Assembly (NCBI RefSeq): GCF_000147875.1
Contig: NC_014507.1
Coordinates: 1,302,001-1,366,000 of the forward strand
Length of the DNA: 64,000 nucleotides
Reading direction: 5' to 3'
From: Methanolacinia petrolearia DSM 11571
Lineage (GTDB): Archaea > Halobacteriota > Methanomicrobia > Methanomicrobiales > Methanomicrobiaceae
The position numbers and the translations under genes are program-made. Position 1 is the first letter of the stretch. Each line of letters begins with the position of its first letter. Below are positions 1 through 64,000 of this stretch, in pieces. A model generated the notes under the pieces. It saw nothing but the letters and a program-made list of their open reading frames with translations. It searched no databases and was not told where the DNA came from.

Positions 1-720
1 ATCCCCGGAGCTTCTGATGCAATCGGGTTTTTGAAAGATAGCAAAATCCCTTTCAGGTGCATCTCGAACACCACGAGAAAATCAAAGAAATCTATCTCTG
101 AAAAACTGGGAAGTTATGGCTTTGATATTCCGGTGGAGCATATATTTACTCCGGCCTCTGTCGTTGTTTCGATATTGAAGGAAAACAATGTGAAGAATTG
201 TTTTTTGCTTACATGGGGTGATGTACGGCAGGATATCCTGAAAGAAGGTATAACAGAGAGTATACCTGATGCCGGTGCGGTTATTGTTGGAGACGCGGGT
301 GATAATTTTGATTACTCCTCCATGAATCAGGCATTCAGGCTGATTAATGAAGGTGCTGAATTTTATGCCCTTGAAAAAGACAGGTACTGGATGGACAGTG
401 ACGGTCTGTCATTATCCGCAGGTCCGTTTGTCCTCGGGCTTGAATACGCCACAGGCAGATCTGCCATTCTTGTAGGGAAACCCTCCCCCTCGTTCTTCAC
501 AAAGGCTCTTGAGTCCATGAACGTCACGGCCTCTGGGGCGATCATGGTTGGTGACGATATCAACAGCGATGTGGGCGGGGCTCAGAATATCGGTGTCAGG
601 GGTATGCTTGTCAGAACCGGGAAGTTCAGCGAGGAAAGGCTGAAAAAATCAGAAATTATCCCTTACAGGATTATCGATTCAATTGGTGTTCTCCCGGAGA
701 TTATCGGGAACAGTAATTAA
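1..720 (+). CDS. HAD-superfamily hydrolase, class IIA type (5' truncated by window edge)
   Basis: The reading frame is open from base 1, so the true start and the nucleophile motif (DxDGT) lie outside the window. What remains shows HAD motif II (SNTTRKS near base 67), the motif III lysine in GKPSPSFF (near 475) and motif IV acidic residues in VGDDINSD (near 550). The cap and motif order match the NagD/HDHD2-like class IIA phosphatases, which act on phosphoesters; the substrate cannot be told from sequence. Its stop overlaps the 3' end of the convergent amidotransferase gene by 20 bp, so the two transcripts must overlap. Confidence 0.85.
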   Translation: MPGASDAIGFLKDSKIPFRCISNTTRKSKKSISEKLGSYGFDIPVEHIFTPASVVVSILKENNVKNCFLLTWGDVRQDILKEGITESIPDAGAVIVGDAGDNFDYSSMNQAFRLINEGAEFYALEKDRYWMDSDGLSLSAGPFVLGLEYATGRSAILVGKPSPSFFTKALESMNVTASGAIMVGDDINSDVGGAQNIGVRGMLVRTGKFSEERLKKSEIIPYRIIDSIGVLPEIIGNSN

Positions 721-1261
721 TGAAATTCCTGACGACCCATTCATTTCTTACCTCTGGATGAAAGAGAACTCCCCACACCGGCATGACAGAATGACGCACG
801 GCCTCCTGGCCTTTGTCCGATTCTGCAAGCACTATGAAATTTTCACCGGGAACCATTCTCATCCCGTGAAGTTTATAGGCCTGAATCGTTCTTTGCTCTC
901 CCAGAACTTCATCTTCTTTAATTATTCTTATCCCGTTCATGCCGGTTTCATATGACTCCGCAAGTTTTGCTCCGTATGCAAGTGCAACGGCCTGCATTCC
1001 CGCACAAATTCCCAGGACCGGCAGTTTGGTCTCCTTAATAATACTAAAAAGATGTTCATTTTTCCTGAATTCATTATCATTTAAAGCTGTCCCGCAAAGT
1101 ATTATCCCGTTGAATTTTTCCTGAAATTTAAGATCTTTTGAGAGATGGTGGACGATCCTGAACTGCTCTCCCGATGACTTTACAATATCTACAATAGGAT
1201 CGACGAATTCAGGTTTCGATAATGAATCCTCCTTCCAGCAGAGATCGATTATCAGTATCAT
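701..1261 (-). CDS. Class I glutamine amidotransferase
   Basis: A 186-residue single-domain class I glutaminase. The nucleophile is Cys86 in GICAGMQ, and the His-Glu pair is His168/Glu170 in LFHPE, so the triad is complete. It resembles the GuaA amidotransferase subunit of archaea, which delivers ammonia to a separate synthetase. Its start overlaps the stop of the upstream dph6-like gene by 4 bp (ATGA), which implies translational coupling. The partner could therefore be the diphthine-ammonia ligase rather than GMP synthase. That assignment is inference; the glutaminase fold is well supported. Confidence 0.8.
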   Translation of the reverse strand: MILIIDLCWKEDSLSKPEFVDPIVDIVKSSGEQFRIVHHLSKDLKFQEKFNGIILCGTALNDNEFRKNEHLFSIIKETKLPVLGICAGMQAVALAYGAKLAESYETGMNGIRIIKEDEVLGEQRTIQAYKLHGMRMVPGENFIVLAESDKGQEAVRHSVMPVWGVLFHPEVRNEWVVRNFINYCSR

Positions 1262-1938
1262 TTATCCTCCAGGTGAGCTTTCTTTATGATAAAGCGCCCG
1301 TTGTAATTTCTGCAGAATGATTCTGATTCGTCAATAACTATTCGCTTGGAAAAGAACGGGGCATCAAGGACAAACGATTCATATTCTCCGCCTTCGCCCG
1401 AGAGAGTAATCGCATATTTTTCAGAGAGGATCTTTAATTCGTCTATCATTTCCCTGTCGATCTCTCTTCCCAGCCATCTTTCATCGAACGGATACGAAAA
1501 AACCCCTGCGATGATGACATTAAACCCGGAAGATGTGATCTTCTGCATGTACTCTTCCTGGTTTGTATACCAGAGGGGTGAGAAGCAGCAGATATCGAGA
1601 TCGTGGCAGATCCGCTGTATCCTTGCAGCCTGGTATACGGACATGACCGCCCCGGTGACAATTCCTCCGATGCCGAATCTGTCAACAGCTTCTTCGATCC
1701 CTCTCTTCAGGTCCTCCAGTTCGACCTCTTCTTCTCCCGGGGTATCGATCAGTATCTGCGGGATGCCTGCGGCCTCTGCCTGAAGGGTTGAAAGATTCAC
1801 ATTCGGCGTATGAAACATGTAGCTGTGATCGTTTTCCGAGATAATCGAGATCAGGCATGCGACCTCCTCGTGCTGCATCGCCATATAACAGGCAAACGCC
1901 GAATCCTTCCCTCCGGAGAACAGAACGCCGAGTTTCAT
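1258..1938 (-). CDS. dph6: Diphthine--ammonia ligase (Dph6, MJ0570-type)
   Basis: A PP-loop ATPase: the N-terminus carries FSGGKDS at residues 7-13, the ATP pyrophosphatase signature of the MJ0570/Dph6 family. Length (226 aa) is that of the single-domain archaeal form. In the diphthamide pathway Dph6 amidates diphthine on elongation factor 2 using ATP and ammonium. A conserved C-terminal stretch around SGEGGEYESFV is typical of this family. It sits 3 bp from acetolactate decarboxylase upstream and overlaps a glutaminase downstream, so all three are probably co-transcribed. Confidence 0.85.
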   Translation of the reverse strand: MKLGVLFSGGKDSAFACYMAMQHEEVACLISIISENDHSYMFHTPNVNLSTLQAEAAGIPQILIDTPGEEEVELEDLKRGIEEAVDRFGIGGIVTGAVMSVYQAARIQRICHDLDICCFSPLWYTNQEEYMQKITSSGFNVIIAGVFSYPFDERWLGREIDREMIDELKILSEKYAITLSGEGGEYESFVLDAPFFSKRIVIDESESFCRNYNGRFIIKKAHLEDK

Positions 1939-1941
1939 GGT

Positions 1942-2691
1942 TTATTCATCTTTTGCCCACGGGTTCATCATTGTGTATGAGTCTTCCGAATCAATTGCTA
2001 TTGTTCCCGATTCCATCGTGAGATCAAGGAGATGACCACCATAATTCCTGTCTTCGCTTATGAAATGCAGGTGAAATCCTTCCGCATTAACTCCGGTCAT
2101 GTATTCGGGATGATAAAAGCCTATAGCAGTCCCTTTGACATTTGAATTTGGAAATGTCGTCTGTTCATCAGAGATTACTTCTTCAAGCGGTCTGTAAGGA
2201 TAATCCTGTGCAGGAACACTTCTTGTCAGGGTCTCGCTGAACAGACCGTCGAGCCTGATGGTGCTGATCGTAGCATCCGAGGGCAGTATTTCACTGATGT
2301 AGTCCTTGATCTCCGAATAATTCATGGGATGATCTATCTTCACAACCAAATCGGGATTGAAATATGTTATCTCTGCGAAAGGAGTTGTCATTTCGCCGGT
2401 GACGGCGTGTACTGTTCCGTCGTTTGCAACGCGATAGGCGAATCCGTCGATAAGTATCATCTCGCCGTCAAGTTTGTCGAAGGTTCCTAGTCCTGTATCA
2501 CCATGTTCCAGGATCTCTGCATATGATATCGTTCCGTTGTAATTTCCTTTGGATAGCCATTCAAAAGGAGCCGACTGGTATACTGTGTCGGTGATCTCCG
2601 TTTCAGCAGGCATTACAGATGCTAATGCCGCATATACGAAAAATACTATCGCGATTGCGGCTCCAAAACCCAGAAGATGCTCTTTTCTCAT
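1942..2691 (-). CDS. budA: Alpha-acetolactate decarboxylase with N-terminal membrane signal
   Basis: Acetolactate decarboxylase converts alpha-acetolactate to acetoin. The family zinc ligands are present as His207, His209 and His220 (GFHLHF...GGH), with the 2/11 spacing seen in the Bacillus enzyme. Residues 8-26 form one hydrophobic segment, so the enzyme appears exported or membrane-anchored, whereas acetolactate is made in the cytoplasm by branched-chain amino acid synthesis. The length (249 aa) is otherwise normal for the family. It is probably first in the operon with dph6 and the amidotransferase. The enzyme call is firm; location and physiological role are inference. Confidence 0.85.
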   Translation of the reverse strand: MRKEHLLGFGAAIAIVFFVYAALASVMPAETEITDTVYQSAPFEWLSKGNYNGTISYAEILEHGDTGLGTFDKLDGEMILIDGFAYRVANDGTVHAVTGEMTTPFAEITYFNPDLVVKIDHPMNYSEIKDYISEILPSDATISTIRLDGLFSETLTRSVPAQDYPYRPLEEVISDEQTTFPNSNVKGTAIGFYHPEYMTGVNAEGFHLHFISEDRNYGGHLLDLTMESGTIAIDSEDSYTMMNPWAKDE

Positions 2692-2721
2692 TTTTCACCC
2701 GAGAAGTAGTAACTGTTAATG

Positions 2722-4416
2722 TCAGCTCCTGTTCAGGAGATATGTCTTTCGTTTCTCTAGTTTCTTTCTGTCTTTCTCCGATTCGGTCTTTTGACCTGTC
2801 ACAGGATCATACCCGAGATAATACATGGCCGTCGATCTTGTCATCGGGGTGGGAGTGAAGATCTGGGACTGTGCACCTGAAAGCCCGAATCTTTTAAGGA
2901 ACTCCGAGGTTTCCAGTATTTCCTTCTCTCCTTCTCCCGGGTGACCTGTTATGAGATAAGGAGTGAGTATGCATTTCAGGCCGGATTTTTTCCGTATGCC
3001 TGTAAATCTTTTGTAAAAGCCTTCAAAAATTTTCGTGGACGGCTTATTCATAAGTTTGAGGACTTTATCGCTTCCTGATTCTGGTGCGATCTTCATCCTT
3101 CCCGAGATATATTTTCCGAGTATCGATTCGATGGCTGAATCATTGAGAATACATTGCTCGTACCTGATCCCTGAATTTATCTGTATCCGTTTGACGTTCC
3201 GTATTTTCAGGGCTTCGTCGAGTATCGACAGGTATTCCTTCGTTCCGGGAACAAGATTTTTACATCCTTCACCTGATTTGAGGCAGTCATGAGTTATGCA
3301 TCCACCGGAGGCACACTTCGATCCGTACATGTTGGCTGTCGGTCCGCCGATATCGGTTATGGTTCCTCTGAAGTTTTTCATTCCGGATATCGCTTTAATC
3401 TCTTTCAATATCGAGTCCCTGCTTCTTGATACGATCTCTTTCCCCTGGTGTGCGGATATTGCACAGAACGAGCAGTCCCCGAAACAGCCCCTGTGCGATG
3501 TAACCGACGTTTCGATCATATCGAAGGCAGGGATTCGCTGGTATTTCGGATGAGGCCTTCGTTCAAACCTGAGATCATAGATATAGTCAAGCTCTTCCTG
3601 TGTTGCTTGTCGTTTAGGCTGCTGGACATAATATCTTGTATCGTATTTCTGGATCAGGACATTCCGGTCGTCATTTTTTTCAAAGAGTCTCCATGCCTCT
3701 GCGAATTTATCCTTCGAATCTTCGACCTCTTTGAATGAAGGGAGTATAACGGCGTTTTCAACATTCTCATAATTGCCGGATTTCCTGCATATAATGGCTG
3801 TATTAGGAACCCGGATCATTTCCGGGGGGATCCCGTTTTCGAGATTTTGTACAGTTTCAAGAAGAGGATACTCCCCCATTCCGTAGATGAGGATGTCTGC
3901 CTTTGAATCGAGAAGTACGGTTCTCCGGATCTTATCTGACCAGAAATCATAATGAGCAATTCTCCTGAGGGATGCCTCGATTCCCCCGATTATTATCGGG
4001 ACGTCCCTGCATGCGGTTTTAATCTGGTTGCAGTATACTGCTACTGTCCGGTCAGGTCTGATCCTGTATTTTTTTCCTTCCCCTTTTTTGGAAAAATAAG
4101 GATTTCCGTCTTCACAGAACCGGTCTTCCTTTCGTGGGATCTTTTTTGCGGTATAGTTTATGACCATGGAGTCGGCCTGTCCTCCGGAGACAGCGAATGC
4201 TATCCTGGGGACACCCAGTTCGAGAAAACTCTCAGGGTTCTTCCAGTCCGGTTGCGAGAGGATTCCTACTTTATATCCTTGTTTTTCTAAGAATCTGCCG
4301 AGAATAGCCATTGCAAAAGAGGGATGATCAACATATGCGTCAGGAGTCACAATGACGACGTCGCACTGTTCGATCCCCTGTTTCTGCATCTCATGTCTGG
4401 AGGTCGGAAGAAACAT
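2722..4416 (-). CDS. YgiQ family radical SAM protein (UPF0313)
   Basis: A large radical SAM protein of the YgiQ family, whose substrate is unknown. The start is set at the ATG ending at 4416 (MFLPTSRHEM), giving 564 aa. A longer frame to 4500 adds a hydrophobic low-complexity tail and runs into the glutamate synthase gene, so it is unlikely. The N-terminal half contains the family's cobalamin-binding-like region (VTPDAYVDHPSF), and the [4Fe-4S] motif is C311-x3-C315-x2-C318 (GCFGDCSFC). A short gap of 76 bp separates it from the glutamate synthase gene upstream on the same strand. Confidence 0.88.
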   Translation of the reverse strand: MFLPTSRHEMQKQGIEQCDVVIVTPDAYVDHPSFAMAILGRFLEKQGYKVGILSQPDWKNPESFLELGVPRIAFAVSGGQADSMVINYTAKKIPRKEDRFCEDGNPYFSKKGEGKKYRIRPDRTVAVYCNQIKTACRDVPIIIGGIEASLRRIAHYDFWSDKIRRTVLLDSKADILIYGMGEYPLLETVQNLENGIPPEMIRVPNTAIICRKSGNYENVENAVILPSFKEVEDSKDKFAEAWRLFEKNDDRNVLIQKYDTRYYVQQPKRQATQEELDYIYDLRFERRPHPKYQRIPAFDMIETSVTSHRGCFGDCSFCAISAHQGKEIVSRSRDSILKEIKAISGMKNFRGTITDIGGPTANMYGSKCASGGCITHDCLKSGEGCKNLVPGTKEYLSILDEALKIRNVKRIQINSGIRYEQCILNDSAIESILGKYISGRMKIAPESGSDKVLKLMNKPSTKIFEGFYKRFTGIRKKSGLKCILTPYLITGHPGEGEKEILETSEFLKRFGLSGAQSQIFTPTPMTRSTAMYYLGYDPVTGQKTESEKDRKKLEKRKTYLLNRS

Positions 4417-4492
4417 AATAAAATTGCCTGAACTGCTGTTAGAAGATTGTATTAAAAGAAGAAAAATGTTAAGAAAGATTAAGTATGGGGGA

Positions 4493-6085
4493 TTATTCAA
4501 GGAGAATATCGAGAGCTTCGTCCTTGTATGATTCCATAACGTATGGTATTCCAGATACTTCCGAAGCTTCGGGTGTTAATGCCATAAGATCGTTTCTGGA
4601 AATTGAATTCAGGCTGAAGTTGCGGCTTCCTGCCATGATCTGCTGCATGCCGGTTCTGAAGCGCTGTGCATAGGTGTATATTCCGACTGCTCCGAGAGGG
4701 ATCTCGTCGATTCTTCCGTCGTATTTTTCCTTGAGCTCCTGGTAAGAGACGAAGATCTCTTCGATCTTTGTGCCGTACTTGGAAACAGTCTTCGGGAGTT
4801 CATCTTTCTCAAGCCATTTCCCGATATTCTTCCCGACCATTCCGGGGATCATGAGTGCACGGCCCATGCAGACTGCCTTGAAGTACGGTGCACCCATGCA
4901 GAGGGCCTTGAAAGCGTTTGCCTCGTCTGCAAATCCGCCGGCTATGGCGAGGTCCGGTACGCGGTATCCCTTCTTTTCGAGTTTGGTTGCGAATTCATAA
5001 GCAAGCGACTGGAGGTAGAATGTCGGAATACCCCATTCGTTCATCATAGGCCATGGGCTCATTCCCGTTCCGCCCGGTGCGCCGTCGATCGTGAGGAGAT
5101 CGATCTTTGCCTCTGATGAAAAGCGGATTGCCATTGCAAGTTCCTTCATCGAATATGCGCCGGTCTTGAGAGTAATTCTCTTGAAACCGATATCGCGGAG
5201 GCGGTCGACTTCTTCGAGGAATCCTTCTTTTGTTACGAATCCAAGGCGGGAGTGGCGCTCAAACTCTTTGATTGCCCCATCCTCAAAGGCCTTCTGGATA
5301 TCGTGGCGTGTCGGGTCGGGAAGAACTATATATCCACGCTCTTTGAGTTCAGTTGCTCTTGATAGTGAACGGACCTTGATCTCGCCGCCGATGCACTTTG
5401 CTCCCTGTCCCCACTTGAGTTCAAGAGTTTCAAGGTTGTGCTTGCTAGAGACATATTCGGCGGTTCCGAGCCTGGTGTCCTCGACGTTCATCTGGACAAG
5501 GATCTCTCCGTAACCTTCGTGGAATTTCTTGTAGGTCTCGATTCTCCTGTCCATTTCGGGTGATTCAATAACCTTGCCCTTGTTGTCACGTTTAAGATCA
5601 GGGTCAACACCGCATACGTTTTCACCGCATACGAGTGTAATTCCCGATATTGCGGCGCCTACTGCAAAGTGCTCCCAGTTTATGCGGGCAATATCGGTCG
5701 ATCCGAGTGCACCCGTAAAGATCGGGACTCTCATCGGTACTTTGATGTCCCATCCGTATTCGGTTTCAGTGTTGACATCTTCAAAAACTGCAGTGTCAGG
5801 ATCTGCACTGACTCCTTCCGGCAGCCCGTGGGCACCCACTGCATATCCGTGTATGTTAAGATGTGAATAATCGATTGGGTAGTCTTTATCCGCTCCTGCG
5901 GTTACTTCGCCGAAGGGTCCCGGGTACAGTACCTCACGACCCCTGAAAGAGGACAGCCAGATGTCACAGTTGCCTTTGCATCCGTCAACACATCTCGAGC
6001 ACATGCCCGACATAGGTACAACATTTCTTGAACGGTTCGATGTGTGTACAGCTTCATTTGAATTCGGTGTCTTTAGATTCGCCAT
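4493..6085 (-). CDS. FMN-binding glutamate synthase family protein (archaeal GltB central domain)
   Basis: A 530-residue stand-alone synthase domain of archaeal glutamate synthase, lacking the glutaminase domain of the bacterial large subunit. An N-terminal cysteine group (CSRCVDGCKGNC) is followed by the FMN-binding TIM barrel, with GGTGMSP and AIAGGFADEANAFKAL as recognisable barrel motifs. It would transfer ammonia to 2-oxoglutarate together with separate glutaminase and ferredoxin-like subunits, none of which is adjacent here. The 250 bp upstream holds an AT-rich stretch suitable for a promoter. Confidence 0.88.
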   Translation of the reverse strand: MANLKTPNSNEAVHTSNRSRNVVPMSGMCSRCVDGCKGNCDIWLSSFRGREVLYPGPFGEVTAGADKDYPIDYSHLNIHGYAVGAHGLPEGVSADPDTAVFEDVNTETEYGWDIKVPMRVPIFTGALGSTDIARINWEHFAVGAAISGITLVCGENVCGVDPDLKRDNKGKVIESPEMDRRIETYKKFHEGYGEILVQMNVEDTRLGTAEYVSSKHNLETLELKWGQGAKCIGGEIKVRSLSRATELKERGYIVLPDPTRHDIQKAFEDGAIKEFERHSRLGFVTKEGFLEEVDRLRDIGFKRITLKTGAYSMKELAMAIRFSSEAKIDLLTIDGAPGGTGMSPWPMMNEWGIPTFYLQSLAYEFATKLEKKGYRVPDLAIAGGFADEANAFKALCMGAPYFKAVCMGRALMIPGMVGKNIGKWLEKDELPKTVSKYGTKIEEIFVSYQELKEKYDGRIDEIPLGAVGIYTYAQRFRTGMQQIMAGSRNFSLNSISRNDLMALTPEASEVSGIPYVMESYKDEALDILLE

Positions 6086-6339
6086 AGTTTACCTCTGGAT
6101 TTTCGTATAGCAGGAATATAACCTCTGAATTACAACTAAACCTGCGATAAGTATACCTTAAACTTTCAGGATTTCAAGTTTTCCCTGAAAAAAGCATGTT
6201 TTAGCATGCACCATCACTCATGCTTTACACGAGTGCATACAAACATCTTCTTTCTGACGCTTATAATATTTTCTATATAGTTTATTGTAATGTAAAAATT
6301 GCAAAATATATTTCTATAGTTGGTGGGAAAACAAAAAAA

Positions 6340-6990
6340 TTAGTAGAATTTAATTCCTACGTCTTTCATATTGTTGTATTTCGCGATATTAAGTATCAGT
6401 GGGGTGATGCTCTCGATGATAGAAGAAGACTCAAGAGGGCCTGCATCATATGCGGTAAGTTCCGATACTTCTTCTACAAGGCCCATAACGATCTTCTTTG
6501 ATGCAAGATCATCGCCGCATACTGCGACTGAATAATCCAGAACTTCATCGAGTTTCTTCCATTTTTGTGCAGATATATTGTTGAACGCTCCTACGATCTT
6601 TGCACTCTCAGGAAGCATTTTTTTAATTGCAAGTGCCGCCGAGCCTTCCTCCGGTGGGTCATAGTAGAAATGATCTGTTTTTCCAATCGGGTTAACCGGA
6701 GTGACTACTATCTTATCTTCAAATCCTGTCAGGGATTTTATCGTTGATTCAAGGTGCCTGTAATTGACGGATATGACAACGATATCGCCCATGTCGACAG
6801 CATCCTGGTTGGTTACTCCCTGGCAGTGGGCGCTTATACCCTTTTCCGAAAGGGCTTTGATCATGCATTCGCTTGTCTCGCACGCCTTGTCCTTGTCGCG
6901 TGAGCCGATGTAGATCTCATGATTCTGCGAAAGGCGATGCGCAAGACCCTCACCAATGTCGCCCGTACCTCCGATAATGCCAATCTTCAT
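6340..6990 (-). CDS. npdG: F420H2:NADP+ oxidoreductase (NADPH-dependent F420 reductase)
   Basis: A 216-aa enzyme that moves hydride between reduced coenzyme F420 and NADP+ in the cytoplasm, feeding NADPH to biosynthesis or, in alcohol-using methanogens, recycling cofactor. The Rossmann start GIIGGTGDIGEG binds NADP, and a serine/arginine pair (GSRDKDKA) fits preference for the 2'-phosphate. Central TPVNPIG and GAFNNISAQ match the Fno/NpdG family and size. The gene appears monocistronic, with AT-rich spacers on both sides. Confidence 0.9.
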   Translation of the reverse strand: MKIGIIGGTGDIGEGLAHRLSQNHEIYIGSRDKDKACETSECMIKALSEKGISAHCQGVTNQDAVDMGDIVVISVNYRHLESTIKSLTGFEDKIVVTPVNPIGKTDHFYYDPPEEGSAALAIKKMLPESAKIVGAFNNISAQKWKKLDEVLDYSVAVCGDDLASKKIVMGLVEEVSELTAYDAGPLESSSIIESITPLILNIAKYNNMKDVGIKFY

Positions 6991-7110
6991 GATAATACCT
7001 GAATATGGTTGTATTTGAGAATATGATAATATTTCTCTATTTAACCGGGAACAGTGATTGTTATCGGAGTTTGGCGAAAAAATCCCTGTGAAATTCTGAG
7101 ATGAAAAAAA

Positions 7111-8004
7111 TTAATTATCGATTTGTTTAAGAATATTTTCCATTACTTCATCGACATGCTGCCATGTGACTTTGTTCTGTTCGCTCCCGTCTCTTTTGAG
7201 AATAAACGGCTTCCCTTCGTCACCTGCGATCCTCATATCAGGATCGATCGGGATGCTCCCGAGGTATGGAACGTTGAGCTCTTTTGCAGCTTTTTCTCCG
7301 CCGCCTCTTCCGAAGAGATCGATTACATCGCCGCAGTGGGGGCAGACCAGTCCGCTCATATTCTCGATTATTCCGAGAACCTTCAGTCCGAGTTTTTCAA
7401 TGAACTTGACGGACTTTGACGAGTCGAGAATTGCGACATCCTGTGGTGTTGTCACTATAACGGCACCTGCAATATTCGGGGCAAGCTGGGCGACTGAAAG
7501 TGCTTCATCCCCGGTTCCCGGGGGAAGGTCCACTACCAGATAGTCAAGTTCTCCCCAGTTGACATCTTCAAGAAACTGCTTTATGGCAGTATTCTTCATA
7601 GCGCCCCTCCAGACGACCGGGCTTGATGTATCGGGCAGGAGGAATGCCATCGAAACTACACCCAGCTTCCCTGAAACTTTCACCGGTTCTATGGTCTTTC
7701 CGTCGTATGATCCGAGCTTCTGGTCCTCGATTCCGAGCATTTTCGGGATATTGGGGCCATGAATATCCAAGTCGGCAAGGCCGGTGTTGTATCCCTTGTT
7801 CGAAAGCGCCATCGCAAGATTCGTTGCTACAGTACTCTTTCCGACTCCTCCCTTCCCGCTCAGGACAAGAATAACGTTCTTTACGTTCATCTGGACTTTG
7901 GACTGAATTCCTGAAGCCGCTTTCTGGGGATCATTGCAGTTTGCTGCAGAAGGACATGATGAACACTGTCCGTCGCATGATGACTCTTCTTTATTCTCTG
8001 TCAT
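7111..8004 (-). CDS. Mrp/NBP35 family Fe-S cluster carrier ATPase
   Basis: A P-loop ATPase of the ApbC/NBP35/Mrp family that carries and transfers [4Fe-4S] clusters. The deviant Walker A GKGGVGKS and the C-terminal cluster ligands CPHC (LVCPHCGD) are present. The N-terminus has a further cysteine group (CDGQCSSCPSAANC), as in methanogen NBP35-like forms. The start is the ATG ending at 8004, because a GGAG ribosome site lies 8 bases upstream; the frame extending to 8085 lacks one and adds an unrelated tail. Confidence 0.92.
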   Translation of the reverse strand: MTENKEESSCDGQCSSCPSAANCNDPQKAASGIQSKVQMNVKNVILVLSGKGGVGKSTVATNLAMALSNKGYNTGLADLDIHGPNIPKMLGIEDQKLGSYDGKTIEPVKVSGKLGVVSMAFLLPDTSSPVVWRGAMKNTAIKQFLEDVNWGELDYLVVDLPPGTGDEALSVAQLAPNIAGAVIVTTPQDVAILDSSKSVKFIEKLGLKVLGIIENMSGLVCPHCGDVIDLFGRGGGEKAAKELNVPYLGSIPIDPDMRIAGDEGKPFILKRDGSEQNKVTWQHVDEVMENILKQIDN

Positions 8005-8252
8005 TATATTTCCACTCCATATGTCAGAATAATGAATGTTTTTATTCAGAATCCATAAAGCTATCAATTTTGCCAGATGTTTCAATTATTTTTGAATTTA
8101 CGGCAGAATAATATTTTGTATTTATTTCACTCACGTTTCATGCAATTTCTGTTGTTCAAAGGATCAAAATTAAAGGAAATCACACTTTTTACAGTGATGT
8201 AATTTGTATTTTATAATTTTAGAATTGCAGGTATTTTTAATTTAAAGAGGTT

Positions 8253-8582
8253 CTATTTCGGCTTTCTGGTAATCTGGTTAACTTTCTGGACGCACCGGCA
8301 TATATCACAAATTGTAACTGAACCTTCGCCTGTTATCACTCCGTCAGCCCACGACTCGATAATGTCATCTAAGTCCATACTAATATAGATCTCTCCGGAC
8401 CCGCGCTTTCTGCTCATGTACTGGGACACTGCTGCCCTGGATATGCCCATCCATTTTGCCACCTTTGCCTGGGATATGCCTTTTTCTTCGACGAGGCGGC
8501 AGACAAGTTCTGCACGGAGTTGCGGAAGATAATTTCTAACCACCTCGTCACAGGTCATTATATCACATGGGGGCAGGTTCAT
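8253..8582 (-). CDS. XRE-type helix-turn-helix regulator with C-terminal cysteine cluster
   Basis: A 109-aa archaeal regulator (COG2522-like). Residues about 35-58 form a helix-turn-helix (KGISQAKVAKWMGISRAAV), followed by a region ending in CDICRC near residue 92, which could bind a metal or Fe-S cluster or sense redox. Two further cysteines lie near the N-terminus. The start overlaps the stop of the upstream winged-helix gene by 4 bp, so the two regulators are made together. The ligand and targets are unknown. Confidence 0.8.
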   Translation of the reverse strand: MNLPPCDIMTCDEVVRNYLPQLRAELVCRLVEEKGISQAKVAKWMGISRAAVSQYMSRKRGSGEIYISMDLDDIIESWADGVITGEGSVTICDICRCVQKVNQITRKPK

Positions 8583-8848
8583 ACCGTAGCCACATCCGGA
8601 GAATCTCCAAGTTCTGGCACTTCTTTCTTCTGGTAAAGAACCTGCCTTGCGTCACGGAAGTTGAACTTCTCGATGATAAGGCCCTTCTCCTTTAAGCGCT
8701 TCAATGCATAGCGTATAGTACGGGGTGCTATGTCGGCTTCGTTTGTCATGTCCTTAAACGTTCGCGGCTTTCCGTCATCAAGGAGTCTCATCAGGATCCT
8801 TGCGGAAGGCGGAAGCCCTGTTTTGTTCACAGCGTTAACAACTACCAT
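8579..8848 (-). CDS. Winged helix-turn-helix transcriptional regulator
   Basis: An 89-aa winged helix protein: the recognition region APRTIRYALKRLKEKGLI at about residues 40-57 is typical of MarR/ArsR-like archaeal regulators. It is the first gene of a two-regulator operon. An inverted repeat is centred on its own start codon and a TATA-like box lies about 30 bp upstream, so it is probably autoregulated and leaderless or nearly so. No effector-binding domain is visible; the family is broad and the target is unknown. Confidence 0.8.
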   Translation of the reverse strand: MVVVNAVNKTGLPPSARILMRLLDDGKPRTFKDMTNEADIAPRTIRYALKRLKEKGLIIEKFNFRDARQVLYQKKEVPELGDSPDVATV

Positions 8849-8880
8849 GATACATAGTTAACGCTGTTAACATATATAAT
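8829..8880 (-). promoter_or_regulatory. Promoter and palindromic operator of the HTH-wHTH operon
   Basis: Perfect 11-bp inverted arms ACAGCGTTAAC (8829-8839) and GTTAACGCTGT (8857-8867) are centred exactly on the start codon at 8848. A third GTTAAC overlaps at 8866-8871, so three copies of this self-complementary hexamer are clustered. On the minus strand a TATA-like ATTATATATG (8871-8880) lies just upstream. A protein bound here would block both transcription initiation and the start codon. Confidence 0.65.
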
Positions 8881-8953
8881 TTTCGTAGATCCGGGAAGTT
8901 ATTAAATTAATCAAATTAACAAATTCAAAAAAATAACCACGAATTTCTAATTA

Positions 8954-10138
8954 TTATTCCCCTGTGTAATACTGAATAATTCCTTTATACACTTCTACGG
9001 ACTTTTTTAATTCTTCAATTGAAACCGCTTCGTTTACACCGTGCAGCGTATTAATCTCGCCGGGTCCGTATTCTATGACATTGAATCCGTTTTTCCTTAA
9101 AAATCTCGCATCCGTAGCCGCCCATTGTACAAAAGGAGACGGGGTATCTTTGTATACCTTTTGAATATTCTCAAGAGCTATCCTGACAATATCGGAATTT
9201 TCATCCGTATACGTCGGCCATGAGAATTCTTTTGCCGTTATCCTGTCACTGGTGCATATCGAACCCAGCTCTTCCAGAAGTTCCTCCGGACTGCATCCCC
9301 ATGGGATTCTCATTTCAAGTTCGAGACAGCATTTCTGTGCAACGATATTCACCCTCTCTCCGCCCCTGATAATTCCGGGGTTGTACGTTACTTTCTTCAA
9401 AATGTTTTCAACTGAACTAATGCCTGTCGCTTTCCCGATAATTTTCCCGGATTCTTTAATAATACAATCGAATTCTTCTGAAACCGGGTATGTCCTCCTG
9501 TTTATTTCTCTTACATGACAGACGAATTCAAGTGCTTTTTCTATCGAACTGACTCCCACTTCCGGGTAAAGAGAACCATGTCCCGGCTCTCCGTTGAACT
9601 CGATCCTCATTCTCAGGATTCCTTTCTGTCCTATGGATGGATGAAGAGAGGGCGTGCATTCTGCAATGAGACAATCGCAGGGCTGTAAAAGACCTTCCCT
9701 GATCAGGTGTCTGGTCCCGGACGGTCCGCCGGACTCTTCGTCACAGACGAAACAAAGGTTGGCAGGGATATCCCGGTTTTCTAACCACTTATCAATAAAT
9801 GCCGTTATTATTGCAGCACAACCGCCCTTCATATCCGCTGTACCGCGCCCGAAGATGTACCCGTCGACGATCTTACCGGAGAAGGGATCATATTCCCACC
9901 CGTCGGGCATGGCAGGAACCACATCGACATGGCCTAAGAGCAGGAGCGGACGATTTTGGAGAACTGTCTGAATGTTGCTTTTTCCACCTGGAAGATCGGT
10001 TCTCAGAAACGGAATATCAAAATTTTCAAAAATGTTTTGTATGTAATCAATAACTGCCGATGTATCGCCCGGAGGGTTTTCACTATCAATCCTTACAAGC
10101 TCCGAACATAATTTCACAACATCGGGTCTTTCGTTCAT
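8954..10138 (-). CDS. M20 family metallopeptidase/deacylase (ArgE/DapE-like)
   Basis: A 394-aa dinuclear zinc amidohydrolase. Family metal and catalytic motifs are in order: GHVDVVP (His and catalytic Asp), GRGTADMKGG (bridging Asp), CDEESGG (general base and ligand Glu), and a C-terminal TLHGVNE histidine. A dimerisation (lid) domain sits in the middle. Substrates in this family are N-acylated amino acids or succinyl-diaminopimelate, and the exact one cannot be assigned. Its start overlaps the end of an upstream gene of unknown function by 4 bp, suggesting translational coupling. Confidence 0.85.
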   Translation of the reverse strand: MNERPDVVKLCSELVRIDSENPPGDTSAVIDYIQNIFENFDIPFLRTDLPGGKSNIQTVLQNRPLLLLGHVDVVPAMPDGWEYDPFSGKIVDGYIFGRGTADMKGGCAAIITAFIDKWLENRDIPANLCFVCDEESGGPSGTRHLIREGLLQPCDCLIAECTPSLHPSIGQKGILRMRIEFNGEPGHGSLYPEVGVSSIEKALEFVCHVREINRRTYPVSEEFDCIIKESGKIIGKATGISSVENILKKVTYNPGIIRGGERVNIVAQKCCLELEMRIPWGCSPEELLEELGSICTSDRITAKEFSWPTYTDENSDIVRIALENIQKVYKDTPSPFVQWAATDARFLRKNGFNVIEYGPGEINTLHGVNEAVSIEELKKSVEVYKGIIQYYTGE

Positions 10139-10644
10139 CTCTTCGTCGCCATGAATTCATTGAAGAGTTGATCGAGCGAGGCGCCTTTGTAGATACTCTT
10201 GATGAAATCTTTCGAGAAGAACTCCTCGATCCAGACAAGGAACTGGTTTGTGGTCGTGGGCTGGTTGCTGCCCGGATCGATTGAGATCCTGAAACTCCTG
10301 TATCCTGCAGGAGTCGAGTTGTCGTAGATCTCTCTCCACAGCGAAGGGAGTGAGCTAAACTTTTCAGGATGATTCTCTTTCAGCCAGTTGATAAATTCAG
10401 GGAAAAATGCCCTGTCTCCTTTCTTCTCCTCATCGATTCTCCACCTGAGATATTCCATATTCATCTTGTTTCTGACATTGTGGTAATTATATGCCAGGAT
10501 GCAGACCGAGAAATCGATATGTGCTATTGCATCTATGAAGTAGAAGTATAGTACCTGGTTGAAGTCCCCGACGGATTCAAGGACAAGAGATTTGCTGTAT
10601 AAAACATCCAGAACATGGTGGTATTCATTCTTTTCAAGAAGCAT
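10135..10644 (-). CDS. Uncharacterised protein (169 aa), coupled to the M20 peptidase
   Basis: I do not recognise this protein. It is soluble, with no signal peptide, is rich in aromatic residues, and has helices around an acidic central region (RIDEEKKGDRAFFPEF). A likely structured C-terminal part ends in FNEFMATKR. The 4-bp overlap with the M20 gene and the 48-bp gap from moaA suggest one transcript. Codon use looks like that of its neighbours. It is a real gene by length and coupling, but without a functional prediction. Confidence 0.6.
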   Translation of the reverse strand: MLLEKNEYHHVLDVLYSKSLVLESVGDFNQVLYFYFIDAIAHIDFSVCILAYNYHNVRNKMNMEYLRWRIDEEKKGDRAFFPEFINWLKENHPEKFSSLPSLWREIYDNSTPAGYRSFRISIDPGSNQPTTTNQFLVWIEEFFSKDFIKSIYKGASLDQLFNEFMATKR

Positions 10645-10692
10645 ATCTACCAGTTGGATTACAATTCAAAAATATTTTTGCAAATGAGCATT

Positions 10693-11577
10693 CTATTTGA
10701 AGAAAGGTTCCCTCGCATCGACTGCGGCCCTGAAGAGGTCTTCCATCTCCCTGCCGCGTTTTCCCCTTATGTCGATGTGATTGTCGTTCCTGAGAAGGCA
10801 CGGTTTCAGGAAACCGTCCGACGTGATCCTGAGCCGGTTGCAGTGAGAGCAGAATTCATTGTTATGCATCGGTTTTACAATCTCTATCTCGGCCCCTTCG
10901 AGACAGTATTTCTTCCGGTGGTGCATCCTTCTTGTAATTATGGTTTTGGACCGGGCTTTAAGATCCTCCTCAAGCTTATTGATGTCAAATCCTTTGCATT
11001 CGCCACTGCTGAAATCCATCAGTTCTATAAACTGCAGTATCAGGTTTTCTTTTGTTTTTGCGAATTCTATGAAGTCTTCGATCTCGCTGTCGTTTATCCC
11101 GTTAAGCATCACGACATTAAGTTTTACTGGGGTAAGGCCCTCTTTCAGTGCCGCATCTATACCTGCCAGGACTTTGTCAAGAGAGTCCACGCCGCTTATC
11201 TCTTTATAGCGCTCCCTGTTCAGACTGTCTATGCTTACATTGACTCTTGACAGGCCAGCTTGTTTTAGTTCATGTGCACAATCCGCAAGAAGAGTGCCGT
11301 TTGTTGTAAGTGAAGACTGCATGCTTTCAGGGATCATGGAGATGATCTCGCAGATATCCTTCCTGAGAAGCGGTTCTCCGCCGGTCAGCTTCACGCTGTT
11401 TATATTGAAGAGCTCCGCAACACTGAAGATCTCGCGAAGGTCCTCTTTCGAGATCTCCCCGCCGGATTTTTTTTCTCCTTCCCTGTGGCAGTATGAACAT
11501 TTCAGGTTGCACTTAGGAGTAAGGCTTATCCTGAGATTGGTAACCGGCCTGTTGTAGCGATCAATCAGGTGCTCCAT
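10693..11577 (-). CDS. moaA: GTP 3',8-cyclase MoaA
   Basis: The first enzyme of molybdopterin/tungstopterin cofactor synthesis, needed for formate dehydrogenase and formylmethanofuran dehydrogenase in methanogens. The radical SAM cluster ligands are C23-x3-C27-x2-C30 (KCNLKCSYC). The second, substrate-binding cluster is formed by the C-terminal CSHC...KPC group (FCSHCNRLRITSDG). The start overlaps the end of rlmE by 17 bp on the same strand, so the two are probably co-transcribed. Confidence 0.93.
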   Translation of the reverse strand: MEHLIDRYNRPVTNLRISLTPKCNLKCSYCHREGEKKSGGEISKEDLREIFSVAELFNINSVKLTGGEPLLRKDICEIISMIPESMQSSLTTNGTLLADCAHELKQAGLSRVNVSIDSLNRERYKEISGVDSLDKVLAGIDAALKEGLTPVKLNVVMLNGINDSEIEDFIEFAKTKENLILQFIELMDFSSGECKGFDINKLEEDLKARSKTIITRRMHHRKKYCLEGAEIEIVKPMHNNEFCSHCNRLRITSDGFLKPCLLRNDNHIDIRGKRGREMEDLFRAAVDAREPFFK

Positions 11578-12160
11578 GGTATCCTCTAAAATTTTTTGCG
11601 ATGATATATGTCTCCGTGCTCCCCCTGCGTGACGCTGTCGTCCTGTAGACCTTCACGGAGTAGAAAGACTCCCTGATATCGTTCAGCAGTTCCGAAAACA
11701 TCTCCCCCTGGAAGGATTTGATGACAAAGTTCCCGCCGGGCTTAAGGACCCTGCGGGCGAACTCGAATGCTTCATGATTGAGTCCTATTGCTCTTGCCTG
11801 ATCGTATGATTTGCTTCCGGAAAGTTTGGGAGATGCGTCGCATACCACTACATTCACCTCGTGAATATGCGAAATGATCTTTTCCTGTATTTTTTCAGTT
11901 GTGAAATCTCCCGTTATCTGTATTGTATTCTCTATTGGGGCGATTGGATTCAGATCGACGCCTACAATAGCTCCTGAGGTCATATCGCGCAGCACCTGCA
12001 TCCAGCTTCCAGGCGCAGCACCCAGATCGACGATATTGTCGTCATCCCTGATTATGCCGAACCGCTTCTGGATATCGAGAAGCTTATACGCAGCCCTTGA
12101 ACGATAGCCTTCGGATCTGGATTTATTGTAATATTTGTCCTTTCCCCACTGAGATCCCAT
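11561..12160 (-). CDS. rlmE: 23S rRNA (uridine-2'-O-)-methyltransferase RlmE/FtsJ
   Basis: A 199-aa Rossmann methyltransferase. The SAM-binding loop DLGAAPGSW is at about residues 45-53, and the N-terminal SQWGKDKYYNKSR with YRSRAAYKL is the classical FtsJ signature holding the first catalytic lysine. CDASPKLSG and VIKSFQGE supply the remaining K-D-K-E tetrad. It methylates the A-loop uridine of 23S rRNA in homologues. It is the first gene of a transcript running into moaA. Confidence 0.92.
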   Translation of the reverse strand: MGSQWGKDKYYNKSRSEGYRSRAAYKLLDIQKRFGIIRDDDNIVDLGAAPGSWMQVLRDMTSGAIVGVDLNPIAPIENTIQITGDFTTEKIQEKIISHIHEVNVVVCDASPKLSGSKSYDQARAIGLNHEAFEFARRVLKPGGNFVIKSFQGEMFSELLNDIRESFYSVKVYRTTASRRGSTETYIIAKNFRGYHGAPD

Positions 12161-12366
12161 AATTCTCCTGATTAAAGTATAATTTAAATTTTGTCAGCAC
12201 TTCATATAAATCATTCAATATGTGCATAATGAAAGTGCATGGCATATCACCATACTTTTTTCATCATTTTTTCATATCGAATCCGATCTTTTACATGAAA
12301 ACCAATCAAAATATATTTCTCTTCTCTGCCTAATTTAAGAATAATATAATAAATGTACGGATAAAC

Positions 12367-12377
12367 ACTATATGTTT
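12367..12377 (+). promoter_or_regulatory. TATA-like box upstream of pcn-priL
   Basis: In the 248-bp divergent spacer between rlmE and pcn, ACTATATGTTT lies about 32-42 bp before the PCNA start codon, the expected distance for an archaeal TATA box with a short leader. A run of AT-rich sequence surrounds it. The rest of the spacer shows no gene or repeat. Confidence 0.5.
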
Positions 12378-12408
12378 AATCTTAACATTCAGGATTACGG
12401 GGTATAAT

Positions 12409-13152
12409 ATGTTAAAAGCAGCAATTAACACAGGTATCTTTAAGGAATTAATAGATGTAATGGCCGCAATGGTTACTGAATGCCGCATGCACGTCAGCTC
12501 TGAAGGCTTCAAGATGCGTGCCGTAGACACGGCCAACGTTGCAATGGTATCTCTCGAACTCTCGTCCAATGCATTTACTTCTTACAATGCCACTGAGAAC
12601 GAGATCGGGGTCGACATCAATAAGATGAAGAATATCGTTGCGATGATGGAAAGAGACGAGATCCTTTCTCTTGAACTTCCTGAAGGAGGCCACAAGATGG
12701 AGATGTCTTTTTCGGGTTATAAATATTCCATTGCGCTTCTGGATGTGAATACGGTACGCAAGGATCCCAACCCTCCGTCGATAAGTCTTCCGGGAAAGGT
12801 CGTAATATCGGGTACGGCGCTTAACAATTCGATCAAAGCGGCCGCACTTGTCTCGGACAAGATCGCCTTCGGCATCAATCCCGACAAGGGAGTCTTCTAT
12901 ATGGAGGCAGATGGGGATATGGACCACATCTATTATGAGCTTGCAAAAGAGGACCTTGTCTCGTTTATCCCGGCGGAGGCAAGATCTCTGTTCTCACTGG
13001 ATTACCTGAAAGACCTTGGAAGGGTTATGGGCAAATCCGATCAGGTAGAGATTCATATAGGTGTGGATCACCCTGTAAAATTCGTATTCAGCATCGCAGA
13101 CGGAAAAGGGCATGTAGAATATCTTCTTGCGCCGCGTATTGAAGCTGACTGA
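12409..13152 (+). CDS. pcn: DNA polymerase sliding clamp (PCNA)
   Basis: The 247-aa homotrimeric clamp that tethers replicative polymerase, FEN1 and ligase to DNA. The whole length aligns by eye to archaeal PCNA: N-terminal ELIDVMAAMVTECRMHV, the interdomain connector after residue 115, and the C-terminal GHVEYLLAPRIE. It is separated from priL by 2 bp, so clamp and primase large subunit are expressed together. Confidence 0.96.
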   Translation: MLKAAINTGIFKELIDVMAAMVTECRMHVSSEGFKMRAVDTANVAMVSLELSSNAFTSYNATENEIGVDINKMKNIVAMMERDEILSLELPEGGHKMEMSFSGYKYSIALLDVNTVRKDPNPPSISLPGKVVISGTALNNSIKAAALVSDKIAFGINPDKGVFYMEADGDMDHIYYELAKEDLVSFIPAEARSLFSLDYLKDLGRVMGKSDQVEIHIGVDHPVKFVFSIADGKGHVEYLLAPRIEAD

Positions 13153-13154
13153 AG

Positions 13155-14198
13155 ATGCCGGTTGAGCTCGACAAGAAAGACCTTGCAAAATATCCTTTTT
13201 TAAAAGAAGCCCAGAAACTTGTCGGCGAAAGTGGTTACTCTATCGATTCTCTTATCGGTAAGAAATCCTTCATTGTCAAAAAAGGCGCTGAAAGGGTTGA
13301 GAAAGCAATAAAATTCGATTACAACTTCGATGATGTCCGGCTCGATATGGCCGAGTGGGAGATCCTGTCATATGCATTCGCAAGGATCCTGATCTCCTGC
13401 CTGAGTGAAAGAAATCTTATCGGCCGTTTATGCCGCTATGAATCTGAAAGGGCCTCTTTTTTTCTCCAGGCTGAAGTGCCGGATAAAAAAAACTACATAG
13501 CCTCTGTAGTCGGCCTTAATCCTGATGAGAACCGGATCCCTGTCATCGATTATATCGGCCTCTGCACGGCTCTGCACGATTCGAAATGGAGGCTGATAAA
13601 CAGGGATGTTGGCTCAGGTTTTGTAAAGATCGATAAGAGCGAGTATGATGAACTGATAAAAGAGCGAATCAGGACGATGCTCGAGGATCAACTCCCCCTC
13701 AAGGTGGGTGAAGAGATCTGCGTCATGCTCAAATCCCTTACCGACGAACTTTCCGCAGGTTACCAGGAGATGCTCCTGGAGCAGTTCGGGGAGGTGGATG
13801 AAGACTCTTTCCCCCCGTGCATGAAAGCCATAATCAATGCAGTTACCGAAGGAACGAATATCCCTCATACCGCCCGCTTCTCACTCACGGCATTCATGCA
13901 TGTAATCGGTATGGACAGCACCCAGATCGTTGAGGTCTATACACGCGCTCCTGATTTCGATGTGGAAAAAACGATGTACCAGGTCGAGCATATCTCAGGT
14001 AGCGGAGGAACCGAGTATACACCCCCGTCATGCCCGACTATGAAGACGTACGGATTATGCGTAAACAGGGATTCGTACTGCAAAAATATCAGCCATCCAT
14101 TGTCATATTACAGGGCAAGAAAGAAGGCCCTGAAGAACAGTCCTGCATATAATGAGGAAAAACCTCAAAGCAGTCAAAATAAAGAAGAAAATTCCTGA
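13155..14198 (+). CDS. priL: DNA primase large subunit PriL
   Basis: The 347-aa regulatory subunit of the archaeal/eukaryal-type primase. The C-terminal iron-sulfur domain is recognisable from cysteines in PPSCPTMKTYGLCV, DSYCKN and an earlier one near SFPPCMKA, which together ligate a [4Fe-4S] cluster needed for initiation. The C-terminus is a charged, low-complexity tail (EEKPQSSQNKEE). It directly follows pcn. The small catalytic subunit is not in the window. Confidence 0.93.
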   Translation: MPVELDKKDLAKYPFLKEAQKLVGESGYSIDSLIGKKSFIVKKGAERVEKAIKFDYNFDDVRLDMAEWEILSYAFARILISCLSERNLIGRLCRYESERASFFLQAEVPDKKNYIASVVGLNPDENRIPVIDYIGLCTALHDSKWRLINRDVGSGFVKIDKSEYDELIKERIRTMLEDQLPLKVGEEICVMLKSLTDELSAGYQEMLLEQFGEVDEDSFPPCMKAIINAVTEGTNIPHTARFSLTAFMHVIGMDSTQIVEVYTRAPDFDVEKTMYQVEHISGSGGTEYTPPSCPTMKTYGLCVNRDSYCKNISHPLSYYRARKKALKNSPAYNEEKPQSSQNKEENS

Positions 14199-14202
14199 TC
14201 TT

Positions 14203-14385
14203 TTATTGAGCCTTATAGGTATTGCTGATTAAATATCCGCCTGCGCTCATGCATGCCATGAATAATATTAGTGCGAGAAGTGTTGCATATCCTGCCGGTA
14301 AAACCATCGGAAGGGCAAATACCGCAAGTATTAACACGATAAGGCTTGCTGCAGCAACAGATACATCCAGTACGACCGAATTCAT
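14203..14385 (-). CDS. Small two-helix membrane protein (60 aa)
   Basis: A short frame read against priL, with two hydrophobic helices (residues about 8-30 and 34-54) split by a PAGYA turn and a short polar C-terminus. Its amino acid composition is that of a real membrane protein, and its stop lies 4 bp from that of priL. I do not recognise the family. An ATG start with an AT-rich upstream region fits a short-leader transcript. It could be spurious, but the clean pair of transmembrane segments argues for a gene. Confidence 0.5.
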   Translation of the reverse strand: MNSVVLDVSVAAASLIVLILAVFALPMVLPAGYATLLALILFMACMSAGGYLISNTYKAQ

Positions 14386-14490
14386 GAATACATATTGGTA
14401 AATTCCCTTTATTAATGATAGGTAGGAATTCCCGTCATCTCATTTCCGGCGACCTGTCATGAAATAAAGTATAATGACCATATAATTATC

Positions 14491-15045
14491 ATGGGCCCGG
14501 ACGGAAAAGAGAAAGTAATCGAAGCGGTTCAAAAGGCGGTCGGAAAGATCTCGGAATACATGAACCCCCAACTGATACCGGAAGTCGGAATGAACATAGG
14601 GTTCGCGATTTCTGATGCGACATCTGTCAGTGACGTTGCAGCAGTGGAGGGCAGAATCGTCAGAAAAGGAGATGCCGTATTTCCTGTAGGGGACGTTAAG
14701 ATGGGTGCAAGCGATCATGTGGCCCGGATTATAATTACGGCAATGAAATACGATCCTGAGATGAGGGCCGCCGCAAACGTCCGGTATTCCGATGCGATCC
14801 TTAAGGTACTGGAAGATATGCCGCTTGAGATCCGGTCGTTCGATCGGGGCAGAGAGCCTGCCGGTGTAAGTACGATGGACTGGGGTGTTGCATCATGCTG
14901 TAGCGAGGATGACGTGCCCGATGTAATATATGATCTGGGTGCAGTAGGAAAAGAGCCTATGATACGAATTCTCGGTGAAGATCCTGCCTCTGTTGTCAAT
15001 AATATTCTTATGCTCTCAGAACGCATAAATGATAAAATATTGTAG
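14491..15045 (+). CDS. Stand-alone ThiN-type thiamine-phosphate synthase domain protein
   Basis: A 184-aa protein matching the ThiN domain that archaea use in place of ThiE to make thiamine phosphate, normally fused to ThiD or to a DNA-binding domain. Recognisable motifs are EGRIVRKGD...VKMGASDHVARI, ANVRYS and SFDRGREP...MDWGV. Here the domain stands alone, without kinase or HTH, so it could be an enzyme or a thiamine-phosphate sensor. It lies 9 bp before the S17e gene. Confidence 0.8.
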   Translation: MGPDGKEKVIEAVQKAVGKISEYMNPQLIPEVGMNIGFAISDATSVSDVAAVEGRIVRKGDAVFPVGDVKMGASDHVARIIITAMKYDPEMRAAANVRYSDAILKVLEDMPLEIRSFDRGREPAGVSTMDWGVASCCSEDDVPDVIYDLGAVGKEPMIRILGEDPASVVNNILMLSERINDKIL

Positions 15046-15054
15046 GTAAAGTAA

Positions 15055-15246
15055 ATGGCAATTAAACCGACATACATCAAAGCGACAAGTCTTGAACTTC
15101 TTGAGAAGCACGGAGATAAATTTACTGGAAGTTTCGACGAGAACAAACTGGCAGTATCCGAAGTTGCAATCATAAGCTCAAAGCGTGTCCGCAACAGAAT
15201 TGCAGGCGCAGTGACGAGAAAAGTTAATAGAAGAAAAAACATATAA
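15055..15246 (+). CDS. rps17e: 30S ribosomal protein S17e
   Basis: A 63-aa archaeal/eukaryal small-subunit protein. The N-terminal PTYIKATSLELLEKHGDKF and the basic SSKRVRNRIAGAVTR tail are characteristic of S17e. It is followed 6 bp later by dapA, so it starts or lies within the lysine biosynthesis transcript, an arrangement seen in other methanogens. Confidence 0.94.
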   Translation: MAIKPTYIKATSLELLEKHGDKFTGSFDENKLAVSEVAIISSKRVRNRIAGAVTRKVNRRKNI

Positions 15247-15252
15247 ATCCTC

Positions 15253-16128
15253 ATGTTTGAGGGTGTTTATCCGGCACTAATTACTCCTTTTAGGGATAAC
15301 CTGAATCGGGATCTTGATCTGGACGGGTTATCTTCCAATATTGAATTCCTGATTTCAGAGGGAGTTCATGGAATTGTTCCGTGTGGCTCCACCGGCGAAT
15401 CGGCAACGCTTACTTTTGAGGAGCACGAGAAAGTAACCTCGAGGGCTATTGATACGGCAAACGGCAGGGTGCCTGTGCTTGCCGGAACCGGCTCCAACAA
15501 CACCGTGGAAGCGGTAAGGTTTACCAAAGCTGCAAAGAACCAGGGGGCTGACGGCGTCCTGGTACTTAGCCCGTATTACAATAAGCCCAACAGGTCCGGG
15601 CTTGTCAAGCATTACAACACGCTTGCCGATCTGGATATCCCTGTTGTCATCTATAATGTGCCCGGAAGAACGGGACAGAATCTTCCTGCCGATCTTATAA
15701 TCGAGCTGGCGGAGAACCCGAACATCGTAGGGATCAAAGAGGCATCCGGCGATCTCTCGCAGATGTCCCGGATCATCGAGGGAACCATCGACATGGACTT
15801 TGATGTGATCTCCGGTGACGACATGCTGACTCTGCCCCTTCTTGCAATAGGCGGGACAGGGGTTATAAGCGTGGCCGCGAATGTCGAACCAGGGCGTATG
15901 GTTTCCATGTATGAAAAATTCATGGCAGGAGACCTTGAGGCTGCCAGAAAGATACATTTCGAGATGGGCCCTCTCTTCAGGGGGATGTTCATAGAAACGA
16001 ACCCGATACCTGTCAAGAAGGCCGTCGGACTCCGGGGAATGGCGGCAGGCCCCTTAAGGCTCCCGCTTGACGACCTTGAGGAAGAGAAGGTTAATTCATT
16101 GAAGGAGGTTCTGAGCATTTATGATTAA
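15253..16128 (+). CDS. dapA: 4-hydroxy-tetrahydrodipicolinate synthase
   Basis: A class I aldolase-fold enzyme condensing pyruvate with aspartate semialdehyde, the first committed step to lysine. The Schiff-base lysine is K162 (GIKEASGD), the catalytic tyrosine Y134 lies in IYNVPGRTG, and the Thr of CGSTGES completes the proton relay. Length 291 aa is normal. It overlaps dapB by 8 bp. Confidence 0.95.
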   Translation: MFEGVYPALITPFRDNLNRDLDLDGLSSNIEFLISEGVHGIVPCGSTGESATLTFEEHEKVTSRAIDTANGRVPVLAGTGSNNTVEAVRFTKAAKNQGADGVLVLSPYYNKPNRSGLVKHYNTLADLDIPVVIYNVPGRTGQNLPADLIIELAENPNIVGIKEASGDLSQMSRIIEGTIDMDFDVISGDDMLTLPLLAIGGTGVISVAANVEPGRMVSMYEKFMAGDLEAARKIHFEMGPLFRGMFIETNPIPVKKAVGLRGMAAGPLRLPLDDLEEEKVNSLKEVLSIYD

Positions 16129-16882
16129 AGTTGCAATATGCGGCGCCCTCGGAAGGATGGGGCAGACTATAGGAAAGATGGTGGATGAATCTGACGACCT
16201 GGAGCTTGTAGGCGGAGTGGATGTAAAAGCGGGCAGTACTTTTGGTGTTGAAGTTTTTCCGTCCACAGAGATTGAAAAGTTCCTTGAGGAGAAGAAACCT
16301 GATGTAATAGTGGACTTCACGATCGCCTCCGCTGCGGTTGGAAATATCCGTGCCGCCTCGAAGCACAAAGTGGCGCTTGTAGTTGGGACCACGGGCTTTA
16401 CCCCCGAACAGCGCAGCGAGATCAATTCAATGATCGAAGGAAATGTGCCTGCCGTGATATCCAGCAATTTCAGTGTCGGGGTCAATATCTTCTGGAAACT
16501 TGTGCGGGAGGCTGCTAAGAGGCTTGGCGATTACGATATCGAAGTCATCGAGGCTCATCACCATTTCAAAAAGGACGCACCCAGCGGAACCGCGAACACG
16601 ATAATCGATATCATCAAACAGGAAGTCGGCGACAGGGAGGAAATGTACGGCCGGAAGGGCATGGTCGGAGAGAGAGGCAACGAGATCGGAGTTCATGTCA
16701 TCCGCGGAGGCGATATCGTAGGTGACCATTCCGTTCTTTTCGCAGGCAACAATGAAGTGATCGAACTCTCCCACAGGGCCTCTGATCGCGCAGTGTTTGC
16801 GCACGGCGTATTACGATCAATAAGATGGGTCTATGGAAAGAGTCCTGCCGTTTATTCGATGAACGACGTGCTTAATCTTTGA
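16121..16882 (+). CDS. dapB: 4-hydroxy-tetrahydrodipicolinate reductase
   Basis: The NAD(P)H-dependent second enzyme of the diaminopimelate route. The nucleotide-binding loop GALGRMGQ is at residues 8-15, and the catalytic HHHFKKDAPSGT (His146-148, Lys) near residues 146-157 is intact. Length 253 aa is typical. The overlap with dapA implies coupled translation; the gene is followed by an 81-bp gap and a ferredoxin. Confidence 0.95.
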   Translation: MIKVAICGALGRMGQTIGKMVDESDDLELVGGVDVKAGSTFGVEVFPSTEIEKFLEEKKPDVIVDFTIASAAVGNIRAASKHKVALVVGTTGFTPEQRSEINSMIEGNVPAVISSNFSVGVNIFWKLVREAAKRLGDYDIEVIEAHHHFKKDAPSGTANTIIDIIKQEVGDREEMYGRKGMVGERGNEIGVHVIRGGDIVGDHSVLFAGNNEVIELSHRASDRAVFAHGVLRSIRWVYGKSPAVYSMNDVLNL

Positions 16883-16963
16883 ATAATAATACATTTTTTT
16901 CGTTGATAACAATCGAAACTTTATTTTTCTTTAATAGGCATACTTTCTTCGAGGTTTTTAAAA

Positions 16964-17137
16964 ATGGTAGCAGTTGTAGACGCTGATAAATGCACAGGCT
17001 GTGAAACCTGCGTAGATGTCTGTCCTTCTGAAGCAATTAATATGGAGGATGGCATTGCCGTCGTTGACGCTGATGCATGTGTAGATTGTGAATCCTGTGT
17101 GGATGAGTGCCCTGCAGAGGCAATCCACATGGAGTAA
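16964..17137 (+). CDS. 2[4Fe-4S] ferredoxin (57 aa)
   Basis: A short frame starting at ATG 16964 and ending at TAA 17137. Two cluster motifs, CTGCETCVDVCP and CVDCESCVDECP, give the classical C-x2-C-x2-C-x3-C-P pattern twice. The two halves are near repeats (VDADKCTGC / VDADACVDC), showing internal duplication. A GAGG element lies about 9 bases before the start. It sits between dapB and asd but has its own AT-rich upstream region, so it may be transcribed alone. It is probably a general low-potential electron carrier. Confidence 0.93.
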   Translation: MVAVVDADKCTGCETCVDVCPSEAINMEDGIAVVDADACVDCESCVDECPAEAIHME

Positions 17138-17188
17138 AAAAGGAAAATAATCCTTTTATACTTAAGTTAACCTATCCTTTTCTAATCC

Positions 17189-18208
17189 ATGATCAATGTA
17201 GGAGTACTTGGTGCGACCGGGGCTGTAGGTCAGAGGTTTGTTCAGCTTCTTTCCGATCATCCGTGGTTTAACCTGCAGACACTAACCGCCTCTGAAAGAA
17301 GTGCGGGCAAGAGTTACTGTGATGCCGTTAACTGGCGGCTTGATGAACCGTTCCCGGAAAGTGCGGGAGAAATAATTGTTAAAGATACTACTGTAGACTG
17401 TGTAAAAGATCTCGACCTGGTCTTTTCCGCGCTTCCCGCCGACCTTGCCGGAGGACTGGAGACCGCCATTGCAGATGCGGGCGTTGGCGTTTTCAGCAAT
17501 GCATCCTCCCACAGGATGGATGTGGATGTTCCTCTTGTAGTACCCGAAGTAAATCCCGATCATCTCGGCCTGATCGACGTCCAGCGTGACAGGGGCCGTG
17601 ACGGTTTCATCGTTACGAACCCTAACTGTTCGACAATTGTCATGGTAATGGCACTGAACCCTATCAGGAACCGCAGTTTCAGCGATGTCCGCGTCGCAAC
17701 GATGCAGGCAATTTCAGGAGCAGGCTTTCAGGGAGTCTCGGCGATGGAGATCTATGACAATGTCGTTCCGTACATCGGTTCAGAGGAAAAAAAGATGGAA
17801 ACGGAGCCCCTGAAGATCATGGGGCGCCTGGATGGATCTGTCATACAAAATGCCGGATTTTCCGTCAGCGCCAGCTGCCACAGGGTTCCTGTAATAGATG
17901 GCCACACGCTGGCTATATGGGCGGATGTTAAAGAGGAGCCTGATCTGATAAAGGACGATTTCAGAAATTACAGGGCGCCGTTTTCCGGTCTTCCTACACA
18001 GCCGACCAAATCGATCCATTTCTTTGATAAAGAGCAGGATCGCCCCCAGCCCAGGCTCGATCGCCGTCGCGGCGATGGCATGACCGTCTCGGTAGGACGT
18101 GTGCGCGAGGGATTAAGATTTATAGCAATGGGCCATAATACCATACGTGGAGCAGCCGGAGCTTCGGTAATGAATGCGGAACTGGCCGTCAGCAAAAAAG
18201 TTCTCTGA
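17189..18208 (+). CDS. asd: Aspartate-semialdehyde dehydrogenase
   Basis: It makes aspartate semialdehyde for lysine, threonine and methionine. The NADP loop GATGAVGQR opens the protein, the nucleophile is Cys147 in NPNCSTI, and His239 in [11 protein letters not shown] is the acid-base residue. The 339-aa length and the lack of the bacterial insertion place it in the archaeal/fungal class. It forms a lysine-pathway cluster with dapA and dapB and is followed 16 bp later by alba. Confidence 0.95.
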
Positions 18209-18224
18209 AGAGGAGATGGTTACA

Positions 18225-18494
18225 GTGTCAGACAACACAGTGTTCGTAGGAAACAAACCTGTTATGAACTATGTTCTTGCAGTAGTGACGCAGTTCAATC
18301 AGGGTGCAGAGGAAGTATCGGTAAAGGCGAGAGGGAAGGCGATTTCCAGGGCTGTGGATACGGCGGAGATCGCCCTGAACAGATTTCTGGAAAATGTGCA
18401 GAAATCTGATATTCTGACCTCTACTGAGATTGTAGATACTGAAAGCGGTAAGACCAATGTCTCGAGCATTGAAATTACCTTAAAAAGGATTTAA
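18225..18494 (+). CDS. albA: Chromatin protein Alba
   Basis: A DNA/RNA-binding archaeal chromatin protein that works as a dimer. [15 protein letters not shown] and [16 protein letters not shown] are the diagnostic motifs. The start is taken as GTG 18225 (giving 89 aa, beginning MSDNTVFVG), because GAGGAG at 18210-18215 is 9 bases upstream of it but directly abuts the in-frame ATG at 18216. In the usual lysine pair before the PVMNYV motif the first position is Asn, leaving one lysine, which matters for regulation by acetylation. Confidence 0.93.
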
Positions 18495-18551
18495 CCCTCT
18501 TTTTAACTTTTAACCATAAAGACTATATTGCCTGATTGATTACATTTACTG

Positions 18552-19007
18552 ATGAAAAAATTGCTTCCGGTTCTGGTCATACTATTCGCCGTATTTCTCG
18601 TGTCTCCGGTAATGGCGAATGAAACGATGGGCCGTTATAGTTATATTCAGGTGGAATCGGTAGCAATTGATGTAATTGATCTGGATGAAGCCACATTCAA
18701 TGTTACTTATCAGGTGGATGACAATGTGGATTTCCTTGTACTATTGCTCGGGAAAAATGATTTGAAACAAAAATTATGCGAAATATTCGATCTTGATAGT
18801 TGCAGTTTTGAATCTGTCGGGATGAATCATGCGAGTTTTGCCTCAGATATTCATTCATATAATTATGGAGAAGGAACATACTGGTTCCCTGAAATGACCT
18901 TCAAGACGGAGATCCCCAACCTGACTATAAAAGCGCAGGATAGTTCTAAGACATTTGAGTCGGTACAGGAATTCCCCGGCATCGGGTACTTCTACGAGGC
19001 TCCTTAA
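18552..19007 (+). CDS. Secreted protein of unknown function
   Basis: A 151-aa protein with a clear Sec signal peptide (basic MKK, hydrophobic core, cleavage near VMAN at residue 22). The mature part is acidic, probably beta-rich, and contains two closely spaced cysteines (LCEIFDLDSC) that may form a disulfide outside the cell. No transmembrane anchor is visible. I do not recognise the family. It stands alone with its own AT-rich upstream region. Confidence 0.65.
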   Translation: MKKLLPVLVILFAVFLVSPVMANETMGRYSYIQVESVAIDVIDLDEATFNVTYQVDDNVDFLVLLLGKNDLKQKLCEIFDLDSCSFESVGMNHASFASDIHSYNYGEGTYWFPEMTFKTEIPNLTIKAQDSSKTFESVQEFPGIGYFYEAP

Positions 19008-19432
19008 TCCCTTTTTCAATATTATCGTTTGGACAGATGCGTTCATACATCCATATCTCTATGGAAGTCCTTAAGTAGATTCAATCAGGTATTCTAAAAA
19101 GTCTTGCATTATCCTTTTAATTCTTCCTAGACATCTTTAAATTGCACAATACTGCGAATAAGAGATATGGACGATATGTTTCTTTTATCCTGTATGATTG
19201 CCCTGACGTAAACTTTGACCCGGCGGGTCAGGCATAACTACAGTATCGACATTATGTTGTCCGGAATTAAACGCAAAAAAGATCCACGAACACGGTTTAA
19301 TATCACTTTTGAAATCCCGGGCATAGAAACCAAAATCTGTCTGAGTAGCATATTCGCTTACTTTCTCATGGAAGAAGGCAAATCAAATAACCTGCTATCG
19401 ATTCCAAATAAATCATATAAAAATAAGAAAAT
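19008..19432. other. Intergenic region without a convincing gene
   Basis: This 425-bp AT-rich stretch separates two convergent genes. It contains one inverted repeat, GCCCTGAC (from 19199) against GTCAGGC (to about 19232), which could act as a terminator hairpin or small RNA element. A 73-codon frame at 19215-19436 has an implausible composition and runs to the end of the DUF373 gene, so I do not call it. Confidence 0.5.
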
Positions 19433-20584
19433 TTAGAATGCTTTATTTTTATCAGAACTCTTCTCTGGATTCTTCTTTGCCAAAGAAAGTTTTTTTGTCC
19501 ATTTCGTAACATATTTCTGAAGATAAATTCCGAATCCGGCACAGATTAGGCCTCCCAGGGTGGTATATATAATTAATTTTATGCTGTTGCCTCCAAGAAC
19601 GGGAAATTCCATGTCAGTACTTATTGCAATAGTATAGACGCATGCGCCGTAAGCAATAATTCCGATTGCCAGGACAAAGAAAGGAATTGCTATAAATCTT
19701 CCCAAAGACTTGATCTCATTGAGGAATATATCAATTATTTTTCCGATTGAAGCGATGAGTGCAGATGCCGTGAAGTACCATATGGCTCCATATACAAACA
19801 GAAGGGCATAGAAAAGGATTCCCTGTTCGGATGAATACCATTCCAGAAGGGTTGTAAGTCCGATAATTATTCCCATTATGCCTATGAATAATGCCGCAAT
19901 ATATGCAACAAAGGTAAACTTCCCTCCGAAAAATGACGATTGAAGGGATCTGAGTGTAATTTCAAAATATTCATCGATTCCATACCCTTTAAATAAAAGA
20001 TACAGCCCCAGCACGCCAACTACTATGACGACTGCGATACCCGGATATCCAAGCAGAATTGAAACAGCATAAAGAAGCATTGCCAGGCCTACAGGTACCA
20101 GAATTGTTTTGGCAATTTCCGGGTCGTCAAACAGTTTTTTGATGATGTAATATGTTCCTTCAAGGTTAGGCATCTGTTTTACTATTACTCTTTGTACACT
20201 TTTTACATCAACCGTGGACTGTATTACAGGGAGGATAAATTCGTCCTCCGCACCGTCGGTGACCAGAATGCATTCGTTGATCTCGAAATCCCATACAATC
20301 TTTCCGAGATCGTGAGAGATTCTTCTGTCGCCTTCAAGCATATTGGTATGACTGCCGCCGATAACTGCGATATATACATCCTCGCCTTTACCCTTTAATT
20401 CATCATATGTTTTTATTCCCTGGAATATCGCATTAACGTCAGAATCTTCGGGATCTGCTATTGCGAGTTTTTCGGCAGTGGTCAGGCATTCCTCCCTTCC
20501 TACGGGGGGAGATGTCACTCCTGCTTTAAACCCTATATCGTCGTCCCGATCGACACAAAGTATCAGTGTCCTGATGTTTTCCAT
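19433..20584 (-). CDS. DUF373 family membrane protein
   Basis: An archaeal integral membrane protein of 383 aa. The soluble N-terminal domain (about 1-145) opens with TLILCVDRDDDIG, and acidic residues recur in VTDGAEDEF. It is followed by about six to seven transmembrane helices (from residue 158 on) and a basic C-terminal tail. The family is widespread in euryarchaea and uncharacterised. It lies 63 bp downstream of the coiled-coil gene and is probably co-transcribed with it. Confidence 0.85.
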   Translation of the reverse strand: MENIRTLILCVDRDDDIGFKAGVTSPPVGREECLTTAEKLAIADPEDSDVNAIFQGIKTYDELKGKGEDVYIAVIGGSHTNMLEGDRRISHDLGKIVWDFEINECILVTDGAEDEFILPVIQSTVDVKSVQRVIVKQMPNLEGTYYIIKKLFDDPEIAKTILVPVGLAMLLYAVSILLGYPGIAVVIVVGVLGLYLLFKGYGIDEYFEITLRSLQSSFFGGKFTFVAYIAALFIGIMGIIIGLTTLLEWYSSEQGILFYALLFVYGAIWYFTASALIASIGKIIDIFLNEIKSLGRFIAIPFFVLAIGIIAYGACVYTIAISTDMEFPVLGGNSIKLIIYTTLGGLICAGFGIYLQKYVTKWTKKLSLAKKNPEKSSDKNKAF

Positions 20585-20647
20585 CTATTTAGAAATCAAT
20601 TCGGAGGTATAAATAAGTGCCTGATATTTTTAGAAAAAAAGAGTGAT

Positions 20648-21511
20648 TTAAAGTAATTTTGCACGCTGGAGGAGCAATATATCGTCTGTCGTGAGTTTTT
20701 CTCCGCTTCTGAACTGCTGGAAGACCTGTTCTGCCTCTTTGCGTACTGCTTTCTGCTCTTTCGTGACTTTTGTCTTCTTTGTTTTCTTTCTGAGTCCGCC
20801 GATAACCTTGTCGAAGTCCCTGATCTCCTTCTGGCATCCGATGAACTTCTGGTGCTCTTCATCTGCCTGTTCCTGGGCCTCTACGAATTTCTTGTGGGAC
20901 TCGTCTGCTGCTTCCCTGGATTTGTCGGCTTTCCGGTAGCATTCCACCATGATGTCATGGTATTTCTGCGCAAGTTCTGCACTTTCTGTTACCTTGTCAT
21001 GAAGGTCGGATGCTGTCTTGCGGAGGTCGCGGGCTTCCTGAAGCTTGACGTGAATCTCTTTGTTCTGCTCAAATTCGTCTTCCTGTTCCCTGATCTGGGA
21101 TTTGAGCTGTTCAATTTTTTCGATTATCTCGCGTTCTTTCTCTTTGGTAAGGACGCGGGTCTGCTGATCTGTTTCAAGTTTGTCGATTTGCTTGTGAAGA
21201 TCCTTTATACCGCGGTTTTTGCTTACAGGCCCGTGCTCTTTTTTGTATTTGTCGATATCTTCAAAGAGAGCGTTTGCCTTCTCGTTAAGGACATTTCTCT
21301 CATCTTTGAGTCTGTGAACGTCCTTGTTGGCTTCATCGCGAAGATCCTTGTTCTTCTGGGCTTCATCGACAAATTCCCTTGTCTGCCCGTTCAGCTGATT
21401 TCTCTCACGTGCAAAGGTGCTTGCGAGAGCATTTAATTCATTTCTTTTTTCTTTGTGTTCTTCCGAGTCGGTAAGAACTTTTTTTCTTTTCTCAATCAGT
21501 TCATTTAACAT
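20648..21511 (-). CDS. Archaeal coiled-coil protein (COG1340-like)
   Basis: An almost wholly helical, highly charged protein of 287 aa with long heptad patterns rich in Glu, Lys, Gln and Arg. The only non-coil part is the C-terminal FRSGEKLTTDDILLLQRAK. It resembles the archaeal COG1340 coiled-coil family of unknown function. The start is set at the ATG ending 21511 (MLNELIEKR), since upstream codons to 21541 look untranslated. It is SMC-like in look only; no ATPase or hinge is present. Confidence 0.8.
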   Translation of the reverse strand: MLNELIEKRKKVLTDSEEHKEKRNELNALASTFARERNQLNGQTREFVDEAQKNKDLRDEANKDVHRLKDERNVLNEKANALFEDIDKYKKEHGPVSKNRGIKDLHKQIDKLETDQQTRVLTKEKEREIIEKIEQLKSQIREQEDEFEQNKEIHVKLQEARDLRKTASDLHDKVTESAELAQKYHDIMVECYRKADKSREAADESHKKFVEAQEQADEEHQKFIGCQKEIRDFDKVIGGLRKKTKKTKVTKEQKAVRKEAEQVFQQFRSGEKLTTDDILLLQRAKLL

Positions 21512-21877
21512 GGTAAACTCAATCCTTAAACCAGTCTGCATTAATCCTGAAATCGATTATGCATAGCCGATGTCTTTGGAAAGTGAGTCTAAGATTAACG
21601 AAGCAAAAGTCATTTTCCGGAAAATAATCCGTGTTCATCAAGCTTTTCGTTGTTCAACTCCCTGTCCATCAGAATCATCAAAAGATTCTGCATTATTCAG
21701 CTATGTGATCCACATTTGGATTACACAGTTATCTCTCTATTATGAGAATTAGTGATTAATAAATGTTATGTAAATATGTGCCTTCGGTTCAGAATAGGAA
21801 TTATCTGTCTGCCTGCCAAAAATAAATATTGCCGGGTTGAAATTCCCGTTTTGGCAACAGCAGGAATTGATATGGCT
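21512..21877. other. Intergenic region between ftsZ2 and the coiled-coil gene
   Basis: 366 bp, strongly AT-rich, upstream of the coiled-coil gene and downstream of ftsZ2 on the minus strand. It should hold the ftsZ2 terminator and the promoter of the coiled-coil/DUF373 pair. I see no gene, RNA gene or repeat in it. Confidence 0.5.
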
Positions 21878-23050
21878 TTATCTTATGAAATCTATAAGTC
21901 CGCCGGATGTCTGTTCCATTGCTGCCCTTCTTCCGCCGGACATTGTATGTGGTTGTGATGATGTGCGTGCAGTATTCCGCTCGAACGGCCCCTGCGCTAT
22001 GGATGATGCATTCATTCCCTGGCTGTGTCCGAGAACCTGTGCACTCTTGACACCTGTCATAATTGCCATCACTCTTACTTTGCCCTCAAATTCACTGTTG
22101 ATGCGGGCACCCCAGATGACGTCTGCGTGCGGGTCGAGTTCATATGTCAGTGTGCTTGCAATATCTTCAGCATCGGAGAGTGTAAGATCGCTGCCGCCTG
22201 TTATGTGGATGAGGCTGCCTGTCGCTCCCCTGTAATCGATATCCAACAGCGGGTGGTTCAGGCATTCATGGACTACACTTTCTGACTTGTTCTGCTGCTT
22301 GCTCTCACCGACAAGCATTACTGCGACTCCGCCTTTACTCATGATCGCCCTGACATCTGCGTAGTCGATATTGATCAGTGACGGTTCGGTTATTGTCTCT
22401 GAAATTCCCTTTACGGTCTCTGCGATAAGCTGGTCCATTACAGAGAATGCCTGGCCAAGGGGCAGGTTGGGAACAAATGACATCAGCCTGTTGTTGTCGA
22501 GAACAATGACCGAGTCGGCCGCATTTGAAAGAGCTTCAAGTCCCTCTTCTGCACGAATGAGTCTTGCCTTCTCAACCTGGAACGGATAGCTTACCATTCC
22601 GATAACAATTGCACCTTGTTCCTTTGCAATCTGTGCTACGACCGGTGCGACACCAGTGCCGGTTCCGCCGCCCATTCCTGCAGTTACGAATACGAGGTCT
22701 GCGTCCTGGAGAAGTCCTTCAAGTGTTGTACGTGCCATCTCGGCCGCTCTCTTTCCGACATCCGGGAAACCCCCGGCTCCAAGACCCTTTGTCAGTGACT
22801 TTCCGACAAGGACTCTCTTGTCAGCCTGGATCATCTCAAGGTGCTGTTTGTCGGTGTTGACTGCGATGGTTTCAGCGCCCTTGACCTTCATGTGGTAAAG
22901 CCTGTTGATGGTGTTGTTGCCTGCACCTCCGCAGCCGACGATGACGATGCGTGGCTGACCTACGAAATCATCATCTCCGATGACCCCGGGCTTCTTATAA
23001 TTCTGTTCAAATTCAGCGTGTTTTAGTGCTTCGTTAATAATGCTCTGCAT
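21878..23050 (-). CDS. ftsZ2: Cell division protein FtsZ, FtsZ2 type
   Basis: Tubulin-family GTPase forming the division ring. The tubulin signature GGGTGTG is at residues 127-133, the G-box start [12 protein letters not shown] at about 35-46, and the T7 loop NIDYADV completes GTP hydrolysis between subunits. Details such as [27 protein letters not shown] and [17 protein letters not shown] match haloarchaeal FtsZ2 rather than FtsZ1. The start is the ATG ending 23050, preceded by a GGAGG site; the protein is 390 aa. The C-terminal linker is short and ends in GGLIDFIR, a probable partner-binding tail. It follows the cdrS-like gene by 54 bp. Confidence 0.94.
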
Positions 23051-23104
23051 TTTCAAATTCCTCCTGTTCCTCAAATTTTAATTCCGAATCCTCCGAAATC
23101 AGAA

Positions 23105-23281
23105 TTACATTTCAAACGAGATCTGCTCGCTGTCTCTTATCACACGATTTGCATGCCTTTCGATTAAGTCCCTGACTGCATATCTGACAGCTTCTGATAC
23201 CGTGGGGAATTCCCCGGCATCGACAAGCTTTTCCAGCATTGCTACCTGTTGCGGAGGCAGTCTTATCGTTACTCGTTCCAT
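23105..23281 (-). CDS. cdrS: Ribbon-helix-helix regulator, CdrS-like
   Basis: A 58-aa protein consisting only of a ribbon-helix-helix fold: the ribbon ERVTIRLPPQQ, then helices through GEFPTVSEAVRYAVRDLIER. It is the first gene of an operon with ftsZ2, the arrangement of haloarchaeal CdrS, a regulator needed for cell division. The start is one of two adjacent ATG codons (23284 or 23281). Frames reaching to 23434 run through the operator array and are unlikely. The symbol is given by similarity in fold, size and gene context, so it is an inference. Confidence 0.78.
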   Translation of the reverse strand: MERVTIRLPPQQVAMLEKLVDAGEFPTVSEAVRYAVRDLIERHANRVIRDSEQISFEM

Positions 23282-23295
23282 CATTGAAATCACTA

Positions 23296-23370
23296 TGTCT
23301 GACATTTGACAGACAATTGTCTGCTTTTTGTCTGACATTTGTCGTTCATTTGTCAGACTTATTCTGACAT
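23296..23370 (-). promoter_or_regulatory. Tandem 11-bp-period operator array upstream of cdrS-ftsZ2
   Basis: Seven boxes of the type TGTCWGACA recur about every 11 bp: starts at 23296 (TGTCTGACA), 23307 (TGACAGACA), 23318 (TGTCTGCTT), 23329 (TGTCTGACA), 23340 (TGTCGTTCA, weak), 23351 (TGTCAGACT) and 23361 (ATTCTGACA). A perfect 14-bp palindrome, CAGACAATTGTCTG, lies at 23310-23323. A TATA-like GTATTTATAC (minus strand, 23391-23400) lies upstream. The array therefore covers the start site and leader. One box per helical turn suits cooperative binding of a ribbon-helix-helix protein, most simply the product of the gene itself. Confidence 0.7.
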
Positions 23371-23496
23371 TGATAGAATATACATCCATTGTATAAATAC
23401 TAATCGGTTTATGGCACCGTCTGCCAACAAACAATTTTATCCCTGAAAATCCAATTATTTCTAAAAAGGAGGAATATTGGTCTGAAATCAGGAAGT

Positions 23497-24483
23497 TTGT
23501 CCAAAGTAAAGCACGGGGGTGCCATGCAGATCAAAAATAAAAACCCCTCTAAGGATCTCCTTGATTTCAGCGCCAGCCTGAATCCTTATCCCCCGGAAAT
23601 TGACTGGGACCCTTCGTCGGTTTCTATAGCAGAATATCCGGATGATTCCTATTACGAACTGAAAGAATCAATTGCCCGCAATTTCCGATGCGATCCTGAT
23701 GAAATATGCGTCGGCAACGGTTCGATTGAAATTATAAGAGCATATTTCCATACAGTTCTCAATCCTGGGGAAAAGGTTGCCCTCAATAAGCATACATTCG
23801 GAGAATACCAGCTCTCTGTGACTCTTGCAGGGGGGTCATGCGTGGATTTGAATTCTCCTGATTATTCGGCAAGGGTAATCTGCAACCCCAACAACCCTAC
23901 AGGCTCTTTAATCCGGAAAAATGAGATGCTTGAGATTGCCGGAGAAGAGTATGAAAAAGGGCGGCTCCTGTTTATCGACGAGGCATTTATGGATCTCTCG
24001 GATACAGATGAAACCCTTATCGGCTGCAGGAAACCAGAGGCATTTATCAGCCGGTCGATTACAAAATCATTCGCTGTCCCAGGCATCCGTTTCGGGTTCG
24101 GAGTGGGAGAACCCGAACTTATAGAAAAGATTGAGATTGTAAGAACTCCATGGACCGTGAATTCATTTGCAGAAGCTTATTGTATCGAGGCAATGAAGCA
24201 TTACGGCGAACTTGAAGATTCCAGAGTAAAGATAATTTCTGAAAAAAAGTGGCTTTATGATAAATTTGAAGATCTCGGTCTCGAATATCTTCTTTCAAGC
24301 ACAAATTATATTCTCCTGAAATGCCCGGTTCCTGCATCTGAATTTACAGCGTCACTGTTAAATCATGATATTTTTGTCAGGGACTGCACTTCCTTTGGCC
24401 TTCCCGATTGTGTCCGGATAGCAGTCCGGAAAAGAGACGAAAATCAACTGCTTGTGGAGGCGATTGAGTCCTGCTTGCTTTGA
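23497..24483 (+). CDS. cobD: Threonine-phosphate decarboxylase / HisC-like PLP enzyme
   Basis: A fold-type I PLP aminotransferase-like protein of 328 aa. The pyridoxal lysine lies in SRSITKSFAVPGIRFGF, with CNPNNPTG and FIDEAFMDL upstream. The N-terminal KHGG and SASLNPYPP are typical of CobD, which makes aminopropanol phosphate for cobalamin, rather than of HisC. Overlap with cobY supports this. The start is uncertain: TTG 23497 has no good ribosome site, while GGAGG at 23468-23472 points at an in-frame CTG at 23482. Confidence 0.82.
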   Translation: MSKVKHGGAMQIKNKNPSKDLLDFSASLNPYPPEIDWDPSSVSIAEYPDDSYYELKESIARNFRCDPDEICVGNGSIEIIRAYFHTVLNPGEKVALNKHTFGEYQLSVTLAGGSCVDLNSPDYSARVICNPNNPTGSLIRKNEMLEIAGEEYEKGRLLFIDEAFMDLSDTDETLIGCRKPEAFISRSITKSFAVPGIRFGFGVGEPELIEKIEIVRTPWTVNSFAEAYCIEAMKHYGELEDSRVKIISEKKWLYDKFEDLGLEYLLSSTNYILLKCPVPASEFTASLLNHDIFVRDCTSFGLPDCVRIAVRKRDENQLLVEAIESCLL

Positions 24484-25076
24484 TCATGGCCGGCGGTGCG
24501 GGTTCAAGGCTTGACATGGGTGAAAAGCCGCTGGTTAAAGTTTTAGGAAAGCCGATGCTGCAGTATGTTGCAGAAGCCTTCATAGATGCAGGCTGTGATA
24601 TCCTTGTAATTACTTCGCATCTCGTACCTATGACGAAAAACTGGTGCAGAGCAATGGGTTATGATTTCTATAACGCTTCAGGCACAGGATATGTCGAGGA
24701 TCTGTTCGAATGTATAAGAGAAACGTCTCCGGAAGGTCCTGTATTTTCCTGCGTATCCGATCTTCCGGGAATTACTGCCGACATAATCAGCGAGGTTTTT
24801 GAAACATACCAGTTAAAAGAAAAACCGGCATTGTCCGTATGGGTCCCGGAAGAATATTTCATTGAAGCCGGGTGCACTCCATCTTATGTTGAAGATGTTG
24901 AGAGTTGTCCTGCATGTCCGGTTGGTCTGAATATCATCGATGCTTCGATGGCGGGGGATGCCCAGGATGAGTACCGTTTTCTCTTTAGAAAACCTGAACT
25001 TGCTTATAATGTAAATTGCAAAAAAGATTTTGAATCTTTCCTCAAATTTATTGAAAAAGACAGATTCGGGCAATGA
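24480..25076 (+). CDS. cobY: GTP:adenosylcobinamide-phosphate guanylyltransferase CobY
   Basis: The archaeal, non-CobU nucleotidyltransferase that activates adenosylcobinamide phosphate with GTP. The nucleotide loop IMAGGAGSRL and MGEKPLVKVLGKPM define the family, with GTGYVEDLFECI matching the methanogen enzyme. The frame overlaps cobD. TTG 24480 or ATG 24486 are candidate starts, but CTG at 24471, 10 bases after GGAGG (24456-24460), would give an N-terminus of exactly the length of Methanocaldococcus CobY as I recall it. Confidence 0.88.
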   Translation: MIMAGGAGSRLDMGEKPLVKVLGKPMLQYVAEAFIDAGCDILVITSHLVPMTKNWCRAMGYDFYNASGTGYVEDLFECIRETSPEGPVFSCVSDLPGITADIISEVFETYQLKEKPALSVWVPEEYFIEAGCTPSYVEDVESCPACPVGLNIIDASMAGDAQDEYRFLFRKPELAYNVNCKKDFESFLKFIEKDRFGQ

Positions 25077-25115
25077 TGCAAAATATAATGTCATTGGAAG
25101 CCCAATAATTATGAT

Positions 25116-26342
25116 ATGGAATCGTCCAGGGAAATAGAACTTGAAGGTCATATTATCGATTCCGGAATAATGACCCGGGTTTTTGATAAAGTTCTCGACA
25201 TGGGCGGTAATTTTGAAGTAATGAACTTCGAAATCGGCAAGAAAAAGCAGGATGTAAGTTATGCAAGACTGTTGATTTCCGCCCCTGATCAGATTCAGCT
25301 TGATGAGATTCTTAGTGCACTCCATCGTCTCGGTGCAAAGATGCCGGAGGTTGAATCGCTTGTATGCGAACCCGCCGAAGGAGACAAGATTGTCCCTAAG
25401 GGATTTTACTCGACTACGAACCATCCGACATTTGTAAATTACAACGGCAAATGGATTGAAGTCGAAAACATAGAGATGGACTGCCTTATAGTTCTCGATA
25501 AAGATAGCCGCAGGGCTTTTTGTACACCTCTTTCAAATTTGAAAAAAGGGGACTATGTGGTCATCGGAGAGAAAGGAGTACGTATAGTACCGCCTGAAAG
25601 GCCCCGTAAGGTCAATATATTCGAATTTATGCAGAATACGGTGTCATCTGAGCGGCCGAGTGAAACGATTATCTCCAAAATAGCTGCCCAGATGATCGAA
25701 ATGAAAGAGAAAGGCTCAAAGATCGGGCTTGTCGGCGGTCCGGCGATCATCCACACCAGAGCAGCGCCTGCACTGGCGGAGATTATCAGGGAGGGCTACA
25801 TCGATGTATTATTCGCTGGAAACGCTCTTGCCACGCATGATATCGAATACAATCTATTTGGAACATCGCTGGGTATGGAACTCGATTCGGGAAAACTTAC
25901 AACAGGCGGTCATAAAAATCATATATATGCAATAAGCGAGGTTATCAGGGCGGGATCGATAAAGCAGGCGGTAGATAAAGGCATAATCAAAAAAGGAATT
26001 ATGTATGAATGTATTAAGAACAATGTCCCGTTCGTTCTCGCCGGGTCGATACGCGATGACGGTCCGCTTCCTGATGTAATTACAGACGTGATCGAAGCTC
26101 AGGAGGAGATGCGTAAATATATCCGGAATCTGGATATGGTGCTGATGATAGGAACACTCCTTCATTCGGTTGCTGTCGGCAACTGCCTGCCGTCATATGT
26201 AAAGACAATATGCGTGGATATTAATCCGGCTTCGGTTACAAAACTCAATGACAGGGGATCTTCGCAGGCCATAGGTGTCGTAAGCGACGCGGGAACATTC
26301 CTCCCGCTGCTTGCGGAAAAATTGAGAGAACTTAAAAAATAA
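25116..26342 (+). CDS. Archaeal ornithine cyclodeaminase-type protein (TIGR00300, LOR/SDH domain)
   Basis: A 408-aa protein of the archaeal LOR/SDH bifunctional family (TIGR00300), members of which have been shown to deaminate ornithine to proline. The N-terminal LOR/SDH-like region (IELEGHIIDSG...DKVLDMGGNFE) is followed by a Rossmann-like C-terminal half (KIGLVGGPAIIHT, VLFAGNALATHD). It starts 39 bp after cobY. The family assignment is firm; the exact reaction in this organism is inferred. Confidence 0.82.
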   Translation: MESSREIELEGHIIDSGIMTRVFDKVLDMGGNFEVMNFEIGKKKQDVSYARLLISAPDQIQLDEILSALHRLGAKMPEVESLVCEPAEGDKIVPKGFYSTTNHPTFVNYNGKWIEVENIEMDCLIVLDKDSRRAFCTPLSNLKKGDYVVIGEKGVRIVPPERPRKVNIFEFMQNTVSSERPSETIISKIAAQMIEMKEKGSKIGLVGGPAIIHTRAAPALAEIIREGYIDVLFAGNALATHDIEYNLFGTSLGMELDSGKLTTGGHKNHIYAISEVIRAGSIKQAVDKGIIKKGIMYECIKNNVPFVLAGSIRDDGPLPDVITDVIEAQEEMRKYIRNLDMVLMIGTLLHSVAVGNCLPSYVKTICVDINPASVTKLNDRGSSQAIGVVSDAGTFLPLLAEKLRELKK

Positions 26343-26346
26343 TTTT

Positions 26347-26792
26347 TTTTAATTTGTTATAAAAATCTGGATCAGGATACATAAATCCCTTGTCCTGATT
26401 CCCGCAAGCTTTCTGGCTCTTTGCTGTTTCATATATTTCTCAGGCAACCCCGGACACCACCGGCCAAAGGCCGGTGGACGGCCCCTGCCTAGGGGCCTTG
26501 CCTTAAGATAGCCCTCTCACGGCACGCTCAGGGGACCGGCGAGGGTCCCCTAAGCTGTGTCTTTTAACATATTCCGTCCCGTACACACTATGATTTTACC
26601 GCATCTCGTCGCTCAGGGGATACTTGTCTATCCCCTGTGCGGCCTTTCACAATTGAGAGGCCCCGAGGTCGGGGCCGATCCGCGAACCTGCTGTGCGGTT
26701 CGCGGCGAGGGGTTGTCAAAAGTTGTGATACTTGCTATTATACCCACACAGATTAACGAAGAGCCAAAAATAATCTCTTTTAATTTGTTATA
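26347..26792. repeat. 15-bp direct repeats flanking structured element copy 1
   Basis: The identical 15-mer TTTTAATTTGTTATA occurs at 26347-26361 and 26778-26792, bracketing the structured element. It could be a target-site duplication left by insertion, or sites for deletion by recombination. Between the left repeat and the element lies a small hairpin (ATCAGGA 26371-26377 with TCCTGAT 26393-26399) that may terminate the upstream gene. Confidence 0.55.
26414..26766 (+). repeat. Structured multi-hairpin repeat element, copy 1
   Basis: An outer inverted pair (TGGCTCTTTG 26414-26423 with CGAAGAGCCA 26757-26766) encloses a 275-nt core (26443-26717) closed by GGCAACCCC/GGGGTTGTC. Inside are six hairpins: 26457-26477 (9 bp), 26481-26496 (6 bp), 26530-26551 (8 bp), 26614-26637 (9 bp), 26659-26676 (6 bp) and 26681-26704 (8 bp). 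It lies between two convergent genes and has no coding capacity. The core is present again, at the same length, at 46468-46742 with compensatory changes in several stems. This indicates selection on a folded RNA or DNA form. I do not recognise it as a known RNA family. Confidence 0.75.
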
Positions 26793-26818
26793 TTTGCCGA
26801 TCAACAAAAATTCAAAAA

Positions 26819-27811
26819 TTAACTGGTAAGGGGCATCCCGTAAGGTCTCTCGTTCTCAAGTATAAATTTCCATTCATTTTTGCATTTGCAGTCAGTTTCG
26901 AAATGGGCCTTTAGGTATTCCCTGTCTGCATTCAGTGAATAGTTATTGATTGCATCCACCAGGTCATAATCGCAGGCACCGCAATTATGAGGGCCGCGTT
27001 TCTTTCCGCCGCCCACCGGATCGCATGTTACGTGAATTCCGCAATCGGTATTGAGAAGGACATCAATGACACTCCATAAATATGCCGGCCTGTATGCTCC
27101 TCTTTTCCAGTAGTATTCCACCTCGGTTTTGCTCTGGACAGTGCACACATTCATGGAGATCAAATCTGAATACGGTGCAGATTCCAATATAGACTTTTTC
27201 ATATCCTCTATGGCCTCTTTTTCCGACAGGAAAAGAGGTTTCATCATGAGATATGTCTTCACTCCTGCCCCATATTTTTTTGTGATTTCTGCAGCATTTC
27301 TGAAATCATTAAAAGTGTTGCCTTTGTCTATGCATTTCTCTCTTATTTTATCGTTGGTGGTTTCAAGCCCCATCGAGATATAAAAATTCCTGCCCGGTTC
27401 ATTCTGTTTCATTAAATTCGCGACTTCGTCAAGAACTTTATCATTCACATATTCCGGACGCGTTTCGAAGATTACGATCTTATCACTGAACCTGACCAGT
27501 ATCTCATTCCTGGCGTCTTCAGGGACTTCAACGGGATCGAGAAAACTACCTGAAGTGAATATTTTGATCAGCCTGAATTTACCCGTCTCATAATTATTGC
27601 TGATCCAGTTAAGCTGACTTATAATGCTGTTCTTCAGGAACAATGGATCTTTGTGGTCGTGCCTTTCAAATTTATATCCGCACATCAGGCAGCGGTTCCA
27701 TGAACATCCTCCCGTTTTGAAAATAATCGTCAGACAATCGATAATTTTACCATCGATCCTGTCTTTTCCCGTCCAGCTTGCAAGTGGTTTTTCCTGGTGA
27801 TCCAATATCAT
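26819..27811 (-). CDS. Archaeosine biosynthesis radical SAM protein RaSEA
   Basis: A 330-aa radical SAM protein of the archaeosine synthase partner family. The cluster ligands have the unusual C36-x4-C41-x2-C44 spacing (GGCSWNRCLMCGY) typical of RaSEA rather than the classical x3 form. SAM and substrate regions include TSGSFLDP and ISMGLETTND. With ArcS it converts preQ0-modified tRNA to archaeosine at position 15 of archaeal tRNAs. ArcS is not in the window. It is transcribed alone, divergently from the DUF3821-like gene. Confidence 0.88.
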   Translation of the reverse strand: MILDHQEKPLASWTGKDRIDGKIIDCLTIIFKTGGCSWNRCLMCGYKFERHDHKDPLFLKNSIISQLNWISNNYETGKFRLIKIFTSGSFLDPVEVPEDARNEILVRFSDKIVIFETRPEYVNDKVLDEVANLMKQNEPGRNFYISMGLETTNDKIREKCIDKGNTFNDFRNAAEITKKYGAGVKTYLMMKPLFLSEKEAIEDMKKSILESAPYSDLISMNVCTVQSKTEVEYYWKRGAYRPAYLWSVIDVLLNTDCGIHVTCDPVGGGKKRGPHNCGACDYDLVDAINNYSLNADREYLKAHFETDCKCKNEWKFILENERPYGMPLTS

Positions 27812-27839
27812 TTAATGCTATAGTGATTGATTTTTAGAT

Positions 27840-28946
27840 ATGAAAAGGATCGCCTTTGTCCTGCTGTTCGTTGCAGCATTAATAGCATCGGCGTCGGCAT
27901 ATACTTTCATCTTCGAAGTGCCTTCCACGATATATAAGGGTGAAGATATTTATATTGAAGGCTCCAGCAGCCTGCCGGCCGGAACTACGATGCAGCTTGC
28001 TCTGTACCAGCAGAAAGGAACTATTAAAGAATTAGAACGGAATTCAATAACAATCCAGGACGGAGGATACTGGAGTACAAATTTTGAAACCTCGGATCTT
28101 AGTGCAGGTACTTATAAGATAGAGGTTCCTACCGAATATTCAGCGGATCTCGGCTCCAGTTCAACCATATACCAGATGTTTGAGATCGTTGATCGTTCTT
28201 CGGAGATCGTGATAACATCATCTTCCGAGCAACAGTATAACGGATATCTTAAAATATCCGGGAAATGCGCAACACGCGGCGATACAGGTGTGCAGCTGCT
28301 CGTGGAAGGTCCTTATGGAATAGTATACCCGAAACAGTGGATAAGTACTGATTCATCGGGATATTTTAGTGAATCCGTCCCTATCGAGACCGAAGGAACC
28401 TTTGAAGCTTCATTCTATGACAACAACGGCCTCATAGCGATGGTAACCTTTGAAGTGACCCCGGGTGTAATGACGCCGCAGTCTACGACTTCATCAAATA
28501 CATCTTCGACAGGAACCGGATCAATAATGCAGGGGCAGGCATTTTCATCGTTCAGTTCTCCTGCATATTTTACGGTAGAAACTGAACCGGGGATTCTTGA
28601 AATATACACGTCATCCGGAAAGAACTGGGTTGTATGTTATGTAGGAGAAGATCTCGCTGAATTTACAGTGGATCAGCATAATGACAATTCGGCTGAAAAA
28701 GTCACAATCCCTGTTGAGGGCGGCAAGGTTTATGTGAAGGTTTATCCTGCAGACGAATCGGAAAGCGGGTACGTGACTTTGTATGCGGATGGAGCATCAT
28801 CGATTAAGGTGTCAAGCGATGCAGAAGAAATTTTTAGTAATCTGGAAAACGAGAATAACCAGCAGAGCGGCCCTGAAATGTGGATATCTTTAATTTCAGC
28901 ATGTATTGCATTTGTGGTCGCGGGCTTTGCCATTAAAAGGCAATAA
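27840..28946 (+). CDS. Secreted, C-terminally anchored surface protein (DUF3821-like)
   Basis: A 368-aa protein with a Sec signal peptide (MKRIAFVLLF...ASAY), two or more beta-sandwich domains (about 25-210) and a Ser/Thr-rich linker (SSNTSSTGTGS near residue 220) suited to glycosylation. A second beta domain follows, and then a C-terminal transmembrane anchor (SLISACIAFVVAGFA) with a short basic end. The N-terminal domain looks like the DUF3821 repeats common in Methanomicrobiales surface proteins. Probably part of the cell envelope; no enzymatic motif is seen. Confidence 0.75.
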   Translation: MKRIAFVLLFVAALIASASAYTFIFEVPSTIYKGEDIYIEGSSSLPAGTTMQLALYQQKGTIKELERNSITIQDGGYWSTNFETSDLSAGTYKIEVPTEYSADLGSSSTIYQMFEIVDRSSEIVITSSSEQQYNGYLKISGKCATRGDTGVQLLVEGPYGIVYPKQWISTDSSGYFSESVPIETEGTFEASFYDNNGLIAMVTFEVTPGVMTPQSTTSSNTSSTGTGSIMQGQAFSSFSSPAYFTVETEPGILEIYTSSGKNWVVCYVGEDLAEFTVDQHNDNSAEKVTIPVEGGKVYVKVYPADESESGYVTLYADGASSIKVSSDAEEIFSNLENENNQQSGPEMWISLISACIAFVVAGFAIKRQ

Positions 28947-28985
28947 CGCCACATTTTTTAATTCGTAGATTTAATTAATATGAGG

Positions 28986-29069
28986 GCCGAGATAGTCTAG
29001 TCCGGGAAGGCGGTGGCCTTGAAAGCCACTGGTGTCCGCACCTCGGGAGTTCAAATCTCTCTCTCGGCG
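28986..29069 (+). tRNA. tRNA-Ser (anticodon TGA)
   Basis: An 84-nt class II tRNA. The acceptor GCCGAGA (28986-28992) pairs with TCTCGGC (29062-29068), followed by discriminator G, as expected for archaeal tRNA-Ser. The D-arm has AGTCTAGTCCGGG, the anticodon loop reads CTTGAAA giving TGA, the long variable arm is present, and the T-loop is TTCAAAT. CCA is not encoded. It sits upstream of hypC. Confidence 0.96.
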
Positions 29070-29117
29070 TTTTGCCAGAATAAGAACAATTATTCCTCAT
29101 AGAGGAGGATTTCTATT

Positions 29118-29342
29118 ATGTGTATTGCTATACCTGCAGAAGTGCTGGAGATAAAAGATGGCAATGTGGCTTTAGTTGACTATGGTGATCTTCAACAGGA
29201 GGTTCGCATTGATCTTGTCGATGTTGAGGTTGGAGAATTCGTCCTTGTTCACGTAGGCTTCGCAATCCAAAAATTAAGCCGTGAAGAGGCTTTACAGACA
29301 AGACAGGTCTTTAAGGAAGTATACGCTGCAATGGAGGAATAA
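29118..29342 (+). CDS. hypC: Hydrogenase maturation factor HypC
   Basis: A 74-aa small chaperone that holds the Fe(CN)2CO group with HypD and binds the hydrogenase large-subunit precursor. The essential N-terminal MCIAIPAEV with Cys2 is present, followed by the OB-like core (VALVDYGDLQQEV, VGEFVLVHVGFAI). GGAGG lies 7-11 bases before the start. It overlaps hypA by one base, starting the hypCAE operon. Confidence 0.95.
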   Translation: MCIAIPAEVLEIKDGNVALVDYGDLQQEVRIDLVDVEVGEFVLVHVGFAIQKLSREEALQTRQVFKEVYAAMEE

Positions 29343-29689
29343 TGCACGAGTACTCCATTGCATATGATATATATGCAACTGCAAAAAGGGCAGCGGAAGA
29401 CAATTTTGCAACAAAAATAAAGAAGGTTCACGTCGGTGTGGGCGAACTGACGATGATAAATCCCGAACAGGTTATCTTCCTCTTCGAAACGATGTGCGAA
29501 GAGGAATCTCTTTTTAAGGACTGTAAAATAGAATGTACAAATATTCCCGTTAAAAGTGAATGTGAATGCGGTTATTCCGGAAACGAAAGATTCGTATGTC
29601 CTGATTGCGGGAAACTTCCTGTTGTTAAAGAAGGTATGGAGATTCTGGTTACAAATATTGAGATAGAGGTTGAGGATGAAGACGATTGA
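29342..29689 (+). CDS. hypA: Hydrogenase nickel insertion protein HypA
   Basis: A 115-aa nickel metallochaperone for [NiFe]-hydrogenases. The nickel site is the N-terminal MHEYSIAY with His2. A structural zinc site is formed by two CxxC-type pairs, CECGYSG and CPDCGK. The C-terminal acidic tail overlaps the start of hypE. HypB is absent from this window, so nickel GTPase function must be encoded elsewhere. Confidence 0.94.
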   Translation: MHEYSIAYDIYATAKRAAEDNFATKIKKVHVGVGELTMINPEQVIFLFETMCEEESLFKDCKIECTNIPVKSECECGYSGNERFVCPDCGKLPVVKEGMEILVTNIEIEVEDEDD

Positions 29690-30677
29690 CCTGATGCACG
29701 GAGCCGGCGGTGCGATTTTTGCCGAACTCCTTGGAAAGACTTTGACTGCATACACTCATAATAATGCCGGAGGTATTGGCCTTGAAGCCCTCGACGACGG
29801 AGCTGTAATTCCGATCAACGGTTCGAATATTGTTCTTACTACAGATTCCCATGTTGTAAGGCCTCTTTTTTTCCCCGGGGGAGATATCGGGAGGATTGCC
29901 GTATGCGGGACCGCTAATGATCTTGCAATGATGGGTGCGAAGCCCATAGCCCTGACATGCGCAATGATAATCGAGGAGGGCTTTGAGATCCCGCAGCTTG
30001 AAAGGATCGTGAAATCGATGGATGAAGCCCTTGGTGAATGTGGGGCATCTATTGTCACAGGGGACACCAAGGTTCTTGAAAGAGGTGCACTCGACGGTAT
30101 CGCAATAAATACTGCCGGAATCGGTATTACTGAAAAACCCGTGAGGGATTGCGGTCTTAAACCCGGTGATGTGATTATATCAAGTGGAACTCTCGGTGAT
30201 CACGGGCTGGCGATTCTTACGGCAAGAGAAGGTTTCGATCTCGGCGAGCAGATACACTCCGATGTTGCGCCTGTGTGGAATATCGTCGAGAATGCAATGG
30301 CCGCAGGCGATGTACATGCAATGAAGGATCCGACACGCGGGGGTTTTTCTAACGCGATCAACGAGATGGCTGAAAAATCGGGTGTCCAGGTAAGGATCAG
30401 GGAAGAGGATCTTCCGGTGAGAAGGTCCGTTGCAAGCGCATCCGAACTTCTTGGTATAAACCCACTTGATGTCGCAAATGAGGGAAAGGTGATCATGGGC
30501 GTTGCGGCGAACGATGCCGAAGAGATACTTGCGGCGATCCGCAGGTCGAAATACGGGCAGGATGCAGCAATTATCGGTTATGTGGTCGAAGGGAGCTCGG
30601 TTATTATGGAGACTTCTATCGGCGGCGAAAGATTTATCGAACCCCCGATAGGCGATCCTGTCCCGAGGGTCTGCTGA
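29676..30677 (+). CDS. hypE: Hydrogenase maturation protein HypE
   Basis: It dehydrates a C-terminal cysteine thiocarbamate to thiocyanate, supplying cyanide for the [NiFe] centre. The C-terminal PRVC ends exactly with the carrier cysteine. The N-terminal MHGAGG and the ATP-binding regions (GDTKVLERG, DPTRGG) match the PurM-like fold. ATG 29676 is preferred over the TTG two codons earlier. The 14-bp overlap with hypA implies coupled synthesis. HypD and HypF are not in the window. Confidence 0.95.
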   Translation: MKTIDLMHGAGGAIFAELLGKTLTAYTHNNAGGIGLEALDDGAVIPINGSNIVLTTDSHVVRPLFFPGGDIGRIAVCGTANDLAMMGAKPIALTCAMIIEEGFEIPQLERIVKSMDEALGECGASIVTGDTKVLERGALDGIAINTAGIGITEKPVRDCGLKPGDVIISSGTLGDHGLAILTAREGFDLGEQIHSDVAPVWNIVENAMAAGDVHAMKDPTRGGFSNAINEMAEKSGVQVRIREEDLPVRRSVASASELLGINPLDVANEGKVIMGVAANDAEEILAAIRRSKYGQDAAIIGYVVEGSSVIMETSIGGERFIEPPIGDPVPRVC

Positions 30678-30732
30678 AGACCGATCGCCAGTTTTATTTT
30701 TAATGATGAATATCATCTTCTGAGTTCGTTTT

Positions 30733-31998
30733 ATGTCCGGTTATTGCGATCTAATCCTGAAAAATGTCTCTGTTCCGTCAGGTATTGTAGTTGATATTTC
30801 AATAAAAGACGGGATTGTAGTCCATTCCGGTTCCTCAGGACGGGCGGGAGAGATCATCGATTGTAAAGGACTGTGTGTTCTTCCGGGCGCCATAGACATG
30901 CATGTCCATATGAGGGGCGGAAAAGAACAGAGTTCGAAGGAGACTTGGGAGACGGGTACGAAGAGCGCTCTTGCCGGAGGTGTTACTCATGTTGTTGATC
31001 AGCCGAACTGCATTCCTCCTGTGACGGATGCCTTTTCATTTGAATCCAGACTTGCCGAGGCGAAGGAACAGGCATTCTGTAATTTTTCCATCAATGCCAG
31101 TGTTATGGAGGGTGCGGACCTTCCCGGAATGCATCGTGCAGGTGCGGCGGCCTTCGGGGAAATATTTGCCGCACCGTCAAGTTATGGCGAGGGAGTTCCT
31201 GAAAAATTCCTGAGGCAGGCGTTCCGGGAGATCGAAAAGATCGGCGGCCTTGCAACCGTTCATGCCGAAACTGTCACTGAAGGTATTGATGACTCTCTTT
31301 CCGCACATAACAGATTGAGGTCACCTGAAGGCGAGGCGCTTGAGGTCTCAAAAGTAATCGAAATTGCTCCCGAAAACCTGAGGCTTCATTTCTGCCATCT
31401 TTCCTGCCCGGAATCCGTGAATCTCGTATCAGGAAAGAATACATTTGAGGTGATGCCTCATCATCTTCTGCTCTCAACCGGGATGTTTGATGATCTAGAT
31501 ACCTTTGCAAAAGTAAATCCCCCGGTAAGGGATGAAGAGACAAGGCATGAACTCTGGAGATACTGGGACCGGATAGATGTCCTTGCATCGGATCATGCTC
31601 CCCATACTATTGCCGATAAGTCGGCTGAGTTCTCCTGCGCTCCGTCCGGCATTCCGGGTGTCGGGACGATGATCCCTCTTTTCCTTGCGCTTGTGTACAG
31701 GAAGAAGATCTCTATCCAGTCGCTCATCGATAAAACAACAGTCAATCCTGCACGGATTCTTCATATGAATTGCGCCGGGTTTGAACCGGGAATGCGTGGA
31801 GATTTTACCATATACCCGAAGACCGCAGAGATTATCGATCCGGAAAGACTTCACAGCCTTGCAGGGTGGACTCCTTACGAAGGGATGGAAGGTGTATTCC
31901 CGGAGAAAACAATTCTCGGTGGAGATGTAGTTTATTCGGATGGGGAATTCTTCAGGGGGAATCCCCGGTGGATTCCTGGAGACGGATATATAGAATAA
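30733..31998 (+). CDS. pyrC: Dihydroorotase
   Basis: A cyclic amidohydrolase of de novo pyrimidine synthesis. Metal ligands are the HxH of DMHVHMRG, later histidines in ATVHAET and HFCHLS, and the Asp of SDHAPH. The 421-aa length and GGVTHVVDQPN fit the archaeal class I enzyme. It stands alone downstream of hypE, with a 55-bp spacer. Orotate phosphoribosyltransferase (pyrE) lies elsewhere in the window at 37.5 kb. Confidence 0.9.
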   Translation: MSGYCDLILKNVSVPSGIVVDISIKDGIVVHSGSSGRAGEIIDCKGLCVLPGAIDMHVHMRGGKEQSSKETWETGTKSALAGGVTHVVDQPNCIPPVTDAFSFESRLAEAKEQAFCNFSINASVMEGADLPGMHRAGAAAFGEIFAAPSSYGEGVPEKFLRQAFREIEKIGGLATVHAETVTEGIDDSLSAHNRLRSPEGEALEVSKVIEIAPENLRLHFCHLSCPESVNLVSGKNTFEVMPHHLLLSTGMFDDLDTFAKVNPPVRDEETRHELWRYWDRIDVLASDHAPHTIADKSAEFSCAPSGIPGVGTMIPLFLALVYRKKISIQSLIDKTTVNPARILHMNCAGFEPGMRGDFTIYPKTAEIIDPERLHSLAGWTPYEGMEGVFPEKTILGGDVVYSDGEFFRGNPRWIPGDGYIE

Positions 31999-32023
31999 AC
32001 TTCAATGTATACTGTCGACAATT

Positions 32024-32182
32024 GCGATTCATATAGGTCCCCGGGTGATTACAGGACTAAAGCCCTAATGTGAGCCATGGGACAACCCGGAATCGCTACA
32101 GACATCAAAGCCCGGCGTTAGGGTTTAAATGGTGAAGAACGGCGAGATGCCACTTGTGATCCGATTTTGTTAAATGCCGGGC
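32024..32182 (+). ncRNA. Candidate structured RNA between pyrC and the DUF167 gene
   Basis: Two long-range paired domains follow each other. The first is closed by GCGATTC (32024-32030) with GAATCGC (32090-32096) and, inside it, CCGGGT (32041-32046) with ACCCGG (32085-32090), which compete at one base. The second is closed by GCCCGGC (32110-32116) with GCCGGGC (32176-32182). Two GTGA segments inside could form kink-turns. The first domain is 73 nt like a tRNA but has no T-loop consensus. It could be a cis-acting leader of the following gene, a guide RNA or a degenerate element; the class is unknown. Confidence 0.4.
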
Positions 32183-32205
32183 GATACTCATTCCTAGATA
32201 GACAT

Positions 32206-32523
32206 ATGAATTACAGGGATGCTCTTTTACAGTCAGGCGACGATGTCCAGATCAGCCTTGATGTTTCTCCCGGGAGCAAAAAAACAGTCTTTCCTGCAGG
32301 ATACAACGAATGGCGAAATGCGATCGAATGCCGGATTAAATCACCCGCGACCGAAGGTAAGGCGAACGCCGAGATCATAAAGACGATAGCGGATTATTTT
32401 TCGGTTAAAAAAAGCGATGTGGTGATTGTCTCCGGTGCTATATCCGGTCAGAAGAAGATAAAGATCTCTGGTGTTTCTTTGGAAGATGCTTTGGAGAGGC
32501 TTTTGGGGGATCTTGGGGAATAA
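32206..32523 (+). CDS. DUF167 family protein (YggU-like)
   Basis: A 105-aa protein of the widespread DUF167/YggU family, whose role is unknown. The diagnostic segment KSPATEGKANAEIIKTIADYF and the later KKIKISG are present. The start is taken at ATG 32206 (MNYRDALLQ), which fits family length; an earlier ATG at 32167 lies within the second stem of the candidate RNA upstream. Confidence 0.85.
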   Translation: MNYRDALLQSGDDVQISLDVSPGSKKTVFPAGYNEWRNAIECRIKSPATEGKANAEIIKTIADYFSVKKSDVVIVSGAISGQKKIKISGVSLEDALERLLGDLGE

Positions 32524-32971
32524 TTTGTTTTTGGATTTTTTGATATTTTCAGATAGTTCAGCTATAGCGTACTGGAGCCGGAGGGATGCTTGTCCATCCC
32601 GAGGCGACCTATCGCGACGAGGGGGAGGATCATAGGGAGGGGGATGTTTTCCCCCTCCCTGAATACTTATTTGATTAGGGCATAAGCCCATTCGGGGCAG
32701 CCCGAGCGCAAATTTCTGCGAAATTTGCTTGATCGTGATAACCCGACCTGGACGCTACCCTCCGGGTAGCCTCGGCCGGGATTAAATGCAATTTAGTTAA
32801 GTGAATGAAGTAACCAAAGGTCGCCTTCGGGGAATCGATTGAGGCGACAGTCTTTCAGATCATAAGACAATTTAAATAATTTTAAGTAATATTTGTGAAT
32901 TGCTTCATGAATTTCACATTTCACGTATTTGGAATATTCACAGCATTACAGCATTACAGGAGGAATTATTA
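32524..32971 (+). other. Hairpin-rich non-coding region upstream of dnaG
   Basis: About 450 bp without a credible gene but with a row of strong hairpins: GGGATG/CATCCC (32583-32600), AGGGAGGGGG/CCCCCTCCCT (32634-32660), GCAAATTT/AAATTTGC (32708-32728) and GCTACCC/GGGTAGC (32754-32770). The first has the same loop, CTTGTC, as hairpin four of structured element copy 1, with a changed but still paired stem. It may be a distant or degraded relative. The 3' end holds an AT-rich promoter-like part (TTTAAATAATTTTAA near 32871) for dnaG. Confidence 0.5.
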
Positions 32972-34165
32972 TTGTACATACCTGAAACGACAAAATATCA
33001 GGTTCACCTTAAATTTGAGATCGAGGGGGTGGTCGAGAAGTCCGATATAATCGGAGCCATATTCGGGCAAACCGAAGGACTTCTCGGCGAGGACATGGAC
33101 CTGCGTGATCTCCAGAGATCAGGAAGAATCGGAAGAATCGATGTAGCAAGCGAAAGTAAAAAAGGCGAAACGAAGGGAGAGATTCTAATCTCGTCCTCGC
33201 TCGATAAGGCGGAAACAGCAGTGCTGGCCGCTTCCCTTGAGACGATAGAGCGGGTAGGTCCGTGCAGCGGGCGCTTCAATGTAAAGAAGATAGAGGATAT
33301 CAGGATCTCAAAAAGGAAGCACATCGTCGGAAGGGCCAAGGAGATATTGATCGAATCCTTTGAAGAAGGAATTATCGATACGAACGAGATACTCGATCAG
33401 GTCAGGGAATATGCACGTATAGAAAAAATAGTAGAGATCGGGGACGAAAAACTTCCTGCCGGCCCGAATGTTGAGAGCTCCGATGCGATTATTATCGTAG
33501 AGGGAAGGGCCGACGTTATTAATCTACTCCGTTATGGCATAAAGAACGCCATTGCCGTGGAGGGAACGAAGGTCCCGGGAATTATCAGCCGTTTATGCGA
33601 GCAGAAAACCGCGACTGCCTTTCCCGACGGGGATCGCGGCGGAGATATGATCTTAAAAGAACTGCTGCAGGTCGCAGAGATCGACTTTGTAGCCATCTGC
33701 CCGAGGGGCAGAAGCGTAGAGGATATGTCCCGAAAAGAGATCATAAAAGCCATGAGAAATAAGGTTCCTGCCGAACTCATAACCGATGCAGGAGGGACTG
33801 TCAATATCGAATCGTACGTCCATTCCATTGAAGAAGGGGCTTTAAAACCCGAAGCGTCAGAATTGGAATCAGAAGCTGTCGCTGTTGACAAGACTCTCCT
33901 CAGGCATATGGAAGAGCTGCACGGGGAAAATCTTGTGAGGTTCCTTTCGGATGATTATCAAACAACCGGAGAGGTCCCTTTTTCAGATGTCGAAGCCGGC
34001 CTGAAGAAAGTAAATTCATCCACATATGGATTAATCACGGACCAGACCGTAAACCAGGTGATAATCGACATGGCTTCCGCTAAAAAGATAAACTTCATCG
34101 CTGCTCCCGATTTTCGGGGAATAATCAAAAAGCCGGTGAATATCAGGCTGCTGAAGATACCTTAA
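32972..34165 (+). CDS. dnaG: Archaeal DnaG primase-like protein
   Basis: A TOPRIM-domain protein of 397 aa which in archaea is bound to the RNA exosome and can prime DNA. The TOPRIM glutamate is in IIVEGRADV, and the DxD motif is in FPDGDRGGD. The start is TTG 32972 (YIPETTKYQVHLKFE follows), because AGGAGG at 32958-32963 gives an ideal 8-base spacer. A longer ATG frame from 32900 adds 24 unrelated residues. It is followed by a small UPF0058 gene with its own promoter. Confidence 0.92.
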   Translation: MYIPETTKYQVHLKFEIEGVVEKSDIIGAIFGQTEGLLGEDMDLRDLQRSGRIGRIDVASESKKGETKGEILISSSLDKAETAVLAASLETIERVGPCSGRFNVKKIEDIRISKRKHIVGRAKEILIESFEEGIIDTNEILDQVREYARIEKIVEIGDEKLPAGPNVESSDAIIIVEGRADVINLLRYGIKNAIAVEGTKVPGIISRLCEQKTATAFPDGDRGGDMILKELLQVAEIDFVAICPRGRSVEDMSRKEIIKAMRNKVPAELITDAGGTVNIESYVHSIEEGALKPEASELESEAVAVDKTLLRHMEELHGENLVRFLSDDYQTTGEVPFSDVEAGLKKVNSSTYGLITDQTVNQVIIDMASAKKINFIAAPDFRGIIKKPVNIRLLKIP

Positions 34166-34223
34166 ATGGTTTGAGGGACAATATTACTATAACTTTTTAA
34201 ACAGTTGTCAGAGTGTGGTCTTT

Positions 34224-34520
34224 ATGCATAAGGAAGAGTTAATTGCCCTCCATCAGTTTATGTTTACTATCAAGGAAAATCTGGAAAGTGAGAACCCTAA
34301 TTTATCTTTTGAACATTACAATTCACTGAAGATAAATCCCAACCAGGTACACAAAAGCAAGATGGAGCACAAACATGCGATATTTGTCCTCGGGGAGGAG
34401 ATCGCGGAAGCCATGAAAGACGTCGAGCCCTCCGCATCAAAGAGAATCGCGGCACGTATGAGCGAACTTGCCCGGAGAACAGAGAAAGAGATCGATGAAA
34501 TGCCTGATGAAAAATACTGA
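34224..34520 (+). CDS. UPF0058 family protein
   Basis: A 98-aa helical, charged archaeal protein starting MHKEELIALHQFM, the hallmark of UPF0058. It has no transmembrane segment and no known catalytic motif. ATG 34224 is favoured over GTG 34215. A TATA-like ACTTTTTAAAC lies about 30 bp upstream (34190-34200). It ends one base before the stop of the convergent ATP-grasp gene. Confidence 0.82.
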   Translation: MHKEELIALHQFMFTIKENLESENPNLSFEHYNSLKINPNQVHKSKMEHKHAIFVLGEEIAEAMKDVEPSASKRIAARMSELARRTEKEIDEMPDEKY

Positions 34521-34521
34521 T

Positions 34522-35319
34522 TCAGGCTTTAAGTGATTTTTCTTTTTCAACCAGATATCCTGCAATATATTCTGGAATCGGGGCACTCATGCAGTGCCAG
34601 TTAGGCGTTCCGTTAACCTCGAGGACGAGATACGAATCCTCCCACGGTAAGAGATCCACCCCGCAGTAATCGATATTCACTGCATTTGCCGCTCTTGATG
34701 ATATCTCCGCCATGTTATCGGGGATCTCGGCAACCGCCTCTCCAAGTCCTCCCTGGTGTATGTTGTGCGCAAATGTATCCGAACTTCTTCTTATTGCCCC
34801 GACAGCTTCCCCTTCAATGACAAAAACACGGTAATCGCAGTTGTTCTTAATGAATTCCTGAATGTAATACGGGCTCTCACCTAGTTCGCTGATATTTGTC
34901 ATCGGGTATATTCCATTCCCGTCGAACCCGTATACCGGTTTATAGACCACTTTCCCGTGCTTCTCAAGAAAAGTCTCTACATGTTCCTGTGAATTGGTGA
35001 AGATCGTTTCGGGCGTCGGAACACCAGCTTTGATTAGCCTCGCGGTTGTCTGGACCTTGCTTGCGCACGTCGCTATGGACTCGGGACTGTTGACGACAGC
35101 GTTCGATAGTCCGAGAACCGACAACGCTTCAAAATGAACGCCGTCCTGGCGGATGCCACAGACCCAGATCAGTTCATCCTCGATTCCCGGATTAAAAGGA
35201 TTAATTTTATCAAGATCCAGGTATTTCCAGGGAGCATTACGCTTATCAAGTGCGGAAACGACCATTCCCGTAGAATTGTCATCAGGCGTATCCGTCGGTT
35301 TCTTAATTATATATATCAT
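34522..35319 (-). CDS. mptN: ATP-grasp glutamate ligase, MptN/RimK-like
   Basis: A 265-aa ATP-grasp enzyme. Nucleotide-binding lysines sit in GKVVYKPVYGFDGNG, the specificity region is IQEFIKNNCDYRVFVI, and metal ligands are in YLVLEVNGTPNW. In methanogens this family includes MptN, which adds glutamate to tetrahydromethanopterin to give tetrahydrosarcinapterin, and CofF for F420. I favour MptN because the next gene is a homologue of MJ0619, whose neighbour MJ0620 is MptN. Substrate assignment is by synteny, so moderate. Confidence 0.65.
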   Translation of the reverse strand: MIYIIKKPTDTPDDNSTGMVVSALDKRNAPWKYLDLDKINPFNPGIEDELIWVCGIRQDGVHFEALSVLGLSNAVVNSPESIATCASKVQTTARLIKAGVPTPETIFTNSQEHVETFLEKHGKVVYKPVYGFDGNGIYPMTNISELGESPYYIQEFIKNNCDYRVFVIEGEAVGAIRRSSDTFAHNIHQGGLGEAVAEIPDNMAEISSRAANAVNIDYCGVDLLPWEDSYLVLEVNGTPNWHCMSAPIPEYIAGYLVEKEKSLKA

Positions 35320-35328
35320 AAAAAAAGT

Positions 35329-36819
35329 TTATTCTAAATTATCTATTGGATCAAGTTCTGTTATGTCTTTCCCGTATTTTCTCCAGACCTTTTCCCTGAA
35401 TACGGGGCCGGAGTTATATGTGCAGAACGGAATCAGGCGGCCGTCCGGGGTTGCATAATGGATACAGCACCTCTGGACGCGGCTTACATCATAATTATAA
35501 TTGTCCATAAAGTGCATTGTGCCGATAAACAGAGCGTTCCAGTGGAATTCCTTCAATGCCTCGAAATCATGTTTTATAAGTGCATGATAGAGCATCTTCC
35601 AGAACTGCGTGGAATTCGAATATTCCCCTTTCTTCAGTGAAGAGTGAACTCCCTTAAGGCCCTCGACCAGTGTCATGTACTTGTTGATTACCGAAGGATC
35701 ATCGATCTTATGCGACATATTATTCATGACTTCAAAGAAAGTATCCACATCGATCATCTTATTGATCGGAACCAGACCTTCATCTGTCACAAAGGCATAT
35801 GTCGCTGCACCGCAGTGCTGGTGAGCCGTGAAGGTGATCTGCGGTTTTCCTGTATATTTTTCTATGAGCTCCGAGATCGGAACAACCGACGGAACCGGGT
35901 AAAAATATTCCTTTTTCATTACGCCGCCGGTCTGCTCTTCAATTCTCTGCAGGAGATCAGGGATTGTGACGCGTTCCTTTTCAATATCATCTTCCGATGC
36001 AGCGCCTGTAAATGCTACAGGCTGGAAGTTGATTCCCCTTACGACGTCGTTATTTTCGGCTGCGAATTTTATTATAGCCCCTACTTCGTGATCGTTCTTG
36101 CCGTTTATTACGGTGGGAACAAGGACAACTCCCTGGCCGCATGCCGAACAGTTTTCTATGGCTTTTTTACTTAGTTTTAGGAAAGGGTTGGTCTCTTTTG
36201 TTACACCGTCAAAATGCAGGTATACCGTCGACAGGCCTGCATCTTTGAGTTGTTTCACATATTCGGGATCACGCGCAAGCTTTATTCCGTTCGTCGCCAT
36301 CTGGACCTGATTGAAACCCATTTCACGTGCTTTTTTTATGATTTCGACCAGATCGTCGCGCATTGTCGGTTCTCCCCCGGAGAACTGCACTGCCGGTGTC
36401 GGGCATGGTTTTTCATCCCGGAGCACCCTGAGCATATCAACGATCTGGTCGAAGTCAGGCTCGTAGACAAAACCGCATGCCCTTGCGTTTGCAAAACAGA
36501 AGTCGCAGTTGAGGTTGCACCTGTTCGTAAGATCGATATTCGCAAGCAGGGTTGTGGATTTATGATTGTTGCAAATTCCGCAGGCTGTAGGACATTCTTC
36601 TATGGAAGCCGTTACCTGTGGATTTTCCACACCTGACCCCGGGCTGTCATACTGATCATAACGCCTGAACATCCCGGCATCAGACCAGTATAGAGCTTTA
36701 TAAGTTCCATGTTCCGGACAAGTCCTGACGATCCAGATTTTATTGTCTTCCTCAATAATTTCTGCCGGCAGAACCGCACCACATTCCGGGCAGAGACTTT
36801 TGGTATTTTTGATCACCAT
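35329..36819 (-). CDS. tes: Radical SAM protein, tetraether lipid synthase (Tes)-like
   Basis: A 496-aa radical SAM protein of the MJ0619/Tes family, which joins archaeol chains to form tetraether lipids; an earlier proposal had it methylating the pterin of methanopterin. An N-terminal zinc-ribbon-like part has CPECG...CPEHG, further cysteines CPTACGIC follow, and the SAM cluster is C-x3-C-x2-C in TNRCNLNCDFC. C-terminal cysteines (QRCCIHY, FCTYNSG) could hold extra clusters. It lies 9 bp upstream of the mptN-like gene and divergent from carS, a lipid gene, which supports a lipid role. Confidence 0.75.
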   Translation of the reverse strand: MVIKNTKSLCPECGAVLPAEIIEEDNKIWIVRTCPEHGTYKALYWSDAGMFRRYDQYDSPGSGVENPQVTASIEECPTACGICNNHKSTTLLANIDLTNRCNLNCDFCFANARACGFVYEPDFDQIVDMLRVLRDEKPCPTPAVQFSGGEPTMRDDLVEIIKKAREMGFNQVQMATNGIKLARDPEYVKQLKDAGLSTVYLHFDGVTKETNPFLKLSKKAIENCSACGQGVVLVPTVINGKNDHEVGAIIKFAAENNDVVRGINFQPVAFTGAASEDDIEKERVTIPDLLQRIEEQTGGVMKKEYFYPVPSVVPISELIEKYTGKPQITFTAHQHCGAATYAFVTDEGLVPINKMIDVDTFFEVMNNMSHKIDDPSVINKYMTLVEGLKGVHSSLKKGEYSNSTQFWKMLYHALIKHDFEALKEFHWNALFIGTMHFMDNYNYDVSRVQRCCIHYATPDGRLIPFCTYNSGPVFREKVWRKYGKDITELDPIDNLE

Positions 36820-36946
36820 GGTAACTCACTTATTTTTTCTTGATCCTTATTTAATTCATTTATGAGAACTGATAATGCATTAAAGTTATTTTTTCAACTG
36901 TTTTGATACATTATATATTTTATTAATACTTTAATTATTAGACATA

Positions 36947-37501
36947 TTGTTGCCTGACAATTTAGATTTATGGAGTGTAATTTATCCGTTTCTTCTTGCA
37001 TTCTGGATAATGATACCTGCATATGTACCCAACTCAGCTGCTGCGGTCTTCGGAGGAGGAAGATCTATCGACGGCGGAAGGAACTGGAGCGACGGGAGAC
37101 GCATATTCGGGGAGGGGAAGACATGGAGAGGCTTTATAGGTGGTGTTTTGTCGGGAATTATATTTGGTATACTGCTGATAGTTATCGAAAATACCTTCGG
37201 CTGGTCAATTCAGACTCTTCTTTCCGTTATTCTCCTCTCGCTCGGCGCACTTCTCGGAGATCTTGTCAAAAGTTTCTTTAAAAGAAGGCTGGACAAAAAA
37301 CGCGGTGAGGAATGGCTTATCGCCGACCAGTATGATCTTGTGGCAGGCTCCATGCTCCTTGTGTTCGTCTTCGACTACGGCTGGGCCGTTCAGCATATTA
37401 CAATTGCAGTTTTAATATGTATTCTGATAATAACTCCGCTCCTTCACAGGGGTGTAAACATAATCGGTTATATGATTGGAGTAAAGGATGTTCCATGGTA
37501 A
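36947..37501 (+). CDS. carS: CDP-archaeol synthase
   Basis: An integral membrane enzyme of 184 aa with about five helices, transferring CTP to unsaturated archaetidic acid before head-group addition in ether-lipid synthesis. The family motif GGGRSIDGGRNWSDGRR and GEGKTWRGFIGG are present, with the catalytic LIADQYDLVAGS later. The start is one of two TTG codons at 36947/36950; a TATA-like TTATATATTTTA lies about 35 bp upstream, so the leader is very short. It overlaps pyrE by 7 bp. Confidence 0.9.
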   Translation: MLPDNLDLWSVIYPFLLAFWIMIPAYVPNSAAAVFGGGRSIDGGRNWSDGRRIFGEGKTWRGFIGGVLSGIIFGILLIVIENTFGWSIQTLLSVILLSLGALLGDLVKSFFKRRLDKKRGEEWLIADQYDLVAGSMLLVFVFDYGWAVQHITIAVLICILIITPLLHRGVNIIGYMIGVKDVPW

Positions 37502-38013
37502 ACAGGATTGCGGATATTCTCATTAAATACGGTGCGATAGAGTTTGGTGATTTCACCCTGGCATCCGGTGCCAAAAGCAGTTACTATATCGATATGAAGA
37601 CTGCATCTACAAATCCGGAACTTCTTGCAATTATCGGCAGGGAGATTGCGGAGAATTATGAGTTCGATGTGGTCGCCGGAGTAGCGGTGGGCGCTGTCCC
37701 GATCGCAGTTGCAGTATCGCTTGCGTCAGGCAAACCATACTGCATCATCAGGAAGGAGGAGAAGGATCATGGAAAATCCGGTAAACTTATCGGTGATGTC
37801 ATAAATAAAAAGGTACTTCTCGTCGAAGACGTGACGACTTCAGGAGGGAGTGTCCTCTTCGGAGTCGATGCCCTCCGGGAGAATGATGCGGATATCAGTG
37901 AGGTTGTAACTGTGGTTGATCGTGAGCAGGGTGCGTTCGAGCGGCTTAAGTCCGCCGGCGTCATTTTGTCGGCACTTGTAAGGGCATCCGAAATTGTTGA
38001 TATAGAATCTTAG
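37495..38013 (+). CDS. pyrE: Orotate phosphoribosyltransferase
   Basis: A 172-aa type I phosphoribosyltransferase making OMP from orotate. The PRPP-binding motif [13 protein letters not shown] is complete, and [12 protein letters not shown] supplies the catalytic lysine loop. The start at ATG 37495 overlaps the end of carS, which indicates coupled translation. Confidence 0.94.
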
Positions 38014-38044
38014 GTTTTTTGTTTTTGCGGTGATACAGATGGTT

Positions 38045-39331
38045 ATGAAAATACTTGTCGTGGGTGGCGGCGGAAGAGAACATGCAATAGTATCGGCATT
38101 ATCCCGCAACAGCGATGCAGAGATATATTCGGTGATGTCAAAGAGAAATCCGGGTATAGAAAGTCTTTCGGAAAGAATTTTGATCGCAAAAGAGACGGAC
38201 GTTTCGTCTGTAGTCCGGTTTGCCGAATCAGTCGGGGCTCAGTATGCGGTAATCGGACCCGAGGCACCGCTTGAGGCAGGCATTGCGGATTCCCTCGAAG
38301 AGAAAGGGATCGGGTGTTTCGGTCCGGGAAGAGCGGCCGCACGTCTTGAAACCGACAAGGGCTTCTGCAGGGAGATGATGGAGAAGCACGGTGTTGCCGG
38401 CTGTCCCCACTACAGGATATTTAAAAATACGGATGATGCATGCGATTTCGTCATGAATTATGACGGAGATCTTGCCATTAAACCCGTCGGCCTTACCGGG
38501 GGCAAGGGTGTAAAGATAATGGGGGAGCATTTCGATAAGGAAGGAGCCGTAGAATATATAAGAACCCTTTCCGGGGGCGTTGTTCTTGAAGAGCGCCTTA
38601 TAGGTGAGGAATTTACCCTTATGGCCTTTGTCGACGGCAAAAATCTTGTCCCGATGCCTCTCGTCCAGGATCACAAGAGGGCGTTCAATGGTGATGTCGG
38701 ACCCAACACCGGTGGCATGGGCTCATATTCGATGCCCGATCACATGCTGCCATTCGTCACCGGCGATGACTATCAACGTGCTCTTGAGATAATGAAGGAC
38801 ACGGTGGCGATGATGGCAGAAGAGGGGCATGTGTATAAGGGAATTTTATACGGCCAGTTCATGAATACATCCGAAGGCCCCAAGGTTATCGAATTCAATG
38901 CGAGATTCGGCGACCCCGAAGCGATGAACGTCCTGACACTGCTGTCCTCCGACTTCACGGAGATCGTGGAAGCTGTGGTGAACGGAACACTGGATGAATG
39001 TGACGTCACATTCAGGAAGATGGCGACTGTATGCAAGTACCTCGTTCCCGAAGGATACCCCGAGAACCCGACTGCCGGGGACCCCTTCTTCATTAAAGAT
39101 CAGGGAGATGCCTACCTGTATTATGCAAATGTGCTTGAAGAGGACGGGCGCCTGTATACCCAGACTTCAAGGACTCTCGCCTTTGTCGGGATGGCCGAAA
39201 CTCTGCAGGAGGCGGAAGTTATTGCAGAGAAGGCCGCCGGATCGGTCAGGGGCGCCGTAAGATACAGGAAGGATATCGGGACCGACGAAGTCCTCCAAAA
39301 GAGAATCGCACATATGAAGGAGATCAGATGA
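38045..39331 (+). CDS. purD: Phosphoribosylamine--glycine ligase
   Basis: An ATP-grasp ligase of purine synthesis (428 aa). The N-terminal [15 protein letters not shown] is the family start, so ATG 38045 is preferred over GTG 38030 and ATG 38039. ATP-grasp features include LTGGKGVKI and [15 protein letters not shown]. It overlaps argF by 4 bp, linking purine, pyrimidine and arginine genes that all use carbamoyl or phosphoribosyl chemistry in one transcript. Confidence 0.94.
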
Positions 39332-40263
39332 AAAAGGACATCCTGTCGATCCTGGATTTAAACAGCGAAGAACTTACCGGAGTACTTGCCCTTGCGGATA
39401 AGCTTAAGGGCGAGAGGAAGAACGGGATCTTCCCGGAGTACCTGTATAAAAAATCTGTCGGGCTGATATTCGAGAAGGCGTCTACCAGAACAAGAATCTC
39501 ATTTGAAACCGGAATATTCGAACTCGGCGGCCACCCGCTGTTTTTGAATCCGAACGATATGCAGCTCGGAAGAGGCGAGACGATCTCCGATACGGCAAAA
39601 GTCCTTTCGAGATATCTTTCGGCGATAATGATGAGGTCGTACAGCCACAGGACTGTTGAAGAACTTGCCCTCCATTCGACGATACCTGTCATCAACGGCC
39701 TCTCGGACGAGGAGCATCCCTGCCAGATTCTTGCCGACATAATGACGATGCGGGAAAATTTCGGAAATAACCTGGAGGATCTTACGATCGCCTGGATCGG
39801 AGATGGAAATAATGTCTGCGACTCCCTGATGCTCTCGTCGGCCCTGACAGGATACAGGGTAAATGTAGCAAGTCCGCCTGCATACAGGCCGAAGGAGAAG
39901 TACATCGAACTGGCTGAAAAAGCGGGTGCCTATGTGAAATTTTTCGATAATCCCCGGGACGCCGTAAGCGGAGCGGATGTGATCTATACCGATACCTGGA
40001 TCTCAATGGGTCGTGAGAATGAAAAAGAGGCTCGCGTTAATGCATTTAAAGGATACAGAGTGGACGAATCTCTCCTGGCCGGCTGTGACAGCGATTCGAT
40101 TGTCTTCCACTGCCTTCCGGCTCACAGGGGAGAGGAGATCTCCGACGAAGTTATCGACGGCCCGATGAGCAGGGTCTGGGACCAGGCGGAAAACAGGCTT
40201 CACGCACAAAAGGCCCTTCTTGCAAAATTATTGGGCGACGATATCAGTCAATCAGTTTCATAA
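39328..40263 (+). CDS. argF: Ornithine carbamoyltransferase
   Basis: A 311-aa transferase forming citrulline from ornithine and carbamoyl phosphate. The carbamoyl-phosphate site STRTRISFE, the ornithine-site HCLPAHRG and DTWISMG are intact. It ends the carS-pyrE-purD-argF run and overlaps the convergent small gene by 20 bp. Argininosuccinate synthase is at 51 kb. Confidence 0.95.
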
Positions 40264-40522
40264 AATCGATTATCTTTTCTCCGTTGCCGGATCTTGATCC
40301 TTCAATATGAAGGATCATCTCTTCAATTATTTCATTATTCGATTTCGGTTTGTCCCCTGCGAGTATGCTTTCAAGGGCCCGCATCTGGAATATCTTGTGT
40401 TGCAGTCTTGAATCTTTATATCCTACAACCGCTACGAAGGAATTGCATTTTTTATCGAATGTAATCGAGAGGATATTATCGACGTTGATGTAGCTTCCTT
40501 CGAGAGACTTTATCCAGACCAT
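40244..40522 (-). CDS. Uncharacterised small protein (92 aa)
   Basis: Unknown. The first half reads like a beta-rich domain with alternating hydrophobic residues (SYINVDNILSITFD...SFVAVVGYKD), and the second is helical and charged. There are no transmembrane segments. It is probably the last gene of a three-gene unit started by methanogenesis marker 14, with a 48-bp gap. The 3' end overlaps argF. Confidence 0.6.
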   Translation of the reverse strand: MVWIKSLEGSYINVDNILSITFDKKCNSFVAVVGYKDSRLQHKIFQMRALESILAGDKPKSNNEIIEEMILHIEGSRSGNGEKIIDFMKLID

Positions 40523-40570
40523 GTTAAAAATATTCTGTAAAATTGTATATGATTTTTATTATCCGGATCT

Positions 40571-40825
40571 TCAGCTTTCGTCTTCACCGATGAATTTATT
40601 TAGTTCGGCCATCATGTAATCCTGCACCTGAATCGCGACATCTTTTTTGCACCTGAAGGCGAGAAGATTGCGGACATCCCCGTCCATGTTTGCATATTTT
40701 AACGGACGTTGGCGGGATACTACTTCGACATCGAATTTCTTCGAGATATCGACAATTATTGATCTCGGGACTCCCGGAGGTACGATTACATCATATAATT
40801 TTTCACTTGTTTCGGATTCGCTCAT
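40571..40825 (-). CDS. Uncharacterised small protein (84 aa) downstream of marker 14
   Basis: An acidic small protein (VIVPPGVPRSIIVDISKKFDVEVVSRQRP) with an alternating beta-alpha-beta pattern reminiscent of an ACT- or NIL-like fold. It has a single cysteine (AFRCKKD). It begins 13 bp after methanogenesis marker 14 and is probably translated with it. I do not recognise a named family. Its tight link suggests it acts with the marker protein. Confidence 0.65.
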   Translation of the reverse strand: MSESETSEKLYDVIVPPGVPRSIIVDISKKFDVEVVSRQRPLKYANMDGDVRNLLAFRCKKDVAIQVQDYMMAELNKFIGEDES

Positions 40826-40838
40826 TAATATAACTCCA

Positions 40839-42329
40839 TTACTTTCCTATCTTCATCCGGCGACTCATGATGCACGGCCCGCCCCTGACACCGCCGATCG
40901 GGTCTTTCGGTTTTCCGAGAGAGCACATGCAGCGGCCCATAAGGGCGGCTCCTCTTGCAAGACCATCATCGACAAAGATCACGTGCTTGAATGGATCTTC
41001 GAAAAATCCTCTATCTTCGATGCCGTTCATGATATAAGTCGGCTTGAAGCCGGAAATGGCCGCCCTTCCCGTAAAACCTATGGATGTATTGGGAAGGATA
41101 AGGCCTTTTTCATTTGCGACATCGATAAGACGAAGGGCCATCCCGGCGCAGACGTGATCGATGACCTGCGTCATCAGGCCGATGCCGTGTTTCTTATATA
41201 TTTCTGCGCCGAGTGCCTTTAAATCCTCTTCTCCGCTGAAATCTTTACCGCAGTCGCACCCGATCATCGCAATTCCAGATTCCATGGCAAGGTCGGCGCA
41301 TACCGGGACTTTACCGAATCTCGTTCTGTCGGGAGGAACGATCCTGATGTCTATAAGATCGTGAATCCTCTCTTCGTATTCGGATACGGTCTTCGTCTTC
41401 TTCAGCGATAACGAGGATTTGATGCTCTTATCCCCGAAGAGATCCAGTGCAGTTCCTGTTCCTTCCTTGACCTTGCCTGTGCCTCTTATAATCGCATCGG
41501 GAATTGCTCCTGCAAGGCCGCAGAAATTTCCGATCGTCTTTGCAAAGGGATAAGGATCGTCAGGGGATACATCGCTTGTTATCCTCCCGTCAAGTGTCGT
41601 TCCGAAGTCGATGGATACGCAGGGGTTTCTGAAATCGACAGGCGTCCATTTGGCTCCTTCCTTTATGCCCGCCATTGCAAGTTCGCCCTCCATCTCGTTT
41701 GCGACCATCTCGACACCTGAAGAGCCTATAGGGGGCGAAACACCGGCAACGGTTCCGCAGAATGTGAGTTTGTCCGCAAAACTGAACTCCCTGAGTTTCG
41801 GGGGAAGGTTCTCCTTGCTCATAGGAGGAGTCATCTTTTTAGGGGGAACGCCTGCCTCCAGGCAGCCATTTGCAAGTGCGATGACGAAATCGCCGACCTG
41901 CTCGGGTTTGTCCATCGCAGCAACAACGCCCGTACTTCTTACGACAAAGTCGAGATCCTCTTTCACGGACAGTTTCGCTTCCTTGTGGCATTGCAGCAGG
42001 GTATCCCTGACCAGTTCGGTTACGGATTCCCTTGATATCGGAGTTCCGACGAGTGTCTCTCCGAATACTTCTTCGCCAGGTCTGGGAGGCCTGACATCAC
42101 GGCTCATGCTGACGGTTTTATTGATAATATATGTTCTGCCCGTCTCAAGGTTGGTCCCGGTCAGTATGCATTTTGTGGTGGTATTTCCCATTTCGACAGA
42201 TGCGACAATAAAGTAGGGTTTCGTGAGATATTCGGGAACCCTCATCCCTGCCCCCTGCCCTACCACGGGGGGAGGGGGGCTTTCAACGATATTGGGAGTT
42301 TTTCTCTTGAAAGAAAAAAGTGCACACAT
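40839..42329 (-). CDS. Methanogenesis marker protein 14
   Basis: A 496-aa protein of a family confined to methanogens and used as a genomic marker of methanogenesis; its function is unknown. Two phosphate-loop-like segments, VEMGNTTTKCIL near residue 45 and SIDFGTTLDG near 243, resemble the ASKHA ATPase fold of reductive activators of corrinoid and related enzymes. Cysteines in IGCDCGKD and near the C-terminus could bind a cluster. This makes an activase role a reasonable inference. It leads two small genes. Confidence 0.85.
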   Translation of the reverse strand: MCALFSFKRKTPNIVESPPPPVVGQGAGMRVPEYLTKPYFIVASVEMGNTTTKCILTGTNLETGRTYIINKTVSMSRDVRPPRPGEEVFGETLVGTPISRESVTELVRDTLLQCHKEAKLSVKEDLDFVVRSTGVVAAMDKPEQVGDFVIALANGCLEAGVPPKKMTPPMSKENLPPKLREFSFADKLTFCGTVAGVSPPIGSSGVEMVANEMEGELAMAGIKEGAKWTPVDFRNPCVSIDFGTTLDGRITSDVSPDDPYPFAKTIGNFCGLAGAIPDAIIRGTGKVKEGTGTALDLFGDKSIKSSLSLKKTKTVSEYEERIHDLIDIRIVPPDRTRFGKVPVCADLAMESGIAMIGCDCGKDFSGEEDLKALGAEIYKKHGIGLMTQVIDHVCAGMALRLIDVANEKGLILPNTSIGFTGRAAISGFKPTYIMNGIEDRGFFEDPFKHVIFVDDGLARGAALMGRCMCSLGKPKDPIGGVRGGPCIMSRRMKIGK

Positions 42330-42818
42330 ATCTAATCGATTATTTTTTTCAGGATTAAATCTTTTGTTTTTTCCAAAAGGTTCTGATTTTCCTCTCAGAA
42401 CTTCAGATTTACCGGTTTTTCAGGATATCATATCGGCAATATTTTGTCTGCCAGGGAATCTTTCCGGTCTGCCAGGGGAGAATATTGACGGTTCAGCAAA
42501 TCAGGATTCCAACTCTATGCTGGAATTTTAATGACTAATTTTTATTTATATCATAATATATGAATTAACTTCCCGGTTAAATGACTGATTTTTTTTAATT
42601 ATTTCATATAAATGCCACGTTCATGAAATACTATCTGAGTATTGCTGCCTGTGTTCGTCTCAAATTACGACTCACAATCAATACAGACCCAATCCCCCAG
42701 TAAACAGACACCATCGTTTCACCATTGGAAAATGCTTCAGGCAGCAGTACCGCAATAATATTTCCTGGAAGATTTTCCGTTCAATTTTCAGGATTTTTAA
42801 GAATCAAAGGTATTGAAA
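42330..42818. other. Divergent intergenic region between marker 14 and the ABC operon
   Basis: 489 bp, AT-rich in its first half (ATATCATAATATATGA near 42549), which should hold promoters for both directions. An inverted pair, GCTGCCTG near 42643 and CAGGCAGC near 42730, is separated by about 80 bp. No gene or RNA gene is recognised. Confidence 0.45.
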
Positions 42819-43739
42819 ATGATAGAATTTAAAAATCTGGTCAAAACCTACGGTAAAATTAACGCCGTAGACAACCTCTCCGTCAAAATAGAGAAAGGAG
42901 AGGTATTTGGTCTTCTTGGCCCGAATGGTGCGGGAAAAAGTACTACTATCCTGATGCTGTGCGGGCTTATTCAGCCGACTTCGGGAGAATGCTATATCGA
43001 CGGGACGGAAGTCTCAAGAAATCCCATCGAAGTTAAGAGAAGAATCGGCTATATGCCTGAAGATGTCGGATTTTATCCCAATCTTTCGGCCGAACAGAAC
43101 CTGGAATTTTTCTCCAAGCTATACAATATTCCTGAAAAGGAGAGGAGGACAAGGACAGACGAACTCCTCGACCTTGTAGGATTATCCGGTGTCGAGAAGA
43201 AGGTCGGCGGGTACTCGAAGGGAATGCGCCAGCGGCTGGGGATCGCTAAGGCACTGATCAATGATCCCGATGTGGTAATTCTTGACGAACCGACGGCAAA
43301 TCTCGATCCGCAGGGAGTTTCCGATTACCGCAAGATCATCAGGAATATTTCGGGCTCGGATAAGACAGTTCTCGTATCTTCGCATATTCTCTCGGAGGTC
43401 AGCAAAGTCTGTTCGAGGGTCGGGATCATGCAGAAGGGAAGGATAATAAAAGACGGGTCCTGGGACGAACTTGCAAGAAATTTGGATCTTCTCGGTCTGC
43501 CCGAGATAATTATCAATGTCGAGACCGCATCCGGGATGCCGGAACTTGTTCATGATGATATCATCAGGGTGGATTATTCCGGGGGGATGACCAAGGCGAA
43601 GATCATTGCTTCATGCGATATCAGGACCGACATAGGCAGGATCCTGATCGAGAACAGGATTGTTCCGAGAGAGATCGCACTGGATGCCATAACAATGGAA
43701 GATGCCGTCCTTTCGTACTACAACGAGGTGAACAGCTGA
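42819..43739 (+). CDS. ABC transporter ATP-binding protein
   Basis: A 306-aa ABC-2 type ATPase. Walker A is GPNGAGKST, the signature is GGYSKGMRQRLG, Walker B is VVILDEPT, and the switch His is in SSHILSEV. A C-terminal extension of about 80 residues follows the nucleotide-binding domain, as in exporter ATPases of the NatA/CcmA type. It is followed at once by its permease and a secreted NEW3-domain protein. Substrate unknown; ATG 42819 is preferred over TTG 42813. Confidence 0.9.
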   Translation: MIEFKNLVKTYGKINAVDNLSVKIEKGEVFGLLGPNGAGKSTTILMLCGLIQPTSGECYIDGTEVSRNPIEVKRRIGYMPEDVGFYPNLSAEQNLEFFSKLYNIPEKERRTRTDELLDLVGLSGVEKKVGGYSKGMRQRLGIAKALINDPDVVILDEPTANLDPQGVSDYRKIIRNISGSDKTVLVSSHILSEVSKVCSRVGIMQKGRIIKDGSWDELARNLDLLGLPEIIINVETASGMPELVHDDIIRVDYSGGMTKAKIIASCDIRTDIGRILIENRIVPREIALDAITMEDAVLSYYNEVNS

Positions 43740-43740
43740 T

Positions 43741-44844
43741 ATGAAATCCGTTGGACTTTTTGCAATAACTGAAAAGGAATTCCAGGATCATACCCACAGC
43801 AGAAAATTTCTGATGTTCCTTTCGATCATCCTCGTCGTAACAATCATAGGGATGGCTTCCGGTTCCGTCGATTATAACCAGCAGATAGACAGCTACAATG
43901 ATGAGATGAGTGTGGTAGATGAGGATTCGGAGATGGTTTCGTACTGGTACAAGCCGTCGATAATGACGATCTTCAACAGTGTAGGGGCTCTTCTTGCGTC
44001 TCTGGGCGCTATACTCGGAATCGCAATGGGATTCGATCTGATTACAAGGGAGAAGGAGAGTAAATCGCTTAAAATTTTGTTGTCTCACCCGATATACCGC
44101 GATGAAGTCATTAACGGAAAAGCTGCAGGGGGTATTCTCGCATTGCTGCTCGCCTTGTTCGTCACTTTTATTATCGGAGCAGGCATCATGCTGATCTTCG
44201 GTATAGTGCCTTCGGTCGATGATTTCATATACATAGTGTTCTTCGGCCTCGCAGCATTTCTGATGATCTTTTCATACTTCGCAATCTCAATGTTCATGTC
44301 CACGGTTGCAGAGGACAGCGGCAATTCTCTTGTTTATACTCTGATCATCTTCGTCTTCCTGTCGAGTCTCCTGCCGGTTTTTGTCTGGAGTTCGACGACC
44401 GACCTTATCGTCGGACCTGCGCCCGAATACCCGGAAGGATTAGTTGACTTCAACTATGGTGCGGGGGGAACGGCGGTTACGATGACCATAGCCAAGGAAG
44501 AATCCGATACCAGTGATGGAGTTACGGATATAACGGAAGATGAGGCCTGGCAGAAATACATGGAGGAGATGGAGGAATACTGGGGTAAAAGAGAGATGAT
44601 ATCAGGCTTCGTCAACCTTCTTTCGCCGACTAACAACTTCCAGGATATCATGAATACACTGACATATTCGAGCAACGGCCTTGACGACCTCCTGAGATCT
44701 TCCTATTCTCCTGCGGATGAAGAGAGTACCGGTGTTATGGATGTTCTCGGGAAGCTCTTGTGGAACTTCGTTGCCCTGATTGCAATCCCGGCGGTATTCT
44801 TCGGGGCGGCATATATCCGTTTCATGAGGCTTGACGTGAGGTGA
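43741..44844 (+). CDS. ABC-2 type transporter permease
   Basis: A 367-aa permease with six predicted membrane helices: one near the N-terminus, four between about residues 75 and 220, and one at the C-terminus. A large extracytoplasmic loop lies between helices five and six (about 225-335). It is acidic and holds SVDYNQQIDSYNDE-type segments near the first loop. The helix layout is that of ABC-2 exporters such as NosY/NatB. It is spaced 1 bp from the ATPase and overlaps the next gene region. Confidence 0.87.
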   Translation: MKSVGLFAITEKEFQDHTHSRKFLMFLSIILVVTIIGMASGSVDYNQQIDSYNDEMSVVDEDSEMVSYWYKPSIMTIFNSVGALLASLGAILGIAMGFDLITREKESKSLKILLSHPIYRDEVINGKAAGGILALLLALFVTFIIGAGIMLIFGIVPSVDDFIYIVFFGLAAFLMIFSYFAISMFMSTVAEDSGNSLVYTLIIFVFLSSLLPVFVWSSTTDLIVGPAPEYPEGLVDFNYGAGGTAVTMTIAKEESDTSDGVTDITEDEAWQKYMEEMEEYWGKREMISGFVNLLSPTNNFQDIMNTLTYSSNGLDDLLRSSYSPADEESTGVMDVLGKLLWNFVALIAIPAVFFGAAYIRFMRLDVR

Positions 44845-44846
44845 AA

Positions 44847-46292
44847 ATGACAGGAATTATTAAAAAAATGCTGAACTGTTTATTGATATCGGCATTTTTA
44901 ATCCTGCTTCTCTTACCGCAGGGGGTTCTTGCATCAGGAAATGCAACTCCCAATGTAGAGATTACATGCAATTTTCCCGGGAGGATCGTTGAAGCCGGCG
45001 AAACAGTAAAGTTCGACCTGAAAATTAAGAACAACTACGGCACATACCCCAAGATGCTCGATGTGGATACGTTTAAAGGGGAAAATGACTGGAAGTTTGC
45101 TTTTTATTCGGGGGAAAACAAAGTAGACCGTGTTTTAATGGGAAAAGGGGAGGAGTTAACAGTCACCCTGGAGGTCGATACGGCAGGTGACACTCCTGTC
45201 GATACATATCCGATAAGAATCCGGATCGACGACGCAAGGCTGTGGATTTATATCAAAATCGAAAAAACACATGCCGGAGAGTCTGGCGTTCTTAAGGTTA
45301 CGGTTGTCGACGAACAGGGGGAAAATATCAAAGGTGCCGTTGTACAGATAGTCGATGAAAGAAGGCATAACATCGTAAAAGAGGTCCTTACAACAGCAGA
45401 CGGGCAGATCAGGACCGAAGTCGAACAGGGGGACTATATTCTTAATATCGAAAGCAGCGGTTATATCGGTTCTCAAAAGGACGATATAGTGATAAAAAGC
45501 GGCTATACCACCGATGCCGGGACAATAATGCTAGAGAAGAAAAACTACGGGCTGACCATAGACGTTAAATCCCCACTTGTGACGGCAACCATCGGAAACA
45601 AACCGGTATATGAAATTCTGTTATCGAATGTCGGAAAGAGCGACGATATATTTGATCTCAGCGTCGAAGACCTTCCTGCAGGCTGGTACGGCAGGTATAA
45701 ACTTGCAGCGGATTCGACCGAGAGCGCATCGAGTCTCTATATCGATGCAGGTTCCGAAAAAACCGTCTTCCTCGAGATCATTCCCCCTTATTCCGTAGAG
45801 AAGGGAGATTACTCCTTCAATATCTCTGTAAATTCGTCAGATTACAGTTATAAAGAAAAGCTCGAGGCAAAGATTACAGGCAGCAGCAACATGGTGGTAT
45901 TTTCGGAAAAATACCGTTATGAAGTAACGAAAGGTGACACCGCGGATCTTTCGATGACGATATCGAACAAGGGAAGCGGCGAAGCGCTGACCAATGTAAG
46001 AGTCGAAGTCTCGGCACCTGACGGATGGAACGTACGGACTACACCTACAACAATACCGTCTATCCAGCCAGGTGAAAAGGCGACGGTTAACCTTAAAGTG
46101 ACTCCGCCGGCCAACATAGCCGCATCGGATTACAAGATCTCAGTTAAAGTAATCTCCGACCAGGAGGAAGATACCGAGGAGATTAAGATTATCGTGAGCG
46201 AGAGTTCGCTCGTCGGAATATTCGGCGTGCTGCTTCTTGCGGGAGCGTGTTTCGGGGTATATTATTATTTCAGGAAGCACGAGAGAAGATAG
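44847..46292 (+). CDS. Secreted NEW3-domain protein, membrane-anchored
   Basis: A 481-aa extracytoplasmic protein: signal peptide at 1-30, a beta-sandwich domain, a carboxypeptidase-regulatory-like domain (residues about 145-220; GVLKVTVVDEQGENIKGAVV), then two NEW3-like (Ig-fold) domains with GWYGRY and DGWNVRTTP. A C-terminal transmembrane helix with a basic tail follows. GAGGTG lies just before ATG 44847. Being third in the ABC operon, it may be an accessory partner of the exporter or its surface receptor. No catalytic residues are seen. Confidence 0.8.
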   Translation: MTGIIKKMLNCLLISAFLILLLLPQGVLASGNATPNVEITCNFPGRIVEAGETVKFDLKIKNNYGTYPKMLDVDTFKGENDWKFAFYSGENKVDRVLMGKGEELTVTLEVDTAGDTPVDTYPIRIRIDDARLWIYIKIEKTHAGESGVLKVTVVDEQGENIKGAVVQIVDERRHNIVKEVLTTADGQIRTEVEQGDYILNIESSGYIGSQKDDIVIKSGYTTDAGTIMLEKKNYGLTIDVKSPLVTATIGNKPVYEILLSNVGKSDDIFDLSVEDLPAGWYGRYKLAADSTESASSLYIDAGSEKTVFLEIIPPYSVEKGDYSFNISVNSSDYSYKEKLEAKITGSSNMVVFSEKYRYEVTKGDTADLSMTISNKGSGEALTNVRVEVSAPDGWNVRTTPTTIPSIQPGEKATVNLKVTPPANIAASDYKISVKVISDQEEDTEEIKIIVSESSLVGIFGVLLLAGACFGVYYYFRKHERR

Positions 46293-46320
46293 AATTATTC
46301 TTTCGGAACCAAATTTTTTT

Positions 46321-46742
46321 GGCTCTTCGCTGTTTCATGTGGGTAAATAATTTCGGGACAGCAAACAATTACCGAAATTGCTTTGCATTTTCTCGTCCTC
46401 ACATGTGTTCGGATATTACATACATGGCACTGTCGTGTTGCTCACATACCTTACTATACCTTGCTCGGGCAACCCCGGCACCGGCGGTCAGGTCCGCCGG
46501 ACGGCCCCTACCCAGGGGCATTGCCTTAAGATAGCCCTCTCATGGCACGCTCAGGGGACCGGCAAGGGTCCCCTAAGCTGTTGAATTTGTTTTTTTGACA
46601 TATTCCATACGCATTATGAGCCTACCGCGTTTTTCCGCTCAGGGGATACTCGTCTATCCCCTGAGCGGCATATCATGATGAGAGGCCCCGAGGTCGGGGC
46701 CGATCCGCGAGCCTGCTGTGCGGCTCACGGCGAGGGGTTGCC
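46321..46742 (+). repeat. Structured multi-hairpin repeat element, copy 2
   Basis: The core (46468-46742) is 275 nt, the same length as copy 1, closed by a perfect GGCAACCCC/GGGGTTGCC stem. Six hairpins correspond: 46481-46500 (CCGGCGG/CCGCCGG, new sequence but paired), 46504-46519, the AGGGGACC stem, a 14-bp stem CCGCTCAGGGGATA at about 46635-46668, GGCCCC/GGGGCC, and CGCGAGCC/GGCTCACG. A 5' box GGCTCTTCGCTGTTTCAT (46321-46338) matches copy 1 at 17 of 18, but about 130 nt of unrelated DNA separates it from the core. Imperfect 14-bp direct repeats lie at 46345-46358 and 46813-46826. It follows the NEW3 gene. Confidence 0.75.
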
Positions 46743-47244
46743 AATGACGTGATCGAGAGATACCTTTTCCAGGTCGCTTGACTCATCAGTTTTAATATAT
46801 ATTGATGATGTCAAATTATTTCGGGATACTACAATTCATCTCTTTTCTACAATGAAAACCAGATGGCAGTTTTTTGGAGTATGGCCCTCCTGTCTATTGA
46901 GTCTATTTTGTCTATTAGAATGTATGGCTGAAAACCCATAATCCGGGCTTATTTCGCTCTTTTCTATGCGTGTTTTTGAGGTCAAAATAAATATCGCCAA
47001 TTTGTGGACTTTTAGCCGGTTAAAGGCCGGATCGTATCGATATAGCGGCACGTATTTACCCTGTTTTTTTCAGACGATATTTATACCCTGCAGGCAGGAG
47101 ATCGTGGAATACAGGGCTTCTGTGTGGATGTTGAAAATCAGGGTTTTCGCAGAATTTCGGGTTTATTTAAGTTTTACTTTACAATCCGGTGATCTTTAAA
47201 AGAACCGGCCGCAGGGAAAATACGGAGGAACTGTATATCCCTCT
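46743..47244. other. Intergenic region downstream of repeat copy 2
   Basis: About 500 bp separating the repeat from the 3' end of the kinase gene. It contains short frames in both directions (46836-47051 minus, 46966-47199 plus) that overlap each other and have poor composition, and a triple GTCTATT near 46900. Together with copy 2 this gives a 950-bp stretch without a gene, unusual for this window. It may be the decayed remains of an inserted element. Confidence 0.4.
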
Positions 47245-48972
47245 TCACAGTTTTACTGAAATCTCTTTCAAATCCTTCTGGAAACTTTTAATATCAGGAT
47301 ATCTTTGTTCCGGGTCTCTCTTAAGACATCTCATAATAATCCTGTCAAGATCGGCATAAGAAGCATCGCCAAGGATCTCCGAGACCGGAACGATACTGTC
47401 TTTATCCTCGCCCGAGAGCATCTCCTCGATTATATCCACCTTAAAGGGCTTTTCACCGGTAAGGAGTTCATAAAAGAGCACTCCGGTCTGGTAGATATCG
47501 GTCCTGGTTCCGGGTTTTCCGAATCTTGAAGGGAACAGCTGTTCCGGTGCAGCATAGACAAGAGAGAATCCTATGTTCGAAGACTCGAAGTTGTCTGCAA
47601 TCGTTTTGCTGAGGCCCCAGTCGGTGATCTTCGGGGTGTCCTTGTCATCAAGAAGTATATTGTTGGGTTTTATATCGTGATGGACGATTCCCATTGCATG
47701 AGCATATTCCAGGCCTTCGGCAATGCCGGTGATGATGGAGAGTGTCTTTTGTACCGGCAGAGGAAACGCAAGAGACGCGAGGTTCCTGTTGAGGTATTCC
47801 ATTTCGATATATGGCGCAGGGAAGATATTTGCCGAATAGATCTCGACGATGTTCTCATGCTTCAGTGTCTTCCATACCGAGATCTCCCTGATGAACGATT
47901 TTCCTGCAATCTCATCCCTGGATATCGGGATTTTGAGTGCAACAATCTTCCTGTCGCTTTCTCTTTCTGCCCTGAAAACGATCGCTGCTCCGCCGGTCCC
48001 TGCTATGGAAATATTTCCGTATTTCTCGTAAAGTTCGCGGGGGAATAATGAAATATACTGCCTGTCCCGGTCTTCTTTGTTATATAGGGTTTTCTCATTT
48101 TCAGGAGATTTATTTTCAGCCTGCGGAAGCCGGGACGACCAGAGTCTGGAGACTGCCATAAGCACCAGTGACAGCAGCAGCAGTGTCGGTATGAATATGA
48201 CGATCATCCCGAACAATCCCTGATTGCCGGATAATAAACACTCGAAATAAAATAAAAATGAGATTAACAGCACGATGCAGTGCACATGACCGGTATATCC
48301 CTTCCGCCCGTATCTCATGATTATAATCGAAAGCATGAGAGAGGATGCACCGGTATAGACAAGCGATGCAATAAGTCCGAGATACACAAACAGCCCGTTT
48401 TCATAATAGGCAAACATGCTGTATGAGGTGGAGATCATATGAGCGGTGAGAAGGGACAGCAGAACGAAAATTGCGAAATGACCTGCCGCGATAAGATTTC
48501 TCTCAAAAGGTTCGGGTTTGCCTGCCTGATCCGGTTTCTGCTTCGCAGGAATAATGGAGAGAATTCCCGATACGATCAGCGATATTATCAGGAAAAACAG
48601 AAATGCATCCATCTCGTCGGAATACCAGAGATCGTAGGATATTGTATTCAGCGGAGATGTATCTTCAGCAAATTGCGGGTAATCGCCCGAATAAACGGTG
48701 ACAATACTAAAATTCCCCGAACCATTGTTATTTATTCCATCTAGAAAAGGATTTTCAAAGATGATCATGCTGCCCCGATCGGACCCGATATGAACCACGG
48801 TACTATTGTAATCATCCGGAAGTAATTCATCCGGTGATACGATAGTGACGGTTAAAGTGCCGTTTGTGCTGTCATTTACCGGATATTCAAATTCTGCATC
48901 TACAGGCGAAATTACGAGAAAAAAGACAAATAACAAAAATAGTGCAAGGCATTTTTTTCTCAATCCGTTCAC
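47245..48972 (-). CDS. Membrane-bound eukaryote-like Ser/Thr protein kinase
   Basis: A 575-aa sensor-like kinase. It has a signal peptide (1-26), an extracytoplasmic domain (27-120), a cluster of about six helices (122-278), then a cytoplasmic kinase domain (about 318-575). Kinase motifs: glycine loop IAGTGGAAIVF, ATP lysine K347 (VALK), helix C Glu363, catalytic loop HHDIKPNN (431-438, HHD for HRD), DWG (451-453, in place of DFG), and the APE motif in YAAPEQ. All key residues are present, so activity is likely. It is 40 bp downstream of the FHA-HTH gene. Confidence 0.88.
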   Translation of the reverse strand: MNGLRKKCLALFLLFVFFLVISPVDAEFEYPVNDSTNGTLTVTIVSPDELLPDDYNSTVVHIGSDRGSMIIFENPFLDGINNNGSGNFSIVTVYSGDYPQFAEDTSPLNTISYDLWYSDEMDAFLFFLIISLIVSGILSIIPAKQKPDQAGKPEPFERNLIAAGHFAIFVLLSLLTAHMISTSYSMFAYYENGLFVYLGLIASLVYTGASSLMLSIIIMRYGRKGYTGHVHCIVLLISFLFYFECLLSGNQGLFGMIVIFIPTLLLLSLVLMAVSRLWSSRLPQAENKSPENEKTLYNKEDRDRQYISLFPRELYEKYGNISIAGTGGAAIVFRAERESDRKIVALKIPISRDEIAGKSFIREISVWKTLKHENIVEIYSANIFPAPYIEMEYLNRNLASLAFPLPVQKTLSIITGIAEGLEYAHAMGIVHHDIKPNNILLDDKDTPKITDWGLSKTIADNFESSNIGFSLVYAAPEQLFPSRFGKPGTRTDIYQTGVLFYELLTGEKPFKVDIIEEMLSGEDKDSIVPVSEILGDASYADLDRIIMRCLKRDPEQRYPDIKSFQKDLKEISVKL

Positions 48973-49012
48973 CTTTACATAAATTATTTCTTTTTTATAG
49001 GTTATATGACCG

Positions 49013-49807
49013 TCAGTCCATATGAAAAATCAGTCTTGCACGTGTCTGTCCCCTGCCGAGATCGATAATATCCCCGTCGGAGAGGATTATTGATTCTCCC
49101 TTTATTACAGGCTTATAATTGATATAAGAACCGTTGGTGCTCCCCGGGTCTGAGAATATATACTGCGTACCGTGTCTTTGAATCTCCGCATGTACTCCGC
49201 TTATTCTCGTAACCGAAAGATATGACCCGGAGAGTATTACGGAACATTTGTCTTCTTCAAAAATCCGGTTCCCGGTCGTCCTGCCGATCTTTGTAACCGG
49301 CGATATGACCGGAAATACCTTCTTGTCGTCGTCTCCTCCAAGGATCTGCAGATAAGGCTCGTTCCCGGCCGATCCCGACAGGTTTTCATTTAAAATTTCA
49401 ATGGCCTCCATTGCCTTGTCACTGATAATCTTCAGGTCGAGATTTGAAAACGAATTCAGGTTCCGGATAATCGATTCGATCCCGCCGTACATAAGAGAAT
49501 ATTTCCAGACCGGAAGCGCCCCCCTTGATGTCTCTTTTCCTATTCCCGGCTCTTTCCTGATAATCCCGGCATTCAGCAGCCGGTCTATGTGCTTTTTTGT
49601 ATTGTCGTAATTGGAGTTGATATGGTTTGCAATCTCCCTGACGGATTTTGGACCTCTTTCGATAAAAGTGATGATCTCGAGCCTTACAGGATTTGATATT
49701 GCCTGGAGGTATTCCAGGAGCTCCTCAAGCAGGCCGGGTTCTGCATGATCCTCCAGCGTAACATCCCCGGACTCCGCCTCATGCGACCGGATTTTGTGGA
49801 ATTTCAT
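49013..49807 (-). CDS. ArsR-type winged-helix regulator fused to an FHA domain
   Basis: A 264-aa two-domain regulator. Residues about 25-110 form a winged helix (SNPVRLEIITFIE, then REIANHINSNYDNTKKHIDRL). Residues about 165-264 form an FHA domain with the phosphothreonine-binding set GRT (175-177), S203/H206 in RISGVHAEI, and STNGSYIN. FHA domains bind phosphothreonine peptides, so DNA binding may be switched by a phosphorylated partner. The kinase gene follows in the same direction, 40 bp away. A linker of about 50 residues joins the domains. Confidence 0.87.
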   Translation of the reverse strand: MKFHKIRSHEAESGDVTLEDHAEPGLLEELLEYLQAISNPVRLEIITFIERGPKSVREIANHINSNYDNTKKHIDRLLNAGIIRKEPGIGKETSRGALPVWKYSLMYGGIESIIRNLNSFSNLDLKIISDKAMEAIEILNENLSGSAGNEPYLQILGGDDDKKVFPVISPVTKIGRTTGNRIFEEDKCSVILSGSYLSVTRISGVHAEIQRHGTQYIFSDPGSTNGSYINYKPVIKGESIILSDGDIIDLGRGQTRARLIFHMD

Positions 49808-49904
49808 ATATCTGATACTATTTATTTTGTTGAAAATATATCTTTAAAATAACTGTTGAGATTAAATCGGATTTTTTTAATCTGAAATCAGGCCTGTCCG
49901 GCGA

Positions 49905-50714
49905 TCAGAGAAAAAGATTTATGGCCATAATGATGCATACGAATATCAGGAAAAGCCCAAAACCGAATGACAACTGACTGCTCCTAAGTTTCCGTGCATA
50001 TCTCGTGCCTGCAACCGCACCGCATACGGCCCCGGTGATGTACAATGCCAGAAAACCCAGAGAATGAATATTGCCGAGCTCCGCGTGCATGATCGAGGCC
50101 GCCATACATGCAAGAAACACGACCATTGTTGAAGTCGCAGTCGCATAATGCGGGGGAATTTTTGCAGCGATCATTGCAGGAACATTTATGCTTCCACCGC
50201 CTAGACCCGTCAGACCGTTCAAAAGCCCTCCGCTGCTTCCCCAGGTGATCATATGCAGTGCATGAAAATCGCCGGAGAACTCATCGCCGTACCTGTTCTT
50301 ACAGCCGTCATGATACTCCGGGCCCTTCTTTATTTCCGGGAGGGAGATCAGATCCGGCTTGAGAAGAGTCGATGCAATAACAAGGAGTATGGCGATTAAA
50401 ATCAGCTTAAGTGTTATTACAGGCAGCGATATTGAGACGAGAACCGACAGTACCGATACCCCGACAGCAGGAACCCCAAGGAACAGTGCCGTTTTATAGA
50501 GTATTCTCTGCTGCCATGCATAATTTACCATCGAAGTAAAAGATATTGCAACACCTATAGTCAGGGAGAGAGCGATTGCAGTAATCTGGTCGAATGAAAA
50601 GACAAGTATCAGCACGGGAACGTTCAGCGTACCCCCGCCGATCCCGAGGATTGATGCGATCATCCCGACGATGAATGCGATTATTACGATGAACACTATC
50701 ACTTCAGGTGTCAT
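49905..50714 (-). CDS. TauE/SafE family membrane transporter
   Basis: A 269-aa polytopic protein with about eight helices and two related halves, each starting with a glycine-rich loop (IASILGIGGGTLNVPVL and GGLLNGLTGLGGGSINVPAM), as expected for the TauE/SafE (DUF81) family of anion exporters, often of sulfite or organosulfonate. A central cytoplasmic loop has charged residues (KKGPEYHDGCKNRYG). Neighbours give no clue to the substrate. Confidence 0.87.
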   Translation of the reverse strand: MTPEVIVFIVIIAFIVGMIASILGIGGGTLNVPVLILVFSFDQITAIALSLTIGVAISFTSMVNYAWQQRILYKTALFLGVPAVGVSVLSVLVSISLPVITLKLILIAILLVIASTLLKPDLISLPEIKKGPEYHDGCKNRYGDEFSGDFHALHMITWGSSGGLLNGLTGLGGGSINVPAMIAAKIPPHYATATSTMVVFLACMAASIMHAELGNIHSLGFLALYITGAVCGAVAGTRYARKLRSSQLSFGFGLFLIFVCIIMAINLFL

Positions 50715-50771
50715 ATGAATCTCTGTTCCGCAGAGGGGACGATATTTGTAATATTGGTCTATGGTAAAAAA

Positions 50772-51956
50772 TTATTTCTTAAGGTTCTTCCAGATTCTTG
50801 CCTGGAATCCGAAGAAAGATGAGAAACCGATCGAATCCTTCTGGTCTATAGTCTTGCTCTCAAACGAGACGAGATCGCCGGAATAAAGTGCATCAGGCGA
50901 GCTTCTTCCGGTAACGGTGGCTTTGCCTTTGTAAAGTTTCATATCGACTTTACCGTTCACTCTCTCCTGCGTCTTGTTGATGAATGCGGTTAGAGCAGCA
51001 AACAACGGTTCGTGGATCAGTCCCATGTAACCGAGTTCGGACCATTTTTCATCGACGATGTTCTTGAACGAGAGTTCCTGCCTGCTGAGGACCAGCCTTT
51101 CGAGATCCGAATGGGCGGCGATGAGAACGGTCGCGGCGGGATGCTCGTAGACCTCGCGGGCCTTTAAGCCGAGGATCCTGTCCTCGATCATATCGTTCCT
51201 GCCGATCCCGTGCTTGCCTGCAACTTTGTTTACGGCAAGGATGAGATCGTAGCCTTTCATTCTCTTTCCGTTAAGTGCGACCGGAATACCTTTTTCGAAC
51301 TCTATGGTAATCTCTTCCGGTGTGTCCGGCGCCTCTTCCGGCGAGACGGTCCACTCATAGATGTCGTTTGGCGGGTGGAAGGACGGGTCTTCAAGTCTTC
51401 CTCCCTCGATGCTCCTGCTCCAGCAGTTCTCGTCGACCGAATAGGGTTTGTCCTTTACAACAGGCACCGGGATTTTATGCTTCTCAGCATAATCCATCTC
51501 CCATTCTCTTGTAAGGTTCATCTCCCTCATCGGGGCCACAATATCAAGTCCTGCTCCCCTGAAGATGAAATCGAACCTGAGCTGATCGTTTCCCTTGCCT
51601 GTGCAGCCGTGCGCTACTGCATTAGCGCCCTCTTTTTTCGCGATCTTCACTATTTCTTCCGCGATTAGCGGCCTTGCAAGTGCAGTGCCCATAGGATATC
51701 CTTCGTACGAGCCATTGGCTTTAATAGTCGGAAAGAGCTGCTCTTCAACGAATTTATCCTTTATATCGATAGTAAAATGCTTGTCGGCAATCAGATGCCC
51801 TTTGTCTGTCGCCTTCTTTATATCCTCTTCCGGCTGACCCACGTCGACTGCGACTGTAATGACTTCGTCATAGCCGTATTCTTCTTTTAAAAGCGGCACA
51901 CAGATTGATGTATCAAGGCCTCCTGAAAAAGCCAGCACAATTTTACCTTTTCCCAT
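50772..51956 (-). CDS. argG: Argininosuccinate synthase
   Basis: A 394-aa synthetase that joins citrulline and aspartate with ATP. The PP-loop AFSGGLDTS opens the protein and [10 protein letters not shown] follows; the C-terminal part shapes the tetramer. The pathway neighbour argF lies at 39 kb. It is transcribed as a single gene, with a 159-bp spacer upstream that contains AT-rich sequence. Confidence 0.95.
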
Positions 51957-52115
51957 ATTGGTCTCCCGATTTTGTATATAGTGTTAATAAGGCCTGAAAT
52001 CATGCAAAAATTTGAAATCTACAGGAGATTCAGGATATTTATCACCACTATATGTCATCATAATTTTGATTTACAACAATATAATGGTGCTTTAAAAGAA
52101 GTAATTTTTGAATTT

Positions 52116-52610
52116 TCAGGAATTCGGGATTACGGCTTTCTCCGGGACAAGACTGTCGTAGATTACGTAAGATCCGATTACTCCCATGAAGTTGACCGTA
52201 ACCTTTACCCTGTCCTGGATTTTTTGGTTTCCGGGGAACTCTACCTGGTCGCCGACCGCATTGCCAAGCTCCTTTGATTCATGACTCCCGTCAGGATAGT
52301 AGACATCCACGACAATCGACTGTATGAAATTCTGCCCGAGACCTCCCCTGAATATGGCGGTAATCGTACCGTAGACCGGGTCCTTGTTTACCTGTACATT
52401 GACCTGGTATTTGTTGTCAGGTAGCGTCGTCGGTTCGGGGATCATATCTGTAGGCTGTCCTGTCGTTGCCTCGGCAGTCACTGTGGGCTCGGTCGTAGCA
52501 GCAGTCGTGCCCTCCGCCGGACCGGAATCCGTACCTGTACATGCAGCACAAAATGTCATTGCCGACATAATCACCAGAAGAATAAAAACAACTCTCATTC
52601 TCATATCCAT
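52116..52610 (-). CDS. Secreted lipoprotein-like protein of unknown function
   Basis: A 164-aa protein with an N-terminal signal and a lipobox-like MTFCAAC around residue 22. A low-complexity Thr/Pro/Ala/Glu stretch (GTTAATTEPTVTAEATTG) precedes a small beta-sandwich domain of about 95 residues (QVNVQVNKDPVYGTIT...). This plan, lipid anchor, Thr-rich spacer, globular head, is typical of methanogen surface lipoproteins. Function unknown. Confidence 0.72.
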   Translation of the reverse strand: MDMRMRVVFILLVIMSAMTFCAACTGTDSGPAEGTTAATTEPTVTAEATTGQPTDMIPEPTTLPDNKYQVNVQVNKDPVYGTITAIFRGGLGQNFIQSIVVDVYYPDGSHESKELGNAVGDQVEFPGNQKIQDRVKVTVNFMGVIGSYVIYDSLVPEKAVIPNS

Positions 52611-52645
52611 GAGAATGTCTTAAAAATATATTTAATTTTTTAAAG

Positions 52646-53686
52646 TCAGTTGAAGGCAGGCTTTGTTTTCAGTGCTGCAACCAGCAGCTTTATGCCTTCT
52701 TCTACATCAGTCAGGTCCACAACCTCGATTGGAGAGTGGATATACCTTGTCGCGATCTGGAATGGAATGCTGGGAATACCGTCTCTTACAAGATGGATGA
52801 TCGTTGCATCCGTATTTCCGCCGTCTCCGACTTCCAGCTGGAGAGGGATCTTATTCGATTCTGCGGTCTTCCTCAGCCATTCGGTAACTTTGGGATCGGA
52901 CATAATGCCACGTCCTGCTGCACTTACCAGTGCAAGCACCGGCCCTTTTCCCATCTCTACGGAGGCTTCCTTCTTCGTGATCCCGGGGTGATCGCCCGAG
53001 ATGGTTACGTCGGTCGCGATTGCACAGTCGGGTTTGAGGGCGAATGCGCTGACCTTCGCTCCCTTCAGGCCGACTTCTTCCTGGACTGTAAAGACGCCGT
53101 ATATCGTATGCGGTGATTTGGCCTGCTTCAGGGTCTCTATGAGCATTGCGACGCCGACCCTGTTGTCGAGCGCCTTTCCGGTGAGCCTGTTGTTTGCAAG
53201 AAGTTTGTATTCCCTGTCGATGGTGATCGACGTTCCGATCTCGATCCCGAGTTCGTTTACTTCCTTCTCGCTCGTTGCACCAACGTCTATGAACATATCA
53301 TCGGTCTTAATCTCTTTCTTCCTGTCCTCGGGAGTCATCACATGGGGCGGCTTTGCACCGATAACACCGGTGACCTGCCCTTTCTTACCGTGAAGAATGA
53401 CCCTCTGGGTATATGCGACGGGATTGTACCAGCCGCCGATGGGGACGAATTTGATAAAGCCTTTCTCGTCGATATACTGGACCATGAAGCCGATCTCGTC
53501 CATGTGCGATGCGATCATGATCCTGAAATCGTCGCCTTTTTTGACCGCAACCAGATTGCCCATCTTGTCCTCGTAGATCTCATCGACAAAGCCGTCGAGC
53601 TCCTCCCTGATTATTGCCCTGACATTTCCCTCGCTTGCCGAGAGGCCGTGAGCGTCTGAAAGTTTTCCAAGTAATTCTTTTACCAT
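52646..53686 (-). CDS. M42 family metallopeptidase
   Basis: A 346-aa co-catalytic zinc aminopeptidase forming large tetrahedral assemblies in archaea. Metal and catalytic residues are in ASHMDEIGFM (His), KALDNRVG (bridging Asp), TVQEEVGLKGA (Glu pair) and AIATDVTIS (Asp), with a late HSPIEVVD histidine. It probably trims cytosolic peptides. It follows the aminotransferase gene with a 10-bp gap and is likely co-transcribed with it. Confidence 0.92.
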   Translation of the reverse strand: MVKELLGKLSDAHGLSASEGNVRAIIREELDGFVDEIYEDKMGNLVAVKKGDDFRIMIASHMDEIGFMVQYIDEKGFIKFVPIGGWYNPVAYTQRVILHGKKGQVTGVIGAKPPHVMTPEDRKKEIKTDDMFIDVGATSEKEVNELGIEIGTSITIDREYKLLANNRLTGKALDNRVGVAMLIETLKQAKSPHTIYGVFTVQEEVGLKGAKVSAFALKPDCAIATDVTISGDHPGITKKEASVEMGKGPVLALVSAAGRGIMSDPKVTEWLRKTAESNKIPLQLEVGDGGNTDATIIHLVRDGIPSIPFQIATRYIHSPIEVVDLTDVEEGIKLLVAALKTKPAFN

Positions 53687-53696
53687 AAATCTTCAC

Positions 53697-54812
53697 CTAA
53701 ATTATACTCTCTATTCTCTTAAGTGCTTCAGTGATATCATCTCTCGATGCCGCGTAGCTGAAACGTGCATAGTCAACGGCATTCTTACCGAACGCATCGC
53801 CCGGGATTATAACGACGCCTGCGTCGAGGATCTTGTATTGCATCTCCGTCTCCATAGGGACGAACATGTAGAACGCCCCCTCGGGTTTGGGAAACTCGAA
53901 TCCGAGATCTTTCAGGCCGTTGTAAAGCAGATCCCTTCTTGCCGCATATTCGGATTTCATCTCATGGACACATTCGTTCGTTCCGGTGTACCCTGCAAGG
54001 GCCGCGTACTGGGATATGGATGTCGCACAGGTAAGGCAGTACTGGTGGACCTTGATCATCTGGTCGATCAGTTCCTGTTCTGCTGCAACAAAACCGATCC
54101 TCCAGCCTGTCATCGAGAAGGTCTTGCTCGCTGCATTTATCGTGACCACGTTGTCGCCGAAGAGTGCGGCACTCGTATGCTCCTTGTCGTATATGAAGTG
54201 CTCGTAGACCTCGTCCGAGATCACGGTCACCCCGGCATCATCGGCATATTCGACGAGGTCACGGATGGTTTCACGATCCTCCACCGCCCCGGTGGGGTTT
54301 GCCGGGGAGTTGAGCACCATGACCTTCGCCCCGTCGAGCATCTCTTTGCACACTTCGGTCTTTATATGCAGGCTTTCGTCCACGGGTATTCCCCCGGGTA
54401 TCCCTCCCGCAAGGACTGCGCATTCCCTGTATGATACGAATCCGGGATCAGGATAAAGAACGCGATCCCCGTTGTCAACGAGAGACTCCATGGCGATATG
54501 AAGGGCCTCGCCCGCTCCTCCGGTTACAATGATCTGGTCCGGCGAATATACGAGCCCGTTCTCTCTCTTAAACTTGGCCGAGATCGCCTCCCTGAGTTCA
54601 GGAACGCCGGTATTGAAAGTATATCCCGTCAGGTTGTCCTCGATCGCCTTTATTCCCGCAATTTTGATATGTTCGGGGGTAGGGAAATCCGGCTGGCCGA
54701 TCCCGAGGTTGATCGAACCGGGTTTGGCCTTCTGGAAGAATTTCCTGATGCCGGACATCTCTATTCCCAGGACTCTTTCGGAAAAAAGATTGTTCTTCAT
54801 CTCAACTTTCAT
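53697..54812 (-). CDS. Class I/II PLP aminotransferase (AspC family)
   Basis: A 371-aa fold-type I aminotransferase. The PLP lysine is in NAASKTFSMTGWRIGF, the pocket residues in SPANPTG, and the pyridine-nitrogen Asp in VISDEVYEHF. Members transaminate aspartate, tyrosine or branched-chain amino acids; specificity is open. Two ribosome-site candidates precede ATG 54812; ATG 54800 is an alternative. It lies 12 bp after the hexuloisomerase gene. Confidence 0.87.
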   Translation of the reverse strand: MKVEMKNNLFSERVLGIEMSGIRKFFQKAKPGSINLGIGQPDFPTPEHIKIAGIKAIEDNLTGYTFNTGVPELREAISAKFKRENGLVYSPDQIIVTGGAGEALHIAMESLVDNGDRVLYPDPGFVSYRECAVLAGGIPGGIPVDESLHIKTEVCKEMLDGAKVMVLNSPANPTGAVEDRETIRDLVEYADDAGVTVISDEVYEHFIYDKEHTSAALFGDNVVTINAASKTFSMTGWRIGFVAAEQELIDQMIKVHQYCLTCATSISQYAALAGYTGTNECVHEMKSEYAARRDLLYNGLKDLGFEFPKPEGAFYMFVPMETEMQYKILDAGVVIIPGDAFGKNAVDYARFSYAASRDDITEALKRIESII

Positions 54813-54824
54813 CTCCTTTCTCCT

Positions 54825-55427
54825 TCATTCGATGTTGGCATGTCTTCCCTTGAGATCCTTCTCCTCGCAATTGAGTATGATCATAATCGCCGAGATAATC
54901 GAGTCGGCGAAGATCATCGCACCGGTCTCGAATAACGTCCCGAGAGGGGCGAAGGATTTGAGTTCGCCTTTCATCTGCTTGATCTCGAACTCCGACGATT
55001 CGTCCCGGATATAATCCCTGTGGCTCTCAAGGACAACCGTGCAGTCGGATATCCTGCCGATCCTGGAATCGGACTTGGATGTTACGAGACATATCCTGCC
55101 CCCGAGCGTTTTTGCAGTCTCGCAGAGCTCCGCGATAGTCTTCGTCTCCCCCGATCCGGAGAACGCGACTATCATATCCCCCTTTTCCATGGCGGGAGTG
55201 ATCGTCTCGCCGATGACATAGGACTTAAGTCCAAGGTGCATCAGTCTCATGGCAAAGGCCTTTGCGACAAGCCCGGATCTTCCGGCACCCATTACATAGA
55301 TCCTGTTTGCCTTCAGGATTTCATCGATAAACAGGTCTACCTCCTGGTCGGAGATGGAATCGGCCATCTCTTCTATCTTGGTGCTCATGAGACGGATCAT
55401 ATCTTCTACTGTTTTGCATTCGGACAT
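54825..55427 (-). CDS. hxlB: 6-phospho-3-hexuloisomerase
   Basis: A 200-aa SIS-domain isomerase. GAGRSGLVAKAFAMRL and SGSGETKT form the sugar-phosphate site. In archaea it works with hexulose-6-phosphate synthase to make ribulose 5-phosphate and formaldehyde or to detoxify formaldehyde. Fused or adjacent Hps/Fae genes are absent here, so its partner must be elsewhere. It starts an operon with the aminotransferase and M42 peptidase. Confidence 0.88.
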   Translation of the reverse strand: MSECKTVEDMIRLMSTKIEEMADSISDQEVDLFIDEILKANRIYVMGAGRSGLVAKAFAMRLMHLGLKSYVIGETITPAMEKGDMIVAFSGSGETKTIAELCETAKTLGGRICLVTSKSDSRIGRISDCTVVLESHRDYIRDESSEFEIKQMKGELKSFAPLGTLFETGAMIFADSIISAIMIILNCEEKDLKGRHANIE

Positions 55428-55513
55428 ATAACCACCAGTACGGTTACTTAGTTATAGTGGTTTATGGAGTTATTTTCTTTGGATCGACGAGATCGATTCC
55501 GGTAAAAAAGAGT

Positions 55514-55816
55514 TTATTTCAGTTTTTCAATCTCTTCTTCGACTTCTTCATAACCCTCTTTGTAGAATCCTTCCTCGTCGGGGGCCAGTTCGCGCAGAAG
55601 GCGGAGGAACTCTCCGGCATGCACTTTCTCTTCATCAGCAATATCGAGCAGTACTGCCTTTGCCAATTCGTTGTCCGTGGATTCGGCAAGCTGAACGTAG
55701 AGCTGTATTGCTTCGTACTCTGCCGAGACCATGAACCTGATTGCTCTTATCAGTTCGTCGGGGGTAAGCTTGCGATCGTTTTTGAGACCTGCAAAAGGAT
55801 TTCCAAATTCCGGCAT
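55514..55816 (-). CDS. Mini-ferritin of the encapsulated-ferritin type (EncFtn-like)
   Basis: A 100-aa two-helix ferritin-like protein. Iron ligands are in MVSAEYEAIQLY and the DIADEEKVHAGEF helix. The spacing and the flanking SAEYEAIQLY/EEKVHAGEF pattern follow the N-terminal ferritin part of Pyrococcus encapsulin as I recall it, where the enzyme sits inside a protein shell. The C-terminal tail is acidic. The start is ATG 55816, as the GTG at 55825 is part of the ribosome site. No encapsulin shell gene is in this window. Confidence 0.72.
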   Translation of the reverse strand: MPEFGNPFAGLKNDRKLTPDELIRAIRFMVSAEYEAIQLYVQLAESTDNELAKAVLLDIADEEKVHAGEFLRLLRELAPDEEGFYKEGYEEVEEEIEKLK

Positions 55817-55951
55817 TTTAATCACTTTCCTATGGTTACAAGTCCTTATATGGAGAGCATTTCTTATTAATTTATTGCAGGTTTGTTTTGGTTGGTTTTA
55901 GTACATTAACCGTTTTCTCTAGATCAGACCGGATTTAGCAATATTTATGTT

Positions 55952-57235
55952 TTAATTTTTAGGATCGCATTGTTCTCCGGATTTTAGCATCCGATCATGT
56001 ACGCGATATAAGTAGAGTATAAAACGTGCACCAAATCCAATTAAAAGAGAACTCCCGGCCAGCACGGTAAGCCCGCCAAGCAGAATGACCACCATAATAT
56101 CCTGTCCGGTGAAAATGTCGTGAATCATCAGACCAAGCTCATTTTCCCAGATATACAGTACAAACGCGAGTATCAGGACAGTGACCACTATTGAGAGAAC
56201 ACTATAGGTACTGTATATTATCTCTTCACGGTTGAACCGGGTTCCTGAGCGCAACTTCGGCACTAATTGTGTTTTTAGAAAATCAAATGATTTCCGGCGT
56301 AATTGCGGCATCTCAAGGAGATCCATCAGGCAATAGTAGCCGTCAAGTTCCAATAGAGGATTCAGGTTCAGCAGTGCAATCAGATAGGTGATATATGCGG
56401 CCTGAAACAATGCCTTTGTATAGTCTGAGGGAGGAAGAACGAAGGCAAGAATTGAAATGATTCCTCCAATTATTACATTAACTATCGGTCCGGCAAGTGA
56501 TACCATTATACGGGGAGTCCGGCCGGACATCCACATATCGCTTACATCAACGAAAAAAGTAGGCATGCCATAGTAAAACATCAATCCGGCTTTGTGAATT
56601 TTGCGCCCGAAATATTTACAGGCAAGGCCGTGTCCTGCCTCATGCCAAAACAGTACTATCCAGCCGGATAGGATCAATATGAGCAGGCCGTAACTATATA
56701 TCTCGTTGAATGTAAGCAGTTGAAACTCTTCCGTCGGCTCCAGGATAATGAAACAGATAATGCCGATAACTGAAATCAGGATAAATGCAAAGAGAGCGGC
56801 CCTCGTAAAAAAGAAGTGTCCGATACTTTCATAAATCCTGGTAAACCATTTATCAGCCTGATTCCAGTCAAACTCACGCTGGTATGTCCCGTCAGCGAGA
56901 TTTGTGAGAAGAGGAACAAAACCGGTCTCTGTATCCGGATTAGCGGGTTTGGTCCGGGTTTCAATTAAATGATTTTCTTCAAGCTGTTGTATGAGCGTAT
57001 CCAGCCTCTCCAAAGGCAGTGATCCAAATCTCTGGTAATAAGCAATTGCAAGATCCGTGAGATTGTGCTCCCCGTTCATCATCTCCCACAGAAAGTAGTT
57101 CTCTTCATCTATTGCAAGGTAGGATCTTTTGTCGGGATTGTGCAGTATATAGTATGTATCCCCTCTTCTGGTTCGCTCAAAACGAACCATTGAGTGAGGC
57201 ATTTGACGTGGTTTTAATATTGATTTTTCCGGCAT
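55952..57235 (-). CDS. PqqD-domain/M50 site-2-protease-like membrane protein (RiPP locus)
   Basis: A 427-aa membrane protein. Residues about 15-92 match the PqqD-like winged helix (RRE) that recognises RiPP leader peptides (YLAIDEENYFLWEMMNG). Then come several transmembrane helices with the M50 zinc motif H198-E-A-G-H202 (FWHEAGHGL) and the third ligand Asp298 (LNPLLELDGYY). Such proteins are found with peptide-modifying clusters and may cleave, or help export, the modified peptide. It follows the radical SAM gene by 55 bp. Its substrate is inferred from context. Confidence 0.85.
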   Translation of the reverse strand: MPEKSILKPRQMPHSMVRFERTRRGDTYYILHNPDKRSYLAIDEENYFLWEMMNGEHNLTDLAIAYYQRFGSLPLERLDTLIQQLEENHLIETRTKPANPDTETGFVPLLTNLADGTYQREFDWNQADKWFTRIYESIGHFFFTRAALFAFILISVIGIICFIILEPTEEFQLLTFNEIYSYGLLILILSGWIVLFWHEAGHGLACKYFGRKIHKAGLMFYYGMPTFFVDVSDMWMSGRTPRIMVSLAGPIVNVIIGGIISILAFVLPPSDYTKALFQAAYITYLIALLNLNPLLELDGYYCLMDLLEMPQLRRKSFDFLKTQLVPKLRSGTRFNREEIIYSTYSVLSIVVTVLILAFVLYIWENELGLMIHDIFTGQDIMVVILLGGLTVLAGSSLLIGFGARFILYLYRVHDRMLKSGEQCDPKN

Positions 57236-57290
57236 ACCAAATCCTGTTTTTCCATACCATAACGCAAATGATCATTCCGAAGTTATGCTC

Positions 57291-59087
57291 TCACGAACGC
57301 AAGACGCCCAGACTCAGGTACTTCCCGCCCGAGTATATCATCAGATCGTCTGCGACAAACTGATCCAGGACCGCCTGAATCCCGGTCCTGCTCACCCGAT
57401 TCATCTTTAAAAGCGCCTGAATCGTTTGTGCTGTATCGCACTGAAGATAAAGATCGGCGGCAAGATCGTTGTAGTTGTATTCATTCATGGTTCCTTTGCG
57501 GGTGTCCTTGATCGTGATCGATTTTCCGGAAGTAAAGACGTCCAGAACGGCATCGGTCCGGGATTTCCATTCCTTCAGGACAGCAATCAGATCCTGCGCA
57601 TAGATCTCTGATATATCGTTGTATTCAGCATCAAAGTAGTGGGCAATATCGTAGAGATCGTCTTCCGGTAATGAATGAAATATATGCCTGTATACATTTG
57701 AAGGCACAAGGCGGGTGATCCCGTATTTGGAAGGTTCTTTCCAGTAGGCGCTGAAGCGGTCGAAACGAATATGACCGTAGCTATTTGGAGGAGCCAGGTG
57801 CCGGATTTTGGGAATAAACTGTATCATTGCCGCGTATTCGTTCGGGTCTTCGCCGGGGAACCCCCATAATATATTATAGGATACATCAATGCCAAACTGT
57901 TTTCCCCATTTCAGAATCTGGATATTATGTATGAGTTTTGTTCCCTTTTGCATCAGCCTGAGAACGCTGTCATTCAATGATTCGATACCCACCTGTAATT
58001 CAGTAATACCTGCACATGCCAGAAGCCTGACCTGTTCGCTGGTGAGACTCGCTTTAACTTCCCAGAAAAATTTAATTCCTTTTTGATCGGCAAGTTGAGG
58101 TAGCAGAGTCTGAAAGTACTGTTGGGCCATGATATTGTCTGCAACATGGATCTTATTTCCGTAGTTATCCTGTACATATTGTATTTCATCCAGAACACGC
58201 GTAGGTGATTTGCAACGGAAGAGCATACCCCTCGGATTGAATCCGCAAAAAGTACATTGCTTTTTTTCTCCCCACCAGCACCCGCGTGAGGTCTCGATGG
58301 GAATGTTGATATCTAAATCAGTCAGTTTCCTGCCGGATTTCAGTGTATCGAAATAATCCGAATAATCCGGAAATGGGAGACAATCCAGATCTTTAACCAG
58401 GCCGCTTTCACAGGTTTTTCCAGAGTTCCGGGAGACTACCCCGGGAATCTCCGGGACAGGATCATCATTAAGAAGAGTTTTGATCAGTTTAGGGACTGCC
58501 TCATCACCTTCGCCTGTACAGACATAATCAATGAACGGGAACAGGCGGCATAGTGCTTCGCCCTTTGTCCCGAAGCAGTTGGCGCCGCCAAAGAGTATTT
58601 GGATCTCAGGAAACTTTGATTTGATTCGTTTTGCCAGGGCAAGAGAAGCACAATGCTGCTGAAAGGACGAACTGAAACCAACCACTGCATAACGGGACCA
58701 GTCCGTTTCTTCAACAAATTTGTCCAGAAATGAGGGTAGTCGATCACGGATTTCAAACAATTCTTTTACAATAAATGGAGTAAATACGTCCTTGTATTTT
58801 TTCCACAGGACTTCCTGCAGGTATGCAAGATCCGCATCAGGATTTTCACCGAAAGCCGACGGGGCAAATAGCCATTCTCCAAGCATCAGTTCTATGGGAG
58901 TGGTGGATGCAATCATGCCATGTAGTCGTCCGAGCTCCTCATCAAGCAGGAGATTGACATAGTGAATGTCGCATCCGATGCCCTCTTTTAAAAGTGCACT
59001 CTTGAACATTGAAATACCCAGGGGAGGGATTTCAATCAAACTGAACGGAGGATATATAAATGCTACACCAGGACCTTCAAAATCCAT
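57291..59087 (-). CDS. B12-type radical SAM RiPP maturase (rSAM ocin-1/TIGR03975-like)
   Basis: A 598-aa radical SAM protein. The N-terminal region (1-250) resembles a cobalamin-binding domain (IYPPFSLIEIPPLGI, FGGANCFGTKGEA). The cluster ligands C270-x7-C278-x2-C281 (CWWGEKKQCTFC) have the enlarged spacing typical of RiPP maturation protein 1. The C-terminal 60 residues (AADLYLQCDTAQTIQALL...LMIYSGGKYLSLGV) look like another RRE-type winged helix that could hold the leader. Family members modify peptides carrying Nif11/NHLP-type leaders; the chemistry here is unknown and could be C-methylation. It lies between the two precursors and the protease, 110 bp downstream of the first precursor. Confidence 0.87.
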   Translation of the reverse strand: MDFEGPGVAFIYPPFSLIEIPPLGISMFKSALLKEGIGCDIHYVNLLLDEELGRLHGMIASTTPIELMLGEWLFAPSAFGENPDADLAYLQEVLWKKYKDVFTPFIVKELFEIRDRLPSFLDKFVEETDWSRYAVVGFSSSFQQHCASLALAKRIKSKFPEIQILFGGANCFGTKGEALCRLFPFIDYVCTGEGDEAVPKLIKTLLNDDPVPEIPGVVSRNSGKTCESGLVKDLDCLPFPDYSDYFDTLKSGRKLTDLDINIPIETSRGCWWGEKKQCTFCGFNPRGMLFRCKSPTRVLDEIQYVQDNYGNKIHVADNIMAQQYFQTLLPQLADQKGIKFFWEVKASLTSEQVRLLACAGITELQVGIESLNDSVLRLMQKGTKLIHNIQILKWGKQFGIDVSYNILWGFPGEDPNEYAAMIQFIPKIRHLAPPNSYGHIRFDRFSAYWKEPSKYGITRLVPSNVYRHIFHSLPEDDLYDIAHYFDAEYNDISEIYAQDLIAVLKEWKSRTDAVLDVFTSGKSITIKDTRKGTMNEYNYNDLAADLYLQCDTAQTIQALLKMNRVSRTGIQAVLDQFVADDLMIYSGGKYLSLGVLRS

Positions 59088-59197
59088 ATTATTTATTATC
59101 TGTCAAATCAGGAATAAATTTGTTTATACGTTAATTTATCTTTAAAATAATAATTATGTTCAGAATAAAGATCTTTTTAAGTTATTCATATGGTCTG

Positions 59198-59413
59198 TCA
59201 TATGACTATTCCAAGTGATTTTGGGAATCTTTCTTCGAGAACTTTTGTGATCCCTTTGGCATCTTCAGATTTAAGTGCTTCCAGTTGCTCATTTGTGAGT
59301 GTATATCCTGCTTCACTTGCTGCTTCTTCCGGGTTTGCTGTTAATTTTTTGCGGAATTCTGCATCCGCAACAGCACGCCCGATTAGTTCATACATTTCCT
59401 TCTCTGTTGCCAT
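59198..59413 (-). CDS. RiPP precursor peptide 1, NHLP/Nif11-like leader
   Basis: A 71-aa acidic peptide. The helical leader (ELIGRAVADAEFRKKLTANP at about 9-28, then EAGYTLTNEQLEAL) is of the nitrile-hydratase-like/Nif11 type that binds modifying enzymes. The C-terminal segment ends ERFPKSLGIVI. It lacks a Gly-Gly site, cysteines or long Thr/Ser runs, so the core is unusual; the conserved KSxG region may be modified. It is immediately upstream of the radical SAM gene. RiPP precursor status is an inference from family and context. Confidence 0.78.
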   Translation of the reverse strand: MATEKEMYELIGRAVADAEFRKKLTANPEEAASEAGYTLTNEQLEALKSEDAKGITKVLEERFPKSLGIVI

Positions 59414-59689
59414 TTTTATACCTCCAGTTTATCCTTATTTTATAGAAGATGCTATTTATTTATTCTGTAATAGAGAGGAATCAGATCGCTCATTTTTTTC
59501 ATGGAAAATATTCCGCACCATGTATCAGATCATAAATCAACTACAGAATTGTCGGGAAGGCTTAGAACAAATCAATTCCTGCAAAGGATATCCTGAATAT
59601 TCCGGTGGAGAGAACAGTAAAACCGGATTAATAAAATAATAATTATTTTTGGATGAAAGATTTTCTTAATTTATTCATATGGTCTGTCA

Positions 59690-59905
59690 TTATAGAGGTT
59701 TCCCAAATGATTTTGGGAACCTTTCTTCGAGCACTGTTGCGATCCCTTTGGCATCTTCAGATTCAAGTGCTGCCAGTTGCTCGTCTGTGAGAATATATCC
59801 TGCTTCTTTTGCTGCTTCTTCCGGGTTTGCTGTTAATTTTTTGCGGAATTCTGCATCCGCAACAGCACGTCCGATTAGTTCATACATTTCCTTTTCTGTT
59901 GCCAT
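59690..59905 (-). CDS. RiPP precursor peptide 2, NHLP/Nif11-like leader
   Basis: A 71-aa paralogue of precursor 1, nearly identical through the leader (five differences in the first 50 residues, by my count), while the tail diverges: ERFPKSFGKPL against ERFPKSLGIVI. The conserved leader with a changing C-terminus is what a modified-peptide system predicts. The start is the ATG ending at 59905; a longer frame to 59989 includes the promoter. The last five residues hold most of the difference. Confidence 0.76.
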   Translation of the reverse strand: MATEKEMYELIGRAVADAEFRKKLTANPEEAAKEAGYILTDEQLAALESEDAKGIATVLEERFPKSFGKPL

Positions 59906-60021
59906 TTGTTTACACCTCCGATTTATTCTCAATTTATAGAAGATAATATTTAAAAATTCTGTAATTACGAGAGGAATCAGATAGCGCATGCTTTTCGTGG
60001 AAAATTTAAAAAAACAGATTC

Positions 60022-60085
60022 AACAGCTTAAGGGACCCTTGCCAGTCCCCTGAGCGTCCCGTGAGAGGGCTATCTTAGGGCAAGG
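60022..60085 (-). repeat. Remnant of the structured repeat element
   Basis: A 64-bp inverted-orientation match to the central part of copies 1 and 2, from the AGGGGACC hairpin to the GCCTTAAGATAGCCCTCTCA segment (about 26497-26555 in copy 1). The hairpin loop is GGCAAG, as in copy 2. The outer stems are missing. It is next to the RiPP locus and may mark a boundary of insertion or transfer. Confidence 0.7.
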
Positions 60086-60164
60086 TTCACCTGAACAGAT
60101 GAAAATCCTGGAAAATGGTATAGGATGATCATGGATCAACTATATGTCAACGGGACCTCTAAGC

Positions 60165-61376
60165 TCAGACTCTCCTTGCATAGCCCCATTTGACTGCCGA
60201 TGCCCATACCGCTTCGGCTATTGAAATTGTAACTTCCCTGTCGAGAACCCGCGGGATGATATGCTCCCTCGTCGGCCGCCGTACGTAATTCGCAAGTGCA
60301 TGGGCGGCGGCGATCTTCATCTCGTCGGATATTTTAGTTGCATGCGCATCGAGAGCTCCCCTGAACACTCCGGGGAAGACGAGTGCGTTGTTGATCTGGT
60401 TGGCAAAATCGCTTCTGCCGGTTGCGACGATTGCTGCACCCGCTCTTTTGGCTTCATCGGGCATGATCTCGGGAACAGGGTTTGCCATGGCGAAGACGAT
60501 CGGGTCGTCGTTCATCAGGCGGATCATATCACCTGTCAAAATTCCCGGTGCCGATACACCGACGAAGACATCGGCGCCTTCGAGGGCATCGGGGAGCGTT
60601 CCTTCCCGTCCCGTATGATTGGTCTCGTCGGCCAGTATGAACTTGTATTTATTGTTGTAGAGGCCTCGTCTCTGCCTGTGGATTATGCCCTGCCTGTCGC
60701 ATACGATCATCTCCTTTACCGAAGTGCAGATGTCGCGGTTGTATCCGATGCATCGGAGGAGCCTTGAGACGGCATATCCTGCCGCACCGGCACCCGAGAC
60801 AACGATCTTCAGGTCTTCGAATTCTTTCCCTGTTACCCTGCATGCATTCAAAAGCCCGGCGAGCACGGCGATGGCTGTCCCGTGCTGGTCGTCATGCATG
60901 ACGGGGATTCCAAGATCCTGAAGCGCCTCCTCGATCTCGAAGCATCTCGGGGCGGCGATATCCTCGAGGTTGATCCCGCCGAAGACCGAAGCGATGTTTC
61001 TTATCTCCGAGGCGATGTTGGCGGACTTTTCAAAACAGATCGGGAATGCGTCTATGCCTGCGAATCTTTTGAATAATGCGGCTTTTCCCTCCATGACAGG
61101 GATGGCGGCAGATGGGCCGATGTCGCCGAGGCCGAGGACGGCGGTTCCGTCGGTTACTATTGCAATGGTGTTTGCCTTGAGAGTATACTTATAGGCCAGT
61201 TCGGGGTCGTTCTTAATCGCCCTGCATACGGCTGCGACTCCGGGGGTGTAAGCCCTCGAAAGATCCCATTTCGTTTCGAGGGGAATTTTACATTTTATCT
61301 CGATCTTTCCCCTGTTTTTTTCATGAAGTTCAAGAGACTCCTTGTCAAGATCAGGATATACATCTCCGTTCGGCAT
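60165..61376 (-). CDS. NAD(P)-dependent malic enzyme
   Basis: A 403-aa malate oxidoreductase without the phosphotransacetylase domain of bacterial MaeB. Catalytic regions are TPGVAAVCRAI (Tyr), TDGTAVLGLGDIG, MHDDQHGTAIAV (metal Asp) and the Rossmann GAGAAGYAVSRLL. It links malate to pyruvate and supplies NAD(P)H in the incomplete citric acid pathway. It is divergent from the 61.5-kb gene. Confidence 0.92.
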   Translation of the reverse strand: MPNGDVYPDLDKESLELHEKNRGKIEIKCKIPLETKWDLSRAYTPGVAAVCRAIKNDPELAYKYTLKANTIAIVTDGTAVLGLGDIGPSAAIPVMEGKAALFKRFAGIDAFPICFEKSANIASEIRNIASVFGGINLEDIAAPRCFEIEEALQDLGIPVMHDDQHGTAIAVLAGLLNACRVTGKEFEDLKIVVSGAGAAGYAVSRLLRCIGYNRDICTSVKEMIVCDRQGIIHRQRRGLYNNKYKFILADETNHTGREGTLPDALEGADVFVGVSAPGILTGDMIRLMNDDPIVFAMANPVPEIMPDEAKRAGAAIVATGRSDFANQINNALVFPGVFRGALDAHATKISDEMKIAAAHALANYVRRPTREHIIPRVLDREVTISIAEAVWASAVKWGYARRV

Positions 61377-61518
61377 GCCTGCCTCCTAATTATATGAGAT
61401 GACGATTCCGGTTTATAGTTATGTTGGTCGGAGCGGGTTCTTAATTATAAATGAAAATCACGTAAACCTTTGTTTCATAAACGTTTTAAATAAAAAACCG
61501 CCAACTACTGGAGTAGCT

Positions 61519-61950
61519 ATGAACAGGAAAAAATTCGAAAACATCCCCGGGGAGACGGACACGGAGAAGTACGCTTCAATATCGATCAGTGAAGGTGCGA
61601 ATATGGATCTTCTCGATCTCAAAAAGATTCACGATCTCTATGATATCCGCGTTGTCCTGTATTTTGAAAAGGAACTAGCGGAAAACTCCACTTATGAAAA
61701 GGATCTCGTTGATTTTGCAGGCCATGACGAAGATATGAGACCGTTTATAGAAGTTGAAAAGTTTATCAAATTCGGAATGGAAAACGATCCGACCTTTGAA
61801 AACAGGCTCTCGGAGTTTCCCCTGAAGATAAAGATAATCTCGACCGGCGAGATTACATCGGAAAATAAAAAGGTCAGGTATGTAAAAGGGCTTATGCCGT
61901 TTCTCGAAGATTTCGATGTCGACGAAGAGCCGGGCCCTGTTATCGGCTGA
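61519..61950 (+). CDS. Uncharacterised acidic protein (143 aa)
   Basis: A soluble acidic protein with no recognisable motif. ATG 61519 has GGAG nine bases upstream; codons before it (from 61399) belong to an AT-rich promoter region with TTTTAAATAA near 61483-61492. The middle has a YFEKELAENSTYEKDLVDFAG helix-rich segment and an SEFPLKIKIISTGE strand pattern. It overlaps the end of trpF by 11 bp. I do not recognise it. Confidence 0.62.
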   Translation: MNRKKFENIPGETDTEKYASISISEGANMDLLDLKKIHDLYDIRVVLYFEKELAENSTYEKDLVDFAGHDEDMRPFIEVEKFIKFGMENDPTFENRLSEFPLKIKIISTGEITSENKKVRYVKGLMPFLEDFDVDEEPGPVIG

Positions 61951-62551
61951 TCTTCTCTTTTTTCCTGACTACCGGTATCTTCCCTGCCGCCTTCAGGAAT
62001 TCAAGTACCTTCATCGGATCTTTGATCCCGGGGGATTTTTCCACACCCGAGCAGACATCTACGGCATAGGGCTGAAGCCTGCTTATCGCCGCCGGTACGT
62101 TCGACATGTTGAGGCCCCCTGCGAGGATCACGGGTTTGGTTGCCGATTTCATGAGTTTTTCAGCATGTTCATAATCGAAAGGAATCCCCTTCCCGTGGCT
62201 CTGGTCGATGATTATTGCATCGCAGTCCTCGCGGATCTTCCCGTCTGCACCGGCAACACGGATCATCTTTCCGCGATAATCTTCCGGTCTGTTAACATCG
62301 GCAGAGACCTGTATCGCCGAAGGATTTACCGCCGCCATCTCGTCGAGGAGATCCTGTGAATTGGTATGTGTGACTATTACTGTGGCTGTAAACGGACCGA
62401 GTGCCGAAAAGATTTCCTTTGCATCTTCCGTGCTTATGCATCTCGGTGATTCTTCCGATATTACGACTCCTATTGCATCTGCACCCGATCTCTCGGCGAA
62501 CAGTGCATCACTTGTATTTGTTATTCCGCAGATTTTAACCCTCAAAAACAT
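61940..62551 (-). CDS. trpF: Phosphoribosylanthranilate isomerase
   Basis: A TIM-barrel enzyme of tryptophan synthesis (203 aa). The catalytic cysteine is in VKICGIT (Cys8), the general acid Asp is in AIIIDQSHGKG, and the phosphate loop includes LAGGLNMSNV and DVCSGVEKSPGIKD. The last segment is a basic tail, KKEKISR. Other trp genes are not present here. Confidence 0.93.
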   Translation of the reverse strand: MFLRVKICGITNTSDALFAERSGADAIGVVISEESPRCISTEDAKEIFSALGPFTATVIVTHTNSQDLLDEMAAVNPSAIQVSADVNRPEDYRGKMIRVAGADGKIREDCDAIIIDQSHGKGIPFDYEHAEKLMKSATKPVILAGGLNMSNVPAAISRLQPYAVDVCSGVEKSPGIKDPMKVLEFLKAAGKIPVVRKKEKISR

Positions 62552-62691
62552 CCCCGCCGGAATTTTTTTAAAAATAATATATAGCCAACCATTAAAATAT
62601 AATTGGATTCAAACGGGTTTTATGTTAGAGTGCGTCCGGTCATCCTAATCCTGTCCGGAACGGGCTTGGGCAATCAGGGGAGACATATATT

Positions 62692-63456
62692 ATGAAACTG
62701 GTGTCATGGAATGTAAACGGGCTCAGGGCTGTAGAGAAGAAAGGTTTCCTGGATTTTGTAAACGAATACCAGCCCGACATTCTCTGCGTCCAGGAGACTA
62801 AGGCGCACGAGGATCAGCTGAGCTCTTCGATCCGCCACCCGAAAGGATATTTTTCTTATTTCAGTTCCGCGGAAAGGAAAGGATACAGCGGGACCGCCCT
62901 GTACTCGCGTTTCGAACCTGAAAGCATCAGCTACGGGTTCGGCGTCCCTGAGCTCGACAGCGAGGGAAGGATAATTATCGCCGAATACAGCGATTTCAAT
63001 CTTTACGATATCTATTTCCCGAACGGCAAGATGTCGAAGGAGAGGCTTCAGTTCAAGATGGATTTTTACGAAGAGTGCCTGAGGCATGCCGTAAGCGATC
63101 TGGATTCCGGGAAGAACGTAATAATCTGCGGGGATGTGAATACCGCCCACAAAGAGATAGACCTTGCACGCCCTAAAGAGAACTCGAAGGTCTCCGGGTT
63201 CCTTGAGATCGAAAGGAAATGGATCGACCGGCTGCTTGATGCAGGTTTTAAGGACTCGTTCCGTATGTTCACATCCGAGGGAGGATATTACTCCTGGTGG
63301 GATCTCAAGTCTGGAGCCCGCGAGAGAAATGTAGGGTGGAGAATTGATTATTTCTTCGTCAGCGACGGCATATCCGGCAGGGTGAAATCGGCTTCGATAC
63401 TCTCGCAGGTCGAAGGATCGGATCACTGTCCGGTAGAGCTGGAACTGAAATCCTAA
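62692..63456 (+). CDS. xth: Exodeoxyribonuclease III / AP endonuclease
   Basis: A 254-aa DNA repair nuclease of the ExoIII/APE1 family. Metal and catalytic residues are in SWNVNGLRA (Asn), VQETKAH (Glu), CGDVNTAHKEIDL (Asp, Asn), and WRIDYFFVSDG and GSDHCPVEL (Asp-His). It acts at abasic sites in base excision repair. It lies alone between trpF and the aldolase fragment, with an AT-rich spacer upstream. Confidence 0.94.
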   Translation: MKLVSWNVNGLRAVEKKGFLDFVNEYQPDILCVQETKAHEDQLSSSIRHPKGYFSYFSSAERKGYSGTALYSRFEPESISYGFGVPELDSEGRIIIAEYSDFNLYDIYFPNGKMSKERLQFKMDFYEECLRHAVSDLDSGKNVIICGDVNTAHKEIDLARPKENSKVSGFLEIERKWIDRLLDAGFKDSFRMFTSEGGYYSWWDLKSGARERNVGWRIDYFFVSDGISGRVKSASILSQVEGSDHCPVELELKS

Positions 63457-63506
63457 ACTAAAAATTCCAAAATAAAATTGAAATAACTGCCTGAGATAAA
63501 AAAAGA

Positions 63507-64000
63507 TTATTGATTGTTGTAGATCTTTAATGCAGCCGCGATCTCTGCATTGTCGATTGTTATTGCCGACACTGCGTTGCACATCCTTACCGCTTCGTCG
63601 AGAGTTTTCTGGTGGATGTTCCTTCCGGTCGCATTCCCCGATGCGCCGCCGGTGTGTATCTGGTCGTAGAGCTGTTTGAGGAAATCCTCGCCCGAGACAC
63701 TCGAACCGCCTGCACAGACCAGTTTCGTTTTTCCTGCTGCCGCGACGGCTTCTTTCATAAGTTCCGCTGACGAACTTCCGTCCTTCTTCGGGGCATTGAC
63801 CTTGACGAAATCGGCACCGAGGGCCGATGCGACTCCTGCTGCGCCGGCGATCAGGTGCGGGTCCTTCTCGTCCTTTACGGCTTTTCCACGCGGGTAGATC
63901 CAAAGAACGACTATGAGACCGTGCTGGTGAGCCTCGTAGATGATCTGTGCTGCTTCGCGGATCATCTCTCCCTCGTATTCGCTACCGAGATAGATCGTAT
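63507..64000 (-). CDS. Archaeal class I fructose-bisphosphate aldolase (5' truncated by window edge)
   Basis: A DhnA-family aldolase running off the right edge; the internal frame shows TIYLGSEYEGEM just before the edge-proximal Met. The phosphate-binding end ASGNATGRNIHQK and the lysine region VKVNAPKKDG are seen, along with LVCAGGSS. Such enzymes are aldolases for glycolysis/gluconeogenesis or ADH synthase for aromatic amino acids; the RNIHQK loop fits the aldolase better, but the Schiff-base context is only partly visible, so the choice is tentative. Confidence 0.82.
   Translation of the reverse strand, partial: TIYLGSEYEGEMIREAAQIIYEAHQHGLIVVLWIYPRGKAVKDEKDPHLIAGAAGVASALGADFVKVNAPKKDGSSSAELMKEAVAAAGKTKLVCAGGSSVSGEDFLKQLYDQIHTGGASGNATGRNIHQKTLDEAVRMCNAVSAITIDNAEIAAALKIYNNQ

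Follow-up and report, generated by a model that had tools for sequence, protein, structure and literature searches.

A probable horizontally acquired RiPP cassette with a B12 radical SAM maturase and an RRE-M50 protease in the methanogen Methanolacinia petrolearia

Introduction

B12 radical SAM enzymes of the PoyB/PoyC type carry out C-beta methylation (PMC11285071, PMC5682303), and PoyC, which has the cluster motif Cx7Cx2C, is a Val/Ile C-beta-methyltransferase (PMC11285071). M50 proteases are known from epipeptides and pearlins (PMC10885120), and an RRE-fused M50 leader peptidase, MpaP, is known from daptides (PMC10036551). A 2025 study of archaeal RiPPs counts just two archaeal lanthipeptides validated before it, and archaeal RiPPs with a radical-SAM modification are still predictions (PMC12144867). 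Here, a locus of the cultured methanogen Methanolacinia petrolearia SEBR 4847 was analysed within a window of 64,000 nucleotides, the whole stretch of DNA under study. The locus is probably a horizontally acquired RiPP cassette that works by leader recognition, C-methylation and M50 leader removal.

Results

Two precursors, a maturase and a protease were found on the minus strand at 55952-59905 of the window (Table 1), which confirmed the four one-strand genes and the place given in an earlier note on this DNA. The note had also read the locus as RiPP-type, and the family scores of precursors, maturase and protease agreed with that reading. Compared with a homologous locus, dN/dS was 0.18 for the maturase and 0.18-0.19 across maturase and protease; therefore, the locus is not a chance arrangement. 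No gene beyond the four was found within the inserted segment, no transporter or immunity gene was found at the locus and the Rfam search gave no match.

Table 1. Features of the locus, in positions of the window
Feature	Position	Strand	Size	Basis and remarks
M50 membrane metalloprotease, PqqD/RRE leader-binding domain at the N-terminus	55952..57235	-	427 aa	Profiles, motifs, fold
B12-dependent radical SAM maturase	57291..59087	-	598 aa	TIGR03975, Cx7Cx2C
Precursor A1	59198..59413	-	71 aa	A2 paralogue, 85% identical; variable tail LGIVI
Precursor A2	59690..59905	-	71 aa	Os1348-type leader at residues ~6-60; variable tail FGKPL
A2 upstream region	59906..59990	-		AT-rich box TTTAAATATTATCTTCTATAAATT and GGAGGT
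Inserted segment, all four genes	55878..60168		~4.3 kb	blastn against G111 and G112; junction sequences

Both precursors scored over the cut-off of NF038399 (A1 71.9 bits, A2 69.5 bits; cut-off 40) and of PF14407 in Pfam (54.7 and 54.9; cut-off 48). The NHLP/proteusin model TIGR03793 gave 23.7 and 23.3 bits, below its cut-off of 50.9, and the Nif11 and TIGR04509 models were passed by neither peptide. The two paralogues were as previously described in length and likeness, and of the NHLP, Nif11 and Os1348 profiles on which the earlier reading had been staked, the Os1348 model was passed by both; their leaders, described there as nitrile-hydratase/Nif11-like, belong to the Os1348 branch rather than to NHLP or Nif11 in the strict sense. 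The precursor profile also matched nitrile hydratase and PDB entry 6lk7 (85 aa), which we take, from its length and label, to be the crystal structure of Os1348. A1 and A2 contain no GG and hence no double-Gly cleavage motif, and Cys is absent from both. The ATG of A2 has GGAGGTG just upstream, and the upstream alignment showed an element very similar to that of A2 in front of A1 (59414-59500) and in front of the precursor of G115, a genome of another genus. A1 and A2 each have a TATA-like box ahead of them.

A1 and A2 differ at four of their last five residues, whereas the 66 residues before these hold 7 differences (p = 0.0016). This concentration of differences in the tail indicates that the core seems to be about 5 residues long, and at most ~10. 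A1, A2 and the G115 precursor are of equal length, and the A2 tail has neither Val nor Ile. The relative in G128, a third lineage, has Gly-rich cores of 14-18 residues with Cys; the A1/A2 core thus seems far shorter.

The maturase is unambiguously a TIGR03975 B12-radical-SAM maturase, with 593.8 bits against a cut-off of 281.85 over profile positions 1-605 of 606, which settled the HMM search proposed for it. Its cluster motif, C270-x7-C278-x2-C281, matched the radical SAM protein and spacing noted earlier, and Cx7Cx2C was kept in 11 of the 12 relatives compared. For the B12-like N-terminus, the fold was supportive and the domain score was not: structure models built from three sequences (mean pLDDT 48-52) included that of the maturase, whose best PDB matches were TokK, TsrM, OxsB and CysS, all B12 radical SAM enzymes, while Pfam B12-binding reached 29.1 bits, slightly below the cut-off of 32.1. 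TIGR03975 members need not all methylate; ApyD, another B12 radical SAM RiPP enzyme, is not a simple methyltransferase. For the present enzyme, C-methylation is predicted as the most likely activity. A C-terminal RRE in the maturase was considered for a beta-beta-beta-helix-helix-helix arrangement at 515-579 (pLDDT ~30) and was rejected, as profile comparison and Pfam were both unsupportive.

HEAGH (residue 198) and NLNPLLELDG (residue 290) are present in the protease, and PF02163 scored 30.9, over the cut-off of 27.2. PqqD matched its N-terminus with 21.1 bits (E 4e-4), slightly under the cut-off of 23.4, so that the suggested profile search succeeded for M50 and fell just short for PqqD. In the G343 homologue PqqD reached 28.6 bits, above the Pfam cut-off, and all 4 relatives match PqqD. 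Foldseek with the N-terminus placed TbiB1 and PqqD (RRE) on top (probability 0.96-1.00, E at least 0.09), and the M50 protease SpoIVFB appeared lower in the protease fold search; a profile match was obtained with the archaeal site-2 protease MJ0392. Motif, PF02163 and RRE fold together uphold the earlier description of a membrane M50 protein with a PqqD-like domain. The protease is closest to the daptide protease (NF041824, 175 bits over residues 17-368, E 2e-51), below the cut-off of 300, and the LiaK/YydH model gave 72.9 bits, below 225.

In the congeners G111 and G112, blastn showed that the segment is absent and the flanks are joined, leaving a clean empty site. No convincing repeat was found between the insertion ends as a target-site duplication. 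Cassette dS between this genome and G115 was 0.28-0.37, against 3.0 for nadA in the same genome pair; the set therefore moved horizontally, and this divergence points to a recent transfer between genera. In G128 the gene order differs and the genes remain together. Among Methanomicrobiales, the maturase occurs in 3 of 232 genomes and the protease in 4 of 231, with the three in common (p = 2e-6, for three copies that give little statistical depth, the closest pair being linked by a recent transfer), and precursors adjoin maturase and protease in all three. The survey thus found the co-occurrence of the four genes that had been anticipated. G343 has a precursor and an RRE-M50 protein with a different, PapB-like maturase, and G128 has both the B12 maturase and a PapB-like radical SAM enzyme. 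In a tree of 12 maturases, the present one, that of G115 and that of G128 formed one clade (100/99); G408 was placed elsewhere with weak support.

A downstream rubrerythrin-like gene (55514-55825) was rejected as a fifth member: the insertion does not include it, G111 and G112 have it although they lack the cassette, and G115 has a frameshifted remnant of it. A viral or proviral origin was likewise rejected, with no relatives in IMG/VR. No RRE-M50 protein was found beside bacterial TIGR03975 in a KSB1 genome, a Niallia plasmid or a Paracoccus plasmid, or in the stretches fetched around other bacterial TIGR03975 loci. A match in Tistrella was a secretion protein of the HlyD type, with no maturase.

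Discussion

Two very small peptides with chemical modifications are very probably the product of the four-gene set. In the proposed pathway, both the maturase and, through its RRE domain, the protease would recognise the Os1348-type leaders of A1 and A2. The maturase would then C-methylate side chains near the C-terminus, most likely by C-beta methylation of the PoyC/bottromycin type, and candidate residues are Val/Ile in LGIVI of A1 and Phe, Pro or Leu in FPKSFGKPL of A2. A maturase that acts otherwise on the tail (cyclisation, epimerisation, oxygenation or rearrangement), with the pathway unchanged, is unlikely: B12 radical SAM enzymes catalyse many kinds of reaction, OxsB among the fold matches is a ring-contraction enzyme and the A2 tail lacks Val/Ile, but the NCBI family name is C-methyltransferase, the characterised Cx7Cx2C enzymes are C-methyltransferases (PoyC; the bottromycin enzymes by proposal; PMC5682303), the substrate has no Cys and there is no second radical SAM enzyme with SPASM at the locus. 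The earlier view of a chemistry unlike any described class does not hold, since TIGR03975 membership and Cx7Cx2C are of the PoyB/PoyC type and RRE-M50 peptidases are known.

After methylation, the M50 protease would remove the leader at or in the membrane to give a product of ~5-10 residues, probably released to the outside as is thought for EpeP with epipeptides. As the locus has no transporter, export is only presumed. The product would most likely be a small signal or growth inhibitor. A quite improbable alternative takes the first 66 residues as a reusable, pearlin-like scaffold that carries only one to a few modified residues at its C-terminal end, the M50 protease clipping intracellularly to yield a modified amino acid or dipeptide. 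The pearlin M50 proteases TglG and TmoG act in this way (PMC10885120), and the variable part is just ~5 residues at the extreme C-terminus; however, the locus has neither a PEARL (LanB-like amino-acid ligase) gene nor one for any other tailoring enzyme, the protease matches daptide and epipeptide proteases, a leader RRE is not expected in a C-terminal clipper and the G128 relative has far longer cores. That the locus is a decaying, non-functional remnant of a larger G128-like cluster with truncated cores is very improbable, as the shorter tails without Cys and the missing PapB-like enzyme are outweighed by the low dN/dS of both enzymes with intact catalytic motifs, by the equal length of A1, A2 and the G115 precursor and by a recent transfer that involved the identical minimal set.

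With leader removal from a methylated precursor preferred, a more specific reading is offered tentatively, as possible and still doubtful: a ~66-residue folded leader, a ~5-residue core, PoyC-type C-methylation and RRE-guided M50 release would yield an archaeal signal or inhibitor of a new RiPP class. If true, the core would be among the smallest known for RiPPs, in a four-gene cassette spread between methanogen genera. The locus is minimal, selected and recently transferred, and its host, type strain DSM 11571, is in culture and mesophilic (growth at 37 C); therefore, production and release of C-methylated peptides by methanogens are directly testable, and the predicted altered peptides are accessible to mass spectrometry. 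In addition, protease and precursor stay paired even where the maturase differs (a B12 enzyme here, a PapB-like one in G343 and both kinds in G128), which provides a handle for archaeal RiPP mining.

Compared with polytheonamide PoyB/PoyC, the locus shares the enzyme architecture, the unusual Cx7Cx2C and a nitrile-hydratase-like leader on the substrate, but it is archaeal, its leader is short and Os1348-type, its tail has ~5 residues against 49, it has no epimerase and an M50 protease replaces the C1A protease PoyH. Proteusins also have a nitrile-hydratase-like leader; here, however, there is no double-Gly motif and no C39/C1A protease, and TIGR03793 stays below cut-off. Os1348 of Pseudomonas sp. 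Os17 is alike in its NF038399 family and in the profile match to 6lk7, whereas the paper on the Os17 cluster names no radical SAM enzyme (PMC7726476). Daptide MpaP likewise has RRE/PqqD fused to M50, matched over residues 17-368, but the score is below cut-off, MpaB/C/D/M are absent from the segment and daptide precursors have a C-terminal Thr, while the A1 and A2 tails end in Ile and Leu. The epipeptide loci epeXEPAB/yydFGHIJ similarly combine a small precursor, a radical SAM enzyme and an M50 protease with a presumed role in cleavage and export; in the present locus a B12 enzyme replaces the epimerase, there is no ABC transporter and LiaK/YydH is below cut-off. The pearlin system differs in its PEARL ligase, which adds amino acids to a scaffold peptide. 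A description of this precursor/B12-maturase/M50-protease combination was not found in the literature. Overall, the parts are known already, and what is new is their combination with an RRE-M50 protein, in an archaeon and with a tiny core.

Gene content and precursor peptides

The genome of Methanolacinia petrolearia SEBR 4847 (DSM 11571, formerly Methanoplanus), a methanogen cultured from an offshore oil well (PMC3035365), consists of one contig of 2,843,290 bases, of which the window covers 1302001-1366000. The positions and gene content given in the earlier note for four minus-strand genes were borne out, and this cassette lies between a malic enzyme gene upstream and a rubrerythrin-like gene downstream.

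Genes of the cassette in M. petrolearia (window positions)
Feature	Position	Strand
Precursor A2	59690-59905	minus
Precursor A1	59198-59413	minus
Maturase, 598 aa	57291-59087	minus
Membrane protein (M50), 427 aa	55952-57235	minus

Both precursors scored above the NF038399 (Os1348 family) cut-off of 40 bits, at 71.9 and 69.5, and also passed PF14407; neither reached the cut-off of the TIGR03793, TIGR04509 or Nif11 profiles. A genome search showed that they are the only Os1348-type precursor genes of M. petrolearia. A1 and A2 differ at seven positions in residues 1-66 and at four in residues 67-71 (p = 0.0016), with the same trend after adding the precursor of G115, a Methanomicrobiaceae MAG of another genus (p = 0.008); both values are indicative only, the 66/67 boundary having been picked after inspection of the alignment. 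The Os1348 model ends at residue 60-61. By both tail divergence and model end, the variable, product-coding part would be about 5 and at most ~10 residues, which is unusually short. The variable tails are LGIVI, FGKPL and FGKII, consistent with the earlier remark that the product lacks Cys and a classic cleavage site. The three precursors of another genome, G128, showed 76-82% identity to residue 67, followed by divergent Gly-rich, Cys-containing tails of 14-18 residues.

Maturase and protease

The maturase passed TIGR03975 with 593.8 bits (cut-off 281.85). Its structure model, built from three sequences, was poor (mean pLDDT 48), and all 12 fold matches with E < 0.001 were B12 radical SAM enzymes (TokK, TsrM, OxsB, CysS).

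The membrane protein contains HEAGH and NLNPLLELDG motifs and matched the archaeal site-2 protease MJ0392 in profile comparison, while the daptide leader peptidase model matched residues 17-368 (E 2e-51, under the family cut-off). Its first ~90 residues were modelled as three strands and three helices; the best structural matches were leader-bound RRE (PqqD-like leader-binding) domains (TbiB1) and PqqD, with individual E-values that are weak because of the small domain and poor model. The PqqD profile was matched by all four relatives, one of them over the Pfam cut-off.

The simplest reading is that the maturase would bind the precursor leader and C-methylate near the C-terminus, after which the M50 protease would cleave at the membrane, guided by its RRE. 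As a conjecture, such a short, hydrophobic tail would fit either a signalling peptide or an inhibitor that acts on membranes.

Insertion and transfer

Two congeners, G111 and G112, have the flanking DNA joined at the site where M. petrolearia has ~55878-60168, so the latter carries a ~4.3-kb insertion that contains these four genes, no others, and some non-coding DNA. A near-identical set was found in G115 (JAFGWE010000031.1; maturase 86% and protease 88% aa identity), with at least one precursor, as the contig begins 76 bases ahead of it. Between M. petrolearia and G115, the cassette dS was 0.37 and 0.28 compared to 3.0 for nadA (67% nucleotide identity), so the cassette was evidently exchanged, or obtained from a common donor, after the two genera split. 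The dN/dS of 0.18-0.19 for maturase and protease shows maintenance of the cassette. The flanking rubrerythrin-like gene (55514-55825) is present in G115 as a frameshifted remnant (L006:3740-4021) with identical junction sequence, which suggests participation of flanking homology in the transfer.

A truncated copy of a dispersed structured repeat was observed at the cassette edge (60008-60085), with others near 26496-26558 and 46521-46607. At least 39 copies were found in M. petrolearia and 41 in G111, at most one weak match each in G112 and G115, and none in genome G113. Comparison of 20 copies showed a 12-bp hairpin with compensatory changes at four pairs. Its CTTGCC loop is complementary to a GGCAAG located downstream, which might form a pseudoknot, and further GC hairpins come after it. 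No Rfam match over threshold was found.

Co-occurrence in other genomes

TIGR03975 was found in 3 of 232 genomes of the order and the RRE-M50 protein in 4 of 231, with all three maturase genomes among the latter (Fisher p = 2e-6, a guide only, as the genomes are not independent). The fourth, G199, has a fragment at a contig end with the zinc motif HVFGH, lacking Glu. In G128 the genes of the set are arranged differently: two precursors lie at the locus and one more lies away from it, and a PapB-like radical SAM/SPASM enzyme is also present. The archaeal genome G343, which does not belong to the order, encodes an RRE-M50 protein with N-terminal extension together with an Os1348 precursor and a PapB-like radical SAM enzyme (L032:4695-10649), with no TIGR03975 at this locus. 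In G408, a TIGR03975 maturase follows a 108-aa, weakly NHLP-like protein ending in VVPLFSITIPF (L010:768-3016), and no RRE-M50 protease was found in the genome. Precursor and RRE-M50 protein thus remain paired while the maturase varies. No RRE-M50 gene was found near bacterial TIGR03975 genes at the loci examined (plasmids and one phylum).

Other features were observed in these genomes. The G343 cluster also holds a geranylgeranyl-reductase-type flavoprotein and a MinD-like ATPase. An orphan Os1348-type precursor of G128 (L035:6196-6450, contig C57; tail LGCGAGGLGLSISMGPS) lies apart from its cluster and adjoins a large membrane protein. A further genome, G333, has an Os1348-type precursor (SGCSYHLCG in the tail) adjacent to a PapB-like radical SAM/SPASM enzyme and a 319-aa protein (L034:3011-6023).

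Comparison with known systems

Neither a description of TIGR03975 with an RRE-M50 protease nor an experimentally studied example in a methanogen was found in the open-licence literature, an absence that is weak evidence as only such papers were covered; radical-SAM RiPPs of archaea have so far been predictions (PMC12144867). The cassette is not categorically new, since a described relative exists for every component. The maturase shares the unusual C-x7-C-x2-C motif with PoyB/PoyC and bottromycin enzymes, and PoyC carries out C-beta methylation of Val and Ile (PMC5682303, PMC11285071). Nitrile-hydratase-type leaders are otherwise cut off at a double Gly by C39 or C1A proteases (PMC10885120). 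M50 proteases play the part proposed above for the protease of the cassette in the pathways of pearlins (TglG/TmoG), daptides (MpaP) and epipeptides, where EpeP cleaves and probably also exports (PMC10885120, PMC10036551, PMC7026026).
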